From Verrucomicrobiota bacterium (GTDB taxonomy: Bacteria > Verrucomicrobiota > Verrucomicrobiia > Opitutales > Puniceicoccaceae): a stretch of 64,000 nucleotides of DNA. The translations under genes and the position numbers were made by a program. Positions 1 through 64,000 of the stretch are shown here, piece after piece. The number at the start of each line of letters is the position of its first letter. Position 1 is the first letter of the stretch. The stretch covers positions 1-64,000 of the forward strand of contig JBCDMB010000009.1 in assembly GCA_038744685.1 (NCBI GenBank), written 5' to 3'. The notes under the pieces are model-generated. The model was not told the origin of the DNA. It saw only the letters and a list, made by a program, of their open reading frames with translations, and did not search any database.

Positions 1-86
1 AACAAACCCTCCCCATTCACCGTCCGGCTCATCACATGGTAGTAGCCCAACCCTCCCTCCACCAAACGCCTACGCCTTCGTTTCAT
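1..86 (-). CDS. REP-associated tyrosine transposase (RAYT, Y1/IS200-like), 5' end only
   Basis: The gene starts with ATG at 86 and runs off the left edge, so only about 28 residues are visible. They begin with an arginine-rich stretch followed by GYYHVMSRTVNGEGL. The YHVxSR motif next to a basic N-terminus is typical of Y1-family single-strand transposases of the RAYT group; in that family the HUH histidines and the catalytic tyrosine lie further on, outside the window. RAYTs act on short hairpin repeats. Candidate repeats of that kind occur at 50459, 54110, 59004 and 62500. The assignment rests on a short N-terminus and would change if the rest of the reading frame did not carry HUH. Confidence 0.6.
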   Translation of the reverse strand, partial: MKRRRRRLVEGGLGYYHVMSRTVNGEGL

Positions 87-178
87 GACGATGACTCAAC
101 GCCAAACTATCAAGCCTGTCAAATAAAATAAACCTGGTTAAAAATAGATCATTCGATAAGTTCACGATGGGAGACTGA

Positions 179-673
179 TCATTCATCGGTGAAGGATTCA
201 AAGCGCCATTCTCCTTCGTCATCCTTGCCCAATCTGATTGAAACCCTGCGGGATTCTTCTCGCTCTCCTTGGTTCGGATGCCAAACGGTGCCTTTTGCGA
301 GAACAGTGACTTGTGCCTCATTTTCGGTAGGGAAAACGACTGACGTAGAAGAAAAACTAAGATCAAAAATGTATCCTTGGCTGTTCGCGCCTAGAAACAT
401 ACCTGCAAGTTCGTCAGGCGATCGTGCTCCATTGGCTTGCCGCACATTCGTCGTAGAGATTACAAAAGGATCTGCAAGCAGGTCCCGAAATCCCTTGACC
501 ACACCCGCTTTCTCAATGAGGCCGGCTGGTGAATCGAGCGAGATAAGCTCTTCAAGTTCATCCAACTTTTTGATGACTCGCTCTTTCTCAGACTCCTTAA
601 TAAATACGAACCAAGTACCAAATAGCACGATTCCCATCCCGAGAACCATCAACGTAGTCTTCTTGCTGCTCAT
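179..673 (-). CDS. Membrane-anchored hypothetical protein, NTF2/SnoaL-like candidate
   Basis: A 164-aa protein with one N-terminal hydrophobic segment (about residues 8-24, LMVLGMGIVLFGTWFVF), then a charged helix (KESEKERVIKKLDELEELI) and a soluble domain. The rest alternates short helices and strands and ends in a charged EWRFESFTDE tail. The pattern is compatible with an NTF2/SnoaL-like fold, but no catalytic motif can be named. It faces away from pyrE with only 51 bp between the two starts, so the promoters probably overlap. The family is not recognised. Confidence 0.6.
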   Translation of the reverse strand: MSSKKTTLMVLGMGIVLFGTWFVFIKESEKERVIKKLDELEELISLDSPAGLIEKAGVVKGFRDLLADPFVISTTNVRQANGARSPDELAGMFLGANSQGYIFDLSFSSTSVVFPTENEAQVTVLAKGTVWHPNQGEREESRRVSIRLGKDDEGEWRFESFTDE

Positions 674-724
674 TTCATTGATTGCTTGCGTGATCGGGTT
701 TGCTCTGAAATACCGCTCGATAAC

Positions 725-1294
725 ATGGACCAGAGACAGCAGATTCTCCAGATATTTCGAGATAGTGGAGCTCTTCTAGAAGGACATTTTATTCTGCGAT
801 CCGGCTTGCGAAGCAGGCAGTTTTTTCAATGCGCACAGGTATGCCAATACATGGATCGTGTCACGGTTCTCGCCAGGATGTTAGTGGATAAGCTAAGTGA
901 TTATTCGTTTGATACCGTTCTCGCTCCTGCGATGGGCGGTTTGGTAATCGGTCAAGAGATCGCCAGACAGACAGATTCTCGTTTCCTCTTCGCCGAGAAA
1001 GTTAAGGATAGGTTGGAGCTCCGGAGAAATTTTGCGTTTCCCTCAAGAGGTGAAAAGGTGATGGTGGTTGAGGATGTTGTCACTCGTGGTGGACGGGCCA
1101 ATGAGGCGATCAGTCTAGCGGATCAGGCCGGAGGGGAAGTCGTCGGTTTAGCCGTGCTAGTCGATAGAAGTAACGGGAATGCGAATTTTCCGGTTCCATT
1201 CGTTCCTCTCATCTCAATAGTTGCCGAAACCTTTTCACCCGAAGATCTCCCTGACGATCTTAAATCGATTCCCCCGGTTAAACCAGGCTCTTAA
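725..1294 (+). CDS. pyrE: Orotate phosphoribosyltransferase
   Basis: PyrE transfers the phosphoribosyl group of PRPP to orotate, giving OMP in pyrimidine synthesis. The protein is 189 aa from ATG at 725; upstream in-frame codons give a longer frame (686) that overlaps the divergent gene, so the internal ATG before DQRQQILQIF is preferred. The PRPP-binding loop is clear: VMVVEDVVTRGGRANEA, with the two acidic residues and the TRGG turn. The N-terminal GHFILRSGLRS substrate segment is also typical. The pathway partner pyrD lies at the other end of the window (61126), not in an operon with it. Confidence 0.93.
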   Translation: MDQRQQILQIFRDSGALLEGHFILRSGLRSRQFFQCAQVCQYMDRVTVLARMLVDKLSDYSFDTVLAPAMGGLVIGQEIARQTDSRFLFAEKVKDRLELRRNFAFPSRGEKVMVVEDVVTRGGRANEAISLADQAGGEVVGLAVLVDRSNGNANFPVPFVPLISIVAETFSPEDLPDDLKSIPPVKPGS

Positions 1295-1401
1295 GCGACA
1301 ATTGGCTTGCAGATTCCTAAACTAACGATGGTTGAGAAAATCTCGATTTCGCAACTGGGACTACTTGCGTTTCAGTGGCTTTGACCTAGGTTCTGGCGAG
1401 A

Positions 1402-2418
1402 ATGACGGTCGTTGCGACAGCAAAAAACGGGAAAGTCCCTGCGGACACGTTGCGGGTTTTCGAAGCTGCTGGTCCCTTTTTAGGGGAGCTTGAACAGTTT
1501 TTTGAGGATCAGAAGGTCGAGTTCGAGCCTGAGCTCCAAGAGCTCGTTGAGTATGCAATCACCCACAGTGGGAAAAGACTCCGACCGATCGCCCTCTACC
1601 TATCGAGTGCGAACTCTGACAGGCAGATTCCCAAGCGTCTAGTGCAGGCAGCAGCCGTGGTCGAGCTTGTTCACTTAGCCACCTTGGTTCATGATGACAT
1701 CCTAGATCACGCGGATCTTAGACACGAGAGTGAGACGGTCGCCCGGCGGTTTGGAGTGTCGGCAGCGGTCCTTCTTGGAGATGCCCTTTTTGCTCAAGCG
1801 CTCCAGTTGGCCAGCCGGTTCGAGACAACTGAAGTTTGCCGGTTGGTTTCGGAAGCAACCCGCAAAATTTGCGCCGGTGAGATCGAGCAGTCTCTTGATG
1901 GGCAAGAGCCGAAGGACGAGATTGAACGTTACTTCCGAATCATAGAGAGAAAAACTGCAGTTCTTTTCGAAGCCTCCTGTCGACTGGGTGCTTATCTTGG
2001 TTCCCCGGGTGCTGCGCTTGCTCCTATCGCGGGTGATTTTGGTCGGCACATGGGAATTGCCTACCAGATCTACGATGACTTAGTTGACGTCATCGGCTCT
2101 GAAGCCAACGTCGGTAAAACTCTTGGCACAGATCTGGCGAGTGGTAAGAGAACATTGCCGCTGATTCTCCTGAAAAGAAAACTCAGTCGCGAAGGCCAAC
2201 ATCCCGATGACCTCGCGAACGCAGAAATCGCAGATTTGATGCTACAGGAAGAGATCGTAAGCGAAGTAGAAGCTTACTTTGCCCGGGAAATGGAAAAGGC
2301 CGAATCCGCTGCGGATGTTATTCCCAGCGGCCGGAAGGGATCGAGACTCTCCGACGTTGCAACCTTTTTGAGGGGTCGATTCGACCTGCTTTTAGCCGAA
2401 GCAACGGTCCGGCTTTAG
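1402..2418 (+). CDS. ispB: Polyprenyl (octaprenyl-type) diphosphate synthase
   Basis: A 338-aa trans-isoprenyl diphosphate synthase that extends an allylic diphosphate with isopentenyl diphosphate, probably to make the quinone side chain. Both aspartate-rich motifs are present: DDILD at residues 98-102 and DDLVD further on, with GKRLRP near residue 57 for IPP binding and the helix HLATLVHDD. Length and order match IspB-type enzymes. Chain length cannot be read with confidence. ispH, which supplies the C5 precursors, is nearby at 6409-7299. A CTGAGC/GCTCAG inverted repeat lies just behind the stop (2423-2447) without a T-run. Confidence 0.9.
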   Translation: MTVVATAKNGKVPADTLRVFEAAGPFLGELEQFFEDQKVEFEPELQELVEYAITHSGKRLRPIALYLSSANSDRQIPKRLVQAAAVVELVHLATLVHDDILDHADLRHESETVARRFGVSAAVLLGDALFAQALQLASRFETTEVCRLVSEATRKICAGEIEQSLDGQEPKDEIERYFRIIERKTAVLFEASCRLGAYLGSPGAALAPIAGDFGRHMGIAYQIYDDLVDVIGSEANVGKTLGTDLASGKRTLPLILLKRKLSREGQHPDDLANAEIADLMLQEEIVSEVEAYFAREMEKAESAADVIPSGRKGSRLSDVATFLRGRFDLLLAEATVRL

Positions 2419-2547
2419 CTTTCTGAGCTGAACGTAAGTTTGCTCAGTTGAACGAGGAGGCAGGGTTTTTCTCGATTCGATCCTAGGTGGAAAATCTAGT
2501 TTATCAAAAAAGTCCGAATCCAAAGAACTCTGAGCCAATCTTTTCTG

Positions 2548-3210
2548 TTGCTTCTGTCAGGCGAGGGTGAGACTTTTCGAACGGTGCCAGAACAACGCGG
2601 AGATGCTGTGGGGTCTATCAGCTCGACATTGGTGGACAATTTCGATTCTGACTCTCGCCTCATTGAGAGAGTGAAAGCAGGTAATATCGCTGCGTTTGAT
2701 TTGCTTGTTCATAAATACAAGAAACGAATCTTCGCGATCATTTACAATATGACCTCAAATCGCGAGGATGCGGCCGATCTCACTCAAGAGTGTTTTATCA
2801 AGGCATTTCGGTCTCTGAATCGTTTTAAGGGAAGGTCCCAGTTTTTCACCTGGCTGTATCGGATCGCGGTGAACGCTACTCTGAGCCACCTGAAACGTAA
2901 CCGATATAGAAGATTCTTCAGTTTTGAGTCGCTCAACGAGGATGGGATTAGTCCTGATCTTGCCGCAGCACTTTCCTCAAAAATTCAGACAGAAAGACCA
3001 CTTTTGCTGAAAGAGCTACAGGAAAAATTGAACGAAGCTCTTCAATCTTTGTCTCCCAAACATAGAACAGTTGTAGTTTTGTTTGAGATTGAAGGTTTGA
3101 GTCATGAAGAAATATCCGAGATTGTGCAGACATCTGTGGGAACGGTCCGGTCACGTTTGCACTATGCGAAGCAGCAGCTCCAATCTTCCCTCAACACCTA
3201 CCTCGGATAG
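2548..3210 (+). CDS. ECF-type RNA polymerase sigma factor (RpoE-like)
   Basis: A 220-aa sigma-70 family factor with region 2 (AGNIAAFDLLVHKYKKRIF, then DLTQECFIKAFRSL and FTWLYRIAVNATLSHLKR) and region 4 (LSPKHRTVVVLFEIEGLSHE, TSVGTVRSRLHYAKQQL). It should direct RNA polymerase to an extracytoplasmic stress regulon. The frame opens with TTG at 2548, and GTG at 2584 is an equally possible start; neither has a strong ribosome site, and the first 30 residues are not part of the sigma fold. The next gene follows after 9 bp and the third after 14 bp, so the three probably form one transcript. Confidence 0.9.
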   Translation: MLLSGEGETFRTVPEQRGDAVGSISSTLVDNFDSDSRLIERVKAGNIAAFDLLVHKYKKRIFAIIYNMTSNREDAADLTQECFIKAFRSLNRFKGRSQFFTWLYRIAVNATLSHLKRNRYRRFFSFESLNEDGISPDLAAALSSKIQTERPLLLKELQEKLNEALQSLSPKHRTVVVLFEIEGLSHEEISEIVQTSVGTVRSRLHYAKQQLQSSLNTYLG

Positions 3211-3219
3211 TGGGAGATA

Positions 3220-3744
3220 ATGTTGGTTCCTAAAGAAGAAAAAGAAAAAGTTTCATTGGAGCATCTCCTCCGTCTAAAGAAAAAGGAGATGCCTCCGGAG
3301 CTATTTTGGAATCGATTTGACCGCGAGTTGGAGCGGAAAATCGTTCAATCGGTTGTTCGGCGCGAGTCGGTCGTTAGCCGCTACATTCACAGACATTGGA
3401 AGATTTCTGGTGTTTTTGCCTGCGCCGTCGTTGCCATGACCATTGCCTTTCAAGGCCACTATTTAGCCCACATTGAAGCACAAACCCCTGTTCTCTCGGA
3501 TGAGAGTTCTTCAATTGATTCCGAAGAACTTGCCAGCAGATGGGAAGGTGGGACTGCCTCTTCGTTTCGAGACTCTGAGCAGAGTTTTGTGATTGAAATT
3601 CTCTCTAGCGGAGCGGGCGTTTCCAGCGGGGCTGGTAGGACGTGGATTGGTTCTTCGTCAGATCAGGATACCGGAGCCTACTACGTAGCGGACCAACTAT
3701 CTTCCAGCGACTTGGGTTGGTCAGGAGAGCGTCTGCCGTTTTAG
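3220..3744 (+). CDS. One-TM membrane protein in anti-sigma position
   Basis: 174 aa, ATG at 3220 with GGGAG just before it. The N-terminal third is charged and helical (LEHLLRLKKKEMPPELFWNRF), followed by one membrane segment around residues 66-84 (KISGVFACAVVAMTIAF) and an acidic, Ser-rich tail of about 90 residues that should lie outside the inner membrane. This cytoplasmic helix / TM / periplasmic tail layout, and the position right after an ECF sigma gene, suggest an anti-sigma factor. I see no zinc (HxxxCxxC) or RseA signature, so the role is inferred from context only. Confidence 0.6.
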   Translation: MLVPKEEKEKVSLEHLLRLKKKEMPPELFWNRFDRELERKIVQSVVRRESVVSRYIHRHWKISGVFACAVVAMTIAFQGHYLAHIEAQTPVLSDESSSIDSEELASRWEGGTASSFRDSEQSFVIEILSSGAGVSSGAGRTWIGSSSDQDTGAYYVADQLSSSDLGWSGERLPF

Positions 3745-3758
3745 TCAGTCAGGCCCTC

Positions 3759-4742
3759 ATGTGGCGTGCTCTTTTTCTTACTGCTCTGGCTGTTTGTTTA
3801 TTTCAGTCGTTGAACGCATCCGATGCTCTTGGTCTAGAGCGGAGGATGGTGGCAGTTTTCCAAGAGAACCACGAAAGAGTGGTGCGGATCAAAGCGGCCT
3901 ACGAAGATAAGGAAAACGGAAGTCAAGTTTCCCTCCGTGTTGGGACTGGTTTTTTCGTGAGTTCTGAAGGTCTGATACTTGCCAATACCAGCGTCACTGA
4001 AGGAGCGAGAAGGATTTGGATTGAGCGTGGCGATGCGAGTTTGATAGCTGAGGTCATTGGATCAGATGCGGAGACAAATATTGCCCTCCTTAAAGTGGTT
4101 GATCCTCCTGAGAGCGGTTTCTCTTTCATTCCGGTCGACAAACAACCTTACCCAGAGGTGGGAACTTTGCTTCTCTCGATTGGCTGTGCCCTCGAATTTG
4201 ACCCCGCTCCGCGAATGGGGCTTGTTAGCGGACGGGATTCGAATTTTGGGCAGCGTGTGTTCCCTACATCCTACATCCGCACTACCATTCCGGCAAACCC
4301 CGGGGAAGGAGGTTCACCTGTGCTTGACCTAAACGGTCGATTATTGGGGATGATCGTCGCGTCGCTTCCGGAGGTTGGGGCATCCTATGTGATCCCTGCC
4401 AGCGCAATTGGAAAGGTGCGAGATGATCTGCTTTTGAGCGGCTCAGTGCAGTACGGTTGGATTGGGATGGAAGTAGAGAGTCGATCTTTGTCTGCTGATT
4501 CCGATTCACCCCTGGTGATCACCAGCGTTGTGGAAAGTGGTCCAGCTAGCGTCTCGGGCTTGGAGATTGAGGACCGGATAGTATCGATCAATGGGGAGGG
4601 AGTATCGGATATAAATACAATGAGACACCTCTTTTTCTCTTCACGTATTGGTCAATTCCTCGATTTCCGGGTGAAACGGGATGGAGAGATTCTCGATTTG
4701 GAAGTGCAAGTCTCCGAGAGGCCTTCGGTAACGGATGTTTAG
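3759..4742 (+). CDS. HtrA/DegS-like PDZ protein without catalytic triad (pseudoprotease)
   Basis: 327 aa from ATG at 3759, with a signal peptide (MWRALFLTALAVCLFQ), a trypsin-like domain (about 35-245) and a C-terminal PDZ domain (about 255-325). A longer frame starting at 3642 would overlap the previous gene and lose the signal peptide. The fold is recognisable from GTGFFVSSEGLILAN, GSDAETNIALLKV and NPGEGGSPVLD. In HtrA enzymes these contain His, Asp and Ser; here the aligned residues are S78, N107 and G184, so all three are replaced. S186 sits two places too late to serve. Expect a binding or sensor role rather than proteolysis. It is the third gene of the sigma-factor transcript. Confidence 0.85.
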   Translation: MWRALFLTALAVCLFQSLNASDALGLERRMVAVFQENHERVVRIKAAYEDKENGSQVSLRVGTGFFVSSEGLILANTSVTEGARRIWIERGDASLIAEVIGSDAETNIALLKVVDPPESGFSFIPVDKQPYPEVGTLLLSIGCALEFDPAPRMGLVSGRDSNFGQRVFPTSYIRTTIPANPGEGGSPVLDLNGRLLGMIVASLPEVGASYVIPASAIGKVRDDLLLSGSVQYGWIGMEVESRSLSADSDSPLVITSVVESGPASVSGLEIEDRIVSINGEGVSDINTMRHLFFSSRIGQFLDFRVKRDGEILDLEVQVSERPSVTDV

Positions 4743-4764
4743 GAGATGAAGTAAGCTTCAAGAG

Positions 4765-6399
4765 TTACTTTGACTGCCAAGGATCGATCAAGGTAAAGGA
4801 ATTGACGTCGAAATGCCCTCTATCACCGATTTTAAGGGATGGAATGACAAGCAAGGACATAAAAGACAGCGTCATATATGGGGAGCCCAGTCGGCAACCG
4901 TCTTCCTTTGCTAGTGACGTCAGATGAGTGAATTCTCGTGCCGCCTCCGGAGCCTCTTTTTCAGAGATCAAGCCTGCGACTGGCAATGGAAGACAAGCGA
5001 GCGTCTCTCTTGATGCGAATGAGAGCCCACCTTTGCAGGTGATGATCGCGTTTATTGCTTTGACTAAAACATGGTCGTCAGCTCCGACAGCAACGATGTT
5101 GTGTGAATCGTGAGCTACGCTTCCAGCAATCGCTCCAGTCTTTAGACCGAAATTTCGAATCAAACCGACTGCGGGAGGGGTATTTCCGTAGCGATTGACA
5201 ACAACAATTTTTAAAAGGTCTCTACTTGGATCAGACACCACAAGGCCCTCCTTTGCGGTTGGGATTACAGAATCCGATCCGGTAATTAACTGCCCGTCTT
5301 CTGCTACGATGGTCGCAAACGACTTCCCGGGAACCAAAGGCATTCGAATCGAATCTAAGGAGAGCGGACTTACTTCGAAACGGTTCACGGGTGGGAGCTG
5401 AGAAGGCGAAAGGAGCGACAGGCCATCCTCCGCAACCAATTCACCTTTGATCCATGTCCTTTTCGGACGAAAATCCTCTAATTCTTCTACTTCGATAAAA
5501 TCAGCAGAGTCGCCAGGTCGAAGCAGTCCTACTCCAAGTCCGTAGTGTCTGGCTGGATTTAAGCTGGCGACTTGAATCGCTGTAATCGGGTCTATTCCGT
5601 TCCTGACCGCTCGACGAACCAATCCGTCAACATGGGAGACGATGAGATCGTCCGGGTGCTTATCATCGCTGCAGAAAAAACAGGAATCAGGTTCGTCCTT
5701 TATAATGGGCCAGAGGGCATCGAAGTTTCTAGCGGCTGAACCCTCGCGAATGGCTACTTTCATCCCAACCGAAATTCGGTCCTTTGCTTCTTCAAGGGTG
5801 ACACATTCGTGATCCGTTTCTATTCCCGCAGATGCGTATGCCAGCAAATCTTTCCCCGTAACACCAGGTGCATGACCATCGATCGGAAGACATCTCTTCG
5901 ATGCTTCCTTAATGATTGCCATTAAATCAGGATCCTGAGCGATCACCGCAGGAAAATTCATGACTTCGGCCAAGTAAGAAACCTCAGGCTTGTCCAAAAG
6001 ACTACCGATTTCTTTGGCACCAAAGTGAGCACCAGCGGTTTCGAAAGGTGTAGCAGGAACGCAGGAAGGAGCTCCGAATGAGATTTGGACAGGTGTCTCG
6101 GCAGCTGACCTGATCATCCAGTCAACTCCTTCTATGCCACAGACGTTGGCTATTTCATGAGGATCGCTGACGGTTGCGACGGTCCCATGAACTACCGCAG
6201 CGGAGGCAAATGCAGACGGTGACAAGAGAGAGCTTTCTATATGAACGTGGGCGTCGACCAATCCAGGGGAGTAAATCGGACCGCCGTCAATGGTGGGGTC
6301 TTCAACTACAGAATCGATTTTTGCCTCTCGGATCGTAATTGTTCCTCCGAAAATCCGTTGATTTTCGACATCGACAATTCGTCCAGAGAAAGAGTCCAC
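4765..6399 (-). CDS. ade: Adenine deaminase
   Basis: 544 aa of the amidohydrolase superfamily; converts adenine to hypoxanthine and ammonia in purine salvage. The metal site is visible: SPGLVDAHVHIESS near the N-terminus, DGHAPGVTGKDL, DHECVTLEEA and CSDDKHPDDLI. A second conserved block near the C-terminus (SVAHDSHNIVAVGADD, TCKGGLSF) separates AdeC-type adenine deaminase from other amidohydrolases. The start at 6399 is 9 bp behind the stop of ispH, so both are likely cotranscribed. It converges on the HtrA-like gene with a 22-bp gap. Confidence 0.93.
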   Translation of the reverse strand: MDSFSGRIVDVENQRIFGGTITIREAKIDSVVEDPTIDGGPIYSPGLVDAHVHIESSLLSPSAFASAAVVHGTVATVSDPHEIANVCGIEGVDWMIRSAAETPVQISFGAPSCVPATPFETAGAHFGAKEIGSLLDKPEVSYLAEVMNFPAVIAQDPDLMAIIKEASKRCLPIDGHAPGVTGKDLLAYASAGIETDHECVTLEEAKDRISVGMKVAIREGSAARNFDALWPIIKDEPDSCFFCSDDKHPDDLIVSHVDGLVRRAVRNGIDPITAIQVASLNPARHYGLGVGLLRPGDSADFIEVEELEDFRPKRTWIKGELVAEDGLSLLSPSQLPPVNRFEVSPLSLDSIRMPLVPGKSFATIVAEDGQLITGSDSVIPTAKEGLVVSDPSRDLLKIVVVNRYGNTPPAVGLIRNFGLKTGAIAGSVAHDSHNIVAVGADDHVLVKAINAIITCKGGLSFASRETLACLPLPVAGLISEKEAPEAAREFTHLTSLAKEDGCRLGSPYMTLSFMSLLVIPSLKIGDRGHFDVNSFTLIDPWQSK

Positions 6400-6408
6400 C
6401 AGCCAGGC

Positions 6409-7299
6409 TTATGCTGTAGCTACGGTGCTCTCGATTTTCCGCAATCGATCGCAGACAGAATCAATGATAAAGTCGGGAGTGGAAGCACCTGCCGTGACCC
6501 CGACCACCTGAAACTGCCTCATTTCGTCTTCATTGATTTGAGCTGCGGTTTCTATGTGAAAAGTTGGACGCTCGTGTTCCTTCGCCAATTTTGCCAGCTT
6601 TCGAGTGTTCGCGGAGTGATGGCCGCCTATGACTACAATTGCCTCAGCTCCTTCCTGCACCAGTTTCCGGAGGTCGGTCTGCCTCTCTTTGGTAGCCCCG
6701 CAAATGGTATCGTAAATCTCAGCATCTGGATACTTCTTCCGCAAAATCGAAGCCAGACGTTCAAACTCATGGACGAACATCGTCGATTGGGAAACCATTG
6801 CCACACCGCCATCGAGTTCCGGGAGAGCCTGAATGTCATCATCATTCTGAACCACGTGTGCACGCCCTCCTGCGTAGCCGACCAGCCCTACTACCTCTGG
6901 ATGTTTGGGATCTCCAAAGACGATAGTGTGCTTTCCTTTTCGGGCACCCGCTTTGATTCTCCCTGCGATAATTCCTACGTCTGGGCAAGTGGCGTCCTTA
7001 AATTCCATTCCGAGATTCTTCAAATACTTGCGGCGTTCGGGAGATATCCCGTGAGCGCGAACCACAAGAACCGACTCATCTTTCTCCTTTTGAGAGAGGA
7101 CCAAATCCTTTTCGCTCGTATAGTCACCGACCTCGTGGACACCCGACTTCTCGAGTCGTTCCATCATTTGGCTGTTGTGGATGAGGGGTCCATCTGTAAG
7201 CACCTTATTGCACCCCTGCGAGGCATAGCCCTCCGCAATCTTGATTGCGCGCTCGACTCCCCAGCAGAAGCCCGCACTCTTGGCCCGAATGACTTTCAT
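6409..7299 (-). CDS. ispH: 4-hydroxy-3-methylbut-2-enyl diphosphate reductase
   Basis: IspH (LytB) is the last enzyme of the MEP pathway and makes IPP and DMAPP from HMBPP with a [4Fe-4S] cluster. The three cluster cysteines are present in GFCWGVERAI, KDATCPDVGII and YDTICGATKERQ, together with the substrate loop HHSANTRKLAKLA and the C-terminal GVTAGASTPDFIID. Length (296 aa) is normal. GTG (7302) and ATG (7299) follow each other; ATG was chosen. It is followed by ade and diverges from the EEP gene. Confidence 0.95.
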   Translation of the reverse strand: MKVIRAKSAGFCWGVERAIKIAEGYASQGCNKVLTDGPLIHNSQMMERLEKSGVHEVGDYTSEKDLVLSQKEKDESVLVVRAHGISPERRKYLKNLGMEFKDATCPDVGIIAGRIKAGARKGKHTIVFGDPKHPEVVGLVGYAGGRAHVVQNDDDIQALPELDGGVAMVSQSTMFVHEFERLASILRKKYPDAEIYDTICGATKERQTDLRKLVQEGAEAIVVIGGHHSANTRKLAKLAKEHERPTFHIETAAQINEDEMRQFQVVGVTAGASTPDFIIDSVCDRLRKIESTVATA

Positions 7300-7359
7300 C
7301 ACCTACTACTAAAAACTATGCTCGGAACCGGTCAACTGTGGACGCAGACGTTTACCTTT

Positions 7360-8939
<1,580 letters not shown>

Positions 8940-9096
8940 TCCTATTCGCAGATGATCGAAGAAAAGTAGGCTTCGGGTCAAGAGAGTCTTTTCAGTCCAA
9001 ACAGAATGGTTTTTCTAGTGATGGGCCCTGGCACCAGATCCTGATTTGGTTTTGCAATGAAGGCCTCCTTGGCGCATCGTTTTCGGTAGTTGGCAG

Positions 9097-9876
9097 ATGA
9101 TCGAGCGTCGGTTTAGGGAACTTGTCCATTCATACCTTTCGGGTAGCGTCAGCCCGACTGAACTCTCTTGGGTTGTTGAGGATCTCCATCGCAGAAGGGA
9201 AAGAAGGGATCTGTTTTTGGTTTTAGTCGAAGATTTTCTCGAAGCGTCGAAGCAGTCCGACAACGAGAATCAACCCCTCAAGGGTTTACTGCTGAAAGAC
9301 CTAACCCACATTGAGCAGAGGGACTTGGAGAGGGCAATGCCTAGGCAGGATCCCCTTGTTAGTTCAATGGAGCAAATTCAGGGTAGAGAACCCAAAGAAG
9401 ATGATGTCGACGAAGGTGAGCTGCACACGAACCGGGTTCGTCTCGAGTCAAAACGGTCAAAACCAGCTAGTCGCCGCGTGGTCGAGGAAGAAAGATCATT
9501 TGTTTTGCCAATCATCGGGCTGCTCATCTTGCTCGTTAGTTTGATCTTCATGATCCGATTCTCTTCGTTCGAATCCAGTAGTGGTGGAAAGGATGAGGAG
9601 GCGGACTTGTCCGAAGAAATTCCAGACGCCAGTGCTTTTAGGCAGGCCACCGAGTTTCTGGAAGATGGACAATTTGTCCAAGAATCTATCGGGACGTCAC
9701 TCGAAGAGGTTGGTCCAGAACCAGGTCTTACTGTCTCGAATCAGCCAATATCATTGGTAGACCTCATCGGGAATTCCGAAGGTCTGGATCTTGGTGTTGA
9801 TGGAATACAAGACTCCGTTATTGGGGATCCAACGGTCGAATCTTTTACCCCAGAATCGCATCCAGATTCGCCTTAA
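9097..9876 (+). CDS. Hypothetical membrane protein, FecR/anti-sigma-like N-terminus possible
   Basis: 259 aa. The first 55 residues (FRELVHSYLSGSVSPTELSW, then HRRRERRDLFLVLVEDF) resemble the short helical N-terminus of FecR-like membrane regulators, in which such a segment binds an ECF sigma factor. A polar linker leads to one membrane helix near residues 132-151 (FVLPIIGLLILLVSLIFMI). The remaining 100 residues are acidic, low in aromatic residues and probably unstructured outside the membrane. No FecR domain is visible. It converges on xylB with a 32-bp overlap of the two 3' ends. Function not recognised. Confidence 0.55.
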   Translation: MIERRFRELVHSYLSGSVSPTELSWVVEDLHRRRERRDLFLVLVEDFLEASKQSDNENQPLKGLLLKDLTHIEQRDLERAMPRQDPLVSSMEQIQGREPKEDDVDEGELHTNRVRLESKRSKPASRRVVEEERSFVLPIIGLLILLVSLIFMIRFSSFESSSGGKDEEADLSEEIPDASAFRQATEFLEDGQFVQESIGTSLEEVGPEPGLTVSNQPISLVDLIGNSEGLDLGVDGIQDSVIGDPTVESFTPESHPDSP

Positions 9877-11416
9877 AGGTATCCATCAAATGGTGGTAGG
9901 CTGATGAGGTTTCCTTTCGAGGTTGAGTTCGGGAGTTCTTCTGCGGCGAACAAAGTTCTTTTTGAAGAATCTTTACGTCACCGCCGCATGCTGAAGCAGC
10001 TCGAATAACGCCGCCAATGGCGACCGAGCCTGAGCTTTTGAGTCGATCAACAGGCGCCTCCATAATGTCAGCAATCGTTTGGGCAATTCCGTCGCTGGCA
10101 GAAGCACCGCCAGTCAAGAGTATAGTGTCAGGCGTCTTTCCTATCCATTCCGTCTGGATCCTCATGTTGAGAAACTGGCCCTCAAGACAGGCACGAATGA
10201 GCTCAGCTTTCGTAGGATTACTCTTGAAAGCTTCACTGCCGAAACGAACAGGTCGGGCCGCTTCGATCCGAGGTGAAATTTCCGGTCCAAAGAAGGGTAA
10301 CAATCCGTTTCCGTTGTTGCCTGGCGGAGACTCTTCCAGCCCTCTGGAATCGAATGCCGACCAGTCTACACCCAACGAGTCCTTAATTTTTTCCCTCGCG
10401 AGTGAGCCGTTCCGAAAACAAACGAGACTGAGGTAGCCACCCATCGGATTACCGAAGACGTGTCCGTAGCCGATTGGATCCGTGCGGGGCTCGCTCATGG
10501 CGGCAAAGAATGTGTCACTTGTCCCTAGACTGACGACGACTTTCCCTGGTTTCTCTGCTCCCATTCCGACCAGGCTACTGGGATTGTCTCCCGTAAAAAT
10601 GACTACCGAAGCCGAGTTTGAGAACCCATACTTTCGGGAAAAATACGGAGAGACTCTGCCAATAATAGAAGTCGAGCTTTTGATGGGCGGAAGCTTATCG
10701 TGTAAGTGGGTAGCTGTCGCGTTAAGAAGATCTTCGTCCCAGTCCTCTGACCTCAGTTCTACAAGGTTCATTCCAAATCCGTCTCCAGGATCAATCGGTG
10801 CATCAGTTCCAGTCAGGACGCTTGAAAAAAAAGAGCTCACCAAATGGATTCGATGGGTGGCGGTGTAGGCAGAAGGCTGCGACTTCGCAAACTTGCGGAT
10901 CTGCGGCCCGCTAAATCTCTCAATTGGGACCGATCCAGATCTTCGACAAACCTCCAAATCTCCACCCAATGCCTGGGCGACCTCCTTGCATTCTTCCGAC
11001 GTCGATGTGTCCATCCAAATCGGCGACAACCGTCTGGATAAAGCTGGAGTGAAAGCCTCTTTCAACGAGGTCGCAGAGTTCAGACCTTTTAGGCAATTCT
11101 CCCATTCTTGGTTGAGGTATACCGTGCCGTGTTGTTGTCCTGCACCGGAAACTCCAACTACGGAGGAGAAACGGACTCCTTTTTGCTGCATTCGTTCTAG
11201 ACAGAGGTCGAGTGCCTCCAGCCACATGAGCGGGTCGGAAAAAATTTCGCCTTCCAAAGGTCCTTCCACGAAGCCTTGAGGTGCCTGATACTGAGTCAGG
11301 TCGCTCCCAAACGAAACCGATTCCTCGGCGACTACTTCACCCTCGCTGGATACCAGGAGGGCAGACACGCTTTGGGTGGACGCGTCAATTCCAAGCCATG
11401 TCGTTTCCGGAGACAC
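9845..11416 (-). CDS. xylB: Xylulokinase (FGGY family)
   Basis: 523 aa FGGY carbohydrate kinase that phosphorylates D-xylulose to xylulose 5-phosphate. Motifs in order: phosphate-1 LGIDASTQSVSALLV, substrate segment GVSGAGQQHGTVYL, WMDTSTSEEC, the FTGDNPSSLVGMG block with the catalytic Asp, phosphate-2 VVSLGTSDTFFA and adenosine motif ILLTGGASASDG. It follows xylA by 11 bp on the same strand, starting with GTG at 11416; together they form a xylose operon. Other FGGY substrates are possible on sequence alone, but the neighbourhood favours xylulose. Confidence 0.9.
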   Translation of the reverse strand: MSPETTWLGIDASTQSVSALLVSSEGEVVAEESVSFGSDLTQYQAPQGFVEGPLEGEIFSDPLMWLEALDLCLERMQQKGVRFSSVVGVSGAGQQHGTVYLNQEWENCLKGLNSATSLKEAFTPALSRRLSPIWMDTSTSEECKEVAQALGGDLEVCRRSGSVPIERFSGPQIRKFAKSQPSAYTATHRIHLVSSFFSSVLTGTDAPIDPGDGFGMNLVELRSEDWDEDLLNATATHLHDKLPPIKSSTSIIGRVSPYFSRKYGFSNSASVVIFTGDNPSSLVGMGAEKPGKVVVSLGTSDTFFAAMSEPRTDPIGYGHVFGNPMGGYLSLVCFRNGSLAREKIKDSLGVDWSAFDSRGLEESPPGNNGNGLLPFFGPEISPRIEAARPVRFGSEAFKSNPTKAELIRACLEGQFLNMRIQTEWIGKTPDTILLTGGASASDGIAQTIADIMEAPVDRLKSSGSVAIGGVIRAASACGGDVKILQKELCSPQKNSRTQPRKETSSAYHHLMDTFKANLDAILG

Positions 11417-11427
11417 GGTTACGATCC

Positions 11428-12738
11428 CTATCGAATTAAGTCATTGAAGAGGTTTTCCAGCATTTCCTGGCGACCGGAGTTTAGAACCGGTTCCTCGCCC
11501 GCAAGGGCAATCGCCTCCAACTCTTCAAATGAGGTCGATCTGGATGTAATTTTTTCGCCAAACCCAGAAGAAAACGATGCGTAGCGATCCTTGATGAACT
11601 CATCGAGCCGGCCGTCTGCACGGATAGCCGCAGCGATTCTCAATCCTCTTGCAAACGCATCCATTCCCCCAATGTAGGCGTAAATTAAATCGATGGGTTC
11701 GTGCGATTCTCGGCGCCTTTTGGAGTCAAAATTGAGACCACCCGTCTTAAAGCCACCCATCTTCAGCAAAACCAACATAACGTGGGTTGTTCCGTAAATG
11801 TCAGTAGGAAACTGGTCCGTGTCCCAGCCGAGTAAAGTATCTCCCCGATTCGCGTCGACGCTACCCAACATTCCTGCGTTAGAGGCAACGGTAAGCTCGT
11901 GCTCCATAGTGTGCCCCGCAAGGGTAGCATGATTGGTCTCAATGTTGAGCCTGAAGCGGTCTGTCAGCCCGTATTCCCTCAAAAAGTTCAAGCAGGCAGC
12001 GGCATCAGAATCGTATTGGTGGGTAGAGGGCTCGCGAGGCTTGGGCTCGATGTAGAAAGGTCCTGAATATCCAATTGAATTCGCATAATCGACGGCCATG
12101 TGTAAGAAAGTCGCCAGGTTATCAAGCTCGCGTTTCATATCCGTATTCAGAAGGGAGCCGTATCCTTCACGCCCCCCCCAAAACGTATAGCCGAGACCTC
12201 CCAAACGATGAGTGCACTCGATTGCCTTCTTCACCTGTGCCGCCGCATAAGCGTAAACTGCCGCGTTCGGGCTAGTAGCGGCTCCATGGGCGTAGCGGGG
12301 ATGATTGAAGAGACAGGCTGTGCCCCAGAGCAGTGTTTTCCCATACTCCTTTTGCTTGGCTTCGAGTTTCTCAACAACTGCATCCAGAGCTTCGTTGCTC
12401 TTTTTGAGGTCATTGAGCTCTGGAGAAATATCCCGGTCGTGCCAGCAATAAAAATCAATGTCGATCTTCTCGAGAAATTCGAAGAACACATCGACTCGAT
12501 TGAGCGCGTTTTCCACAGAATCGCTTCGGTCATCCCACGGCATTTGGGCCGTGCCGGCACCGAAAGGATCGCCGAGCTCGTTGCGCATAACGTGCCAGTA
12601 AGGGGCTGCAAACCGAAGGTGCTCCCGCATTGATTTCCCTTCGATAATCTCATCGGGGTTGTAGTATTTAAAGGCCAGTAGGTTGTCTGAATCTGGACCC
12701 TCGTACCGAATTTTTTGGGTTGGGATATATTCTTTCAT
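11428..12738 (-). CDS. xylA: Xylose isomerase
   Basis: 436 aa from ATG at 12738; interconverts D-xylose and D-xylulose with two divalent metals. Catalytic His/Asp are in [12 protein letters not shown]; the metal ligands are in [37 protein letters not shown] and [16 protein letters not shown]. Length is that of the class II (long, E. coli-like) enzymes. A longer frame from 12816 exists but it would cover the divergent promoter and adds residues foreign to the family. First gene of xylAB; the XylR gene diverges 79 bp away. Confidence 0.94.
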
Positions 12739-12817
12739 TGGAGGATAGGGAACATAACAATTTTTCGGATTCTGTGTAACCGTAAAAAACGTTATAAATT
12801 TGTTTATTTCCGACAAA
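12739..12817. promoter_or_regulatory. xylA-xylR divergent promoter region
   Basis: The 79 bp between the two start codons must hold both promoters and the XylR sites. It is AT-rich compared with its surroundings. Near the xylR side there is a partly symmetrical stretch, TAAAAAACGTTATAAA, centred on CG (around 12783-12798). AraC-type XylR proteins usually bind direct repeats, so the exact operator is not assigned. Confidence 0.5.
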
Positions 12818-13966
12818 ATGAACGCTAAGAGAAGACCAATTCAGCGAATAGCCATCGTGATTTCTGACGTTTTTGTGCGGCGCCTGGCCCCCTCTCTTTC
12901 TCCGCTCGTCCGGCAACTGTATGACTTTCGGATCGTCTCCATCCAAAGGTCTTTCGATGAGATCCGCGACATTCTGGATGGAATCAAACCGTCTGGCGTG
13001 ATCACGGAATGGTTACCCGACAAGACCGAACAGATTCTGGATTTGGAATACCCGTTTGTCGTTCTCGCCACAGATAACGTCTACCCTGACGCCGTTTCTA
13101 TCGACGTAGATGATATTGCAGTGGGACAAGAGGCAGCGAAGTATTTTCTAAGGTCTGGTGGGACGAGGTTTGGCTACTTGGGAAATGAACTTCCTTACTC
13201 CAAACAAAGGCTTGCTGGATTCTCCCGAGAACTACAAGTCAAGGGATTCACAGTTTCTGATTGGGTGGAACCTGACTTTTCTGGTCGCCGTTATTGGGAA
13301 GACATTCGAGAGCCAAATGGAGATTTTCTGAATTGGATTCAATCTTTGCCAAAACCAATCTCTTTTTTCGCAGCGCATGACCCATTGGGAAGATTTCTCT
13401 GCGAAGCATGCCGAAAGACAAATATCCGCGTTCCAGAAGAAATTTCTGTGGTGGGGGCCAATAATGACCCTTTGGTGGGAGAGCTAAGCTATCCTCCCCT
13501 GTCGAGTGTTCGCATTCCGTGGGGCCAAATAGGGAGAAAAGCGGGAGACGCTATGAGCGCCCTGCTGGAAGGGAAAGTCCACGAACCATCTGTCTTGGTG
13601 GCTCCTGAAGGAATAGAAGTACGACAATCAAGCGATACGGTCCAAGCTGAAGATCCTGTCATCCGGAAAACTCTTAGGTGGATGAAAATGAATCATCAGG
13701 AACCTGTAGGAATTGACGACCTTTGTAGGGACTTGCGGTTAGGACGGCGAATGGTGGAGCGAAGATTCTCAGAACATCTCGGCAGAACCCCTTTCTGGGT
13801 CCTTTCCGAGTTTAGGGTTGAGACCGCCAAGACTCTGTTACGGAAAACCGGTGAACCCATGTCGTGGGTAGCGGAGTTGTCCGGACTCAGCGATGCAGAG
13901 AGGCTTGCAGTAGTGTTCCGCAGAGTCACAGGGAAAAGACCCTCAGACTTTAGAAAGCAGTTGTAG
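12818..13966 (+). CDS. xylR: XylR-type xylose regulator (LacI-like sensor domain + AraC HTH)
   Basis: 382 aa. The N-terminal two thirds is a periplasmic-binding-protein-like sugar sensor of the LacI/GalR type but without a LacI helix-turn-helix ([52 protein letters not shown]). The last 100 residues are an AraC double HTH ([20 protein letters not shown] and [20 protein letters not shown]). This domain order is that of E. coli XylR, an activator that responds to D-xylose. It diverges from xylAB. Its stop is 10 bp from that of the convergent ubiB-like gene. Confidence 0.88.
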
Positions 13967-13976
13967 CGGGAGGCTA

Positions 13977-15629
13977 CTAGTGGCGTCCTCTTCGTAAGAT
14001 CGAAATGACTAGGTAGAAACCAAGACATCCAGACGCAAGAAACCCGAGCAGTCCGATTGCTGGATAGCCCCAGAGCAAGGGCTGAACACCTGTGGTGATG
14101 ACAAGGGAGGAGCCGACAATCAAAGCGCCCGTCACTACGCCAACAGTAAGGCGATTCAAAGCGTTTCGAAACGTGTCCTGGAGATCCTCTGTTCCGGTGT
14201 GGTTCAGGTTGATCTGAACGTCCTCTTCTTCAAACCTCCGGATTAGCCGTTGAAAGTCAGTCGGAATCTCTTCGAGACTCTTCAAGGCACGCAAGAGAGG
14301 CCAGAAGTTCTGGCGAATGATCGTCTTTGGGTTCCAGCGTTCCCTGTTTAGTTTGATCAGGTAAGGTTTAGCGCAGTCCTGAATGTTGAAGTCGGGGTCT
14401 AGGCTTTTGGCGGTCTCTTCCACGCACAGAATCGCCTTTGCTAGCAAAGCATAGTCGGGAGGCACGTCGATTCCGTTGGTTCCAAATGTATGGATAAACT
14501 CGAGACCGATCTCCCCGATTTCGGTTCCCGCTGGCCCTACTTTTTGACTGCGATTTAGAAGAAGCGTAACTGCTTGTTCGATCTTGCTCCGGTTGATTGG
14601 GCGATTGCTGGTTGAGATTCGCTCGGCAACATCAACGACCTTATCGGGGTTGCGGGCGGTAATTCCGGCAAAAAGATCTGCGAGATTATATCGCATCATC
14701 CGGGTGATTTGACCTACCTGGCCCCAATCAAGAAGGCAGATCCGATTATCAGGCGTCACCAGCATGTTTCCACTGTGTGGATCGGAATGAAAGAACCCTG
14801 CTACGACAATTTGGTGAAATACACTCTCACCACCGATCCGGGCCAACTCTTTCGCCAAATCTGTTCCTGCGGCAAGCTTGTCAGGACTCTGGCCTTCTAC
14901 CCATTCCGTAATCAGGAGGCGCTTGGTCGTGAATTCTCCGAATACCGCAGGAGCGAAAACCCGCTCGGGGTTCTCATTCATCGTTTGAAAAGTCTCTGCG
15001 TTCCGGGCCTCGTTGCGAAAATCCAACTCTTCCTTCACCCTCCGATAGGCTTCATCTACCAAACTGGGTAAGTTGTATGGTCTCAAACCTTCAAACCGGT
15101 GGTGGATCTGGCGGGCGAACCATCCGATGATCTCAAAGTCTGCGTTGATCGTCTTTGCGGCGTCTGCTCTTTGCACCTTAACGCATACCCATTCTCCAGA
15201 TTCTTTGAGCTTGGCGCGATAGACCTGACCGAGAGATCCGGAGGCAACAGGATTCTCTGGAAAATCCTCGAAAACATCTTCGATAGGACGATCCAGTTCT
15301 TTCAGGAGAATCGGCTGAATCCTTTTGAGAGGCTGAGGTTCAACTTCGCTTCGAAGCTTTTTGAGCTCTACGAGAAGCGCCTGTGGAAGCTTGTCTGGTC
15401 TTGTGCCAACGATCTGGCCGAATTTAACGAAGGTAGGGCCGAGCTCCTCGAGCGCGTTTCTAATTCTCTCATTCGTCGAAAGGTGCGCAACCTTGTCACG
15501 GACCAGGTTCTTCAGAAGAAAATTAGGAGTATCGAGCTGAATCAAAAGGTCTTCGAAACCCCACCGGACCAAAATCGCTATGATCTCAGGGGCGCGGACC
15601 GCGTTGGACAGAAAATGAAAAGGCTTCAT
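13977..15629 (-). CDS. ubiB: ABC1/AarF/UbiB-family atypical kinase
   Basis: 550 aa membrane-anchored protein-kinase-like ATPase that supports ubiquinone/isoprenoid lipid metabolism. Family marks: the KxGQ motif in GPTFVKFGQIVGTRPD, the Ala/Gly-rich nucleotide loop ASGSLGQVYRAKL, the catalytic HSDPHSGNMLV and the metal-binding DWG in CLLDWGQVGQI. Two hydrophobic helices close the chain (VGVVTGALIVGSSLVI and AIGLLGFLASGCLGFYLVI), as in UbiB. The phasin-like gene lies upstream on the same strand, 135 bp away. Exact substrate unknown; the gene symbol is by family. Confidence 0.85.
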   Translation of the reverse strand: MKPFHFLSNAVRAPEIIAILVRWGFEDLLIQLDTPNFLLKNLVRDKVAHLSTNERIRNALEELGPTFVKFGQIVGTRPDKLPQALLVELKKLRSEVEPQPLKRIQPILLKELDRPIEDVFEDFPENPVASGSLGQVYRAKLKESGEWVCVKVQRADAAKTINADFEIIGWFARQIHHRFEGLRPYNLPSLVDEAYRRVKEELDFRNEARNAETFQTMNENPERVFAPAVFGEFTTKRLLITEWVEGQSPDKLAAGTDLAKELARIGGESVFHQIVVAGFFHSDPHSGNMLVTPDNRICLLDWGQVGQITRMMRYNLADLFAGITARNPDKVVDVAERISTSNRPINRSKIEQAVTLLLNRSQKVGPAGTEIGEIGLEFIHTFGTNGIDVPPDYALLAKAILCVEETAKSLDPDFNIQDCAKPYLIKLNRERWNPKTIIRQNFWPLLRALKSLEEIPTDFQRLIRRFEEEDVQINLNHTGTEDLQDTFRNALNRLTVGVVTGALIVGSSLVITTGVQPLLWGYPAIGLLGFLASGCLGFYLVISILRRGRH

Positions 15630-15764
15630 CCCTCTATTGGCGTGGTCTGGTGATCAGCAAACCCGGTCGGTGGGGCACCTCAACCTCGCGCACACAGCAA
15701 AAAAGAGTGAGACCCTGGGTGATCAATGGGGATTCCCGACGTCTAGCGATCTCAAATACGATGC

Positions 15765-16103
15765 TTATGAGTCGCTATCGTTCGGAAACTCCTTGTGCCA
15801 CTTTCCCTCGAGATCAGTCACCCGTTTTTCCAGCGCTTCAATTTGATCTTGGGTCGCAACCTGGGCGCGGTTCAGCATATCTGTAAAGAGCTTGGAGGCT
15901 TCTGATCGAGCCTGCTCAGTCTCCTTTTCTCCAGCCTCAATAATCTTTTTTGTGAGGTCTTTCGCTTCTTCCGAAGACATTTTGCCCTTTTCTACTAGCT
16001 CTTGAAGGGAACTTTCTACTTTTTCTTTGGTGACAACGGCAGCGCCGACACCTGCAAACATGGCCTTTTTAACAAGATCAATCATGGAGTGCAGGATAGG
16101 CAT
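15765..16103 (-). CDS. Phasin-like helical protein
   Basis: 112 aa, almost entirely amphipathic helix with heptad character: LVKKAMFAGVGAAVVTKEKV, then KGKMSSEEAKDLTKKIIEAG and a C-terminal coiled coil QIEALEKRVTDLEGKW. This is the pattern of the small phasin-superfamily / PHA-granule-associated proteins often found next to UbiB-type kinases. An alternative start is the ATG at 16085 (MIDLVKKAM). No PHA synthase is visible in the window, so a direct PHA role is not supported by context. Confidence 0.7.
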   Translation of the reverse strand: MPILHSMIDLVKKAMFAGVGAAVVTKEKVESSLQELVEKGKMSSEEAKDLTKKIIEAGEKETEQARSEASKLFTDMLNRAQVATQDQIEALEKRVTDLEGKWHKEFPNDSDS

Positions 16104-16215
16104 AAACAGTCCATCTACAATGATAAATGGACTCTTGGATTCTTAGCTGTGACTCTCTATACTATCGGGTAATCGAAGAGGAGAGGTACGTCTTTGTCGG
16201 GGCCGGATGTTAGGC

Positions 16216-17199
16216 CTAGAAGATGAGAAGGGTGTATACAGCAACTGCTAAGAGAATCCGATACCATGCGAAGATACCCAAACCATGTTTCTCCAGATAC
16301 GAGACCAGCCATTTTACAGATAAAGCGGCAAACACGGTGGCTACCACTATTCCCACCAAGACCGGACCTGGGCTCATCGCTTCGATCATCCATGAACCTT
16401 CTTTCAGGGTTTTATAACCGGATGCAGCGGAAAGGGTAATCAGTCCCAAAAGAAAGCTGAACTCTGCCGCTTTTGCTGGAGAAAGCCCCGCAAAATATCC
16501 TCCGACAATCGTCATCATCGAGCGACTCATTCCCGGCCACATAGCAACGCATTGTAAGAGTCCGATAAGGAGCGACCGCGAAACGGATAATTCGTGCAGC
16601 TCGGGTCCATTTGTATCGATGTGTTTTTTGGCTAGACGTCTCTTGCGCCATCCTTCGACGGCAAACATCAGGAAAGCGCCAACAACGAGAGCATTCACCA
16701 CGGGCAATGGGCCAAATAGATGTTCATCAATCCATTCCTCAAGCAAGAGTCCGAGAATTACCGCTGGTGCAAAAGCGACCAACAGGTTTCGCAACAGGAG
16801 TATTCCGGTCCTACTTCGCCCAAAAACTCCCGCAATTATATCTTGAATCCGTTTCCAATAAATTATGAGAACCGCAAGGATTGCACCTCCTTGAATAATG
16901 ATCGTGTAGGCATTCGCAGCATCACGCAGCGTCTTGGTCTCTCGGCCTGTTGGAGTATTTACTTCCATGATTGGTTGGTCGCTGTCCAGACCAAGAAGAC
17001 TGTTGGCTAGGATCAAATGACCCGTGCTGGACACCGGCAAATACTCCGTAAGGCCTTCGACTATCCCCAAAATGATCGCGTCAGTGTAGGTAATCTCGGT
17101 GGTTCGGACGGATGATGGATCTTGGGAGGATTCCGTCCCCGCTTCATAACCGTAAGAAACTGAAGAGCAAAGAAGGCTGGCAATGGTGAGAAAAGTCAT
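16216..17199 (-). CDS. uppP: Undecaprenyl-diphosphatase (UppP/BacA)
   Basis: 327 aa integral membrane phosphatase that recycles undecaprenyl diphosphate to the monophosphate for cell-wall synthesis. Both BacA motifs are present: GIVEGLTEYLPVSSTGHLIL and PGMSRSMMTIVGGYFAGL. The ATG at 17199 is preceded by a GGGGG ribosome site; a longer frame from 17316 begins with TTG. Even with the short start there is an unusual N-terminal extension of about 35 residues that looks like a signal sequence (MTFLTIASLLCSSVSYGYEA) before the family's normal first helix. Confidence 0.92.
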   Translation of the reverse strand: MTFLTIASLLCSSVSYGYEAGTESSQDPSSVRTTEITYTDAIILGIVEGLTEYLPVSSTGHLILANSLLGLDSDQPIMEVNTPTGRETKTLRDAANAYTIIIQGGAILAVLIIYWKRIQDIIAGVFGRSRTGILLLRNLLVAFAPAVILGLLLEEWIDEHLFGPLPVVNALVVGAFLMFAVEGWRKRRLAKKHIDTNGPELHELSVSRSLLIGLLQCVAMWPGMSRSMMTIVGGYFAGLSPAKAAEFSFLLGLITLSAASGYKTLKEGSWMIEAMSPGPVLVGIVVATVFAALSVKWLVSYLEKHGLGIFAWYRILLAVAVYTLLIF

Positions 17200-17322
17200 T
17201 TTCCCCCACCAAAACTCACGAATGAAACGGCAGATTAATCTTCTTAGACCACCTCCTGTATTCCCGTTAGATTTCGGACTCAAAATCAGTGGGTCGATAT
17301 TCGTCTCTCCCGTCAATTTTCG

Positions 17323-19344
17323 TTAGATCCAGTAGTCGAAATCATCCTCACGACGTTGTTTGCGGAAGATCCGGAAAATGTGTGCGGGGGTAACGTATGG
17401 GGTGAGTTTGACGAAATTCCGAACCCCATTCCATAGGTAGTTGGATCGAGGCATTTCGCCATCTCGGCCCGGGAGGAGATCTTGTACGAGGAAAGACTGG
17501 GTTTCGTTGATCCCGTATTCATTCAAAGGCAATCGGATCCAGCCGGATTGCTCATTGTAGGGGTCCAAATTGACTACCACTAGGATGATATCGAGACCGC
17601 TCGTATCAGCCTTCACAAATGCTATGAGTTGCGGATTATCTGTCTCGATAAATTTAAGATTAAAGGTTCGCTGCAAAGCAGGATGGTCTCGGCGGATATG
17701 ATTTACCCGGCGGATGATTTCGCAAATGTTCCCAGGTGCAGAGAGATCCCAAGTCTTGATTTCGTATTTCTCTGAGAAGTTATACTCCTCCTTGCCCGAA
17801 TAGGCTTCATGGACGCACTGCTCGTATGCCGGTCCATACATTCCGTAGTTGGAAGAGAGGGTTGCTGCGAGGATCAACCGCTGGATGAAGGCTTGCTGTC
17901 CACCGTATTGAAGAACTTCTGGTAATATGTCGGGTGTGTTTGGCCAGAAATTCGGCCAGAAAGTCCGTTGTCGCTCCAAAAGGCAAAGCTCGTTCATGTA
18001 GGATTCAAGCTCTTCCTTCGTGTTGCGCCAGGTAAAATAAGTGTAGCCATGGGTGAAGCCTGATTTACCGAGGCGGTATTTCAGTTTCGGGCGGGTGAAA
18101 GCTTCGCTCAGAAAAATTACCTCTGGGTTCTTGCCTTTTATCTCGCGAATGAGCCACCTCCAGAATTCAAATGGTTTTGTATGTGGATTATCGATACGGA
18201 AAACCTTTATTCCGCAGCCAATCCAGTGATCGAGGACAGACTTCAACTCTTTCCAGAGACTTCTCCAGTCTTCACACTCAAAATCAAAGGGTATGATGTC
18301 TTCGTACTTTTTTGGAGGATTCTCAGCGAACTGTACGGTCCCGTCCGGGCGCCACTTGAACCACTCTGGATGTTCACTGACATAGGGGTGGTCAGGCGAA
18401 CACTGGAATGCGATATCGAGAGCTACCTCAAGACCCAATTCGCCTGCCTTTGCAATGAACTTCTGAAAATCGTTTAAGCTGCCAAGTGAGGGATGAATGG
18501 ACTTATGACCACCTTTAGCGGAACCGATCGCCCACGGACTTCCAACATCTGACGGACCAGCATTGAGGGTATTGTTTTTGCCTTTCCTGTGCTTCTGGCC
18601 GATCGGATGGATTGGCGGGAGGTAGACGATGTTAAAGCCTAGCGAGGCAACGTGGTGGAGCATGTCCTGCGCCTCGGCAAAAGTTCCATGTTGACCGGGT
18701 TTTCTAGACGATGATCTCGGGAAAAACTCATACCAAGCGCTAAAAATTGCGAGCTTCCTCTCTACCCAGATTTCTGAAGAGTGTTGGACGGTTTCGTTCT
18801 TGCGGTCCGGGAAACGGCGGGCGATTGCTGATAGTTTTTCTCCAAGGAGAAGCGACACTTTCTCTCCCATGGGCACATCTCCATCGGTGAGAGTTTGGAT
18901 CGTTTCGTTGAGCGAATTTCGTTCTTCGGCAGGAATTCGTTGCTCAAGAGACTGTAAAAGGGCAACGCCAACAGTGATCTCAACTCCTAGAGTTTGCGCT
19001 GAATCTACTTTTTTCTTAAACCCAGACAACCATGAGAAGAACGGGTCGACCCATGCGGCGATGGACAGTTCGTGAATTCCGATAGACTCCGGATAAATCG
19101 TGGCTCTCCACTGATCGTTTGGAAAAGGATCCAGCGGGGTTTCGATCCAATTTTCGTCTCCCTGCTTTCGTAATCGGGCAACTGCAAAGATCGTATCGTG
19201 TCCATCAGCAAAGACATTCGCTGAAACCACCACTGCCTCCCCAATAACGGATTTGACCGGGAATTCCCCTTGGTCGACAGAAGGTTCGATGGCCTCTATC
19301 ACCGCACGGCTTGATCCGTGAGAGGGAATTTGTGAGTTGCTCAT
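17323..19344 (-). CDS. glgE: Alpha-1,4-glucan:maltose-1-phosphate maltosyltransferase
   Basis: 673 aa GH13 (subfamily 3) enzyme that transfers maltosyl units from maltose 1-phosphate to alpha-glucan. An N-terminal beta domain is followed by the catalytic barrel: GFNIVYLPPIHPIGQKHRKG, ALDIAFQCSPDHPY, KVFRIDNPHTKPFEFW (nucleophile Asp) and VIFLSEAFTRPK (acid/base Glu). The GlgE-specific KxRKGKNN and NPHTKP signatures separate it from amylases. It lies 6 bp behind glgM, and the pair gives a complete maltose-1-phosphate route from ADP-glucose. Confidence 0.93.
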   Translation of the reverse strand: MSNSQIPSHGSSRAVIEAIEPSVDQGEFPVKSVIGEAVVVSANVFADGHDTIFAVARLRKQGDENWIETPLDPFPNDQWRATIYPESIGIHELSIAAWVDPFFSWLSGFKKKVDSAQTLGVEITVGVALLQSLEQRIPAEERNSLNETIQTLTDGDVPMGEKVSLLLGEKLSAIARRFPDRKNETVQHSSEIWVERKLAIFSAWYEFFPRSSSRKPGQHGTFAEAQDMLHHVASLGFNIVYLPPIHPIGQKHRKGKNNTLNAGPSDVGSPWAIGSAKGGHKSIHPSLGSLNDFQKFIAKAGELGLEVALDIAFQCSPDHPYVSEHPEWFKWRPDGTVQFAENPPKKYEDIIPFDFECEDWRSLWKELKSVLDHWIGCGIKVFRIDNPHTKPFEFWRWLIREIKGKNPEVIFLSEAFTRPKLKYRLGKSGFTHGYTYFTWRNTKEELESYMNELCLLERQRTFWPNFWPNTPDILPEVLQYGGQQAFIQRLILAATLSSNYGMYGPAYEQCVHEAYSGKEEYNFSEKYEIKTWDLSAPGNICEIIRRVNHIRRDHPALQRTFNLKFIETDNPQLIAFVKADTSGLDIILVVVNLDPYNEQSGWIRLPLNEYGINETQSFLVQDLLPGRDGEMPRSNYLWNGVRNFVKLTPYVTPAHIFRIFRKQRREDDFDYWI

Positions 19345-19350
19345 CGTTAC

Positions 19351-20553
19351 CTACTTGAGAAGAGAGCCGTAGAGGTCGGCGGTTTCTTGGGCGATCGCTT
19401 TCCAACTAAAAGTTGATTCGGCCCGTTTCCGGCCGGCATGGGCAAACCTAACGCAGAGCTCATCATCGCTCATGATACGATTGATTGGGCGTGCGAGATC
19501 CCGGGAGTAGGAATCGGGGTCGCGAGGATTGAAGGGTGCCTCTTCCTCTTGGGCGAGAGGCACAAGATGGCCCGTTTCTCCGTGGACGACTACTTCGGGA
19601 ATTCCACCTACGGCCGACGCGACAACGGGTGTTTCACACGCCATGGCTTCAAGGTTAATGATGCCAAATGGTTCGTAGATCGAGGGACAGCAGAAAAGCT
19701 TCGCATGTGAATAAATAGAGATCATCTCATCTCGCGGCAGCATTCTTTCGATCCACACAACTTGATTGCGTTCGCGAGAGGCCCGGCTCACTGCCTCTTT
19801 CATCTCCGATCCGATTTCAGGAGTGTCGGGAGCTCCAGCACAAAGCACTACTTGAATTCCCGGATCAAAATAGCGAATCGCATTGACCAAATGAATGATA
19901 CCTTTCTGGCGTGTGATGCGTCCTACGAAGAGGACAAAGGGAGTGTTGGGATCGATACCATTCCTGATCAAGACTTCAGGCGAGTCGACTTTGCGGTACT
20001 CGTCTGTATCGATTCCGTTGTAGATCACACGGATCTTGGCGGGATCCACATTGAAATTGCGAAGGACGTCATCACGAGTGCCTCTGGACACCGCTATGAT
20101 TGCGTCCGCCATCTCAATAGCGGTTTTCTCCACCCACATGGAAAAATCGTATCCACCTCCCAATTGTTCTCGTTTCCATGGACGAAGTGGTTCCAGAGAG
20201 TGAATGGTGACCACCAGTGGAATGCCATAGTTGAGTTTCGCAAAGATTCCACCGAGGTGGGTGTACCAAGTGTGACAGTGAACCAGATCGGCATCGATAC
20301 CAGCTTCATTGAAGCCGAGGCAGCGAGTCGCTGAATCAAAAACTGCGGTCAAGTTTTCGGGGAAATTCGAATTGCCGGAAATTCCTGAAAAACCCCGCAC
20401 TTTCAAACCCGGTTGTTCAGAACTTTGATCGCCGAAGCATCGGACTTCAACTTCTACTTGATTCGCAAGATGTCGGCTAAGGTAATCGACATGGACACCC
20501 GCTCCGCCATAGACATTCGGCGGGTATTCATTGGTGAGGAGAAGGGTTTTCAC
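19351..20553 (-). CDS. glgM: GT4 glycosyltransferase, maltose-1-phosphate synthase GlgM (glycogen synthase type)
   Basis: 400 aa GT-B enzyme of family GT4. N-terminal acceptor domain: TNEYPPNVYGGAGVHVDYL, HCHTWYTHLGG; C-terminal nucleotide-sugar domain: FVGRITRQKGIIHL, CPSIYEPFGIINLEAMACE with the EX7E motif. Actinobacterial GlgM of this type makes alpha-maltose 1-phosphate from ADP-glucose and glucose 1-phosphate. The strict pairing with glgE (6 bp apart) favours that activity over plain glycogen synthase. accA lies 15 bp upstream. No trehalose synthase gene is seen here. Confidence 0.87.
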   Translation of the reverse strand: MKTLLLTNEYPPNVYGGAGVHVDYLSRHLANQVEVEVRCFGDQSSEQPGLKVRGFSGISGNSNFPENLTAVFDSATRCLGFNEAGIDADLVHCHTWYTHLGGIFAKLNYGIPLVVTIHSLEPLRPWKREQLGGGYDFSMWVEKTAIEMADAIIAVSRGTRDDVLRNFNVDPAKIRVIYNGIDTDEYRKVDSPEVLIRNGIDPNTPFVLFVGRITRQKGIIHLVNAIRYFDPGIQVVLCAGAPDTPEIGSEMKEAVSRASRERNQVVWIERMLPRDEMISIYSHAKLFCCPSIYEPFGIINLEAMACETPVVASAVGGIPEVVVHGETGHLVPLAQEEEAPFNPRDPDSYSRDLARPINRIMSDDELCVRFAHAGRKRAESTFSWKAIAQETADLYGSLLK

Positions 20554-20568
20554 GAGGTTTCGGGAAGG

Positions 20569-21534
20569 CTAGCTTTCCGAGTATACTCCAAGCTTTCGAA
20601 AACGGTTGTAGCGGTGTTGGATTAAGTTGGCCGGCTTCATCCGAGTCAGCCGGGAAAGATGTTTTAAGAGTGCTGCACGCAGACGGTCCGCCGTTTCTTG
20701 GGGCCCAGATTGAGCACCGCCGAATGGCTCCTCGATCACCTCATCGACTACTCCATGCTCCAAAAGGGAATCACTACTTAGTCCGAGAGCCTCGGCGGCT
20801 TCGGGAGCAAATTTCCGGTCCTTCCAAAGAATAGCCGCACAGCCTTCGGGAGAGATCACCGAATAGTAGGCATTTTCGAGAATCAGAACCGAATCTGCCA
20901 GAGCTACCCCGAGAGCACCTCCCGATCCTCCCTCACCAATCACCACCGCTATGATCGGAACCTCAAAAAGACTCATTTCCCTAATGTTGACTGCGATCGC
21001 TTCGGCGACGTGACGCTCTTCGGCACCGATTCCCGGAAACGCCCCAGGGGTGTCTATTAGTGAGATGATCGGCATCCCGAACTTATCGGCCATTCGCATC
21101 AGGCGCAGTGCCTTCCTGTATCCTTCGGGGTGAGGACACCCGAAGTTTCGTCGCAAATTGCCTTTTGTATCGCGGCCCTTTTGTTGGCCGATGACCATGA
21201 CCGGTCTTCCATTAAAGAATGCGGGGCCACCGACAAATGCAGGGTCGTCTTTGAAGAGCCGGTCGCCATGGATCTCCTCGAATCCTTTGAGAAGAAACCC
21301 GATATAATCCAACGACGTAGGGCGCTTCGGATGCCGGGCTAATTGAACCTTCTGCCAGACTGTCAGGCCCGAGTAGACTTCGCGCTTTGTTCGCTCAATT
21401 TTCCGTTCGATTGCCGAGATTTCCTCCGAAACATCCATGTTGCTCTGCTCGGATGTTTCCTGCAGTTGCCGGAGCTGCGCCTCTAGATCCCGTAATGGCT
21501 TTTCAAACTCCAGGGTAAACTCAGAACCTTCCAT
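20569..21534 (-). CDS. accA: Acetyl-CoA carboxylase, carboxyltransferase subunit alpha
   Basis: 321 aa, normal length. AccA and AccD form the carboxyltransferase that makes malonyl-CoA for fatty-acid synthesis. The N-terminal coiled region (LEFEKPLRDLEAQLRQLQE) is followed by the crotonase-like core: RPTSLDYIGFLL, GRPVMVIGQQKGRDTK, NFGCPHPEGYRKALRLM, DTPGAFPGIGAEERH and GEGGSGGALGVALAD with the oxyanion-hole glycines. It is the first gene of the row accA-glgM-glgE; accD is not in the window. Confidence 0.95.
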   Translation of the reverse strand: MEGSEFTLEFEKPLRDLEAQLRQLQETSEQSNMDVSEEISAIERKIERTKREVYSGLTVWQKVQLARHPKRPTSLDYIGFLLKGFEEIHGDRLFKDDPAFVGGPAFFNGRPVMVIGQQKGRDTKGNLRRNFGCPHPEGYRKALRLMRMADKFGMPIISLIDTPGAFPGIGAEERHVAEAIAVNIREMSLFEVPIIAVVIGEGGSGGALGVALADSVLILENAYYSVISPEGCAAILWKDRKFAPEAAEALGLSSDSLLEHGVVDEVIEEPFGGAQSGPQETADRLRAALLKHLSRLTRMKPANLIQHRYNRFRKLGVYSES

Positions 21535-21813
21535 TAGTCAGAGAAAAGCAATCGGTTAAAGAAGTGTCAATGAGACTAAAATTCATAGAGTTACCGGGTT
21601 GGATGGATCTTGGATGTGTCTTGATCGGATGTATGTGACCACTGGTTTTCTTGGGAAATCAGCCTCTTTTTCCCATCCTGCCATAACAATCAAATCTTCC
21701 TGAATTCGGCCTAAAATGTGGGGAATTCCAGACGTTCTTCATGACTCTGCGTCAAGTTAGGAACACTATGGGCTGAGTTCGGGGTGGCTGACTCGGTTTC
21801 TCGCTCTTGTACT

Positions 21814-23034
21814 CTATTTAAACGTGTGGATCGCGAAGCCTGAACGAAGCTTTGGTTCAAACCAGGTGCTCTTCGGTGGCATGATTTCGTCTACATCCGC
21901 GATCTCCATGAGCTGCTCGATAAGGACTGGGTAGAGGCTAAACGCGATTGCGGCACTGCCTTGATCGACTTTATCTTCGAGAAATTTCGTTCCGCGGATT
22001 CCTCCGACAAAATCAATCCTTTCATCGGTCCGGGGATCATTGATTCCGAGAATCGGGTTGAGAATTTTATCCTGGAGCAGGCTAACATCCAGTGACGAAA
22101 CTACACTCGCTCCATCCTCAGGCTCCAAACGAATACCATGCCACATTCCAGAAAGAAAAAACCGGATTTCGCGCGGCTCGGGTGGAACTCCATCAACGCC
22201 GCTACGAACCGGTGCGATACTTGCGATTTGCTGTAGAACCTCCTCCTCAGAAAGACCATTTAAATCCGTGACCAGCCGGTTGTAAGCGAGGATCTTCAGT
22301 TCAGACGCTGGAAAGAGAACCGTTAGAAACCAGTTGTAATCCTCTTCTCCAGTATGATGAGGGTTTTCCTCTTTTGCTTCACTCGCGACCCTCGCTGCGC
22401 TGGCGGCTCGATGGTGGCCATCTGCAACGTAAAAACTGGGCACGCTTTTGAACGCCTCGACAAACTCGGTTCCCGACGGGATTCTCCAGATGGTGTGGCT
22501 AATACCGTCAGGAGCTACCAGGTCATAAATCGGCTTCTCAGTTCTGTGAGCGTCGACAAGCGAATGAATTCTAGAATCATCCTTGAAGGTTAAGAACACG
22601 GGCCCGGCATTCGCCCCCATCTCTTTCGTGAGCCGAGTGCGATCGTTCTCCTTCACTGGCCTCGTGCGTTCATGCCGTTTGATTTTTCCTGCAACATACT
22701 CGTCAACGTGGCTCAATGCCATGATTCCGGTCTGTTCGTGATCCCCCATTTTCTGGCGATAGAGATACAGGCATGGTTCAGTTTCCCGTATGAGAGCCCC
22801 TCTGTTTTGAAGACCTTCGAAATTTTCAACCGCCTTGTTATACACTTCGTCCGCATAGGGATCCTGATTGTCCGGAAAACCGATCTCCGCCCTGACTACA
22901 TGGAGCATACTGTTGGGCTTACCCTCGGCTAGTTGACGTGCTTCTTCCGTAGAAACAACATCGTAGGGAAGTGATACGACTTCTTCAACGAACTCTGAGG
23001 ATGGCCGTAAACCTTGAAACGAACGGATGCGCAT
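21814..23034 (-). CDS. DUF1015 family protein
   Basis: 406 aa, full length for DUF1015. Recognised from the N-terminal segment (FQGLRPSSEFVEEVVSLPYD followed by DVVSTEEARQLA), LYLYRQKMGDHEQTGIMALSH, KRHERTRPVKENDRTRL and FYVADGHHRAASAARVA, the last containing the best conserved His/Arg motif of the family. Members are cytosolic and often sit near serine or phosphoglycerate metabolism genes; the biochemical role is not established. Here it is downstream of a YdcF-like gene and a GlcD-type oxidase on the same strand. A 279-bp gap without clear content separates it from accA. Confidence 0.85.
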   Translation of the reverse strand: MRIRSFQGLRPSSEFVEEVVSLPYDVVSTEEARQLAEGKPNSMLHVVRAEIGFPDNQDPYADEVYNKAVENFEGLQNRGALIRETEPCLYLYRQKMGDHEQTGIMALSHVDEYVAGKIKRHERTRPVKENDRTRLTKEMGANAGPVFLTFKDDSRIHSLVDAHRTEKPIYDLVAPDGISHTIWRIPSGTEFVEAFKSVPSFYVADGHHRAASAARVASEAKEENPHHTGEEDYNWFLTVLFPASELKILAYNRLVTDLNGLSEEEVLQQIASIAPVRSGVDGVPPEPREIRFFLSGMWHGIRLEPEDGASVVSSLDVSLLQDKILNPILGINDPRTDERIDFVGGIRGTKFLEDKVDQGSAAIAFSLYPVLIEQLMEIADVDEIMPPKSTWFEPKLRSGFAIHTFK

Positions 23035-23082
23035 AAGGTGAGGCTTCTAGCGAGGGAACGTATTCGTTGACGAGGAGTTTTT

Positions 23083-23838
23083 TTAGTTTGCGATACGAAT
23101 CCAAATTCGCCCGTAGACTTCGTGGAAAAGCTTTTGCCAATTCCCCCAGGCTTCCGCACTCGGAAGAAAGTCGAGGAAGCCAACCGCTGAATCGTCGACT
23201 AGAAAGTCGCAAGGAACGGGTATTGGATCGAGCCCCTCTTTTTTGAATAGCTCAACGGCTCTAGGTAGATGCAAAGCGGACGTTACGAGGTAAATCGTAG
23301 CGGGTCCGATTTGTTCAAATGTTCGTCGCGCTTCCTCGGCGGTCGATGTGGGGTCGCTAAATGTGATAATCCGGGATGGGTCAACTCCGAGATCGATAGC
23401 AAGAGAAGCCATATCTGTTGACGAAGGGGGTCTTGCCCCAATCTGACCGCCCGTGAAAATGAGAGGGACTGAAGGCATCTGGCGAGCGAGTTGAATTCCC
23501 TCTACGCATCTTGCGATCGCTGTAGACCCTAGGCTTTGGGAGGAGGAGCCACCCTCGATATACCGTGTTCCAGCCCCGAGAACGACTATGGGTGCGGATG
23601 TTTGTTTTGCCGGGATCGGGCTGGCAGACCCCGATTCCGCGTATCGAAGAAACGGTTTCTGAAATGCGGGGATTGAAAGTAGAAAGAGAAGTGCGAGGCT
23701 TCCCAGCAACAGCATAAAGGCTGTCCTCTTTGCTTTTTGGAATAGTAGTAAAACAGCTCCTAGCAGGGCCACCAGCAGGAGAAAGGTTGGTGGGTAAAGG
23801 AACGAAGAGATGAGTTTTCGAAGCCAGAATAAAAACAC
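23083..23838 (-). CDS. YdcF/ElyC-like DUF218 membrane protein
   Basis: 251 aa. Two N-terminal membrane helices (about 10-33 and 38-56) are followed by a DUF218 domain: APIVVLGAGTRYIEGG, LIFTGGQIGARPPSS, TFSDPTSTAEEARRTF and YLVTSALHLPRAVELF. In E. coli the ElyC/SanA/YdcF group influences envelope integrity and undecaprenyl-carrier use, without a proven enzyme activity. It follows the GlcD-type oxidase by 12 bp. Confidence 0.8.
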   Translation of the reverse strand: MFLFWLRKLISSFLYPPTFLLLVALLGAVLLLFQKAKRTAFMLLLGSLALLFLLSIPAFQKPFLRYAESGSASPIPAKQTSAPIVVLGAGTRYIEGGSSSQSLGSTAIARCVEGIQLARQMPSVPLIFTGGQIGARPPSSTDMASLAIDLGVDPSRIITFSDPTSTAEEARRTFEQIGPATIYLVTSALHLPRAVELFKKEGLDPIPVPCDFLVDDSAVGFLDFLPSAEAWGNWQKLFHEVYGRIWIRIAN

Positions 23839-23850
23839 GAGGGCGCTACG

Positions 23851-25281
23851 TTAGCGTCGATCCCAGGGAAACCGATAGTTTTCTTTTTCTTGGTTCCAAA
23901 CCTCGTAGGGCTCGAAGATCTTTCCTGGATTAAGGATGTTATTCGGGTCGAGTGCGTTCTTTATTTTTTTCATCGCGCTGATTTCTGCCTCGCTCAATTG
24001 CAGGCGAAGAAAAGGAGACTTTGCGAGTCCTACGCCGTGTTCGCCACTGATAGCACCACCGAGTTCAATTACCTCTTCCATGAGCTCGCCCAGACCTTGC
24101 CGTGCCCTCTCGGATTCGGCTGAGTCCTCGCGGTGATGCATAATGTTGACGTGTAGGTTTCCATCACCTGCATGCCCAAAAACAGCTACGCTGATCCTAT
24201 GTTCGTCCCGGATCTTTTGAACCGCATCGATTAGGTCGACTTGTCGATGGAGGGGAACTACGACGTCTTCATTGAGCTTGCTATCGCCCAATTCAAACAT
24301 TGCCCCAGAACAGGCTCTCCGGATCTCCCAAAGTTCCTCGGCAGATTCCTCATTCGGAGCAGGTCGAAATGCCTCGGCGTGCTTTTGTGCCCATTTCAAA
24401 AGTTGGTCGCTTGACCGATCGACCTCCTCGCTGCTCCCGTCTATCTGGATCAGGAGAAGGCTCCTCCCCGGCATGCCCTCAAAAATAGGTCTTTGAAATG
24501 AGGCCTCCGCGCCAGTGACGCTGGGTATGTCAAGAAACTCGACAATCGATGGTTCGATTCCACTATTGCAAAGGCTCTGAACCGCCTCTAGAGAGAGCCG
24601 CTCGGTTGGGAATGCGGCAATCAGACTCCAGCTAGCCTCGGGTGCGCGGATGAGGCGAAGAGTGGCCTTGGTTACTACTCCGAGGGTTCCTTCGCTTCCG
24701 ACCCAGAGGTCACGAAGATTGTATCCGGTCGCAAATTTGCGGACATTCCGCCCAAAAGTGACTGCTTCCCCCGTTGGAAGAAAGCCTTCTAGGGCCACTA
24801 CATAATCCCTCGTCACACCGTATTTCACACACCTCATGCCACCTGCGTTACAGGCTATGTTTCCGCCGACGGTGCAGTATTTAAGTGAAGAGGGATCTGG
24901 AGGATAAAATAGCCCCTCTTCGAGGGCCTTCGCTTGCAAGTCTTGCACGATCACACCCGGCTCGGCATGAGCAAATCGGTTGGTTGGGTCTATCGAAAGG
25001 TTTCTCAGGTGATCGAGAAGAATCACCCATCCACCGCAGGCTGGGCTTGCAGAGCCGGTAAGCGAACTGCCTGATCCACGGACAGTGATAGGAATGTGAT
25101 GGTGGTTGGCGAGCCGCAGAATGGTTTGAACCTGATCTGGGTGATCGACCTGGATGTCAGCGTCGTGATCGAACGCGAGACGCATACCATCGAAAGAATT
25201 TCGGTAGAGAGACTCCTCATCCGTTCGAACTCGCTCGCCGAGAGCAGAACGTAGATCCTCAAGTGCTGTCTCAGTAGTCAT
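23851..25281 (-). CDS. FAD-linked oxidase, GlcD/D-lactate dehydrogenase type
   Basis: 476 aa of the VAO/PCMH flavoprotein family. The N-terminal FAD domain is seen in IPITVRGSGSSLTGSASPA, YPPDPSSLKYCTVGGNIACN and VGSEGTLGVVTKATLRL; the C-terminal cap has VAVFGHAGDGNLHVNIMHH and GGAISGEHGVGLAKSPFL, in which the histidines bind metal and substrate. The best match is glycolate oxidase subunit GlcD or a D-2-hydroxyacid dehydrogenase. No GlcE/GlcF genes follow, so the exact substrate is open. Confidence 0.87.
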   Translation of the reverse strand: MTTETALEDLRSALGERVRTDEESLYRNSFDGMRLAFDHDADIQVDHPDQVQTILRLANHHHIPITVRGSGSSLTGSASPACGGWVILLDHLRNLSIDPTNRFAHAEPGVIVQDLQAKALEEGLFYPPDPSSLKYCTVGGNIACNAGGMRCVKYGVTRDYVVALEGFLPTGEAVTFGRNVRKFATGYNLRDLWVGSEGTLGVVTKATLRLIRAPEASWSLIAAFPTERLSLEAVQSLCNSGIEPSIVEFLDIPSVTGAEASFQRPIFEGMPGRSLLLIQIDGSSEEVDRSSDQLLKWAQKHAEAFRPAPNEESAEELWEIRRACSGAMFELGDSKLNEDVVVPLHRQVDLIDAVQKIRDEHRISVAVFGHAGDGNLHVNIMHHREDSAESERARQGLGELMEEVIELGGAISGEHGVGLAKSPFLRLQLSEAEISAMKKIKNALDPNNILNPGKIFEPYEVWNQEKENYRFPWDRR

Positions 25282-25452
25282 GAGGCAAAGCTACGAACTG
25301 CGGAAGGAATCACCACCGCAAAGCGGAAAAATCCCAAAGGATGGAACAGTTTGGCCTTTGAGGGCAGCTGAACGGTTTCGTTGAATTGTTGGCCAAACGT
25401 TAGCTTGTCGTCTGTGGGCTTGTTGAGGGGGAGGAGTTCTCTTCTACCTGGC

Positions 25453-26409
25453 CTAAAACGGTACTGCCAGTGCTACAATCAGTGACTGCTCCCGCCTGAT
25501 TCCGCCTTCGCCTACGGTAGAATCGTAAGAGTTACGATAAATAACCTTTGGCTCGGCAAAAGGAGTCAGACGTACGGATGCCGAAACCTCGAAGAGTAGG
25601 CTGTAGGAACTCGAGTCCGTAGGGTCAAACGAGTAATCGAAGAGCTGGTCAAAGCGGACCAAGTCATTGAATTGGTAGAATGAGTCTTGCTGAAAAGTAA
25701 GAAGAGGATCCCAAGTTCCTTCAGAAGACGTTGTATCGAGATAACGGGCACCGGGGCCAAACGCGAGGTCGAGGTCCCAATCCTCCTCGCTAAAGACTCT
25801 CCATCCGAAAAGCCCATTGATATCGTTTTGCAGGTCGATCGCCTTCACCCGGTCAACGAGGAACTTGTTGGAGGCCCGTAAAAAATAAGGCTCACGGATA
25901 TCATAATCATAGGCGGCGTTTAGTCCATATCGGTCTTTGGGCCTACTCACATTTCCATCTTCATCTTTCTTCCGCGTGTAGACATAGAAAGTTTCGGCAT
26001 TTACCGTATGTTTGCCAGATTCGTATTTTCCTTTGAGCCTGAGATCGACTCCGCTTTGCACGTCAGAAGACTCGGAGTAGTCATAGCCGATAATGATCTC
26101 GCCATGGAAACCTTCAGGAAAAATGGCACTAGTGATTTCCTTCCAAAAGTGTTCTGAAACTGTTTCCTCGGGTGCTGGAGGCTCAGGCTCGGGCTCTTTT
26201 TCGAGGTCCTTCGCCGTCTCTGCTACGGCGGTTCCAGGAATATCAATGATCCCGAAGATTGGGGATTCCAGTTTAATGCCCGCCGCCGATTCCTCGAGAA
26301 TTTTGCCGGAAAGCCGATCACCGTTTTTCAGCGTAACTACGTCTGCGTGAAGGAGAGGCACCCTCAGGGTGAGAAGGAGGAGGACTAAGAAAACTTGAGC
26401 TTTCATCAT
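25453..26409 (-). CDS. DUF481 (YdiY-like) outer-membrane beta-barrel protein
   Basis: 318 aa from the first of two adjacent ATGs. A signal peptide (MMKAQVFLVLLLLTLRVPLL) is followed by the short beta segment DVVTLKNGDRLSGKILEE, which marks the N-terminus of many DUF481 proteins in this group, a proline/glutamate linker, and a long series of alternating strands rich in Tyr and Asp ending in a terminal Phe (ALAVPF), as expected for an outer-membrane barrel. Stands alone between two transcription units. Confidence 0.82.
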   Translation of the reverse strand: MMKAQVFLVLLLLTLRVPLLHADVVTLKNGDRLSGKILEESAAGIKLESPIFGIIDIPGTAVAETAKDLEKEPEPEPPAPEETVSEHFWKEITSAIFPEGFHGEIIIGYDYSESSDVQSGVDLRLKGKYESGKHTVNAETFYVYTRKKDEDGNVSRPKDRYGLNAAYDYDIREPYFLRASNKFLVDRVKAIDLQNDINGLFGWRVFSEEDWDLDLAFGPGARYLDTTSSEGTWDPLLTFQQDSFYQFNDLVRFDQLFDYSFDPTDSSSYSLLFEVSASVRLTPFAEPKVIYRNSYDSTVGEGGIRREQSLIVALAVPF

Positions 26410-26532
26410 TAGGAATCGAACGTGATTTCCCAATCCCCCGTGAGACGCAAGTATGAACTAATCCATCTGCATTGATGTGAATGACTTGTTCAAGGAGTTC
26501 ATTCGAAGTTCTGCTGTTTCTTGAGAGTCGGT

Positions 26533-27621
26533 TTAGCTTGCCTGCGCAAAATCTGTATAGCCCTCCGCCCCACCAGTGCCATACCAGACCTGCACCGGTG
26601 CATCTTCTGCTAAGGAAAGACCAGACGCGAACCGTTCCACCAAGTCCGGATTGCTAATGTAGGGCCGGCCAAAAGCGATGAGGTCTGCATCACCCGAGGC
26701 GATTGCAGTCTCAGCCGTCTCTGCAGTGTATCCGCAATTCCCGATGATTGGACCCGTGAAGACATTGCGAAACTCCTTGAGAGTCATTGGATCTCCGAGC
26801 TCGTGAAAACCAAAGGCAAGACCGTCCATTACATGGAGGTAGGCAAGTCCGTACTCGTTGAGTCTTGAGGCCACGTAGGTGAACTGTTCCCGAAAGTCGG
26901 GGGAGCCCATGTCATCGAAAGCACCATTGGGTGCGAGACGAACGCCTACCCGGTTCGCCGGAAAAACCTCGAGCACCGCATCAACAATTTCGCGAAGAAA
27001 GCGATAACGTTTTTCGATGCTCCCACCGTATTCGTCAGTCCGGTGATTGGTCTTCGATTGAAGGAATTGGTCGATCAGATAGCCATTTGCTGCATGCACT
27101 TCAATCCCATCAAACCCAGCAGCCTTGGCTCGCTCCGCCGCGGCTTTGAATAGGCCGACGATGCCAGGAATCTCGCCTGTTTCGAGAGTGCGGGGAACCT
27201 CGTAGTTCTGCTTTCCGTTCGGAGTGTGGATTTGATCACCTTCCAGCCGAACCGCGGAGGGGGCGACAGGCTGCTTCCCATCGTTGATTGAGCTATGAGT
27301 GGCTCGCCCAGGGTGCCAGATCTGGAGGAAGATCGTTCCCCCTTTTTCGTGAACCGCATCGACGATTCTGCGCCAGCCCTTGATATGCTTACCTTCAAAC
27401 GCCCCGGGCATCCCCATCCAGGAGATTCCGTCAGCGGCGACGGCGGTTGCTTCGGCGATTACGAGTCCGGCGCTCGCTCTCTGTCCGTAGTACTCGGCCA
27501 TGAGCTCGTTTGGTGTCCCGTCTGAATCGGCTCGGGTCCGGGTCATCGGTGCAAGGACCACTCGGTTTCGCAGAGAGAGGTCTCCGATTGTTGTGGGCGT
27601 GAGAAGTGCTTTTGTGGTCAC
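26533..27621 (-). CDS. Alkene reductase, Old Yellow Enzyme family (NemA-like)
   Basis: 362 aa from GTG at 27621, chosen because AAAAAGAA lies just upstream and the TTG at 27684 would overlap the preceding gene. FMN-dependent reductase of activated C=C bonds. Motifs: LRNRVVLAPMTRTRA, GLVIAEATAVAADG, FLQIWHPGRATHSS, GFDGIEVHAANGYLIDQFL with the substrate-binding His/Asn pair, SIEKRYRFLREIV and DLIAFGRPYISNPDLVER. Third gene of a TetR-SDR-OYE row; such rows often answer to electrophile or quinone stress. Confidence 0.9.
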   Translation of the reverse strand: MTTKALLTPTTIGDLSLRNRVVLAPMTRTRADSDGTPNELMAEYYGQRASAGLVIAEATAVAADGISWMGMPGAFEGKHIKGWRRIVDAVHEKGGTIFLQIWHPGRATHSSINDGKQPVAPSAVRLEGDQIHTPNGKQNYEVPRTLETGEIPGIVGLFKAAAERAKAAGFDGIEVHAANGYLIDQFLQSKTNHRTDEYGGSIEKRYRFLREIVDAVLEVFPANRVGVRLAPNGAFDDMGSPDFREQFTYVASRLNEYGLAYLHVMDGLAFGFHELGDPMTLKEFRNVFTGPIIGNCGYTAETAETAIASGDADLIAFGRPYISNPDLVERFASGLSLAEDAPVQVWYGTGGAEGYTDFAQAS

Positions 27622-27658
27622 GGTTCTTTTTGGTTGTAGGTTGGCTCTGTCTTGATCG

Positions 27659-28414
27659 TCACTGAGCGGTCCAGCCGCCGTCAATTTTCAGGGATTCTCC
27701 AGTGATGAAACTGGCGTTGTCTGATGCGAGAAAGACAACCGCATCGGCGATTTCTTTTACTTGTCCCATGCGACCTAGAGGGTGAAGCGCCTTTAGATAA
27801 TCGCGTTGTTCCCCTTCTTCTCCGGCAAAGCGATCCACCATTGGAGTTTCGATAGCGCCGGGTGAGACTGCGTTGACTCGAATTCCCTGCCCTGCGTATT
27901 CAAGTGCCACGGATTTTGTCAGGCCTTCGACGGCGTGTTTAGAGGCAATATAGATACTAACTTGTGCCATACCAATGTGCCCGGCGATGCTGGATGTATT
28001 GATGATTGAGCCGCCTCCATTTTTCAGCATGGCGGGGATCTCATGTTTCATTGAATTGAGGACGCCCCACACATTGATGTCGAACGTGTGGCGATAGGCG
28101 GCTTCATCTGCGTCTTCAAGAGGGCCAGCCCATTCGACACCGGCGTTGTTAAAAGCGATATCCAGACGTCCGTATTGATCGAGTGTAGTTTCGACTAGGG
28201 CTCTGACGTGTTCGTCATCGGTGATGTTGCCTTGGACGAAGATCCCGTCGCCACCTGCCTTTTTCACCAAATCGATGGTTTCGAGGCCTTCAGTTTCCCG
28301 GCGACCGGATACGACCACCTTGGCTCCAGCCTTGGAGAGAGAGATGGCGGCTTCGCGGCCAATGCCGCTGGTGCCACCCGTCACGAGTGCGATTTTGTTT
28401 TCTAGTGTTATCAT
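27659..28414 (-). CDS. Short-chain dehydrogenase/reductase (SDR)
   Basis: 251 aa classical SDR from ATG at 28414. NAD(P) motif ALVTGGTSGIGREAA, the NNAG motif in AFNNAGVEWAG, catalytic Ser in IINTSSIAGH and the YxxxK site in SIYIASKHAVEGL, then VNAVSPGAIETPM. The residue after the second NAD(P) strand (SGRRETEG) suggests NADP preference. The ene-reductase gene follows after 37 bp. Substrate not recognisable. Confidence 0.9.
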   Translation of the reverse strand: MITLENKIALVTGGTSGIGREAAISLSKAGAKVVVSGRRETEGLETIDLVKKAGGDGIFVQGNITDDEHVRALVETTLDQYGRLDIAFNNAGVEWAGPLEDADEAAYRHTFDINVWGVLNSMKHEIPAMLKNGGGSIINTSSIAGHIGMAQVSIYIASKHAVEGLTKSVALEYAGQGIRVNAVSPGAIETPMVDRFAGEEGEQRDYLKALHPLGRMGQVKEIADAVVFLASDNASFITGESLKIDGGWTAQ

Positions 28415-28537
28415 TGTAGGTTTTTTCTGGTGCGGCAATTAGCGCCGCGGTTTATCGGTTTGTTGATTGTTTCGTTGAAACACTTGTTCTTCCGGGTTGA
28501 AAAGCGCAGTTCTAAAAGGTTAGATCCATAGTAGTTA

Positions 28538-28547
28538 ACTATTTAGT
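28538..28547. promoter_or_regulatory. Candidate TetR operator upstream of the SDR gene
   Basis: The 10-bp palindrome ACTATTTAGT lies in the gap between the TetR gene and the SDR gene, within an AT-rich stretch (TAGTTAACTATTTAGTAAAA). The same 10 bp occur at 29203-29212 in front of the TetR gene. Two identical symmetrical sites at the two ends of a local regulator suggest autoregulation and control of the downstream pair. Confidence 0.6.
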
Positions 28548-28566
28548 AAAAAATACCAGAAATGTT

Positions 28567-29184
28567 TTAGACATTTACCGGAGAAGACAAACTCTCCAGC
28601 TTGAGGATTCGTGCGGCAGCGGTCGGGAGATCTCTGAGGATATCGACGTCATTTTTCATCCGTGCCTGGGTAAGCATGCCCTCGTACAGGTTGAAGAGAA
28701 TACGGGCCGCCTCACTGATATCCATTTCGGGGATTGCGCCTTCCGCCTTTGCGTCCCGTAAAGCGGTTTCGAAGTAACGAGTGTAGCGAGCGAGAAGGCT
28801 GTTCACTTTTTCGATCAGCTCCGGTTCCACAGTAGAAATCTCTGCACCGATATTGAAAAAAGGGCATCCAAGGACCCGTCCTTCCTCTTCGGCAACCGCC
28901 ATAGTCTTGTTATAAGCCACCTCCATTTGAGCAGCGAGGCGTTCTAGCGGGGGGCGGGACGAAGAGAACATTTCATCCAAGCTTGGTCGGAGGTTGTTCC
29001 AAATGTGGTCCATCGCGGCGATAGCTAGGGCGAGCTTCGATTCGAAAAAATAGTAGAAGCTCCCCTTTTTGACCTCTGCCTTCTCACAGATCTGATCGAT
29101 GGTGAGCGAGCCGTAGCTGCGCGACCACATCAAGTCGACCATGGCATCGAGAAGTTGATTTTTGGCGTTACTGGTTCGTCCCAT
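28567..29184 (-). CDS. TetR/AcrR-family transcriptional regulator
   Basis: 205 aa. N-terminal HTH: LLDAMVDLMWSRSYGSLTID, QICEKAEVKKGSFYYFFESK; the C-terminal ligand domain contains CPFFNIGAEIS, a cysteine that is typical of regulators that sense electrophiles or oxidants in the AcuR/NemR-like group (family knowledge; not proven here). It precedes the SDR and ene-reductase genes on the same strand and has the ACTATTTAGT element on both sides, so it is the probable repressor of that pair. Confidence 0.88.
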   Translation of the reverse strand: MGRTSNAKNQLLDAMVDLMWSRSYGSLTIDQICEKAEVKKGSFYYFFESKLALAIAAMDHIWNNLRPSLDEMFSSSRPPLERLAAQMEVAYNKTMAVAEEEGRVLGCPFFNIGAEISTVEPELIEKVNSLLARYTRYFETALRDAKAEGAIPEMDISEAARILFNLYEGMLTQARMKNDVDILRDLPTAAARILKLESLSSPVNV

Positions 29185-29202
29185 GATTGGAGTGGATAGA
29201 TG

Positions 29203-29212
29203 ACTATTTAGT
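29203..29212. promoter_or_regulatory. Candidate TetR operator upstream of the TetR gene
   Basis: Second copy of ACTATTTAGT, 18 bp in front of the TetR start codon, so in a position to block transcription initiation or elongation. See 28538-28547 for the other copy. Confidence 0.6.
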
Positions 29213-29287
29213 TAAGTAAAGCAAAAACTACATTTTTTTTGAAGAATCTCACTTGGTTTGTCGTGTGAGCGACTCTAGCGTTTTGCG

Positions 29288-30517
29288 GTGGCTTGGTATC
29301 TCTACGCTGCTTTGAAGCAGATTTTTCCTTCGCGGAGGCTTTTGTCTTTCGCGGCGCTGATCTCGATCATCGGGGTCGCGCTCGGGGTAGCTGTCCTCCT
29401 CATCGTGCAGAGCGTCATGAACGGGTTTGTTAACGATATCCGAAGTAGCCTGGAGAAAACGAATGGAGATATCCGGATTCATTCCACCGGTTTAATCGGA
29501 AACTGGCGTGAGGTAGTAGCGGAGCTGGAGGAGAAAGAAGAGGTGGCCTCTGCAGCACCTTTTGCGGAAGGGGTAGTAATGATCCAAGCCATCAATCGAC
29601 CTTTGTTTCCTTATGTTTGGGGTTTGGAGATGGAAAAGGGTCCGAGCGTATTACCGGTCGAAGAATTTCTGATGGAAGGAGCATTGGAAGACCTGGATGA
29701 CCGATCTGTGTTTCTGAGCTCTGGAGTGGCCTGGCAGTTGGGGGCATCCGTCGGATCGGAGGTGGATGTTTATACCCCGTTGATGCTGGATCGGATGAAG
29801 GATGATGAGATCATCCTTCCCATCGGATTGAGGGTGGCCGGAGTTTTCGAAACGGGCTGGAATGAAGTGGACGGGAATACCATTCTAGTGACGCTGCGAA
29901 CGATGCAGGAACTGTATGGGCTCGGCGAGAGCGTCCACGGAATCACATTGGAGCTAGCAGAGGGGACTGATTCTCAGCCTTTCGCAGCTACTTTGAATGC
30001 AGAGATGGCCGATCACTTGTTTGCGCGGACATGGATGGATATGAATGAGGACTTCCTCTTTGTTCTGCGCCTCGAGAAGACGATGTTGTTCTTCATCATG
30101 ATTTTTATCGTCCTTGTGGCGTCGTTTTCCATCGCGGTTTCCCTCATGATGTCGGTCATCCGTAAGACTAGGGAGATAGGTCTCTTATCGGCGATGGGTG
30201 CCACGCGTTTTCAGATTGGTGTGTGCTTCTGTTTGCAGGGGTTCTTGATTGGGACGGTCGGAACGGTTCTTGGCGTGTTGGGGGCTCTGGGCTGTCTCCG
30301 GTATCGGGAATGGATCTTAGCGACGTTTGCGGAAATGACAGGCAGGGGTCAGGCGCTCATCGATGCCTATGGTTTTTCTTACATACCGGTCCATTACATT
30401 GTTTCGGACTTTGTCATCGTGACGGTTTTCTCGATGGCGGTATCTACGCTAGCCGGTTTGATCCCGGCCTGGCGTGCGTCACGTCTTCAACCCGCAGATG
30501 CGTTGCGTAGTGAGTGA
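29288..30517 (+). CDS. lolC: Lipoprotein-releasing ABC transporter permease (LolC/LolE type)
   Basis: 409 aa from GTG at 29288. One N-terminal membrane helix (LLSFAALISIIGVALGVAVL), a periplasmic MacB-like domain of about 230 residues, then three helices (FFIMIFIVLVASFSIAVSLM; GFLIGTVGTVLGVLGALG; VIVTVFSMAVSTLAGLIPAW). The SVIRKTREIGLLSAMGAT block is characteristic of Lol permeases, which extract lipoproteins from the inner membrane for transfer to LolA. Only one permease gene is present, so the transporter may be a homodimer, as in LolF systems. Overlaps the ATPase gene. Confidence 0.85.
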   Translation: MAWYLYAALKQIFPSRRLLSFAALISIIGVALGVAVLLIVQSVMNGFVNDIRSSLEKTNGDIRIHSTGLIGNWREVVAELEEKEEVASAAPFAEGVVMIQAINRPLFPYVWGLEMEKGPSVLPVEEFLMEGALEDLDDRSVFLSSGVAWQLGASVGSEVDVYTPLMLDRMKDDEIILPIGLRVAGVFETGWNEVDGNTILVTLRTMQELYGLGESVHGITLELAEGTDSQPFAATLNAEMADHLFARTWMDMNEDFLFVLRLEKTMLFFIMIFIVLVASFSIAVSLMMSVIRKTREIGLLSAMGATRFQIGVCFCLQGFLIGTVGTVLGVLGALGCLRYREWILATFAEMTGRGQALIDAYGFSYIPVHYIVSDFVIVTVFSMAVSTLAGLIPAWRASRLQPADALRSE

Positions 30518-31202
30518 GAATGGTCCAGTCCTGGAGGCCCGTGGCCTAAAGAAATCTTTTCAGCTTCCGGGTTCGCGGCTGAAGGTGCTGCGTGGGTTTG
30601 ATTTTGCGTTAGATGCAGGAGTTTCTGCCAGTATCAGAGGAGAATCCGGGTCGGGAAAGTCGACACTTCTGAATCTGTTCGCGGGTTTGGAAAGAGCAGA
30701 TGAAGGCGAAATCCTTTGGGATGGTGTTTCCATTCGGTCTTTGGATGCGCGTCGGCTTGCGAGAGTGCGAGCGCTTCGAATGGGATTGGTCTTCCAGGCT
30801 TACCACCTGGTAGGAGAAATGACGGCCCTGGAGAATGTCCTTTTGGCAGCAAGAATTTCCGGAAAGTTGGATGGTGAACTAAAGGAAAGGGGGAGAGCAC
30901 TCCTGGACCGTGTTGGATTGGGCGGTAGAGAGCGTCAGTTGCCTAGTCAAATGTCGGGTGGAGAACGTCAGAGAGTGGCTGTCGCAAGGGCGATTTTGAA
31001 TTCTCCACGAGTTCTCTTTGCTGACGAACCCACGGGCAATCTGGATGAAAAAACGGGTAAGGAGACAATGGAGCTTCTTTTTGCTCTAGTGAGCGAGGAG
31101 CGAGTGTCTCTAGTGCTGGTAACTCATAACCCTGCGTTCGCTGAGGCCTGCGATCAGCAATGGCTTTTGAGTGAGGGAATTCTGCGTCCGCGGGGGAGAT
31201 GA
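30498..31202 (+). CDS. lolD: ABC transporter ATPase (LolD type)
   Basis: 234 aa from ATG at 30498; GTG at 30510 is an alternative. Complete nucleotide-binding domain: Walker A RGESGSGKSTLLNLFAG, Q-loop FQAYHLVGEMTALENV, signature MSGGERQRVAVARAI, Walker B VLFADEPTGNLD and H-loop VLVTHNPAF. The GNLDEKTG segment after Walker B is shared by the MacB/LolD/FtsE group. The start overlaps the permease stop by 20 bp, so translation is probably coupled. Confidence 0.9.
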   Translation: MRCVVSENGPVLEARGLKKSFQLPGSRLKVLRGFDFALDAGVSASIRGESGSGKSTLLNLFAGLERADEGEILWDGVSIRSLDARRLARVRALRMGLVFQAYHLVGEMTALENVLLAARISGKLDGELKERGRALLDRVGLGGRERQLPSQMSGGERQRVAVARAILNSPRVLFADEPTGNLDEKTGKETMELLFALVSEERVSLVLVTHNPAFAEACDQQWLLSEGILRPRGR

Positions 31203-31311
31203 TCTTACGGATCGACGAGAGTCTGGCTGCGGAGAGCGCACTTATGTCGTTGCTCGTGCCGTCTACGATTTTTCTTGAGACTGAGAGGGTGTCTCAATCA
31301 CGATTCTCGGT

Positions 31312-32199
31312 ATGCCTGACTTTGAAAATGCCCCATCTCCGAGGCCACAACCCGATGGTGAGTTGTATCGGCCGGGGAATGGACCGAAGTTCGAAGAAAA
31401 ACTGCCTGAGAGAACGCCTGCTTCCGACGGAGTCCGCAGAAAACAGAAGCGGACGGTTCGAAAGAGGAAGCAAGCTTCGGAACCGTTGAAGGAAGAGTCT
31501 TTTCTTGGGATGGTCAGCGATTTTGTGCGCTTCTTGTTCGGGAGCTCGGGAAGTCGGTCTTCGGCAAATAATAAGAATGGTGCTAATCCTTCGGGTAGAT
31601 CCTCTTCGCTGCGGGAGAATGGCGGTAGTCGGAGAAAGTCTGGACGAGGGCCAAAGCGATCCAGTAGTCGGCAGGATCAGCAAGTGGGAAAGGTTCAAAA
31701 ACGGGAGGCCCATGGAGAGGTTAATCGTCCTCGGCGTAGGCGAAAGAGAAAGAAATTAAACGGTGAATCCCAGGGGCGTGGTTCGCGCCAGAATCTTCAT
31801 CCCGCCGTGGATGAGACTAAAGAGTATCCACCTGTATCTACGCCTGACGTAGCTGCCCGTTACAATCGTCCTTCGACGAAAACCAGCGGTCAATCCGACG
31901 GTTCGGGTAGAACCCGAACAAACGCAGTAAAACGAAAGTCTTCCGGAAGGGACGAAAGTGGGTCTGCAGAAAGATCTCGTTCGAGTGAAAAAAGAACCCG
32001 CAACCGCCGAACGAAACAGAAAGACAAATCTCCTGTAAAGACTCCTCAACCGGTGATCGAAGTCATGTCGGAAGTCGAATCCCTGACTGCTAACTCCTCT
32101 GAGAGGTATTCCAAGGGCTCGGTAAGAGATATGCGGAATGCCCGCAAGCAGCGGCGACCCAGCGATTTCGATAAAGAACAGCCTGACAGAGTTTCCTGA
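31312..32199 (+). CDS. Basic, disordered hypothetical protein
   Basis: 295 aa, very rich in Arg, Lys, Ser and Pro with hardly any hydrophobic core; several basic clusters such as RRKQKRTVRKRK and RPRRRRKRKK. Only one short hydrophobic piece (EESFLGMVSDFVRFLFG, about 61-77) could fold or bind a membrane. The composition suggests an RNA- or DNA-binding, or ribosome-associated, disordered protein. It lies between lolD and murA, 12 bp before the latter, and probably shares its transcript. Not a recognised family. Confidence 0.65.
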   Translation: MPDFENAPSPRPQPDGELYRPGNGPKFEEKLPERTPASDGVRRKQKRTVRKRKQASEPLKEESFLGMVSDFVRFLFGSSGSRSSANNKNGANPSGRSSSLRENGGSRRKSGRGPKRSSSRQDQQVGKVQKREAHGEVNRPRRRRKRKKLNGESQGRGSRQNLHPAVDETKEYPPVSTPDVAARYNRPSTKTSGQSDGSGRTRTNAVKRKSSGRDESGSAERSRSSEKRTRNRRTKQKDKSPVKTPQPVIEVMSEVESLTANSSERYSKGSVRDMRNARKQRRPSDFDKEQPDRVS

Positions 32200-32211
32200 C
32201 TTTCCGGAGTC

Positions 32212-33513
32212 ATGGACGTAATTCGGATCGAAGGCGGCCGGGCTCTCCAAGGAGAGGTTCGGGTAGGCGGTGCGAAAAATTCCGTTCTTCCGGTTTTTGC
32301 AGCTTGTTTGCTGACGGATCAGGAGTGCGTGATCCGCAACGTTCCTGATCTAAGCGACGTGCATTTTATGGCGCGCATTCTGGAAGAAGTAGGGGCGCGC
32401 GTATCGAACGAAGGAGGAGGTGTTTGGCGAATCCAATCCACGGATGTCTCGCCTAGCGCACCCTACGAGTTGGTTCGAAAGATGAGAGCGTCGATCTGTC
32501 TTCTAGGGGCTATGGTGGGAAGACTCGGAACAGCAAGAGTCTCGATGCCTGGCGGGTGTGTGATAGGCCCGAGGCCGATCGATTTACACATCAAGGGGCT
32601 TAGGAAATTGGGATGCACGGTTGAGGTTAACGGGGGCTACCTGGAGGTGGATGGACGGGAGCGCGCGGGCGGTAGTGTCTTTCTGGGGGGGCGCTATGGT
32701 AGCACGGTTCTTGGGACGGCGAATGTTCTCATGGCCGCGGTGACGGCTTCAGGCGAAACGAGAATAGAGTGTGCCGCTTGTGAACCTGAAGTCGTAGATT
32801 TATGCAAGTTTCTCACTCAGATGGGAGCGAAGATTGAAGGAATTGGCGGACCTACCCTCACTGTCGAAGGAGTACCTTCTCTTTCGGGCGCCGATTTTAC
32901 GGTAATTAGTGACCGCATAGAGACGGGGACGTTCTTAATAGCGGGTGGTTTGTTGAATGCTGACCTCAAGGTTTGTGGATCTCCACCGTCGATGTTAGGC
33001 GCTTTTGTCGATAAGATGGAAGAGATCGGGGTGGAGTTTTCATTCTCGGATGGTGTTTGGAGCGTTGAGCGAACTCAGACTCTTCGGCCGGTTGACTTGA
33101 TTACTCTTCCCCATCCCGGATTTCCAACGGATCTCCAGGCGCAGCTTTGCACGCTACTTTCGGTCACGGAGGGAATCAGTGTTTTGACAGAACGGGTGTA
33201 TCCCAACCGTTTTATGCATGTCCCTGAGCTTCAACGGATGGGGGCCCACCTCTCAATTGAAGGAGCTTCCTGTATCATCAAGGGAGTGAGTCGGCTGTCT
33301 GGAGCACCGGTCATGGCTTCAGACTTGCGGGCGAGTGCGGCACTGGTTCTGGCAGGACTTGTCGCCAAAGGGGAGACTTGGATCCAGCGGGTCTACCACC
33401 TCGACCGGGGTTATGACCGAATGGACGAGAAACTCCGTTCGGTCGGAGCGAAGATTGAGCGATTGTCCGCTAACGAAATGCCGAAACAACTGATTGGGGA
33501 CGAGAGAAGGTAG
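32212..33513 (+). CDS. murA: UDP-N-acetylglucosamine 1-carboxyvinyltransferase
   Basis: 433 aa; first committed step of peptidoglycan synthesis, adding enolpyruvate from PEP to UDP-GlcNAc. The catalytic Lys is in VGGAKNSVLP, the fosfomycin-target Cys is present in MPGGCVIGPRPIDLH, and the C-terminal domain has HPGFPTDLQAQ with the general-base Asp region and YPNRFMHVPEL. Normal length. Because the loop Cys is kept, the enzyme should be fosfomycin-sensitive unlike chlamydial MurA with Asp (family knowledge). Confidence 0.95.
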   Translation: MDVIRIEGGRALQGEVRVGGAKNSVLPVFAACLLTDQECVIRNVPDLSDVHFMARILEEVGARVSNEGGGVWRIQSTDVSPSAPYELVRKMRASICLLGAMVGRLGTARVSMPGGCVIGPRPIDLHIKGLRKLGCTVEVNGGYLEVDGRERAGGSVFLGGRYGSTVLGTANVLMAAVTASGETRIECAACEPEVVDLCKFLTQMGAKIEGIGGPTLTVEGVPSLSGADFTVISDRIETGTFLIAGGLLNADLKVCGSPPSMLGAFVDKMEEIGVEFSFSDGVWSVERTQTLRPVDLITLPHPGFPTDLQAQLCTLLSVTEGISVLTERVYPNRFMHVPELQRMGAHLSIEGASCIIKGVSRLSGAPVMASDLRASAALVLAGLVAKGETWIQRVYHLDRGYDRMDEKLRSVGAKIERLSANEMPKQLIGDERR

Positions 33514-33561
33514 CAAATTTCCTCGCCATCGAAATCATGAATTGGATAGAGGGTAGAGTTT

Positions 33562-34608
33562 ATGGCGAAAAAAAAGGCACTTTTAACAGGTATAACCGGG
33601 CAGGACGGATCCTATCTTGCAGAGCTTCTGCTCGAGAAAGGATACGAGGTTCACGGAATGATCCGCCGGTCGAGTTCTTTCAACACGGGCCGCATCGACC
33701 ATCTTTTCAATGACCCAGAGATCAATGGAAAAAGCCTTTTTCTTCATCATGGCGATTTAACCGACTCCAGTAATCTGAATCGTTTGCTCGAGAAGGTGCA
33801 GCCGGATGAGATTTACAATCTAGGGGCTCAGAGCCATGTAAAGGTATCCTTTGAAGTTCCGGAATACACTGCAGAGGTTGATGCTATTGGAACCCTCCGT
33901 TTTCTCGACGGCATCAAGGAAACCGGGCTGAAGACGAGGTTCTATCAAGCCTCCACCAGCGAATTGTATGGAAAAGTGCAGGGAGTTCCGCAGACGGAAA
34001 AAACGCCGTTTTATCCTCGGTCCCCCTATGGCGTAGCGAAGCTCTATGGGTTTTGGATCATCGTGAATTATCGGGAGTCGTATGGGATCCACGCTTCCAA
34101 TGGAATTCTTTTTAACCACGAGTCACCTCGGCGGGGGGAGACTTTCGTCACGCGCAAGATTACTAGGGCCGCCGCCCGCATTGCTCATGGGCTTCAAGAG
34201 ACCCTACGACTCGGAAACCTCGATGCGAAGAGGGACTGGGGCTACGCACCAGAGTATGTCGAGGGGATGTGGCGAATCCTTCAACAGGATGAGCCGGATG
34301 ATTTCGTCCTTGCGACAAATGAGACACATACGGTCCGCGAATTTGTTGAGGAGTCGTTCTCCGAATTGGGCATCGCCATTGAGTGGAAAGGCACCGGAGC
34401 CGAAGAAGTTGGATACGATCAGCAATCCGGAGAGAAAAGGGTCTCAATTGATCCCGCCTATTTTCGTCCGGCTGAGGTCGACCTACTGATTGGAGACCCT
34501 GCGAAAGCAAGGGAAAAGCTCGGGTGGGAACCAACGACCAAGTTTGCTGAACTCGCTCGCATGATGGCTCGAGCCGATTTTGAAAAGGTGGCCAAAAGGG
34601 GTTACTGA
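33562..34608 (+). CDS. gmd: GDP-mannose 4,6-dehydratase
   Basis: 348 aa extended SDR; turns GDP-D-mannose into GDP-4-keto-6-deoxymannose. NADP motif [14 protein letters not shown], substrate motif [15 protein letters not shown], catalytic Thr/Glu in [10 protein letters not shown], YxxxK in [12 protein letters not shown], and [23 protein letters not shown] at 33562 with GAGGGTAGAG upstream. It is followed 5 bp later by fcl; the two enzymes make GDP-L-fucose for surface polysaccharide. Confidence 0.95.
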
Positions 34609-34613
34609 TCGGC

Positions 34614-35564
34614 ATGGTGAATCGGGACTCAAAGATTTTTGTAGCTGGCCATCGTGGGATGGTCGGTAGTGCCGTTCTGAGGAGGCTCAAAGCGGAAGGA
34701 TTTTCGAATATCCGGACCGCAACCCGCGGAGAGCTCGACCTTTGTCGGCAGAGTGAGACCGAGGATTTTCTTCAGGAGATTCGGCCCGAGTTGGTCATTA
34801 ATGCGGCCGCAAGAGTCGGAGGCATTCATGCAAACGACACCTACCCAGCCGAGTTTCTCCAAGAGAACCTCGCGATGGGTTTAAACCTGGTGCATGGATC
34901 CTACAGTGCAGGAGTCGGGCGACTATTGAATCTTGGAAGCACTTGCATCTACCCGCGAGAGGCTCCCCAGCCGATGCAGGAGGAGGCTCTGCTGACTTCA
35001 CCTCTGGAGAAAACAAATGAGGGTTACGCGCTGGCAAAGATCGCGGTTCTTAAGCTTTGCGAGTTTTATCGGAAGCAATACGGAGTCCTTTTCCATTCGG
35101 CCATGCCGACTAACCTCTACGGACCCGGTGACAACTATCACCCGAAAAACTCCCATGTGCTCCCGGGTTTGATCCGCCGTTTCCATGAAGCGAAGGAAGC
35201 AGGAGACTCATCGGTAACGGTCTGGGGAACAGGAAAGCCGCTTCGCGAGCTTCTTCATGTCGACGATCTAGCTTCAGCGGTTCTGCACCTGATCTCCTTG
35301 GAGAATCCACCCAACTGGGTGAATGTCGGAACGGGCGTGGACTGCTCGATCCGGGAACTCGCCGAAAAGGTGGCCGCGGTGGTAGGCTTCGGAGGAGAGC
35401 TGCGTTTCGATCCATCCAAGCCAGATGGCACGCCGAGGAAGTTGACAGATATTACTCGAATCCGGGAAACGGGATGGGCTCCAGAAATTTCTCTGGATGA
35501 AGGGATCGCTTCTACCTACGCCTTGTTTCTCGAAGGACTTGAGGCCAAGACCATCCGCCTGTGA
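34614..35564 (+). CDS. fcl: GDP-L-fucose synthase
   Basis: 316 aa SDR; epimerises and reduces the Gmd product to GDP-L-fucose. NADP motif [32 protein letters not shown], the catalytic Ser/Cys region [11 protein letters not shown], and YxxxK in [25 protein letters not shown] is the family-specific substrate loop. It ends the row and is followed by a repeat-bearing gap and the convergent toxin-antitoxin pair. Confidence 0.95.
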
Positions 35565-35584
35565 GGTTTGGTCTGGATCGGTGC

Positions 35585-35682
35585 GATAGCGAACTTTTAA
35601 CCTTCAACTTCCAACGTTAAACCCAGAATAATGTCCCTTTCAAATTTGGACGTTTAGCGTTCAAAGTTGAATGTTCGCTATC
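35585..35682. repeat. Inverted copies of an intergenic CGTTTAGCGTTCAAAGTT-type repeat
   Basis: Arm 1 (35585-35622, beginning GATAGCGAAC) and arm 2 (35652-35682, ending GTTCGCTATC) are imperfect reverse complements built of AACGTT/TTCAAC-like units. Together they could fold as a hairpin with a 29-nt loop, between the convergent fcl and PIN genes. A third, direct copy of arm 2 is at 36404-36435. Confidence 0.75.
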
Positions 35683-35690
35683 CCTTTTCT

Positions 35691-36098
35691 TCAGAACTTA
35701 TCTCGCCGCAGGAAGTTTGCCGGACTGAGGATCGGGATACCTCGAAACTCTTTTAGCGGTTGGAGGTGCTCTTTGTCTCCGCTCAAGAGCACGTCTGCCT
35801 TGGCAGCGAGCGCGCATTCGAGAACCATTTCATCGAAAGGATCTGGAGTGGCTCCCGTGGCACGCTCGACCGGAAAAACCATGGGAGCACTCGCTCGCAA
35901 CAAATCGACCCACGGTATGGGTTCCCTTTCCGGGTATTGTAAACAAAGCTCTTCGTAGGTTTCTTCATACTCAGCAAGCAAGTGTGGAGTAATTGCACAC
36001 TCAATCTGCCGTTCTGCCCACAATTGCAGACAGTTAAGGGGTGCTCCCCGCCAGAAGCAGGCACTGACGACCACATTGGTGTCGAACACCACACGCAT
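35691..36098 (-). CDS. PIN-domain toxin (putative VapC-like RNase, COG1569)
   Basis: 135 aa. PIN nuclease residues: Asp in VVFDTNVVVSACFW, Glu in HLLAEYEETYEEL, and the acidic cluster PDPFDEMVLECALAA, followed by ADVLLSGDKEHL. This is the 'putative toxin, PIN family' group rather than classical VapC. The ATG at 36098 follows the antitoxin stop by 2 bp; a GTG at 36101 overlaps it. With the AbrB-like gene it forms a complete toxin-antitoxin pair. Confidence 0.87.
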   Translation of the reverse strand: MRVVFDTNVVVSACFWRGAPLNCLQLWAERQIECAITPHLLAEYEETYEELCLQYPEREPIPWVDLLRASAPMVFPVERATGATPDPFDEMVLECALAAKADVLLSGDKEHLQPLKEFRGIPILSPANFLRRDKF

Positions 36099-36100
36099 CA

Positions 36101-36355
36101 CTACGATGCACGACTTCGCACCCGCTGGATCGCCCGGTCGACGGCATCCTGATCTTCCTCTGAAATCTCCGACGACTTTTGCGCCTTTCGAAGCAGGCGC
36201 CGGACGGTAGTAGGATCGAGTGGTTCCGGTTTACGCAAGACCACAAATCCAGAGGCTAAGCCAACCTCCAGCTCATCACCTTCGGAAATGTTCGCTTCTT
36301 CCCGCAACGCCTTTGGAAGCACGATTTGTCCTTTACTCGAAACCTTTGTGACCAT
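36101..36355 (-). CDS. AbrB/SpoVT-type antitoxin
   Basis: 84 aa. The swapped-hairpin DNA-binding domain is clear in VTKVSSKGQIVLPKALREE and GDELEVGLASGFVVLRKPE; the C-terminal half is a charged helix (RRLLRKAQKSSEISEED) that should bind the PIN toxin. It precedes the toxin gene. A perfect 16-bp palindrome lies directly upstream of its start and is the likely autoregulation site. Confidence 0.88.
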   Translation of the reverse strand: MVTKVSSKGQIVLPKALREEANISEGDELEVGLASGFVVLRKPEPLDPTTVRRLLRKAQKSSEISEEDQDAVDRAIQRVRSRAS

Positions 36356-36358
36356 TAG

Positions 36359-36374
36359 GTAAGATATATCTTAC
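36359..36374. promoter_or_regulatory. Perfect 16-bp palindromic operator of the toxin-antitoxin pair
   Basis: GTAAGATATATCTTAC is an exact palindrome 3 bp upstream of the antitoxin ATG (which reads leftward from 36355). AbrB-type antitoxins bind such sites in their own promoters, so this is the probable operator, covering the ribosome-binding region or start of the transcript. Confidence 0.75.
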
Positions 36375-36403
36375 TTCCTGATTTCAGTCAATTCGATAGT
36401 GAT

Positions 36404-36435
36404 CGTTTAGGATTCAAAGTTAAACGTTCGCCATC
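36404..36435 (+). repeat. Third copy of the CGTTTAG...GTTCGC.ATC repeat
   Basis: 32 nt with 27 positions identical to 35651-35682 in the same orientation. The toxin-antitoxin pair lies exactly between these two copies. Confidence 0.75.
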
Positions 36436-36469
36436 TTTCAGGGACCGATGGGCGCCCTCTCTCCTGAGG

Positions 36470-37054
36470 CTAATTCGCTCGAACGATCACCAATTCGGCT
36501 CTCCGATCGAGTGCGCGTCCGTCTGCTCCTGCGTCGGGAACAGCTTCCAGATCACCCTTGGAAAGGATTTCGATGCGAGTCGGTTCAATTCCTAGGCTCA
36601 CGAGGTAGTCTTTGACACTGGTGGCCCGCCGATCACCGAGTGCCAGGTTGTATTCCGTGGTGCCTTTCCAATCACAGTATCCCTCGATCAGGAGATAATC
36701 TCCAGGTGCTGCCCGCATAGAATCGGCAACTCCATCGAGAGCAGAACGGTCCACCGGGCGGACGAAGCTCTGGTCAAAGTCAAAATAGATCGTAGGGAAA
36801 ACCCCTCGCACCTGATTGCCGTTCAGGATATCAAAATTGGGATCTCTTTCGACTAAACCCTCATTGAAAAGATCTTCATTGTATCCTCCTGGATCGACTA
36901 GTGGAAAAGGGTTTTCATTTGGAACGAAGTCGTCTTCGGGGCGAGTAGGGGACCCGACAACGGTGGCGCTTGGATCCATCTCGGGCTTCGGGGAGCAGGC
37001 GGAAAGCAAGATGAGGAGCGAAACTCCCCACAAAAGTCGATGATCAAAACGCAT
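36470..37054 (-). CDS. pal: Peptidoglycan-associated (Pal/OmpA-like) lipoprotein
   Basis: 194 aa. Signal peptide with lipobox LLSAC, Cys20 being the lipidated residue, then a disordered linker and a C-terminal OmpA domain: TIYFDFDQSFVRP, YLLIEGYCDWKGTTEYN, LALGDRRATSVKDYL. The Asp and Arg that hold diaminopimelate are in the LGDRR region. The protein should tether the outer membrane to peptidoglycan. tolB and tolQRA are not in the window, so the symbol is by domain only. Confidence 0.87.
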   Translation of the reverse strand: MRFDHRLLWGVSLLILLSACSPKPEMDPSATVVGSPTRPEDDFVPNENPFPLVDPGGYNEDLFNEGLVERDPNFDILNGNQVRGVFPTIYFDFDQSFVRPVDRSALDGVADSMRAAPGDYLLIEGYCDWKGTTEYNLALGDRRATSVKDYLVSLGIEPTRIEILSKGDLEAVPDAGADGRALDRRAELVIVRAN

Positions 37055-37144
37055 AGCGAAGATGGTTGGAGAAAAATTCCACAGCGTAAAGCTTTTCTGC
37101 TCAATGAGAGTGCATTTTTCGCAAGGCAGATTTCAACGATCGGC

Positions 37145-38329
37145 TTATTGGTGCGTCGTCCATCGCTTCATCTCTGACTTGAACCTCCCCTCCCGAATTG
37201 AACGCCTGATCTCCCCCGCCATCCATGACATAAAGGCAATGTTGTGGATAGCGAGGAGTTGTCCGCCCAGGGATTCACCGGCTTTGAGCAAATGATGGAT
37301 GTAGGCCCGGGAGAAATTGCGTGAGGCAGAGGGAGGGAGCCGTTCGTCGAGTGGTCTTAAATCCTCCCGGAATCGGGAGTTCTTGAGATTCAGGTGTTCG
37401 CGGCCCTCATTCTCCCAGGGGACGCATAGGGCTCCTCCATGACGAGCGAGACGGGTGGGGTGGACGCAGTCGAAGGTGTCGATCCCGAGGGCGGCTCCTT
37501 CCCAAAGATCGGTCAGCCCTCCAATGCCCAGCAGGTGGGTTGGCCGATCGTCTCGAAGATGCTTTCGCGCCCAGCCTGCCACTTCGACCATTTGGCTTTT
37601 GTCTGATCCGAGAGAGCCACCGATCGCCTGGCCAAAAAATGGTTGATGGGCAACGAATTCTGCACTTTCCCGGCGGAGGTCTTCATACACGCCGCCCTGA
37701 ACAATTCCGTAGAGCGCCTGTGTTTCATCGTTATTTCGGTCAAATTCCGCACGACTGCGGACAGCCCAGCGGTGGCTCATTTCCATTGAGCGAGAAGTGT
37801 ACTCCCGATCGACGTGAAATGGGGTGCATTCGTCGAGAACGAGAATGAAATCGGCTCCCAGTTGTCTCTGTGTTTGAATGGAACTTTCGGGAGTGAGCAA
37901 AATCTCCCTCCCGTCCACGTAGGAACGAAAACGGGCCCCTTCTTCAGAAATTTTTACCCCAGGACCTTCAGCACCGATTTTTCGACGCCCTTTGATTTCA
38001 TCGGCGATCCATCCGTGCCCAATGCTGAAGATCTGGAAACCTCCCGAATCCGTGAGCATGGGACCGTTCCATCCTGTCATCTGGTGAAGACCCCCGTGGC
38101 GAGCGACCAGTTCGGGTCCGGGCTGGAGGAGGAGATGATAAGTGTTTGATAAAATGATGTCGGCCCCTGCCTCGCGAACCTGATCGATGGGAACCCCTTT
38201 GATGGCTGCTTTGGTCGCACAGAAGATAAAGTTAGGTGTTTCGATCGCGCCGTGTGGGGTCACCAGTTGGCCTACCCTTGCAGCCGTGGTTCTGTCGTTA
38301 GAAACGATCTTAAACGAAAAACGGTCCAT
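37145..38329 (-). CDS. tgt: tRNA-guanine transglycosylase, Chlamydia-like, zinc cysteines missing
   Basis: 394 aa from ATG at 38329 (GATGGGGA upstream); a frame reaching 38515 is longer but overlaps ileS and is foreign to the family. TGT exchanges G34 in GUN anticodons for a queuosine precursor. The catalytic aspartates are present: D94 in LTDSGGFQIF and D287 in GIDTFDCVHPTR. Two departures stand out. The zinc site CxCxxC is replaced by L331, P333 and S336, although the His in LAIHN (H362) remains. The substrate loop is IGGSLGSD instead of VGGLAVGE, placing Gly241 where preQ1-type enzymes have Val, as in queuine-using enzymes. Diverges from ileS. Confidence 0.9.
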   Translation of the reverse strand: MDRFSFKIVSNDRTTAARVGQLVTPHGAIETPNFIFCATKAAIKGVPIDQVREAGADIILSNTYHLLLQPGPELVARHGGLHQMTGWNGPMLTDSGGFQIFSIGHGWIADEIKGRRKIGAEGPGVKISEEGARFRSYVDGREILLTPESSIQTQRQLGADFILVLDECTPFHVDREYTSRSMEMSHRWAVRSRAEFDRNNDETQALYGIVQGGVYEDLRRESAEFVAHQPFFGQAIGGSLGSDKSQMVEVAGWARKHLRDDRPTHLLGIGGLTDLWEGAALGIDTFDCVHPTRLARHGGALCVPWENEGREHLNLKNSRFREDLRPLDERLPPSASRNFSRAYIHHLLKAGESLGGQLLAIHNIAFMSWMAGEIRRSIREGRFKSEMKRWTTHQ

Positions 38330-38527
38330 TTCCCCATCAGGGTAAGGGGAGACAACATGGAGGGAAAAGTCTTCATCTGAAAAAATGACCGAGCGGGAAG
38401 GATCCTTAGTGACCATCCCAAAAGATCCCAGAGGGTCGGTTTCGGTGCATCCAACCTTTACGGTGTTCGCTTGACTGCCCGTCTGAAAGCTCCAAACTCT
38501 CGCGCTTTTCGCCAAAACCTGCGACCC

Positions 38528-41314
38528 GTGAATTCCTTAAAAGAGACGCTAAACCTGCCCCAGACCGACTTTCCTATGAGAGCGGGTTTGGTTCAGCGCG
38601 AGCCGGAGCGGGTCACTCATTGGCAAAAGGTCGATCTCTATGGGTCGATGCAGAAAAAAAACGCCGACGCACTCGACGAGTTTTTGCTTCATGACGGTCC
38701 GCCATTCACCAATGGCGATGTTCACATAGGAACGGCTTTAAACAAGGTCCTGAAGGACGGAATTGTTCGATTTCAATCCATGAAGGGCAGGCGGGCCCCC
38801 TACATTCCTGGATGGGACTGCCACGGTCTGCCAATCGAACACAAAGTGGCCCGCTCTATGAAGGAGGCTGGGCGCGAGCTGGGTCCTACCGAAATGCGGG
38901 AGGCTTGCGCAGAGTTTAGCCGGGAATTCATCGAAAAACAGAGGGGACAGTTTATCCGGCTCGGTGTTCAGGCGGATTGGGCAAACGAGTACCGCACGAT
39001 GAATCCGGTTTACGAGGCAGGTATCCTGAGGACTTTTTCCGAATTTGTTCGGAAGGATTTGGTCTACAGAAGCAAAAAACCTGTCTACTGGTCGATTCCT
39101 TGCCGAACTGCTCTCGCGGAGGCAGAGATCGAATATAAGGATCATGTAAGTCCCGCGATCTACGTCTCTTTTCCGATCACTGACAGTGAATCCGTAGTCA
39201 TCTGGACCACTACGCCGTGGACTCTTCCGGCAAACCTAGCGATTGCCGTGCATCCTCGTCTCTCCTACGCCCGGGTCCGAGTGGGCGAGAAGAGTTTCTG
39301 GATAGCGGAATCGCTGGTAAGTGAAGTGGCGAATGCCTGCGGATGGAAGGACTACTCAGTGGAGGAATCCGTTGAGGGGGCAAAGCTCGCGGGCCGCGAA
39401 GCTCGCCATCCGTTCATTGACCGTCCATCGCCGATGGTTTCGGCAGAGTATGTGACAGCCACTACCGGCACGGGCTGTGTGCACCTCGCCCCGGGACATG
39501 GAATCGACGACTATGTCGTTGGTCTGCAAAATAGCCTCGAGGTCTACTCACCGTTGGACGATAGCGGAAGGTATTTGGATGATGGAAGAGTCCCTCTGGA
39601 GCTTGTCGGGAAATCCGTTTTGGAACGGAATGGCCGGTCAGAGGCGAATGACGGCGTGCTGAAGATTCTCTCCGAAAAAAAGGTTCTCCTTGCAAACGAG
39701 CCGCACGAGCATTCCTACCCCCACTGTTGGCGATCGAAGACTCCAGTGGTGTTCCGGGCGATGGACCAATGGTTTGTCGCTCTGGATCGGGATGGACTTC
39801 GGTCAAAGGCTCTTGATGCTATTGGAAGTGTCCAATGGGAACCCGCGTGGGGAGAAAATCGGATCCGCGGAGCGGTCGAGTCCCGGCCCGACTGGTGTAT
39901 CAGCAGGCAGCGCACCTGGGGAGTTCCAATTCCTGCCTTCTTCGATGACCAGGGAACTCCTTTTATTGACGCAGAGGTCATTGGGAGCATCGCAAAGCGG
40001 GTAGAATCCGAAGGTTGCAATTTTTGGTTCGAAGAGAGTGCTGAGGAAATCCTTGCGTCGATGGATCTTCCGGAAGGCTGGGATCCTGCCGACCTACGAC
40101 CCGGTCGCGACACTCTCGACGTGTGGATCGATTCCGGTTGCAGCCATCGGGCGGTGCTCAAGGAAAGGAATATGTCTTGGCCTGCTGATCTTTACATTGA
40201 AGGAAGCGATCAACATCGTGGCTGGTTCCAGTCCTCGCTCTGGACAAGCATGATTGCAGATGGGTCTCCCCCATACCGGAAAATCCTTACGCATGGCTTT
40301 GTGGTTGGACAGGATGGACGCAAAATCTCGAAAAGTGATGGCAAGCCCCAGACGGCGGACAGTTTTGTCAATGAATTCGGTGCGGACATCGTTCGCTTGT
40401 GGATCAGCAGTGAAGATTACCGAAACGATATTCCTGTGTCTGGGGAGATCTTGAAAAACGTCTCCCAAACCTACCGAAACATTCGGAACACTCTTCGATT
40501 CCAAATTGGAAACCTCTTTGACTTCAACCCAGAGCTAGACTGGGTGGGTGAAGAGTCATTGGACCCGTTGGACCGATGGGCACTGGCGAGACTTTCTGCT
40601 TTGGTCCAGACCGTAGAGAGAGCGTACGAGGAGTTTGCCTTTCACCGTGTGTATCAGGAGATCAGCCGCTTCTGCGCCCAGACTTTATCAGCGACTTACC
40701 ACGATATTCTCAAGGATCGGCTCTACACTTTGGCTCCCTCGAATCCATTGCGAAGGTCGTCTCAGACCGTATTGTTCAGGATTTGCGATGCGCTTTGTCG
40801 TATTTTAAACCCAGTTCTTTCCTTCACCGCGGATGAGGCCTATTCTTTCCTGCATGACCGGTCGGAGTATGGTGGAGATCCGGTGCAGCTTGCGGGTTGG
40901 CCAGAGATTTCCCTTGCTCGAGAAAGCGATTCCTCTGCAGCGGATGTGGAGAAAGTTCTCCGTTTCAAGTCAACGTATGTAAACGACGCTTTGGAGGAAA
41001 AGCGTAAGGCGAAAGAGATCGCCTCAAGCTTGGATGCCAAAGTAGTTATTTCGGGAGACGAAAATTCGGAGGATTTTCGTCTTCTTCGAGAGTTCGAGAA
41101 ATTTCTTCCGGAGCTGTTTATTGTTTCTGCCGTGGAATTGTTGCCGAACGAAGGCGTGCTATCGGTGGAGGCGTCCCATGCCGATGGGGTCAAGTGTCCA
41201 CGAACCTGGAGGTGGGTTCCCCGTTTGGTGGCTACCGAACAGTGGGGAGAGGTATCCGAGCGTTGTGCGGAAGCATTGGAAGAAATTCTCCGCGAAAATC
41301 CATCCACAGTTTGA
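38528..41314 (+). CDS. ileS: Isoleucyl-tRNA synthetase with degenerate C-terminal zinc finger
   Basis: 928 aa class I synthetase. GTG at 38528 was chosen because it starts the family's usual SLKETLNLPQTDFPMR. The HIGH motif is GDVHIGTALNKV, the KMSKS loop is GRKISKSDGKP, and the editing domain is present (VVIWTTTPWTLPANLA, TGTGCVHLAPGHGIDDY). The C-terminal zinc finger, CxxC...CxxC in bacterial IleRS, reads KCPRTW...VSERC: the second and third cysteines are Thr and Ser. First gene of the row leading to dksA-like and lspA. Confidence 0.95.
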   Translation: MNSLKETLNLPQTDFPMRAGLVQREPERVTHWQKVDLYGSMQKKNADALDEFLLHDGPPFTNGDVHIGTALNKVLKDGIVRFQSMKGRRAPYIPGWDCHGLPIEHKVARSMKEAGRELGPTEMREACAEFSREFIEKQRGQFIRLGVQADWANEYRTMNPVYEAGILRTFSEFVRKDLVYRSKKPVYWSIPCRTALAEAEIEYKDHVSPAIYVSFPITDSESVVIWTTTPWTLPANLAIAVHPRLSYARVRVGEKSFWIAESLVSEVANACGWKDYSVEESVEGAKLAGREARHPFIDRPSPMVSAEYVTATTGTGCVHLAPGHGIDDYVVGLQNSLEVYSPLDDSGRYLDDGRVPLELVGKSVLERNGRSEANDGVLKILSEKKVLLANEPHEHSYPHCWRSKTPVVFRAMDQWFVALDRDGLRSKALDAIGSVQWEPAWGENRIRGAVESRPDWCISRQRTWGVPIPAFFDDQGTPFIDAEVIGSIAKRVESEGCNFWFEESAEEILASMDLPEGWDPADLRPGRDTLDVWIDSGCSHRAVLKERNMSWPADLYIEGSDQHRGWFQSSLWTSMIADGSPPYRKILTHGFVVGQDGRKISKSDGKPQTADSFVNEFGADIVRLWISSEDYRNDIPVSGEILKNVSQTYRNIRNTLRFQIGNLFDFNPELDWVGEESLDPLDRWALARLSALVQTVERAYEEFAFHRVYQEISRFCAQTLSATYHDILKDRLYTLAPSNPLRRSSQTVLFRICDALCRILNPVLSFTADEAYSFLHDRSEYGGDPVQLAGWPEISLARESDSSAADVEKVLRFKSTYVNDALEEKRKAKEIASSLDAKVVISGDENSEDFRLLREFEKFLPELFIVSAVELLPNEGVLSVEASHADGVKCPRTWRWVPRLVATEQWGEVSERCAEALEEILRENPSTV

Positions 41315-41353
41315 ACAATACGCCGTTTTGATTTGCTGAAATCCCTTTGATCC

Positions 41354-42424
41354 ATGCCTACGAAAAAGAAAACTGTTACGAAGAAAGTCTCTGCAAAGAA
41401 GGTAGCGAAGAAAGTTGCGAAAAAGGCAGCTGCGAAAAGGGCTACCAAATCGACTAAAAAGACGGTCGCTAAAAGAGGCGTGACGAAGAAAGCCGTCTCG
41501 AAGAAAACTGTGCCGAAGAAGAGTGTCGGTAAGAAATCTGCCACGAAGAAGATCGCAGTGAAAAGTGCGAAGAAGAAGGCTGTTGCTAGAAAAAAGGTAG
41601 CCAAGGAGAAAGAAAAGGCAGAGGAATCGGAATCGACAGTAGGAGTCGAAGAGGTTACCCGTCGGGTGACAGAGGCCCTGAAACGCCGGGGTCCGAAGAC
41701 GGGTGAGGAGGAGGCTCGAAAAGGTCAGCCGGTGGTTTTCAATTTGGAGGATCTCAGGAGCTATCTCAAGAACCGTAAGTCCGCTCCTCCCGACGTGGAC
41801 GAGAAACCCAAGAAGAAAGCTGCCGAGAAACCGGTAAAGGCAGCTGTGAAGGAGGTGCAGTCTCCGACCCGGGCCAAACAGTCCTTTGGAGCTGCTTCTG
41901 TGGCAGACCTTTTAGGATTCGATCCTATGGCGACGACGAGTGCTCCGGAGCCAAGTCAGAGCTCTGAGGAGGGTGTTCCCAAAAAATTCATTTCTTACTT
42001 CCGGGCTCTCGTAAAGTTGCATGACGAAGTCGCAGAAGGCTTGAATCGTCATTCTGAAGAGACCCTAAACCGCTCAAATAAAGAGGACTCCGGTGACCTC
42101 TCCAGTTACGGACAGCACATGGCGGATGCCGGAACTGATAGTTTTGACCGGGATTTTGCTCTCAGTATGGTGTCGAGTGAGCAGGAGGCCCTCTACGAAA
42201 TTGACGAAGCAATCCGCCGTATTCGGGAGGGCGCTTATGGGGTCTGCGAGATTACGGGTAAAGCCATCAGTCGTGACCGGTTGAAGGCGGTCCCGTTCAC
42301 CCGCTACTCTGTAGAAGGACAGATTGAGGTCGAAAGAGGGCGTGTCCGAAAGGTTCAAAAAGCCGGAATTCAAGGATTTGACGGGGAAGACTCGCCTGTT
42401 GTAGCCGATGACGACGACGAATAA
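41354..42424 (+). CDS. DksA/TraR-like protein with histone-H1-like lysine-rich N-terminus
   Basis: 356 aa in two parts. Residues 1-90 are a Lys/Ala/Thr repeat (VSAKKVAKKVAKKAAAKRAT and similar) like histone H1 tails and chlamydial Hc proteins. An intermediate linker with more Lys leads to a DksA-like coiled coil and globular end (about 210-356: LSMVSSEQEALYEIDEAIRR, REGAYGVCEITGKAISRDRL). Of the four zinc cysteines of DksA only C298 is left; the others are T301, S319 and G322. It probably binds RNA polymerase through the secondary channel, while the tail should bind nucleic acid. Lies between ileS and lspA. Confidence 0.85.
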   Translation: MPTKKKTVTKKVSAKKVAKKVAKKAAAKRATKSTKKTVAKRGVTKKAVSKKTVPKKSVGKKSATKKIAVKSAKKKAVARKKVAKEKEKAEESESTVGVEEVTRRVTEALKRRGPKTGEEEARKGQPVVFNLEDLRSYLKNRKSAPPDVDEKPKKKAAEKPVKAAVKEVQSPTRAKQSFGAASVADLLGFDPMATTSAPEPSQSSEEGVPKKFISYFRALVKLHDEVAEGLNRHSEETLNRSNKEDSGDLSSYGQHMADAGTDSFDRDFALSMVSSEQEALYEIDEAIRRIREGAYGVCEITGKAISRDRLKAVPFTRYSVEGQIEVERGRVRKVQKAGIQGFDGEDSPVVADDDDE

Positions 42425-42530
42425 CGGCTTTGAACCAGTTGCATTGTGAGTCGGATCAGTAGCACGGAGTTCTGGTCGGATTTGGCGATTCGACTCGGGA
42501 TTTGTCGAAGACTCTCCGGCGCTGCTATCG

Positions 42531-43124
42531 ATGTTGGCTAACCTGCGAGCCTACCGCCTGTTTTGGGTTCTGGCTGGTGCGGTGCTGGTGTTTGACCAGG
42601 CGACCAAAGCTTGGATCGATGCCATCCTGCCTTTCCCGACTTATTTCCCGAATGGAGGGCCGGGAGGGGAGTCCCCCATCGTAATTATCCCCGGTTTTTT
42701 CCAGTTGGTCCACATTGGGAACGAGGGGGCTGCTTGGGGGCTCTTGAGTGGTTATCGGTCTGTCTTGATCCTTGTGGCTATCGGAGCTCTGGTGGCTATT
42801 TACTGTTTTCGACGATCACTAGAGCTCACCCTTCCGGTCATGCAGGTCGCTTTCGGGCTGATCGTTGGAGGTATTGTGGGTAACCTGTTGGATCGCATCA
42901 TCTACCATCACGTCGTCGATTTTTTGGACGTCCATTTACCGGGAATCGCTTTTCTCGGCATACCCCCGTATCGGTGGCCAGCCTTCAATGTAGCGGATAG
43001 CGCGATCTGTTGCGGAGTGATTTTTTACCTTATCCTTTCGTTTTTCCCACCCAAGGGAAGTCAGGCCTATTTGGAGAAACAGACAAATGCGAAACGTTCT
43101 GGATCCGATCGAGAGTCCAGCTAA
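42531..43124 (+). CDS. lspA: Lipoprotein signal peptidase (signal peptidase II)
   Basis: 197 aa with four membrane helices. The two catalytic aspartates are in GGIVGNLLDRIIYHHVVDFL and AFNVADSAICCG, and the N-terminal VFDQATKAW and NEGAAWGLL boxes are family marks. It cleaves prolipoproteins such as the Pal-like protein at 36470. The downstream methyltransferase gene starts inside its last 38 bp. Confidence 0.94.
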   Translation: MLANLRAYRLFWVLAGAVLVFDQATKAWIDAILPFPTYFPNGGPGGESPIVIIPGFFQLVHIGNEGAAWGLLSGYRSVLILVAIGALVAIYCFRRSLELTLPVMQVAFGLIVGGIVGNLLDRIIYHHVVDFLDVHLPGIAFLGIPPYRWPAFNVADSAICCGVIFYLILSFFPPKGSQAYLEKQTNAKRSGSDRESS

Positions 43125-43899
43125 TCCGAGAGTACGCGACTGGGCGAAACTGCGTTCGGGCCGGCGGAGAAGGCAAGCGGGGAGATTCCTGATCGACGGA
43201 GGGTATGAATTGGATCAGGCCATTACAGGGAAGATATTCATTGAGGAGGTCCTCCTTTCTTCATCGCTCGAAGAAGGACCCTTGAGTGAATGGCAGGAGA
43301 AATTGAACGAGAATCAGGTTGAGTGGCGTCGAGTTTCTGAGGCGGTTCTAGAGAAAGTGTCCGTCAGAGAGAATCCCGACGGAATCATTGCAGTTGCCCG
43401 CACACCGGATCGCGCTTTTTCAATACCAGTTGACCCCGGTGGTCCGCTAATTGTCGCGAATCGTATCGAAAAGCCTGGAAATCTTGGTGCGTTGATCCGG
43501 ACTTGCTATGCGGTGGGTGCGGCGGGCGTTGTGCTGTGTGACCCGGCTGTCGACTTTGAGAGCCCGCAGGTTATCCGAGCGTCCCGGGGTCTGGTTTTCC
43601 GTCTGCCCGGCTGGACTTCAACGGCGAGCGAGTTGATCAATTTGTTAGGTCAAAGTACTTTGACGGTTTTTGCCGCCGACAAAAATTCTGAGCAAATTTT
43701 TTGGGAGGCGAATTGGCCGAGCGATCCGGTGATCGTTCTTGGGGAAGAGCATTTCGGGCTCTCAAACGAGTGGGACCACGAATGGATAACCGGGCTTCGA
43801 ATACCGATGGAGAAAGGAATTGATTCTCTTAACGTGTCCGTATCGGGGGCGCTCCTACTCTATGAATGGAAACGTCAGCAAAGGGCAGAAAGAACATAG
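43087..43899 (+). CDS. SpoU/TrmH-family RNA 2'-O-ribose methyltransferase
   Basis: 270 aa. The N-terminal substrate-binding region (IESPANPRVRDWAKLR, GRFLIDGGYELDQA) is followed by the SPOUT knot: motif 1 NRIEKPGNLGALIRTCYAVG, motif 2 VIVLGEEHFGLSNEW and motif 3 IPMEKGIDSLNVSVSGALLL. It most likely modifies 23S rRNA or tRNA; RlmB and TsnR-like functions cannot be separated by eye. Its start overlaps lspA by 38 bp, pointing to coupled translation. Confidence 0.9.
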   Translation: MRNVLDPIESPANPRVRDWAKLRSGRRRRQAGRFLIDGGYELDQAITGKIFIEEVLLSSSLEEGPLSEWQEKLNENQVEWRRVSEAVLEKVSVRENPDGIIAVARTPDRAFSIPVDPGGPLIVANRIEKPGNLGALIRTCYAVGAAGVVLCDPAVDFESPQVIRASRGLVFRLPGWTSTASELINLLGQSTLTVFAADKNSEQIFWEANWPSDPVIVLGEEHFGLSNEWDHEWITGLRIPMEKGIDSLNVSVSGALLLYEWKRQQRAERT

Positions 43900-43958
43900 G
43901 GTCGCAAGATCCGAAAGTTCTCGACGGACTGTCAGTGCTATCCAAGGATCAACCGAAG

Positions 43959-44663
43959 ATGCCGAGCAATGAAATGACCGCTCTTCTAGCGCTGCAGGCT
44001 AAGGACCTCGATTTGCGCAAGGCTCTTTTGTCTCTCCAGTCTTTCCCCGAAGAACGAATAAGGGTCGAGAGTGAGATCCGTTCGGTCGAATCCGAAGTCG
44101 ATGAGTTGCGATCGAAGATTAAGGAGTTCGAAGTTTCGGGTGAGCGGATGGAAGCAGATACAGAGGCTGCTGACGAAAAAATCAGGAAACTGAAAAACCA
44201 GCAGCTGGAGGTGAAGAAAAATGAAGAGTATGAAGCGTTGAATCACGAGATTCAGAACCTCGAGAATCAGATTGATGAAATCGAGGAGGCAGAAATCCGT
44301 CTTCTGGATCAAATTGAAGAGGAAAAGGTTGTTCTCACCGGGAAAGAGGCCGAATCCGCGAAGGTGGTGGGTCGCCTTCAGCAAACGCTCACTAAAATTG
44401 ACGAGGACGAGCAGCATTTCCGCGGAAAATTGGACGGAATGAAGAGCGAGGTGGAAGAGCGTAGGGCTCTCGTAGAGACGGACCTTCTGATGATTTACGA
44501 TTCGCTCTGGAAACAGATCAAGCGGCCCCCGGTCGTTGTTCCGCTCGAGGATCAAAAGTGCGGTGGTTGTCACTTGCGTGTGAGCAATGAGGTGTATGCT
44601 GCTGTTCAGGATTTCAAGGTCGTTCGTTGTGACCAATGCGATCGACTCCTCTATCTCGAGTAG
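43959..44663 (+). CDS. DUF164 coiled-coil / C4 zinc-ribbon protein (CdsZ-like)
   Basis: 234 aa from ATG at 43959. A long antiparallel coiled coil (about 20-190, with IKEFEVSGERMEADTEAADE and NHEIQNLENQIDEIEEAEIR) ends in an intact zinc ribbon, QKCGGCHLRVSNE ... VRCDQCDRLLY. This is the architecture of chlamydial CT398 (CdsZ) and of bacterial DUF164 proteins; CT398 binds sigma-54 and type III secretion parts, but neither is seen here. All four cysteines are kept, unlike the neighbouring zinc proteins in this row. Confidence 0.87.
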   Translation: MPSNEMTALLALQAKDLDLRKALLSLQSFPEERIRVESEIRSVESEVDELRSKIKEFEVSGERMEADTEAADEKIRKLKNQQLEVKKNEEYEALNHEIQNLENQIDEIEEAEIRLLDQIEEEKVVLTGKEAESAKVVGRLQQTLTKIDEDEQHFRGKLDGMKSEVEERRALVETDLLMIYDSLWKQIKRPPVVVPLEDQKCGGCHLRVSNEVYAAVQDFKVVRCDQCDRLLYLE

Positions 44664-44665
44664 AG

Positions 44666-45874
44666 ATGCGGACTCTTGGTTTCGCGGAAGCGTTCCTTGC
44701 GGATTTTCACACCAAGCTGGACGGCGGCTTGGTGACTGTCGCTGCGGCACGCCTAAATGACGTCCCCAACGTCGACCAGTTGAATCGAGCCCTTCAGAAG
44801 ATGCTTTCGCGCCACCTTCTACTGCGTTGTGAGATCGTGCGTGACCATCAAGGCAGGCTTTGTTTTTCCGAGAGGACTGATTGGGAAGCGCCAACGGTAA
44901 TCGAAAAAGCGATCCATCCTGCATTGTGGTTTGAGGAGTTGCTCGATACCCCTCTGCAAGCAGATCGGCCACCCTTTGAGTTTTTTCTGACCCGCGAAGG
45001 GGAGAAGCCACATGTATTTTTGAAGGTCCATCATGCGATTGCAGATGGAACGGCTCTTCGTAGTCTTCTCAACGAAGTCCTCGAAGGGAGTTGTGGGAAC
45101 GGGAGCAGTGAGGGGGAACAGGCACTAACACCGAGCGTGGAGGAAATGATGGCTTCAACGGCGAAGAACTTTTCTGCGGCTTTGCCTCCGCCCGAAGGAA
45201 TGGAGCCATGGCGATTTCATCGTCGGGTGGCCCTCCCCAAACGTCGTAGTCGGGTGTTTCTGAGGGAGATTGGTTGTGCGTTACTCCTTACTCAGGCTCA
45301 TAACAGGGGGGTAAAGCTGAACAGCATACTCATGGAAGCAGTCGCGAGGGTATCCAGCGATTTGCCGAACTTTCCTGAGAAAAATGCACTCATCCTACCA
45401 GTTAGCGTTCGCCGGCGTGTGAAACCGCGCGTCCCTGACGAGACGATGGGTTGTTACATCGGCAATGCTTTAGTGTATTTCGGATGTGGAGGTGACGCGG
45501 AAGCGACATCGGATGCGGCAGTGCTGGAACGGCAATTGAGTGTGTCCCTAACTTCAGCGATTACCGGGCCACCCGATTTTGCTCCTGAAGTGCTGAGTCA
45601 GGCGGTGGGTTCTTTCTTGGATCCGGAACGAGACAGCTTTGAATATTCATTGGGCCTCTCCAATCTCGGACCTGACCCCCAAGCATCTTCTTCCGTGGAT
45701 GGATTTTGGTTTGCGGCCTCGGTACGTCCGGGTCACTTAGGAATTTTGATTACCGCCAGCACGGTGGGAGATCGGCTTTGCCTCACCTTTCATCACGCTG
45801 AACCTCTAGTTCCTCCTTCAGCTGTAGAGCGGTTCGCAGATGGGGTGGTCGCTTACCTCCAGAAAGAGGTTTAA
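44666..45874 (+). CDS. Condensation-type acyltransferase (HHxxxDG, PapA/WS-DGAT/AATase-like)
   Basis: 402 aa from ATG at 44666, 2 bp after the previous stop. The active-site motif HHAIADG is present (VFLKVHHAIADGTALRSLL), and the N-terminal half has the typical two-lobed start (LNRALQKMLSRHLLLRCEIV). The C-terminal half holds VSVRRRVKPRVPDETMGCYI and GLSNLGPDP, which resemble PapA-like and alcohol acyltransferase families. It should transfer an acyl group to a hydroxyl or amine; neither substrate can be read. Last gene of the ileS row. Confidence 0.8.
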   Translation: MRTLGFAEAFLADFHTKLDGGLVTVAAARLNDVPNVDQLNRALQKMLSRHLLLRCEIVRDHQGRLCFSERTDWEAPTVIEKAIHPALWFEELLDTPLQADRPPFEFFLTREGEKPHVFLKVHHAIADGTALRSLLNEVLEGSCGNGSSEGEQALTPSVEEMMASTAKNFSAALPPPEGMEPWRFHRRVALPKRRSRVFLREIGCALLLTQAHNRGVKLNSILMEAVARVSSDLPNFPEKNALILPVSVRRRVKPRVPDETMGCYIGNALVYFGCGGDAEATSDAAVLERQLSVSLTSAITGPPDFAPEVLSQAVGSFLDPERDSFEYSLGLSNLGPDPQASSSVDGFWFAASVRPGHLGILITASTVGDRLCLTFHHAEPLVPPSAVERFADGVVAYLQKEV

Positions 45875-45891
45875 TACCGAATTTGGCATAA

Positions 45892-46947
45892 CTAACGGTA
45901 GAACGAGAATTTCTTGGGATCGAAGGCCTCTCGAATAGCTTCTCCGACAAAGGTGACTAGGACTAAGACCGCTACCATTCCAAAGAAGGTGGAGCTAACG
46001 ATCCATGGGGCGTCGAGTCGCTGAGTTCCCTGTTGTAGTAACTCACCCCAGCTCGCCGTTGGCGGTGGAATTCCGAATCCAAGGAAGTCGAGGGCCGTCA
46101 GGGATGTAATACCAGAGACAATCGTGAAGGGAATAAAAGTGACCACTATCGAAAGAGTGTTTGGAAGAAGATGACGGCGGATAATTTGCAGCGGGCTGGT
46201 TCCAATCAATCGGGCAGCAGCTACATAATCTCTGGTTTTCTCCTTAAAGGTGGCTGTCCTCATATACTGGGCCATCCCAACCCAGTTGAAAATAACCATC
46301 ACGAACAAAAGGGCGCCGATGCGAAAGTTGGCTCCTACCGCTGCCGGAATGGTAGAGGCGAGGATAATGACGATATAAAGGAAGGGAATATTTGACCAAA
46401 TCTCCATGAGTCGTTGCCCCAGAAGATCCACCCATGAACCGAAATAGCCCATCGCACATCCGAGAAAAATAGCCAGCAGGTAGGTAAAGGCCATGAGCGC
46501 AAGTGAGAAGCCGAGTGCGATCCGAAACCCATAAACCAAACGGGCGAGAATATCTCTGCCCAGTGGATCGGTGCCTAAGTAGTGCTCCAACTGAAAAGAG
46601 GGAGGATAGGGCGGAAAGGATCCATCTTGGTAGACCGATTCATTCGGACCATACGGCACGAGCGGCATAAGGACCCAGTTGGGGTTACCAGGCTCCGCAA
46701 ATTTCTTCTTTAGCTCGCGGTAGTTAGCCTCATAGAGATAGGATTCGCCAAACGTTTGGCCCGTAAATTCAGCACCATAAGTAGGAAAATACAGTTTTCC
46801 CTCATAGGAAACGATGAGAGCTCGATTGTTGATCCAAAGCTCTGCAACCGCGGAGAGAAAAATGATACCTAAGAGGAGGAGAAACGACCAATAACCCCGC
46901 TTGATGCTTCGGAATCGCTGGAGTCTTTTGCGGGTAATTGGATTCAT
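45892..46947 (-). CDS. yejE: Peptide-type ABC transporter permease (YejE-like)
   Basis: 351 aa, one N-terminal helix, a periplasmic stretch typical of YejE (YGAEFTGQTFGESYLY, LMPLVPYGPNES) and a BPD_transp_1 core with HYLGTDPLGRDILARLVYG and the EAA loop region YVAAARLIGTSPLQIIRRHL. The family imports oligopeptides such as microcin C. It follows yejB by 3 bp. The binding protein YejA and ATPase YejF are not adjacent; they must be encoded elsewhere, or upstream partners have been lost. Confidence 0.88.
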   Translation of the reverse strand: MNPITRKRLQRFRSIKRGYWSFLLLLGIIFLSAVAELWINNRALIVSYEGKLYFPTYGAEFTGQTFGESYLYEANYRELKKKFAEPGNPNWVLMPLVPYGPNESVYQDGSFPPYPPSFQLEHYLGTDPLGRDILARLVYGFRIALGFSLALMAFTYLLAIFLGCAMGYFGSWVDLLGQRLMEIWSNIPFLYIVIILASTIPAAVGANFRIGALLFVMVIFNWVGMAQYMRTATFKEKTRDYVAAARLIGTSPLQIIRRHLLPNTLSIVVTFIPFTIVSGITSLTALDFLGFGIPPPTASWGELLQQGTQRLDAPWIVSSTFFGMVAVLVLVTFVGEAIREAFDPKKFSFYR

Positions 46948-46950
46948 CTG

Positions 46951-47973
46951 CTAATCAAATCGGATCCGGGGATCTACCGCGGCAACGAGCATATCCGACA
47001 AAATGTTTCCAATAAGTAGAAGAATGGAAGAGATTAGGAGTATTCCCATAACGACTGGGTAATCCCTCTCGATTAGAGACGTGTAGCCAAGCAGGCCCAT
47101 TCCCTCGATTGAAAAAATCTTTTCGATCAGGAAGGAACCGGCGACAAAGATCGAAATCGCATTCCCAAAGTTGGTCGCGATCGGGATAAGGGAGTTGCGA
47201 AGCGCGTGCCGGAAAACCCCTTTTCCGAACGGAAGACCCTTTTCGGTGGCTGTCCGCATGTAGTCTGCCGCAAGGTTGTCAAAAAGGCTGTTTTTCATGA
47301 GAAGGGTCAGAAAGGCGAAACTACCGACCATGTAACAGGCCAACGGGAGAACCGAGTGCTTCGCTAAATCACCAACTTGGCCCCAGAAGGAAAGGTCTGG
47401 AAAGTCTGCACTCACAAAACCTCCGGTTGGAAACCACTCTAAGTCAAAACCGAAATAGACCAGGAGGATCGCACCGAGCGCGTATCCCGGTACAGCATAA
47501 CCCCCAAAGACGACCACTGAGGTTACGTTGTCGAGTTTCGAGCGATGCTTGATTGTCTTTAGAATTCCGAGAGGGATACAGACTGCGTAGGTGAGGACGA
47601 AGGTAATCAGACCGTAGTAAACAGAGATGGGCACCCTCTCGAAGATCATTTCTGTGACAGGTGTCTGATAGCGATACGAGTCTCCCAAATCGCCTCGAAG
47701 CACCCGGCCCAGCCATTCGAAATAGGCAAGCAGCCATGGCCGGTCGAAACCGTAGTAGGCCTCGATTTGTTCGAGCTGCCCCGGAGTCAAGCCAACGCCG
47801 GAGGAGGAAGTTGTGAGCCCCGTGCCACTGCCTCCGTCGGCCATCTGGCCTTGCATGATTGCCTGCTCGACGGGACCCCCAGGAAGAAAACGGGTAATCG
47901 CAAAAACAACGAGAGTGACACCGATCAGGGTCGGAATCACGAGGAGAAGCCGCTTGAGGAAGTATGTCTTCAA
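46951..47973 (-). CDS. yejB: Peptide-type ABC transporter permease (YejB-like)
   Basis: 340 aa with six membrane helices; first permease of the pair. N-terminus FLKRLLLVIPTLIGVTLVVF, then FLPGGPVEQAIM and a spacer (DGGSGTGLTTSSSGVGLTPG) typical of YejB, and the EAA-like loop YMRTATEKGLPFGKGVFRHA near the C-terminus. The closing IRFD is common to the DppB family. The gene diverges from the secreted protein gene at 48067. Confidence 0.88.
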   Translation of the reverse strand: MKTYFLKRLLLVIPTLIGVTLVVFAITRFLPGGPVEQAIMQGQMADGGSGTGLTTSSSGVGLTPGQLEQIEAYYGFDRPWLLAYFEWLGRVLRGDLGDSYRYQTPVTEMIFERVPISVYYGLITFVLTYAVCIPLGILKTIKHRSKLDNVTSVVVFGGYAVPGYALGAILLVYFGFDLEWFPTGGFVSADFPDLSFWGQVGDLAKHSVLPLACYMVGSFAFLTLLMKNSLFDNLAADYMRTATEKGLPFGKGVFRHALRNSLIPIATNFGNAISIFVAGSFLIEKIFSIEGMGLLGYTSLIERDYPVVMGILLISSILLLIGNILSDMLVAAVDPRIRFD

Positions 47974-48066
47974 GGTTTTTCGGTAGCTGATAGGCGTTTT
48001 TGGAGAAAATCAAAGAAGAAAATCGGCGTTGACAGGCAATCGTGATCGGGAGACAGTAAGGGAGCC

Positions 48067-48651
48067 ATGAAACACTTCTTTTCTTCTTCGATTGTCTGCT
48101 CTGCTCTTCTACTTGGTGCGTCTCAATCCCAGGCGCAGGATTCGGAAGGCGAGGATTTTACTCCTATGGTTTTGGTCGGGGCCATCTCCGCATCCGTCAT
48201 GTTGGTGGATGTTGAGTTTGCGAATCTCCCTTCAGGCAAGGTCCTAAGGGCTGGACCAGACGGGGTTGAGGTTCTCGACCCAGCGGACGTTCCTGAAACC
48301 AGCCCATCTGTTCCCCGGATCACCGTGGGAGCTGTTGATACTCTGCCCGCCGCTCAAAAGCAGGCATTGGCCCGTCGGCTAGAGAGGGTGTTGGATCAGA
48401 TCATGATTGCTTACGACGACGGTGTAGTTTCCGCTGATGATGTCATCGAGATCGTGAAGTTCCTTTTGGCTGTGGATCTACCCTTTGATGAGCGGTTCCG
48501 GGGACAGCTGGTCAGACGATTTGGGCCACTTGTTGATACGATAGAGCCCGACGATGGAGAAACGCAGGTAGTTGACCCGATCCTTCTCGAACCTGACGAA
48601 GAGCCTCAGGTCACTGATCCGATCGATCTCACACCTTACTTTGCTCCTTGA
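48067..48651 (+). CDS. Secreted hypothetical protein, Asp/Pro-rich tail
   Basis: 194 aa from ATG at 48067 with GGGAG upstream. Signal peptide MKHFFSSSIVCSALLLGASQ ending before QAQDSEGE. The middle forms a helical domain (AAQKQALARRLERVLDQIMI, SADDVIEIVKFLLAVD) and the C-terminus repeats a VTDPI/VVDPI pattern with acidic spacers. No family recognised. A strong terminator follows at 48696. Confidence 0.65.
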   Translation: MKHFFSSSIVCSALLLGASQSQAQDSEGEDFTPMVLVGAISASVMLVDVEFANLPSGKVLRAGPDGVEVLDPADVPETSPSVPRITVGAVDTLPAAQKQALARRLERVLDQIMIAYDDGVVSADDVIEIVKFLLAVDLPFDERFRGQLVRRFGPLVDTIEPDDGETQVVDPILLEPDEEPQVTDPIDLTPYFAP

Positions 48652-48695
48652 GATTGGCTTGAATAATCAGATCACTCTTGGAACTATTTTCCTTC

Positions 48696-48724
48696 AAACG
48701 CCCGTGGCAGCACGGGCGTTTTTC
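48696..48724 (+). terminator. Rho-independent terminator
   Basis: An 11-bp perfect stem, AAACGCCCGTG / CACGGGCGTTT, with loop GCAG and a run of T after it. It closes the transcript of the secreted protein gene at 48067-48651. Confidence 0.9.
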
Positions 48725-48992
48725 TTGGTTTTGCGAGGGATTCCTCCTGAACTAATGTGATGTCAGTGGAGTTCGTTTCTAAAAAGATCTTTGAGTGGCC
48801 AGTTCGCGGTTTCAGCCATAGGGTCTCTGGAGGGTGAGCGTCTTGCGGACTGTTCAATTATCTGGATTGCCAAGCGTTGCGGACACCGACCCGTCACGAT
48901 CTTAGCCGAGTCGAGACGGCTTCCCTCCATGGTTGGGGTTGTTAATCTGTAGGCTCTTATACAGAACTCGGTATGATTGTTCCCCGAATCCT
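48725..48992. other. Intergenic stretch, nothing recognised
   Basis: Between the terminator and the small membrane-protein gene no motif, RNA gene or repeat could be supported. A 98-codon frame on the minus strand (48763-49059) overlaps the small gene and has no family or membrane signature. Confidence 0.5.
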
Positions 48993-49133
48993 CTATCGGG
49001 CTAACAGCATCAGGAAGGGCAAAAGGATGAGGATTGCCATGACAATGTAGAGAATCCAAATCGCACGGTCAGCTTTCCGTTTAACTTCGGGTGGAACGTC
49101 GTCCTGCGGCGCTTCATTGTTCTTCTCAGTCAT
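48993..49133 (-). CDS. 46-aa single-TM small protein
   Basis: ATG at 49133, stop at 48993. A charged N-terminus (MTEKNNEAPQDDVPPEVKRK) precedes one membrane helix (IWILYIVMAILILLPFLMLL) and a final Ala-Arg. The arrangement, acidic then basic residues right before the helix, predicts an N-in orientation. Codon use looks like that of neighbouring genes and no frame overlaps it with better support. Function unknown. Confidence 0.6.
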   Translation of the reverse strand: MTEKNNEAPQDDVPPEVKRKADRAIWILYIVMAILILLPFLMLLAR

Positions 49134-49271
49134 GCAGTTTAGGAGGATAGGTGACTATCACTTGGGGTCGAGCGGAAAGGTGAGCATGCCAGGTTGGCCG
49201 CGTTGCGGGTGAACACGTTATTCTCTGGAAAGCCATGTTTGAGACACAGTTGCTCTAGCGAATTGGAGACT

Positions 49272-49772
49272 TCACGCGAAAAAATGGTAGATCAACTGAA
49301 GGACAATGTTAGCAGCTAAAGCAGCTGCAATATCATCGACAACAACACCCCATCCTCCGGGAAGATTCTGGAGTTTTTTGATCCCGAACGGCTTTGCGAT
49401 GTCGAAGAGACGGAACAGTAGAAAGCCCGCGACTATCCATGGCCAGGTAGCTTCTCCTGGTTGAAAAGGTATCGCAAAAAAGCAGACGGGCACCGCGATG
49501 CATTCATCAAGGACTACGCATCCGGGATCTCTTTGGCCAAGTCGGATCTCAGCTTCTCCGCAGAGAGGCACGGCCAGAAAAAAGAGCACGGCGCAGAGAA
49601 CCAGATAGGGAACGGGGGGGAGATAGGCAAACAGTAGGGTAAAGACCAGCACACCGACAGCAGAACCCCAAGTGCCGGGCGCTTTAAAACGGCCAATAGG
49701 GCCGAAGGTCGTTGCGCCGACAACAAACCACCGAGGGAGCAGGCTCCAGAAGATCTTTCGCTCCTGCGTCAC
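49272..49772 (-). CDS. pgpA: Phosphatidylglycerophosphatase A
   Basis: 166 aa membrane phosphatase that makes phosphatidylglycerol from PGP. Family marks: FGPIGRFKAPGTWGS near the N-terminus and the metal-binding DPGCVVLDECIAVPV, then FRLFDIAKPFGIKKLQ and GGWGVVVDDIAAAL. Start is GTG at 49772, 10 bp behind pgsA, so the two consecutive steps of PG synthesis are encoded together. Confidence 0.92.
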   Translation of the reverse strand: MTQERKIFWSLLPRWFVVGATTFGPIGRFKAPGTWGSAVGVLVFTLLFAYLPPVPYLVLCAVLFFLAVPLCGEAEIRLGQRDPGCVVLDECIAVPVCFFAIPFQPGEATWPWIVAGFLLFRLFDIAKPFGIKKLQNLPGGWGVVVDDIAAALAANIVLQLIYHFFA

Positions 49773-49782
49773 AAGCTCGCCC

Positions 49783-50364
49783 TTACTTGCCCGCTGGTGC
49801 CATCAGACCCCGGTAATTCCAGAGATATACGGCTCCTGAAACCACGGTTAGCGCTGTTGCGAGAATGAAACAAATAACTCCCGCTGAATGTACAAAATTT
49901 GCCACTGCCGATTCTCCTCCGCTGAAGTCCATAGAGACTGCTCGGGCAAGAAGCAAAAGAGCGATCGAGACTATTTGAAATACCGTTTTGTATTTTCCCA
50001 GTCTTTCGGCTGCGAGAACGATCCCACGGGCTGCAGCAACCAATCGTAGTCCGGTGATCCAGAGCTCTCGGGTGATTATTAAGAGAACAAGAAAAAGGGT
50101 CCACGGTGGCAAGAGATCAATCGAGACGAGAACGACTAGCATCCCGACCATCAGAATCTTGTCCGCGAGGGAATCCATGAGTTTACCAAAGTCGGAGATC
50201 TCGTTCATTTTCCGGGCTAGCCACCCGTCTGCCCAATCCGTGATCGCTGCCACCAAGAACAGGACAAAGGCAAAGGTCGGTCCCGGGGTCGGGAGAAAGA
50301 GGCAGACTGCGATGAGGAACAAAAAGGGGATCCGTGACAGCGTCAGTAGGTTGGGTAGACTCAT
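49783..50364 (-). CDS. pgsA: CDP-diacylglycerol-glycerol-3-phosphate 3-phosphatidyltransferase
   Basis: 193 aa from ATG at 50364; the longer frame to 50508 crosses a REP-like hairpin and adds no family sequence. The CDP-alcohol phosphotransferase signature D(x)2DGx2AR(x)8Gx3Dx3D is present as ITDWADGWLARKM ... DFGKLMDSLADK. N-terminus SLPNLLTLSRIPFLFLI is typical of PgsA. Product PGP is used by the following pgpA. Confidence 0.93.
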   Translation of the reverse strand: MSLPNLLTLSRIPFLFLIAVCLFLPTPGPTFAFVLFLVAAITDWADGWLARKMNEISDFGKLMDSLADKILMVGMLVVLVSIDLLPPWTLFLVLLIITRELWITGLRLVAAARGIVLAAERLGKYKTVFQIVSIALLLLARAVSMDFSGGESAVANFVHSAGVICFILATALTVVSGAVYLWNYRGLMAPAGK

Positions 50365-50458
50365 CGAGGTGGGACTATGGCCACGGTCATTGGGAATGCA
50401 ATCTGGTTTCGATTCGGGTGCGATTTCAATCGATGTCAGGTCTAGTCCCAAAGGATAT

Positions 50459-50483
50459 GGAGGGCGCTTGTCCTCAAGCGCCG
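50459..50483 (+). repeat. REP-like element, copy a
   Basis: 25 nt: GGAG, arm GGCGCTTG, loop TCCT, arm CAAGCGCC, G. The 8-bp stem is perfect. RAYT-linked REP elements start with a conserved tetranucleotide (GTAG in E. coli) before a hairpin. The 16 nt before it (GTCCCAAAGG...) are shared with copy b. Confidence 0.7.
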
Positions 50484-50683
50484 GGCGGCGGATCATGGAC
50501 CCTCGCATTCCAGTGAGAGTTTCCGCGGGATTTTGCCTGTCTGCATTGCTTCCAGGCTAACCCGAGATATCAGCTGGCCACTGCTACCCTACGAGCAAAG
50601 GCCAGAACGGACGACAGCCCTTGTTCGAAACGGGAGTTTGTGAAGAACACAATACTTTGGAATAGGATGCTAAATTTTTGCTA

Positions 50684-50717
50684 ATTAGTCTTCTCTTTTC
50701 ATCTATCGTAGACTGGT
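50684..50717. promoter_or_regulatory. Conserved 7-bp inverted repeat upstream of PEP-CTERM gene 1
   Basis: Arms ATTAGTC and GACTGGT around a 20-nt loop that ends ATCTATCGTA, 27 nt before the start codon. The same layout occurs before gene 2 at 51608-51641; the pairing is kept there by a compensatory change. Confidence 0.6.
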
Positions 50718-50744
50718 TTGCTCGCGTGGGATTTCCTCGGCTTC

Positions 50745-51398
50745 ATGTCAGTATTAGGTCGACTTCGAAACACTCTCACGAGAACCACCCTTACTGGGAT
50801 CGTAGCTAGTCTTTCAGTGTCCCCTGTTATGGGGGTTATGACGGTTCACTTCGTGGAAGAGTCGGGTGGCCTGCGCGTGAGTTTTTCCGGTTCGCTCGAC
50901 CTCACAGGTGCCGGGGTTTTTTCGGACGGAATACTTCGAAACACGACTGGGATTTTCACTGCGCAAGGAGTGACTTTGCCGGGGGCTTTTGACTACGACC
51001 ACGAAGGGCCTTCGATCGGTTCCTCGACATTCCTTACTCCGGATGATGGCCTTGGGACACAGATTTTACCTACCCCAGACAGTAACGTTCTCGGGTTTTA
51101 CGACGGAGGTCTCTGGTGGTCAGCTGTACATGTGACCGGCGGAACGGAGTTAGAACCGACGGAGCTCACAGCGGATCCCTTCCGTGACACCGTGTTTTTC
51201 GGCGGTAAAAGCCTTACCGATATCGGGGCTCAGCCTGGGGACATCGCGGAAGGGACGGTACTCTGGACGGCCAACGTTACTGGCGATACCTTTGTGTTCT
51301 CGCGGACCGTTCCGGTTCCTGAACCGTCCTCATTTGCCCTACTCTTTGGCCTTGCTACCTCTCTTGCTCTGCTGAGAAGGCGGTCGAGGCGAGGGTAA
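50745..51398 (+). CDS. PEP-CTERM sorting-domain protein 1
   Basis: 217 aa. Signal peptide in the first 35 residues (TTLTGIVASLSVSPVMGVM), a beta-rich exported domain beginning MTVHFVEESGGLRVSFSGSL, and a PEP-CTERM tail: VPEPSSFALLFGLATSLALL followed by RRRSRRG. Such proteins are processed by an exosortase at the PEP motif and exported, often with exopolysaccharide; no exosortase gene is in the window. Nearly identical to gene 2 at both ends but different in the middle. Confidence 0.9.
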   Translation: MSVLGRLRNTLTRTTLTGIVASLSVSPVMGVMTVHFVEESGGLRVSFSGSLDLTGAGVFSDGILRNTTGIFTAQGVTLPGAFDYDHEGPSIGSSTFLTPDDGLGTQILPTPDSNVLGFYDGGLWWSAVHVTGGTELEPTELTADPFRDTVFFGGKSLTDIGAQPGDIAEGTVLWTANVTGDTFVFSRTVPVPEPSSFALLFGLATSLALLRRRSRRG

Positions 51399-51607
51399 GG
51401 TTCTTGAGATGTCCTGAGGGAAATTTGTAAGCGATAGCCCCTATTCTTCCGATTCTTGTTTGTATTGTAGGGGGATGTAGTATTAAAACGGGGTTGTTGA
51501 GGGGAGGGATCGCCATCCTGAAGCCGTCTCAAACTCTGTGCTCTCAATCTAATCGGGGAGTTCGTTAGGAGCCCAGGAGTTCTAGATAGAATGATAAATT
51601 TTTGCTA

Positions 51608-51641
51608 ACCTGTCCCCTCTTTTTATCTATCGTAGACAGGT
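51608..51641. promoter_or_regulatory. Conserved 7-bp inverted repeat upstream of PEP-CTERM gene 2
   Basis: Perfect arms ACCTGTC and GACAGGT around a 20-nt loop ending ATCTATCGTA, again 27 nt before the start codon. See 50684-50717. Confidence 0.65.
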
Positions 51642-51668
51642 TCTCCCGCGTGTGATTAGCTCAGCTTC

Positions 51669-52328
51669 ATGTCAGCTTTAGTTGGACTTCGAAATACTCT
51701 CACGAGAACCACCCTTACTGGGATCGTAGCTTGTCTTTCAGTGTCCCCTGTTATGGGGGTTATGACTGTTCACTTCGTGGAAGAGTCGGGTGGCCTGCGC
51801 GTGAGTTTTTCCGGTTCGCTCGACCTTGCGAACACTGGGATTTCTTGGGATGGTAATCTTTGGAACTCCTTTGGGGAATTTACCCCTGATGTTGTGATCC
51901 TGCCAGGGGTTGATGACTATAGGGCAATAGGTCCTTCAGTAGGGTCCTCTTCATTTCTTGGTCCTTCTGCTCCTTCGCCTTCCTCTGGGGTTTTTCCTAT
52001 GTTGGATGATGACCATCTGGGTTTCGCTGAAGGGGGTCTCTGGTGGTCGGAGGTTCATGTGACAGAAGGATCCGTCTTGGCCCCAACAGAGCTCACGGCC
52101 GATCCTTTCCGTGATACGATGTTTTTCGACGGTCTGACCCTCGCTGACGTAGATGCCGAGCCAGGGGATATCGCCGAGGGGACAACCCTTTGGACCGCTA
52201 CGAATGGCTCTAACGATACCTTTATCTTTTCGAGGGCGGTTCCGGTTCCTGAACCGTCCTCCTTTGCCCTACTCTTTGGCATGGCTGCGTCCCTTGCCCT
52301 GCTGAGAAGGCGGTCGAGGCGAGGGTAA
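51669..52328 (+). CDS. PEP-CTERM sorting-domain protein 2
   Basis: 219 aa, tandem duplicate of gene 1. The upstream element, signal peptide and first 60 codons, and the last 45 codons (ELTADPFRDTMFF, then VPEPSSFALLFGMAASLALL) are almost identical, whereas about 60 residues in between have diverged and carry a Pro/Ser insertion (GPSAPSPSSGVFPM). The function is unknown beyond export through a PEP-CTERM/exosortase route. Confidence 0.9.
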   Translation: MSALVGLRNTLTRTTLTGIVACLSVSPVMGVMTVHFVEESGGLRVSFSGSLDLANTGISWDGNLWNSFGEFTPDVVILPGVDDYRAIGPSVGSSSFLGPSAPSPSSGVFPMLDDDHLGFAEGGLWWSEVHVTEGSVLAPTELTADPFRDTMFFDGLTLADVDAEPGDIAEGTTLWTATNGSNDTFIFSRAVPVPEPSSFALLFGMAASLALLRRRSRRG

Positions 52329-52530
52329 GGTTTTGCAGAGTCGATTACGCGTAGGATTATGATTCGGAGGTCAAATGGTCTTAAACTGGCATTCTAGGTG
52401 GTCCCTCCTGCATAAGTTACGAGCTTATCCCGTAGACTAGGCCACGTGGCCTAAATTGGACTCGAGGAGAGTGGAGAGACAAAAGAATGATTTGATTTGA
52501 CTAATGCTGGTTGTTGATCGGGAGGCAGCG

Positions 52531-53127
52531 ATGTTAATGTTTAGAATTAAGATGATTTTCAAAGCGTGAGTTCTTTTCTTGGCTACTGGCCTCTTCTCAA
52601 CGATCCCGGCGGGTGCGATGATCAGTATCACCTACAACAATGTAACTGGGGATTATATGGTTGCGGGTAGCGATGATGGGCCGGGTGACGGGGGTGCTCC
52701 CCGAGTGGATTACGTTTGGGAATTCGACGGGCCAAATTTTTTGTTTAATTCTATGGCATCGTTGACTTCTGCATTAGATAATGATGGTCCATTTGCCGGA
52801 ACAGCTGGGGGTCAAACGGTCACCAATTTCGTTTCGCAAAATGGTGTGAGCTCGGATCCGGTCAGTGTCCTTTTTAGGGCTCTTGTGGCCGGCGATCCTG
52901 TTGCCGGGGGTGTTTTGAGTTTCGATGGTTCGAGCGGCACGGTAGCTCCGAGTCGATGGTTTTCGGGACTCGGAGTGTTTGTGGGAGATCCTACTCCGAC
53001 TGGTGCAGATCCAACGACTTCTACCCTTACCTTTGCTATTGTCCCCGAACCTAGTTCCTTAGAGGTTTTGGTCTGTCTTCTCGCGTTTGGACTCACTTTG
53101 AATCGCCGCCGTCGCTCGGCGACGTAA
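52531..53127 (+). pseudogene. PEP-CTERM protein 3 with in-frame TGA in the signal peptide
   Basis: An ATG at 52531 preceded by GGGAGG (52520-52525) opens a signal peptide, MLMFRIKMIFKA, that meets TGA at 52567-52569 and continues in the same frame as VLFLATGLFSTIPAGA and the mature domain (MISITYNNVTGDYMVAGSDD). The stop aligns with a Ser of the paralogue at 53368. A TTG at 52579 could restart translation, but without a ribosome site and with a clipped signal peptide. The rest is intact to VPEPSSLEVLVCLLAFGLTL and RRRR. Nonsense mutation, sequencing error or readthrough are the options. Confidence 0.75.
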
Positions 53128-53367
53128 GGCGCGGTTCGGTACATCCGTGACAGAGGGTGGGAAACCATTCGTAAACGCGGAGGGATCGAAAATTGAAGCG
53201 GTTCAATGAAATAGGAGAGGCTAATTTTCACCAAGAAGGACACGAAGAACTAAGAAAGAGAGGAAGTCCGTGCATCTGCCGTGTGGAATTCTTCGTTTTC
53301 TCCGTGCTTTCGATAAGTGTTTTTTTGATGGATCATCGGCAGAGAACTTGCTAGTCTCTCTCCCGTT

Positions 53368-53973
53368 GTGAGAAAGATGTGGAAAATCTACAAAGTATCA
53401 GCGGTGTTTGTAACGGCGGCTTTTTTGGGTTCGGCTCCGGTGTCGGCGATGATCAATATCACCTACAACAACGTGACTGGGGACTACACCGTTGGGGGTA
53501 GCGACAATGGACCGGGTGACGGAATTACTACTAGGGTGGATTACCGGTGGGTGTTTGATAATCCATTTCCTAGTGAGACAACATTGTTTGTTTCGTTGGG
53601 ATTATTGTCTCTCGGTCTGACTGCAGACGGGGCTTTTGCGGGCACGGCTGGCACCGGCTCACCGGCAATCGTCTCGTTTGTTCCTGATATGGGTTTTGGC
53701 GGGGATCCGCTTACTGTTGATTTCCGAGCAATTGTTTCCAGTGATCCTGGTTCTGGAGGGCCTCTGATCTTTGACGGTTCGAGCGGCACGGTCGCATCCG
53801 GTTTATGGACGGCGGGGTTAGGCGATTTCGTGGGTCAACCCACTACGGTAGCCAATCCTACCACTTCCCCTCTCACATTTACGATTGTTCCCGAGCCTAG
53901 TTCCTTCGGGGTTTTGGTCGGTCTTCTTGCCGTTGGGTTGACTCTGACGCGCCGTCGCCGGTTGATGCGTTGA
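53368..53973 (+). CDS. PEP-CTERM sorting-domain protein 4
   Basis: 201 aa from GTG at 53368 (ATG at 53377 is an alternative). Signal peptide KVSAVFVTAAFLGSAPVSA, then MINITYNNVTGDYTVGGSDN, a block shared with genes 3 and 5, the shared DGSSGTVASGLWTAGLGDFV, and VPEPSSFGVLVGLLAVGLTL followed by TRRRR. It belongs to a different PEP-CTERM subfamily from genes 1 and 2. Export by exosortase is inferred. Confidence 0.88.
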   Translation: MRKMWKIYKVSAVFVTAAFLGSAPVSAMINITYNNVTGDYTVGGSDNGPGDGITTRVDYRWVFDNPFPSETTLFVSLGLLSLGLTADGAFAGTAGTGSPAIVSFVPDMGFGGDPLTVDFRAIVSSDPGSGGPLIFDGSSGTVASGLWTAGLGDFVGQPTTVANPTTSPLTFTIVPEPSSFGVLVGLLAVGLTLTRRRRLMR

Positions 53974-54351
53974 GCATTTCGGGAGGTCGTTGGGAAAAAC
54001 GAATTTCTGAAACGCAGGCGTCGTCCGTCCTTTTCGATGCCAGTTTACTGGTTTGCTGCTTTCTCCTGCGATACTAGATTCGGCATTGGTGATCGTCCCA
54101 AAGAAAAATGGAGGGCGTTTGTTCTCAAGCGCCGCGCGTCTGGTAACGGAACTCGCAGGCCAGAATGAGCCTTCTCAAGGAATTGGATCATCGGCAAGAC
54201 TACGAAGCTAACGCGACGGATCACGGACATCGAGGACGATATCCCTCCAAAAAGATTGCTTCAGATAAAGTGCATCTTTCTGCCTAGGGTATTCGACGGA
54301 AGTCTTGACAGATCGGGGCCTTCTTCGGTTTTCTCAAAAGTTTCCTAGGAA
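53974..54351. other. Intergenic region with one REP-like element
   Basis: 378 bp between PEP-CTERM gene 4 and tRNA-Arg. It contains the REP-like hairpin at 54110; no gene could be supported in the remainder. Confidence 0.6.
54110..54134 (+). repeat. REP-like element, copy b
   Basis: GGAG, arm GGCGTTTG, loop TTCT, arm CAAGCGCC, G. Compared with copy a, one stem pair is a T.G wobble and one loop base differs; length and layout are the same. Confidence 0.68.
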
Positions 54352-54428
54352 GCGTGGCTAGCTCAATTGGATAGAGCACCTGACTACGGATCAGGAGGTT
54401 GGGGGTTCGACTCCCTCGCCGCGTGCCA
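54352..54428 (+). tRNA. tRNA-Arg (anticodon ACG)
   Basis: 77 nt with encoded CCA. Anticodon arm CCTGACTACGGATCAGG with anticodon ACG, normally edited to ICG by TadA; T arm GGGGGTTCGACTCCCTC; D arm AGCTCAATTGGATAGAGC. The first acceptor pair is G1:U72, as in the tRNA-Lys of this window. Confidence 0.96.
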
Positions 54429-54859
54429 GTTTGCACTTTGTAGGTTCTACCGCTGGCAGGCGGTAGGCCGAGGACGGGGGAAAGTAGAATTCCTGAGTGG
54501 CCCAGATTCCCAATCACAGGGAGGCAGATTACCATGATCTAAACGTCACTGTTCAGAAGAGAAAAGGAACTCGACCTCACCACTTTCGAGCGGAGCGACA
54601 CGCAACCGAATGGGCGCAGCAAAGAGCACAAAAGGCACGAAGAAGGGAATGAAAGAAGAATCCATCCAGACGCAGACCGGTGGCTCTGGGTGCCCTGCGC
54701 CTCTGTGTGAGAGTTGCGTTTTGCATCTGCCTCTCAGTGAACCCATTTGCCAGCACTCGGAACGAGGCGGAGCAGGTCAACCCGTTACCGATCCCAAGAA
54801 ATTCTAGTAACCAACGGGACCAGGAACCCCACTGGCGGGTTGTCTGTCCTTTACGAACG
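54429..54859. other. Intergenic region, decayed repeat only
   Basis: 431 bp between tRNA-Arg and the convergent PEP-CTERM gene 5. A stretch near 54620-54660 (AAAAGGCACGAAGAAGGGAA) resembles the one at 53225-53260 (AAGAAGGACACGAAGAAC); otherwise nothing is recognised. The short open frames here overlap one another and lack family signatures. Confidence 0.5.
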
Positions 54860-55495
54860 TTATCGTACGGATCGTCTGCGCCGGAGTCCGACAGCAGCCA
54901 GACCGAAAAGACCCGCAGCGAATGCGAAAGAACCCGCCTCGGGAATTACGGTGACGGTAAAAGGGGCAGTGGTGGTGCCGCTTGTCCCATTCTGGGCGTT
55001 ACCGACGAAAGTGCCCAAGCCAAGAGTCCAAAGACTCGCACTTGCAGTGCCAGATTGATCTGTTAGGCTCAGAGGACCACCGGTTACCGGTGCTGACGCA
55101 CTTAGATCAAACCGAAGGCCGAGGATTGATCCAGAGGTTTCAGTCCCTGATGACAGTTCGTCGATGGTGACCCCCGCTGCAGTCCCTTGAAATAGGTTTA
55201 CCTCAGAATCGAGGGAGAGTAAAAAACTACGAATAGAAAGAAGATCAACAAATGGGAGGCCGAAATCCCAACCATACTGCATTTGAAAGACGCTGACCCG
55301 TCTGATCCCTGGACCCTGTTCGGTGGGAGCCGTTTCCAAAAGCTGAAAATCCCCCGTGACGTTATTGTAAGTCAGATTGATGTTCCCACTGGATGGAGAA
55401 ACCCAAAATAGGGTCGCTAAGGCAATCAGCGAAGTGCCTACAAGACTATGACGAGAGCTAACCACTTCAAGAATAGCGGTAATTAACCTGGTCAT
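54860..55495 (-). CDS. PEP-CTERM sorting-domain protein 5 (variant motif PEAGS)
   Basis: 211 aa from ATG at 55495 (ATG at 55519 also possible). Signal peptide LVGTSLIALATLFWVSPSSG, then NINLTYNNVTGDFQLLETAP and QSGTASASLWTLGLGTFVGN, both shared with genes 3 and 4. The C-terminal anchor reads VIPEAGSFAFAAGLFGLAAV followed by RRRR, so the PEP motif is PEA here. Opposite orientation to the other four genes. Confidence 0.82.
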   Translation of the reverse strand: MTRLITAILEVVSSRHSLVGTSLIALATLFWVSPSSGNINLTYNNVTGDFQLLETAPTEQGPGIRRVSVFQMQYGWDFGLPFVDLLSIRSFLLSLDSEVNLFQGTAAGVTIDELSSGTETSGSILGLRFDLSASAPVTGGPLSLTDQSGTASASLWTLGLGTFVGNAQNGTSGTTTAPFTVTVIPEAGSFAFAAGLFGLAAVGLRRRRSVR

Positions 55496-55730
55496 CTTTA
55501 TCAAGCATAATTGTCCCATTTCTTTACTCAAAATGGACGGGTTTAGAGTATTAGAGAGCTTTGGAGGACACGTCCGAAACCAGAAAGCCGTAGCGGTCCA
55601 GTTTTGATCCCGGTCCCACCGAAACCAATAAGGCTTTTCAGGTCCGATATTTGTCAACTTGGCCGGGACTCCGATTCGGAGTGATTACCGAAAGATTTTT
55701 GCATGGATTCTCAGGATTGTGGAATCCCAG

Positions 55731-55779
55731 TCTTAATCTTAATCGGCTCTGTCAGTATTCGATTTCGATTTCGATTCTC
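55731..55779. repeat. Degenerate AATCTT/TTCGAT hexamer tract
   Basis: Starts TCTTAATCTTAATCGG and ends CGATTTCGATTTCGATTC. Same hexamer type as at 55855, 55980, 57879, 57962, 58873, 59157 and 62349. Confidence 0.75.
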
Positions 55780-55854
55780 TCATCCGCGTGTATCCATGTT
55801 CATCCATGCCACGAACTTTTGCATGGATTGACATGGATATTTCAGGATCTCGAT

Positions 55855-55887
55855 CGTAATCCTAATCGTGCTCATAATCTTAATCGG
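55855..55887 (-). repeat. Degenerate AATCGT hexamer tract
   Basis: CGTAATCCTAATCGTGCTCA followed by TAATCTTAATCGG. Nearly the reverse complement of 55980-56011 and very close to the left arm at 62349. Confidence 0.78.
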
Positions 55888-55979
55888 CTTTGTTAGGGAG
55901 TGGTCCTTCAAAAGGAGTGATCGAGGAAGCCGATCTTTCCGTTTCTAAAACCAGAGTTGGAAAGCAGATTGTGCATCTT

Positions 55980-56011
55980 CGATTAGGATTATGATTACGA
56001 GTACGATTAAG
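55980..56011 (+). repeat. Degenerate GATTAC/GATTAA hexamer tract
   Basis: CGATTAGGATTATGATTACG followed by AGTACGATTAAG; inverted partner of 55855-55887. Confidence 0.78.
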
Positions 56012-56181
56012 AGAAAAATGGAGAAGCAATCATCGTCTTCATCGATGTTCATTCATGCGAACCTCTACTGCGTGGATTGACAGGAATGTTCCATATGAGG
56101 GGAGGGGAAAAGATTTCCTCTCTGATCGGGTGAAATGGTCTCACTCTTTATCGATTTCTGCTTTTCCTGAGTTCCTGAGGG

Positions 56182-57060
56182 ATGATAGCGTTTTTACCAA
56201 TGGAAAGTGCGATTACCTTGAAAAAGCTCCGGAAGGTGTTTCGCAGCGGGGCGGTTCGAATTTCTTCGGTGACCGCCCTCGAGGGATTGGATTTGGAGGT
56301 ACGACAAGGGGAGGTCTTTGGCCTTCTTGGGCCGAATGGTTCGGGCAAAAGCACGACGATCAAGATTTGTCTCGACCTGGTGCGGCCGACTTCAGGGGAG
56401 TGCCTGGTCTTCGGTGGGAAGACTTCGGTTCCTGAGTCGCGGAAGCGGATTGGATATGTTCCGGAAGCTCCTTTCTTCTACGGCTACCTATCAGGGGAGA
56501 ATTTGGTGAAATCGATGGGCCGGTTTTCTGGGCTGTTAGGGGCCGACTTGGACAAGCGGACCGAAAAGGTGATCGAGACGGTTGGCCTGCAAGGTGCAGA
56601 GAAGCGACCGATCCGCACCTACTCGAAGGGGATGCTGCAGCGTTTGGGCCTGGCGCAGGCGTTGGTTCATGATCCTGATTTGATCATTCTGGATGAGCCA
56701 ACGGCTGGGGTAGATCCAATCGGGGCGAGGCAAATTACCGATATGATCCGTTTGCTGAAATCGGAGGGTAAGACGGTGCTCTTGTGTTCTCACCTTCTCA
56801 GTCAGGTGGAGACGGTCTGCGATCGCGTGGCCATCCTTCATCGTGGGAAAATGCTCGCTGAGGGGACGATGGAGTCCCTCCTTCAGGACAGCCGCGAAAA
56901 GCCCTCTCTGGTTTACCGCAATTCTAACGATCTTGCTCGCGCTCGCAGCCTAGCGGAGGAGGAGGGCTTGTCCGTGGAAGAGGGGAGAGAGTCAGCACGA
57001 TCTTTGGAAGAGGTGTTTGTGAATTTGGTCCGGGAGGGCGATCGGGAGGGCGGTTCATGA
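56182..57060 (+). CDS. ABC transporter ATP-binding protein (ABC-2 type export)
   Basis: 292 aa. ATG at 56182 follows GAGGG; ATG at 56200 is an alternative that fits the family start (SAITLKKLRKVFRS) better. Walker A GLLGPNGSGKSTTIKICL, signature YSKGMLQRLGLAQAL, Walker B LIILDEPTAGVD and switch LLCSHLLSQVE. The C-terminal extension of about 70 residues is common in ABC-2 exporters of the CcmA/NatA group. Overlaps the permease gene by 4 bp. Confidence 0.9.
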   Translation: MIAFLPMESAITLKKLRKVFRSGAVRISSVTALEGLDLEVRQGEVFGLLGPNGSGKSTTIKICLDLVRPTSGECLVFGGKTSVPESRKRIGYVPEAPFFYGYLSGENLVKSMGRFSGLLGADLDKRTEKVIETVGLQGAEKRPIRTYSKGMLQRLGLAQALVHDPDLIILDEPTAGVDPIGARQITDMIRLLKSEGKTVLLCSHLLSQVETVCDRVAILHRGKMLAEGTMESLLQDSREKPSLVYRNSNDLARARSLAEEEGLSVEEGRESARSLEEVFVNLVREGDREGGS

Positions 57061-57854
57061 AGGGGCTTAAATCTCTTTGGCTGATCGCGCGGCATACTTG
57101 GACCGAGGTGGTGCTATCTCGGGTGTTTACCATCTTCGGTCTATTGGCGGCTGGGCTGATCGGTGCGTCGCTTTTTCTGACCGATTTCCATTTTGGATCC
57201 GCGGAGATTCGCTTTATCAACGATCTTGGGCAGGGGGCGATTTCGTTGTTCGGGTCGATTTTGGTCGTTACCCTCGGGGCCCAGCTCTTTTTTCGCGAGA
57301 TCGAGCAGCGCACGGTTCTGCCGATTCTGGCGAGGCCTGTGACGCGGTCCCAGTTTTTGGTCGGAAAGTTCTTGGGAACCCTTGCGCCGATTCTCGTCTT
57401 CGTTTTTGGGATGCTCCTCTTGCTGAGTGCATTGCTCTGGTGGCGAAGCCAAACATTGACGGATGATCCCTCGATCAATCGAGCGACACTGGAGGGCGTT
57501 CTTGGGGAGGCATGGGTAGCAGGCCTCTTCCAAGTCTTCAAATTCTTCGTCCTCGCCAGTATGGTATTTGCGGTAGCCTCTTTTGCTCAGTCGTTTAGTT
57601 ACACGGTCTCCATGGGATTCGCCCTGTTCTTCGCCTCCCATTTGGTCCACCTGGCGGTCGATTTTTACCAGGAGGGAGAGACCCTATTTTCGCGATCATT
57701 GGCGTTTTTCTTCGCCTATGCCCTCCCCGATTTCAGGATCTTCAACGAGCCGTCTCTTGATCCGGCTTATTGGAAGGTGCTTGGATATGCGGCAATCTAT
57801 TCAGTGGCGTATTTGGGAATCGCGGTCGGTTTTTTCCAGAAGCGGGAGTTGTAG
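57057..57854 (+). CDS. ABC-2 type permease
   Basis: 265 aa, six predicted membrane helices (VFTIFGLLAAGLIGASLFL; GAISLFGSILVVTLGAQLFF; APILVFVFGMLLLLSALLW; FFVLASMVFAVASFAQ; and two near the end). The cytoplasmic loop EIEQRTVLPILARPVTRSQF is the conserved ABC-2 element. ATGA overlap with the ATPase gene shows coupled translation. Substrate not recognisable. Confidence 0.87.
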   Translation: MKGLKSLWLIARHTWTEVVLSRVFTIFGLLAAGLIGASLFLTDFHFGSAEIRFINDLGQGAISLFGSILVVTLGAQLFFREIEQRTVLPILARPVTRSQFLVGKFLGTLAPILVFVFGMLLLLSALLWWRSQTLTDDPSINRATLEGVLGEAWVAGLFQVFKFFVLASMVFAVASFAQSFSYTVSMGFALFFASHLVHLAVDFYQEGETLFSRSLAFFFAYALPDFRIFNEPSLDPAYWKVLGYAAIYSVAYLGIAVGFFQKREL

Positions 57855-57878
57855 AGTATGATGATAGGGGACGTTTCT

Positions 57879-57984
57879 CAGATTCAGATTCGAAATCCAA
57901 ATCGCTATCGAAATCGAAAGTTTCACCTGCCTTTTTGTGATGGTCCTGGGTTACAAGACATGATTTCGATCGCGATTTCGATTT
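57879..57984. repeat. Paired degenerate ATCGAAATCGAA hexamer tracts
   Basis: Left tract 57879-57920 (CAGATTCAGATTCGAAATCC ...) and right tract 57962-57984 (GATTTCGATCGCGATTTCGA) are roughly inverted and flank 41 bp, right between the ABC permease gene and the TPR-like gene. Confidence 0.72.
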
Positions 57985-57992
57985 AAGAGGTT

Positions 57993-58757
57993 ATGTGGCG
58001 TTTCCCCCCTCTACTTGTCCTCATTTTGATCAGCTTTCTTGTGGGAGCAGTGACAGTTCCTCTGCGGACTGCGATTGAGCCGCCTGCGCAGGACCTCAGC
58101 CAACTAGATGGTCTCGGGCAGTCGGTCTTGATAGGATCGCTCGGTGGCTTGCGGGCATTGGCTGCGGATTTTCTCTGGCTGCGGGCGAATTACTACTGGC
58201 AGGAGAAGAATCATGGCTTGACTGAGACAACGGCAAGAGCAGTCACCCGGCTGCAGCCGAACTATCCTTATTTCTGGGTCGAGACGGCTCGGATGATTGT
58301 GTATGATATGCCGGTTTGGAGGATGGGCCGGGATAAGCGGGCCCCTCCTTCGGTGGAAAAGCGAATACGCCGACAACAAGCAGAACGTGGATTAGATTTA
58401 CTGAGCGAGGCGTCTGAGTTTATCCCTGAGTCCTCGGCAATTCCCGCCGAGAAAGCACGCATCTACTGGACGGTTTTGGATGAGCCTGAGGAAGCCCAAG
58501 AGTATTATGAAATCGCTTACGAAAAACCGGATCATCGAGCCTTGTACGCGCGCCTGAGAGCCGTAATATTGTTGGATCTTGGACGAACTCGAGAGGCAAA
58601 AGAGTGGTTGGAGCAGGTTTTGGCCAAAATGAATCCTGAAGATAGTCCCGGGCAGTATGCGATTATGGAAGGATATTTAGAGGACATAGCAGAGGGGCGG
58701 GATCCAAGGGGGGAAGCTAATGCGCCCCTTCCGTCCGGTTCGTCAGACGGGGTATAA
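57993..58757 (+). CDS. TPR-like membrane-anchored hypothetical protein
   Basis: 254 aa. An N-terminal membrane anchor (FPPLLVLILISFLVGAVTV) is followed by a helical domain with a conserved-looking start (GSLGGLRALAADFLWLRANY) and degenerate TPR-type repeats (ITARAVTRLQPNYPYFWVET-like spacing, then KARIYWTVLDEPEEAQEYYE). It lies behind the ABC-2 exporter genes, separated only by a repeat, and probably works with them. Not a recognised named family. Confidence 0.65.
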   Translation: MWRFPPLLVLILISFLVGAVTVPLRTAIEPPAQDLSQLDGLGQSVLIGSLGGLRALAADFLWLRANYYWQEKNHGLTETTARAVTRLQPNYPYFWVETARMIVYDMPVWRMGRDKRAPPSVEKRIRRQQAERGLDLLSEASEFIPESSAIPAEKARIYWTVLDEPEEAQEYYEIAYEKPDHRALYARLRAVILLDLGRTREAKEWLEQVLAKMNPEDSPGQYAIMEGYLEDIAEGRDPRGEANAPLPSGSSDGV

Positions 58758-58872
58758 GGATGCCAGTATTACCGCCTAGGCGATCACGGTTGCGACAGAT
58801 CCGGTTAAAGACAGAGGATGCAAGTCTTTGTAAAGGGCAACGAGGGTAGGAACGGGAATGGCACATCAACCT

Positions 58873-58908
58873 CCTAATCGTAATCCTACGCTTAATCGTT
58901 ATCGATTT
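58873..58908 (-). repeat. Degenerate AATCGT hexamer tract
   Basis: CCTAATCGTAATCCTACGCT followed by TAATCGTTATCGATTT. Confidence 0.75.
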
Positions 58909-59003
58909 GATATGGCTCCTTGATCAATTGCTTTGATTTGGATTTTGCTTAAAAACCGAGCTTGGCTCTGGACGGAGTATTCCTAAATCTAGGTCGATCC
59001 AGT

Positions 59004-59028
59004 GGAGGGACGGTTTTTATCCAGTCCG
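59004..59028 (+). repeat. REP-like element, degenerate copy d
   Basis: 25 nt beginning GGAG and ending GTCCG; outer stem GGAC/GTCC is kept while the inner arm and loop are changed. Same length as copies a-c, but the weakest of the four. Confidence 0.45.
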
Positions 59029-59156
59029 CATTGTTTCCATGCTTTTTGGTCTAATTCGGAGCACTTCACAGAGCCGGGTCCATGAAGAGCCGGAGAAATA
59101 CGGATCAACCCACCAGAAATCCTGACATCTTTCGACTATTTCCTGAAGCACGAAGC

Positions 59157-59184
59157 GATTACGATTACGATTATGATTATGAAT
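59157..59184 (+). repeat. GATTAC/GATTAT hexamer tract
   Basis: GATTACGATTACGATTATGA followed by TTATGAAT. Read in frame it would encode alternating Asp-Tyr, giving a false N-terminal extension to the next gene. Confidence 0.8.
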
Positions 59185-59246
59185 CTCGTTCAGGTGTCCC
59201 GATTGTTGAACTTAGGAAAGCTCTAACTGTACTCAGAGAGGATTCT

Positions 59247-59906
59247 ATGATCTATCAACGTTTTGGTAAGCGCCTTTTCGATTTAGTCTTGGGAGCGGTG
59301 CTTCTAGTCGCTCTCATCCCCCTATTTGTCTGCGTGGTTTGCGCAGTTTTTGCTGTTCTGGGAAGACCGATTTTCTTTTTTCAGGAGCGTCCGGGAATCA
59401 GGGGCGAGCTTTTTCGATTCGTGAAGTTTCGGTCGATGGCGGAGAAGCGTGACAAGGACGGGGCCGTTTTGTCGGATGAACAACGGCTGGGAAAGTTCGG
59501 GCGTTTTCTTCGGACAAGCAGCCTGGATGAGATTCCGGAACTGTTTCACGTGGTCTCTGGGAAGATGAGTCTAGTGGGTCCGAGGCCGCTGTTGCCTTCC
59601 TACGTGGATCGTTACACAGAGGAGCAGGCGAGACGGATGGAGGTTCGCCCGGGAATCACTGGATGGGCCCAGATCAACGGTCGAAATGAGGTAGAATGGG
59701 AAGAACGATTTGCGATGGACGTTTGGTACGTGGATCACGTGTCTTTGCGGCTCGACCTAAAAATACTCATTCTGACTATCGTCCGTGTGTTTCAGCGCAG
59801 AGGTATAAACGCGAGTAAACATGTTACGATGGAAGAGTTCATGGGATCAGACTTGGATTGCCCGAACTCGGATCGCAAGGCTTCGAACTCAATCACAAAG
59901 CAGTGA
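59247..59906 (+). CDS. Undecaprenyl-phosphate sugar phosphotransferase (bacterial sugar transferase)
   Basis: 219 aa from ATG at 59247 with AGAGAGGA 5 nt upstream. One membrane helix (LVLGAVLLVALIPLFVCVVC), then the catalytic domain: QERPGIRGELFRFVKFRSM, LGKFGRFLRTSSLDEIPELF, GKMSLVGPRPLLP, RPGITGWAQINGRN and the final MDVWYVDHVSLRLDLKILI. The short form lacks the extra N-terminal helices of WcaJ-type enzymes and so resembles PglC-like small initiating transferases. It should start an exopolysaccharide or O-chain repeat unit. Confidence 0.92.
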   Translation: MIYQRFGKRLFDLVLGAVLLVALIPLFVCVVCAVFAVLGRPIFFFQERPGIRGELFRFVKFRSMAEKRDKDGAVLSDEQRLGKFGRFLRTSSLDEIPELFHVVSGKMSLVGPRPLLPSYVDRYTEEQARRMEVRPGITGWAQINGRNEVEWEERFAMDVWYVDHVSLRLDLKILILTIVRVFQRRGINASKHVTMEEFMGSDLDCPNSDRKASNSITKQ

Positions 59907-59924
59907 GTACCGACTCACCGCCGT

Positions 59925-60317
59925 TCAATCATCGCTATCCCGAAAGTTCACGACCGAGATTCCCTTTAGTGCCGAGTAGCGGCTTGGGGAACCGGTTAAG
60001 ATCTTAAGGCCATGGTTTTTGGCGACAGCCGCCTCGATTGCGGTCTCCAAAGGCACGTCGTGACTGCGAAAAAAAGCTGCCGCTCTAGCGATCAAAGACT
60101 CATCGAATCCGATGACTGGAAAAGCCTTCAGAAAGCGCTCCACGATCTCCTCACTTTCGGCTCCGGATGAGGCAAGTAGGCGGATGCTGGTCGGAACACT
60201 GATTGCGAATGAGGAACGACTGTTAGCCTCAGCGAATTTGCGGGCTTCGCCGGTCTTCCCATCCAGGGATTCAGCCCAAACTTGCTCGACGAAGTCGATA
60301 TCTGCCAAATAGTCCAC
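59925..60317 (-). CDS. PIN-like protein with altered active site
   Basis: 130 aa from GTG at 60317. The size and outline match VapC-type PIN proteins: MDYLADIDFVEQVWAESLDG at the start, ISVPTSIRLLASSGAESEEI in the middle, and DVPLETAIEAAVAKNHGLKI with ILTGSPSRY at the end. Where VapC has the third acidic cluster (DALIAA) this one has ETAIEAA, and the TxNxxDF motif is TGSPSRY. It may be an inactive or specialised relative. It follows the acidic protein gene by 9 bp. Confidence 0.5.
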   Translation of the reverse strand: MDYLADIDFVEQVWAESLDGKTGEARKFAEANSRSSFAISVPTSIRLLASSGAESEEIVERFLKAFPVIGFDESLIARAAAFFRSHDVPLETAIEAAVAKNHGLKILTGSPSRYSALKGISVVNFRDSDD

Positions 60318-60326
60318 GAAGGGAAC

Positions 60327-61025
60327 TTACTCCTTTGGCTTCTCCTCTTCCTCGTCCTCTTCTTCCTCGTCCCAGCGCATGGTGTCATCTTCCTCGATGG
60401 ACTCTTCTTCACTACTCTCCAGCTCGTCAAAGCCATCCTTTACCGCTTCCTCCTCGGAACTACTCTTGGTCTCTTCGTCCGCTTCCAACTCGTAACCTTC
60501 GGGCACATACTCGAGAATAGAAGTGAGCTCTTGGAAGGAGTGAGTCGCTCGACCTTCCAGTAAGTCACTGTTTTGCTGTTCCCGGATTTCCTCTTCCAGC
60601 TCTTCGACGGTTAGGTTTTGGCTGAATTCTATAAGGTCGTTCAACATTCTCACCCTGAGCCGGGTGATATGGTCAATAAAATCAGCGTAGGGTCCTTTCT
60701 CTTCGTCAATCACATCCGGGAGAGCGAACACCGGCTCGTCTGCTTCTAGTAGGGAGGTTCTCATCCGGATTAGACGGACCTGCCCTTCCTTGACCTCTTT
60801 ATCGATAGAAAAACCGAAGAAAGCGTTCTCAAAGAGCTGGGGATCAAGGTTATACTCCTGAAGAGGTTCCAGAAGGTCGATCACATGAGCGATCTGTCGA
60901 GGATCGATTATCCCGAGTCCGTCGACATCCCAGTGGATATCATCGCTGATCTCCTGCACCCACCAGTTGAGGTCTTTACCGAGGCGGGCGATACACCAGT
61001 TCAATTTTGGATTGGCCTGTGACAT
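60327..61025 (-). CDS. Hypothetical protein with strongly acidic C-terminus
   Basis: 232 aa. The first 150 residues look folded (NWCIARLGKDLNWWVQEISD, DPRQIAHVIDLLEPLQEYNL, RLRVRMLNDLIEFSQNL), with an unusual WW pair. The last 60 residues are almost only Glu, Asp and Ser (EEEEDEEEEKPKE at the end). No family recognised. Cotranscribed with the PIN-like gene downstream; an acidic partner could act as its neutralising or scaffolding protein, but that is a guess. Confidence 0.62.
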   Translation of the reverse strand: MSQANPKLNWCIARLGKDLNWWVQEISDDIHWDVDGLGIIDPRQIAHVIDLLEPLQEYNLDPQLFENAFFGFSIDKEVKEGQVRLIRMRTSLLEADEPVFALPDVIDEEKGPYADFIDHITRLRVRMLNDLIEFSQNLTVEELEEEIREQQNSDLLEGRATHSFQELTSILEYVPEGYELEADEETKSSSEEEAVKDGFDELESSEEESIEEDDTMRWDEEEEDEEEEKPKE

Positions 61026-61125
61026 TATTAATTGGACGTATTAATTTTATCGTGGATGCAAACACAAAAGTGATTGCCGAAACCATTCTTTCCGAATCGG
61101 ATGGCTGAACTGCTGCTGGGATCGA

Positions 61126-62172
61126 ATGGATATCTTCTACGAAAAATTGGTGAGGCCTCTCATCTTTCAACTGGATCCAGAAAAAGCTCACAGTCTTGGT
61201 CGAAGTGCTCTTCGTCTAGGCGGAAGTCTTGGACCTTTGACTCGGTTCATGACCAAGCGAAACCAGGGAGGTTTGAAACCAGTGGTGGTTGCGGGGATCG
61301 AGTTTCCGAATCGGGTGGGATTAGCCGCTGGGATGGACAAGGATGCGGAGTTTGTTCTAGGCACTGCGGCGACGGGCTTTGGCCACGTAGAGGTGGGAAC
61401 GGTCACCCCAAAACCGCAGCCGGGAAATCCGCGCCCTCGTCTCTTTCGCTACCCTGCTGAGGAAGCTCTGATTAACCGCATGGGATTCAACAATGGAGGG
61501 ATGGAGGCGATGGCGGATCGCCTGAGACGTCTCCCTGCCAAGGGCTCCAGATCGTGTGTCGTGGGCATCAACATCGGGAAAAACCGGGATACGCCCCTCA
61601 GGCAAGCGGCGGACGACTACACGGCCTGTTTGCGTCATCTGAGGGAGTATGCCGATTACTTCACGGTGAACGTCAGCAGTCCCAACACACCGAGTCTGAG
61701 AGATCTCCAGGCGAAGGGTTTCCTGGGTGAGCTTTTGGGTGAAGTGTTGGCCGCAAACGAGAGTGGGGATGACAAAGGCCCGCCGATTTTTGTGAAGATC
61801 GCTCCCGACTTAAACTTCCACCAGATCGGAGAAATTCTTGAGGTAATTGAGGAGTGCGGTGCGGATGGAATCGTCGCAGCGAATACAAGCCTCGGCCGTG
61901 ACGGACTCTCAGGTGGACGTTATCAAGAAGGTGGACTTTCCGGTCGCCCTATCGGCCACCGCGCAACGGAAGTGGTACGTTTTATCGGTCAGGAGACTCG
62001 CGGCCGTATGCCTTTGATCGGAGTCGGTGGGATTATGGATGCCGCCTCGGCCGGAGAAAAACTCGATGCAGGGGCCCACCTGATACAGGTATACACAGGG
62101 TGGGTCTATCGCGGACCGTTTTTCGCGAAGGAACTCGCCAAAGCCCTTCGTCTTTACGGCTCCCTTTGGTGA
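61126..62172 (+). CDS. pyrD: Dihydroorotate dehydrogenase (quinone), class 2
   Basis: 348 aa membrane-associated flavoenzyme that oxidises dihydroorotate to orotate with quinone as acceptor. The N-terminal helical membrane-binding part (KLVRPLIFQLDPEKAHSLGR) is the class 2 mark. FMN and substrate motifs: VGLAAGMDKDAEFV, RMGFNNGGMEA, TVNVSSPNTPSLRDLQ with the catalytic Ser, VAANTSLGRDGL and IGVGGIMDAASAGEKL. Supplies orotate to PyrE at the other end of the window. Ends 2 bp before tRNA-Gly on the other strand. Confidence 0.95.
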   Translation: MDIFYEKLVRPLIFQLDPEKAHSLGRSALRLGGSLGPLTRFMTKRNQGGLKPVVVAGIEFPNRVGLAAGMDKDAEFVLGTAATGFGHVEVGTVTPKPQPGNPRPRLFRYPAEEALINRMGFNNGGMEAMADRLRRLPAKGSRSCVVGINIGKNRDTPLRQAADDYTACLRHLREYADYFTVNVSSPNTPSLRDLQAKGFLGELLGEVLAANESGDDKGPPIFVKIAPDLNFHQIGEILEVIEECGADGIVAANTSLGRDGLSGGRYQEGGLSGRPIGHRATEVVRFIGQETRGRMPLIGVGGIMDAASAGEKLDAGAHLIQVYTGWVYRGPFFAKELAKALRLYGSLW

Positions 62173-62174
62173 TT

Positions 62175-62250
<76 letters not shown>

Positions 62251-62348
62251 GTCAAACGAACAGAAAAGAGGGATTCCCTGTAGTTCGTCAATCCAGAAAA
62301 AAACGGTCATCAAGGCGGGGGGGTGCAGTTTTTTTGCAGGGTTTTCTT

Positions 62349-62415
62349 CTTAATCGTAATCGTGCTCATAATCTTAATCGCAGGAAATAGAATTATGAGT
62401 ACGATTAAGATTAAG
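62349..62415. repeat. 23-bp inverted repeat made of AATCGT hexamers
   Basis: Left arm 62349-62371 (CTTAATCGTAATCGTGCTCA...) and right arm 62393-62415 (TTATGAGTACGATTAAGATT...) pair over 23 bp with two mismatches around a 21-nt loop. Best-formed example of the hexamer repeats. Confidence 0.85.
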
Positions 62416-62499
62416 ATAAAATCCATATGGAGTACACCGTAGAGTTGATTGTAACCCATCAGCGGGCCAAATGGAGAATTGATGTTCGTTGATTCTGCG

Positions 62500-62524
62500 G
62501 GAGGGACTACGTCCTCGTGGACCG
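62500..62524 (+). repeat. REP-like element, copy c
   Basis: GGAG, arm GGACTACG, loop TCCT, arm CGTGGACC, G: identical length, head and loop to copy a but a different stem, with one A.A mismatch and one T.G wobble. Confidence 0.68.
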
Positions 62525-62530
62525 CTGGCC

Positions 62531-62551
62531 GGAGTGTTCGCCCGGCACTCC
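62531..62551. repeat. 6-bp hairpin next to REP-like copy c
   Basis: GGAGTG ... CACTCC with a 9-nt loop. It touches the parB stop codon and could serve as an mRNA 3' end or be the second hairpin of a REP doublet; no T-run follows in the parB direction. Confidence 0.55.
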
Positions 62552-63511
62552 CTACCTTAACCCGATTGTTTGCAAGATTCGCTCCAGATCGTCGTTTCCC
62601 TGGAACTGGATTACGATCCTACCGCTCTTGCCGTTCTGTTTTACCTGAATCGGTGCGCGCAAATGGTGCTCAAGATCTTTTTGTAAAGCCTCGATCGCGG
62701 ATTGGTTCTCGCCGGAAGAAATGACTGTTGGACTCGTGCCTCCAGCCTTTCGGACTTTTAGGCGCTTTACCTGATTCTCTGTATCGCGAACGCTCAAACC
62801 TTCCTTGAGGATTCTTCTCGCCATCAGTCCGCGGAGGGAAGAGTCCTCGATTCCTAGAAGTACTTTAGCATGTCCGGTTGAGAGTAATCCTTTCCCAAGA
62901 TAGCCCTGAATTTCCGGATTCAGCTGCAGGAGTCGCAGCGAATTGGCGACTGTTGTCCGTCCCTTTCCAACCCGTTCAGCGGTTTGCTCCTGAGTGAGGT
63001 CAAAATCCTTCATGAGACTCGAAAAGCCGAGCGCCTCTTCTACTGGATTCAATTGTTCCCTCTGAAGATTCTCGATCAGGGCAAGGGCGGCAGAAGACGC
63101 GTCGCCGATTTGCATGACCCTTGCGGGAATTTTTGGCAGATCCAACAGTTCAAAGGCCCTGAGTCTCCGCTCTCCAGCAATCAATTCGTATCCATCACCG
63201 GAAGGTCGGACTACGATCGGTTGAAGCAAGCCCTCGGATTGAATACTCTTTGCTAAATCTTCGAGTTTCTCAGCGGGGATCTCCTTCCTTGGCTGGTAAG
63301 GACTGCGCACAACTTCACTTACAAGGACTTCCTGATATCCGCGTGCCGGAGGCAAAGGTCGTTTGGGAGGCGACGCTTTGACTGGTTTCGCGACGTTGAT
63401 CTCCCCAGCCGACGTCGATTCGCTTTCCTGCCCAGTGGGCGAGTTCTCCGTTGAGCCACTCGACAAGATTCCGCTGAGACCTCTTCCAAGCCTGGGCTTT
63501 GCTTTAGCCAT
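62552..63511 (-). CDS. parB: Chromosome-partitioning protein ParB
   Basis: 319 aa CTP-dependent DNA clamp of the ParABS system. N-terminus AKAKPRLGRGLSGIL, CTP-binding domain VRSPYQPRKEIPAEKLEDLA, YELIAGERRLRAFELL and NLQREQLNPVEEALGF, then the HTH LTQEQTAERVGKGRTTVANS. C-terminal dimerisation part FQGNDDLERILQTIGLR. The LysM gene lies 42 bp upstream. parA is not in the window, and no full parS palindrome was seen. Confidence 0.94.
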   Translation of the reverse strand: MAKAKPRLGRGLSGILSSGSTENSPTGQESESTSAGEINVAKPVKASPPKRPLPPARGYQEVLVSEVVRSPYQPRKEIPAEKLEDLAKSIQSEGLLQPIVVRPSGDGYELIAGERRLRAFELLDLPKIPARVMQIGDASSAALALIENLQREQLNPVEEALGFSSLMKDFDLTQEQTAERVGKGRTTVANSLRLLQLNPEIQGYLGKGLLSTGHAKVLLGIEDSSLRGLMARRILKEGLSVRDTENQVKRLKVRKAGGTSPTVISSGENQSAIEALQKDLEHHLRAPIQVKQNGKSGRIVIQFQGNDDLERILQTIGLR

Positions 63512-63553
63512 CCTTCTATTGAAGAGCTTGCTGTAGAGAGTGCAACGTCTTGT

Positions 63554-64000
63554 TCACTCAGCCTGGGGAACGAAAATCGTGTCTCCTGCCCTCAAGTCGC
63601 GGGAGGCATCGGCGATTTTGTTGGCGTCGCGGATCCAATTCACTCGACTTTTATTTGTGCTGGCGATTTCACTGATGGTGTCTCCGGGTTTAACCAAATA
63701 CATGATTCCATTTGTTGGATACTCATCACTGAAAGACCGTTGCGGTGGTGCTGCTGCACGGGGAGTAGAATCTCTTAAAGTCTTCTTTAGAGCCTCCTCC
63801 ACTTGTGAGGCCAGCGAATCGATTTGTTTTTTTACCGATGCGATGACTTCACGCCGACTATCCGCGTCTTCTTTCAGCAGTTCTGCCTTCAAAGAAGCGA
63901 TCCGAGCGTCTACCTGGCGGAGGATATCGGCGTCTCCGGCGCGAGCGGCGGCCATACGGCTGATCGCGTCCTGAAGTTGTCGATTTTGGCGTCTCAAGTC
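63554..64000 (-). CDS. LysM-domain protein, 5' end outside the window
   Basis: The 3' part of a gene reading leftward and cut by the right edge; about 148 residues visible. A charged coiled coil (ADILRQVDARIASLKAELLK, KKQIDSLASQVEEALKKTL) leads to a C-terminal LysM domain: MYLVKPGDTISEIASTNKSR and LRAGDTIFVPQAE, which binds peptidoglycan. A TTG at 63997 is a formal start, but the frame is still open at the edge. Upstream neighbour of parB on the same strand. Confidence 0.8.
   Translation of the reverse strand, partial: DLRRQNRQLQDAISRMAAARAGDADILRQVDARIASLKAELLKEDADSRREVIASVKKQIDSLASQVEEALKKTLRDSTPRAAAPPQRSFSDEYPTNGIMYLVKPGDTISEIASTNKSRVNWIRDANKIADASRDLRAGDTIFVPQAE

Follow-up and report, generated by a model that had tools for sequence, protein, structure and literature searches.

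An ECF sigma factor cassette with an HtrA-like pseudoprotease in Verrucomicrobiia suggests control of a switch by holding rather than cutting

The closest described counterparts of the locus reported here are the σE-RseA-RseB/DegS/RseP system of E. coli and the AlgU-MucA-MucB/AlgW/MucD system of Pseudomonas. In proteobacterial sigma operons the gene that follows the anti-sigma gene (rseB or mucB) encodes a negative regulator with a shielding role. The PDZ domains of AlgW (WVF) and DegS (YQF) bind C-termini that are aromatic at positions 0 and −2, with hydrophobic pockets, and MucB and RseB suppress site-1 cleavage of the anti-sigma factor through complex formation (PMC8545111). Two further systems offer partial likenesses. 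MamO is required for MamE-dependent proteolysis without a triad of its own (PMC4794232), and the FoxA signalling domain protects the FoxR anti-sigma factor from proteolysis (PMC11637429).

We analyzed a 64,000-nucleotide stretch of DNA from a Verrucomicrobiota bacterium, hereafter the window, in which three genes follow one another on the + strand: an ECF sigma factor gene (2548..3210, 220 aa, TTG start), a gene for an anti-sigma-like membrane protein (3220..3744, 174 aa) and a gene for a secreted HtrA-like pseudoprotease with one PDZ domain (3759..4742, 327 aa). The gaps between them are 9 and 14 bases, in agreement with an earlier note on this DNA that had described three tightly spaced genes for an ECF sigma factor, a one-helix membrane protein in anti-sigma position and an HtrA-like protein. 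The gene downstream of the third is convergent, and no further cassette gene follows on the + strand. Like the E. coli and Pseudomonas systems, this one combines an RpoE-like ECF sigma factor, a protein of HtrA-PDZ fold and an RseP encoded in the genome, and its putative one-helix anti-sigma factor has an N-terminal part that is predicted to be cytoplasmic, as in RseA and MucA. Unlike in those systems, the co-encoded HtrA lacks a triad, the cassette contains no RseB/MucB gene, and the anti-sigma-like protein carries an N-terminal motif of its own together with a candidate C-terminal PDZ ligand that is absent from the proteins in the RseA/MucA position at betaproteobacterial loci, which do not end in F/Y.

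Pfam places both sigma70 regions 2 and 4 in the first gene product (Sigma70_r2, 2e-17; Sigma70_r4_2, 3.2e-15), as is characteristic of ECF sigma factors. Against the top NCBIfam model, RpoE (TIGR02939), it reaches 157 of the 236 bits that the cut-off requires, and judged by its sequence the protein is RpoE-like while not assignable to the TIGR02939 equivalog. TTG is a plausible start codon because the N-terminus is like that of relatives (ETFRTVPEQRGDA versus KTFVATPERQHEA). In most genomes the sigma gene adjoins a gene of the anti-sigma-like family. A search for a shared ECF promoter upstream of sigma found GGAAC-type boxes not to be enriched and gave only weak TTGAAC and GAAC-N16-TGTC signals.

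The second gene product has the features of a membrane anti-sigma factor, namely a gene beside that of the sigma factor, one transmembrane helix (residues ~63-80) and an N-terminus predicted by the positive-inside rule to be cytoplasmic. No Pfam family and no known anti-sigma domain model of Pfam or NCBIfam scored above cut-off. Its N-terminal motif reads LExLLxLKxxExPxxxFWxxF, with K20, P25 and W30 invariant in 117/117 proteins of the order; from position, topology and this motif we infer that the cytoplasmic N-terminus would hold the ECF sigma factor. Helices are predicted at 13-22, 27-46 and 51-85, followed by disorder, and the periplasmic tail is poorly conserved save for its extreme end. 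F-V-x-x-L and Y-V-x-D stretches within the tail (window 3574-3594 and 3682-3690; residues ~119-125 and ~155-157) are kept in many relatives and are possibly a second docking site. In a phylum sample the family was detected in the same class only, at the sensitivity used.

The third gene product consists of a signal sequence, a trypsin-like domain (Trypsin_2, 1.4e-17) and one PDZ domain (PDZ_2, 1.6e-12), which is the architecture of HtrA proteins (MEROPS S1C). Its AlphaFold2 model (pLDDT 92.4, pTM 0.87) gives a complete HtrA protease and PDZ fold and not one of RseB/MucB type, and comparison of the modeled structure returned DegP, DegQ and DegS at Z 27-33, with DegP at Z 33. The PDZ domain is encoded at 4455..4712 on the + strand (residues ~233-318; PDZ_2 235-318, 48 bits). 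Its G236 is kept in 112/114 proteins, and its W-I-G-M loop corresponds in the alignment to W-L-G-V in MucD/DegP-like PDZ domains. We assigned the triad positions by alignment with solved DegP-like/MucD sequences, with the genome's own intact HtrA (HDS) and with the AlphaFold2 model. They fall on S78 for the catalytic His (codon 3990..3992), N107 for the Asp (4077..4079) and G184 for the Ser (4308..4310), all on the + strand. The earlier note had named these same residues and had argued that the protein is no serine protease by the usual mechanism while fold and PDZ domain are kept; the alignments and the predicted HtrA fold bear this out. Among the 113 order homologues the first position is never His, the second is Asn in 96 and Asp in one, and the third is Gly in 53 and Ser in 24. 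The gene 3 product lacks the His-Asp-Ser of an active HtrA/DegS, and the NCBIfam DegS model scores 91 bits against a cut-off of 423.

The only two histidines of the window protein, H38 and H290, lie outside its protease core. Since its protease domain contains no His, a substitute triad is impossible there, and this answers the earlier note's proviso that other His/Asp/Ser residues might lie in catalytic geometry. The segment E183-G184-G185-S186-P187 places a Ser two residues after G184 that is without a His or Asp partner. We also weighed His72, common in relatives as part of EGH, as a possible replacement catalytic residue and dismissed it, since its place is six residues ahead of the catalytic position and the window protein has Leu there. 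The protein resembles MamO of magnetotactic bacteria in having an HtrA fold without proteolysis of its own, MamO working beside an active HtrA. MamO differs in that it keeps the triad His and Asp, uses a di-histidine motif for metal and acts in magnetite formation, whereas the window protein has no His in that domain and stands in a sigma factor cassette.

To see how widely the arrangement is kept, as the earlier note had proposed, we surveyed an order sample of 177 genomes (Opitutales/Puniceicoccales, e.g. Cerasicoccus) and other members of the class. Most pseudoprotease homologues, of which there are 113 more in the order and about 85 in the rest of the class, lie in the same cassette. The full cassette was detected at 99/113 other order loci, which argues that the arrangement is not due to chance; outside the order there are 83 complete class loci, and the cassette recurs, again without an intact triad, in 16 additional families among those sampled in the class. 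Gene order and triad loss alike therefore extend beyond the order across the class, and an intact triad, which in the same position would have spoken against the earlier note, occurs in 0 of about 200 order and class homologues. In a 67-row unrooted tree one branch (support 100/99) sets all the degenerate forms apart, a topology that fits one old loss of the triad. One family (f26) has an in-frame TAG inside the pseudoprotease match in three related small genomes (L142, L143, L145).

The anti-sigma-like protein of the window ends in ...RLPF, and the codons for the terminal L-P-F (3733..3741, + strand) encode a proposed PDZ ligand that belongs to a conserved pattern of Φ-x-[F/Y] ends. F or Y closes the sequence in 109/117 proteins of the order, the F+Y background of these proteins being 7.3%, and neither the sigma nor the HtrA proteins have such a pattern at their C-termini in the same comparison. 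Residue −2 is mostly L, F, I, Y or V. A free C-terminal aromatic residue at 0 with an aromatic or hydrophobic residue at −2 is what DegS/AlgW-type PDZ ligands present, and the mostly hydrophobic −2 residue and terminal F/Y match the 0 and −2 pockets of AlgW and DegS. The terminal codons of the anti-sigma-like genes are TTC in 111, TTT in 68, TAC in 25 and TAT in 15; since Phe and Tyr are each written with both of their codons, the constraint acts on the protein. An ATGA gene overlap that would force a terminal Phe or Tyr was rejected as an explanation for the same reason, and also because TTY/TAY is not produced by such an overlap and the gap in the window is 14 bases.

Outside the order the aromatic end co-occurs with the neighboring gene. 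An F/Y end is found in 83/83 anti-sigma-like proteins with a PDZ pseudoprotease encoded directly downstream versus 3/12 without (Fisher p = 1.9e-10), and by family in 16/16 versus 1/9 (p = 8e-6), values that overstate independence and carry a smaller true weight because the families are related. In two f30 proteins examined, Pfam no longer finds the trypsin domain while the PDZ domain scores above cut-off, and the anti-sigma partners still end in F. The resemblance of the anti-sigma C-terminus to a DegS/AlgW PDZ ligand, the most telling feature of the locus and one absent from the earlier note, names a likely contact with the pseudoprotease; on the simplest reading, the anti-sigma tail would be held by the PDZ domain of that protein.

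We propose that the three genes form a class-wide envelope-signaling cassette. The N-terminal cytoplasmic part of the membrane protein would hold the ECF sigma factor, and the disordered periplasmic tail would dock by its Φ-x-F/Y carboxylate end in the PDZ groove of the co-encoded HtrA-fold protein. With its triad lost, this protein would bind instead of cutting and would most likely keep a separate site-1 protease away from the tail. Outer-membrane proteins likewise carry Phe at their C-termini, and when misfolded they would compete for the groove and free the tail, which would then be cleaved by an active HtrA and subsequently by RseP, releasing sigma. The parts for such a competition-and-cleavage scheme are present, as the genome itself encodes RseP, one intact HtrA (HDS) and a BamA ending in ...FGTRF. 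That the triad-less protein binds the tail and shields it from the site-1 protease is a reading in which we place moderate confidence. The fuller version is more tentative: an HtrA pseudoprotease of ancient origin would have turned into an anti-sigma shield whose PDZ domain grips an OMP-like C-terminus evolved by the anti-sigma factor itself, with misfolded OMPs activating the response by competition and not by switching on a protease. The earlier note's proposal that sensing or shielding, and not cutting, is the work of the PDZ protein gains support from the triad loss and the conserved cassette; the shielding itself we infer. The role proposed here is comparable to that of RseB/MucB, with the difference that the fold is that of HtrA. 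It also resembles FoxA-FoxR, in which a periplasmic partner binds the C-terminal part of the anti-sigma factor and protects it as long as the signal is absent. FoxA differs in being the signaling domain of an outer-membrane receptor and not an HtrA-PDZ protein, and the abstract of that study mentions no C-terminal aromatic ligand (PMC11637429).

The C-terminal aromatic residue and its co-occurrence with the pseudoprotease would be expected equally if the bound pseudoprotease acted as an adaptor or activator, which in response to misfolded proteins recruits the active HtrA to the tail or opens the tail to it, so that loss of the pseudoprotease silences sigma. That a pseudo-HtrA can promote the work of a different protease has a precedent in MamO (PMC4794232). 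The presence of an HDS HtrA and RseP in the genome suits this explanation as well. It is opposed by the negative, shielding character of the proteobacterial gene after the anti-sigma gene (rseB/mucB), and we favor shielding over recruitment, since a holder of the site-1 substrate that is unable to cut protects it by default. We regard the adaptor explanation as unlikely, though it deserves serious consideration.

Some lineages keep the aromatic end without the neighbor. In family f14 of the order a longer anti-sigma-like protein retains Φ-x-F ends (IKF, LKF) with no adjacent pseudoprotease, and ten f14 genomes without the neighbor gave no orthologue-level pseudoprotease match elsewhere in the genome, which would imply some other reader of the tail in that lineage. 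The f14 members G413 (L312, L313) and G381 (L314) retain a short anti-sigma-like protein with its pseudoprotease neighbor, and G413 carries two paralogues, a short one with the pseudoprotease and a long one (LKF end) without. In family f17 the pseudoprotease is unlinked from sigma and anti-sigma (L103, L105, L109, L114, L117, L121, L126). The f17 pseudoproteases read FTT and YTA at the triad positions, and the f17 anti-sigma-like proteins still end in F or Y. Together with the three class loci that lack a PDZ neighbor and still end in F/Y, families f14 and f17 may call for another reader of the tail. Retention of Phe in f14 would be accommodated if the two proteins had separate jobs, the terminal Phe serving the PDZ domain of the active HtrA as a degron or activating peptide and the pseudoprotease being a periplasmic chaperone from the same operon that makes no contact with the anti-sigma factor. 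Pseudomonas MucD is likewise an HtrA encoded in a sigma operon, one with no known role as an anti-sigma shield. Against separate jobs, the aromatic end tracks with the neighbor outside the order although canonical-type HtrAs occur in neighbor-less genomes too, and we judge this explanation to be somewhat less probable again.

If the protein could still cut the anti-sigma factor by some unusual protease mechanism, this would account for the retained HtrA fold and PDZ domain and for the Ser kept in some order homologues. That Ser is never combined with His and Asp, the order has lost His in all members and Asp in all but one, and the residues replacing the triad vary between lineages; with the His-free protease domain of the window protein this makes such a mechanism very improbable. 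Pairwise dN/dS of gene 3 is mostly about 0.07-0.25, indicating purifying selection that maintains the gene, and 23 columns are invariant among 41 proteins. A decaying gene or chance arrangement, to which the degenerate triad and the trypsin domain undetected by Pfam in the two f30 proteins might point, is hardly credible in view of this selection, the invariant columns and the class-wide synteny, which are the opposite of the dN/dS near 1 and scattered frameshifts that decay would leave.

ECF sigma factors, anti-sigma factors and HtrA pseudoproteases are known parts; the literature searched contained no description of them combined, across a class, with a ligand-like C-terminus on the anti-sigma factor. 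A search for HtrA pseudoproteases in sigma regulation gave no match, and a prior listing of this ECF group by genomic context in the large ECF reclassification is possible. Across Verrucomicrobiia the data suggest control of a switch by holding rather than cutting. If true, this would show a protease-based stress switch turning into a binding-based one with its sensor domain and chemical cue (the OMP C-terminal aromatic residue) retained, and would identify the probable envelope-stress system in many Verrucomicrobiia, undescribed in the literature searched. Lineages with, without and with an unlinked pseudoprotease offer an evolutionary test bed.

Upstream of the sigma gene in the window lies a polyprenyl synthetase gene (1402-2418). 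A polyprenyl synthetase gene also precedes sigma in f14 (L150, 559-1623) and in L310 (1027-2100), from a class family without the pseudoprotease. This adjacency is an old neighborhood that may tie the switch to the supply of isoprenoids or envelope lipids. Further downstream in the window, the + strand open reading frame at 6241-8901 overlaps minus-strand genes at 6409-7302 and 4765-6399, and the true gene in its frame probably starts much further in than the list of open reading frames gives.
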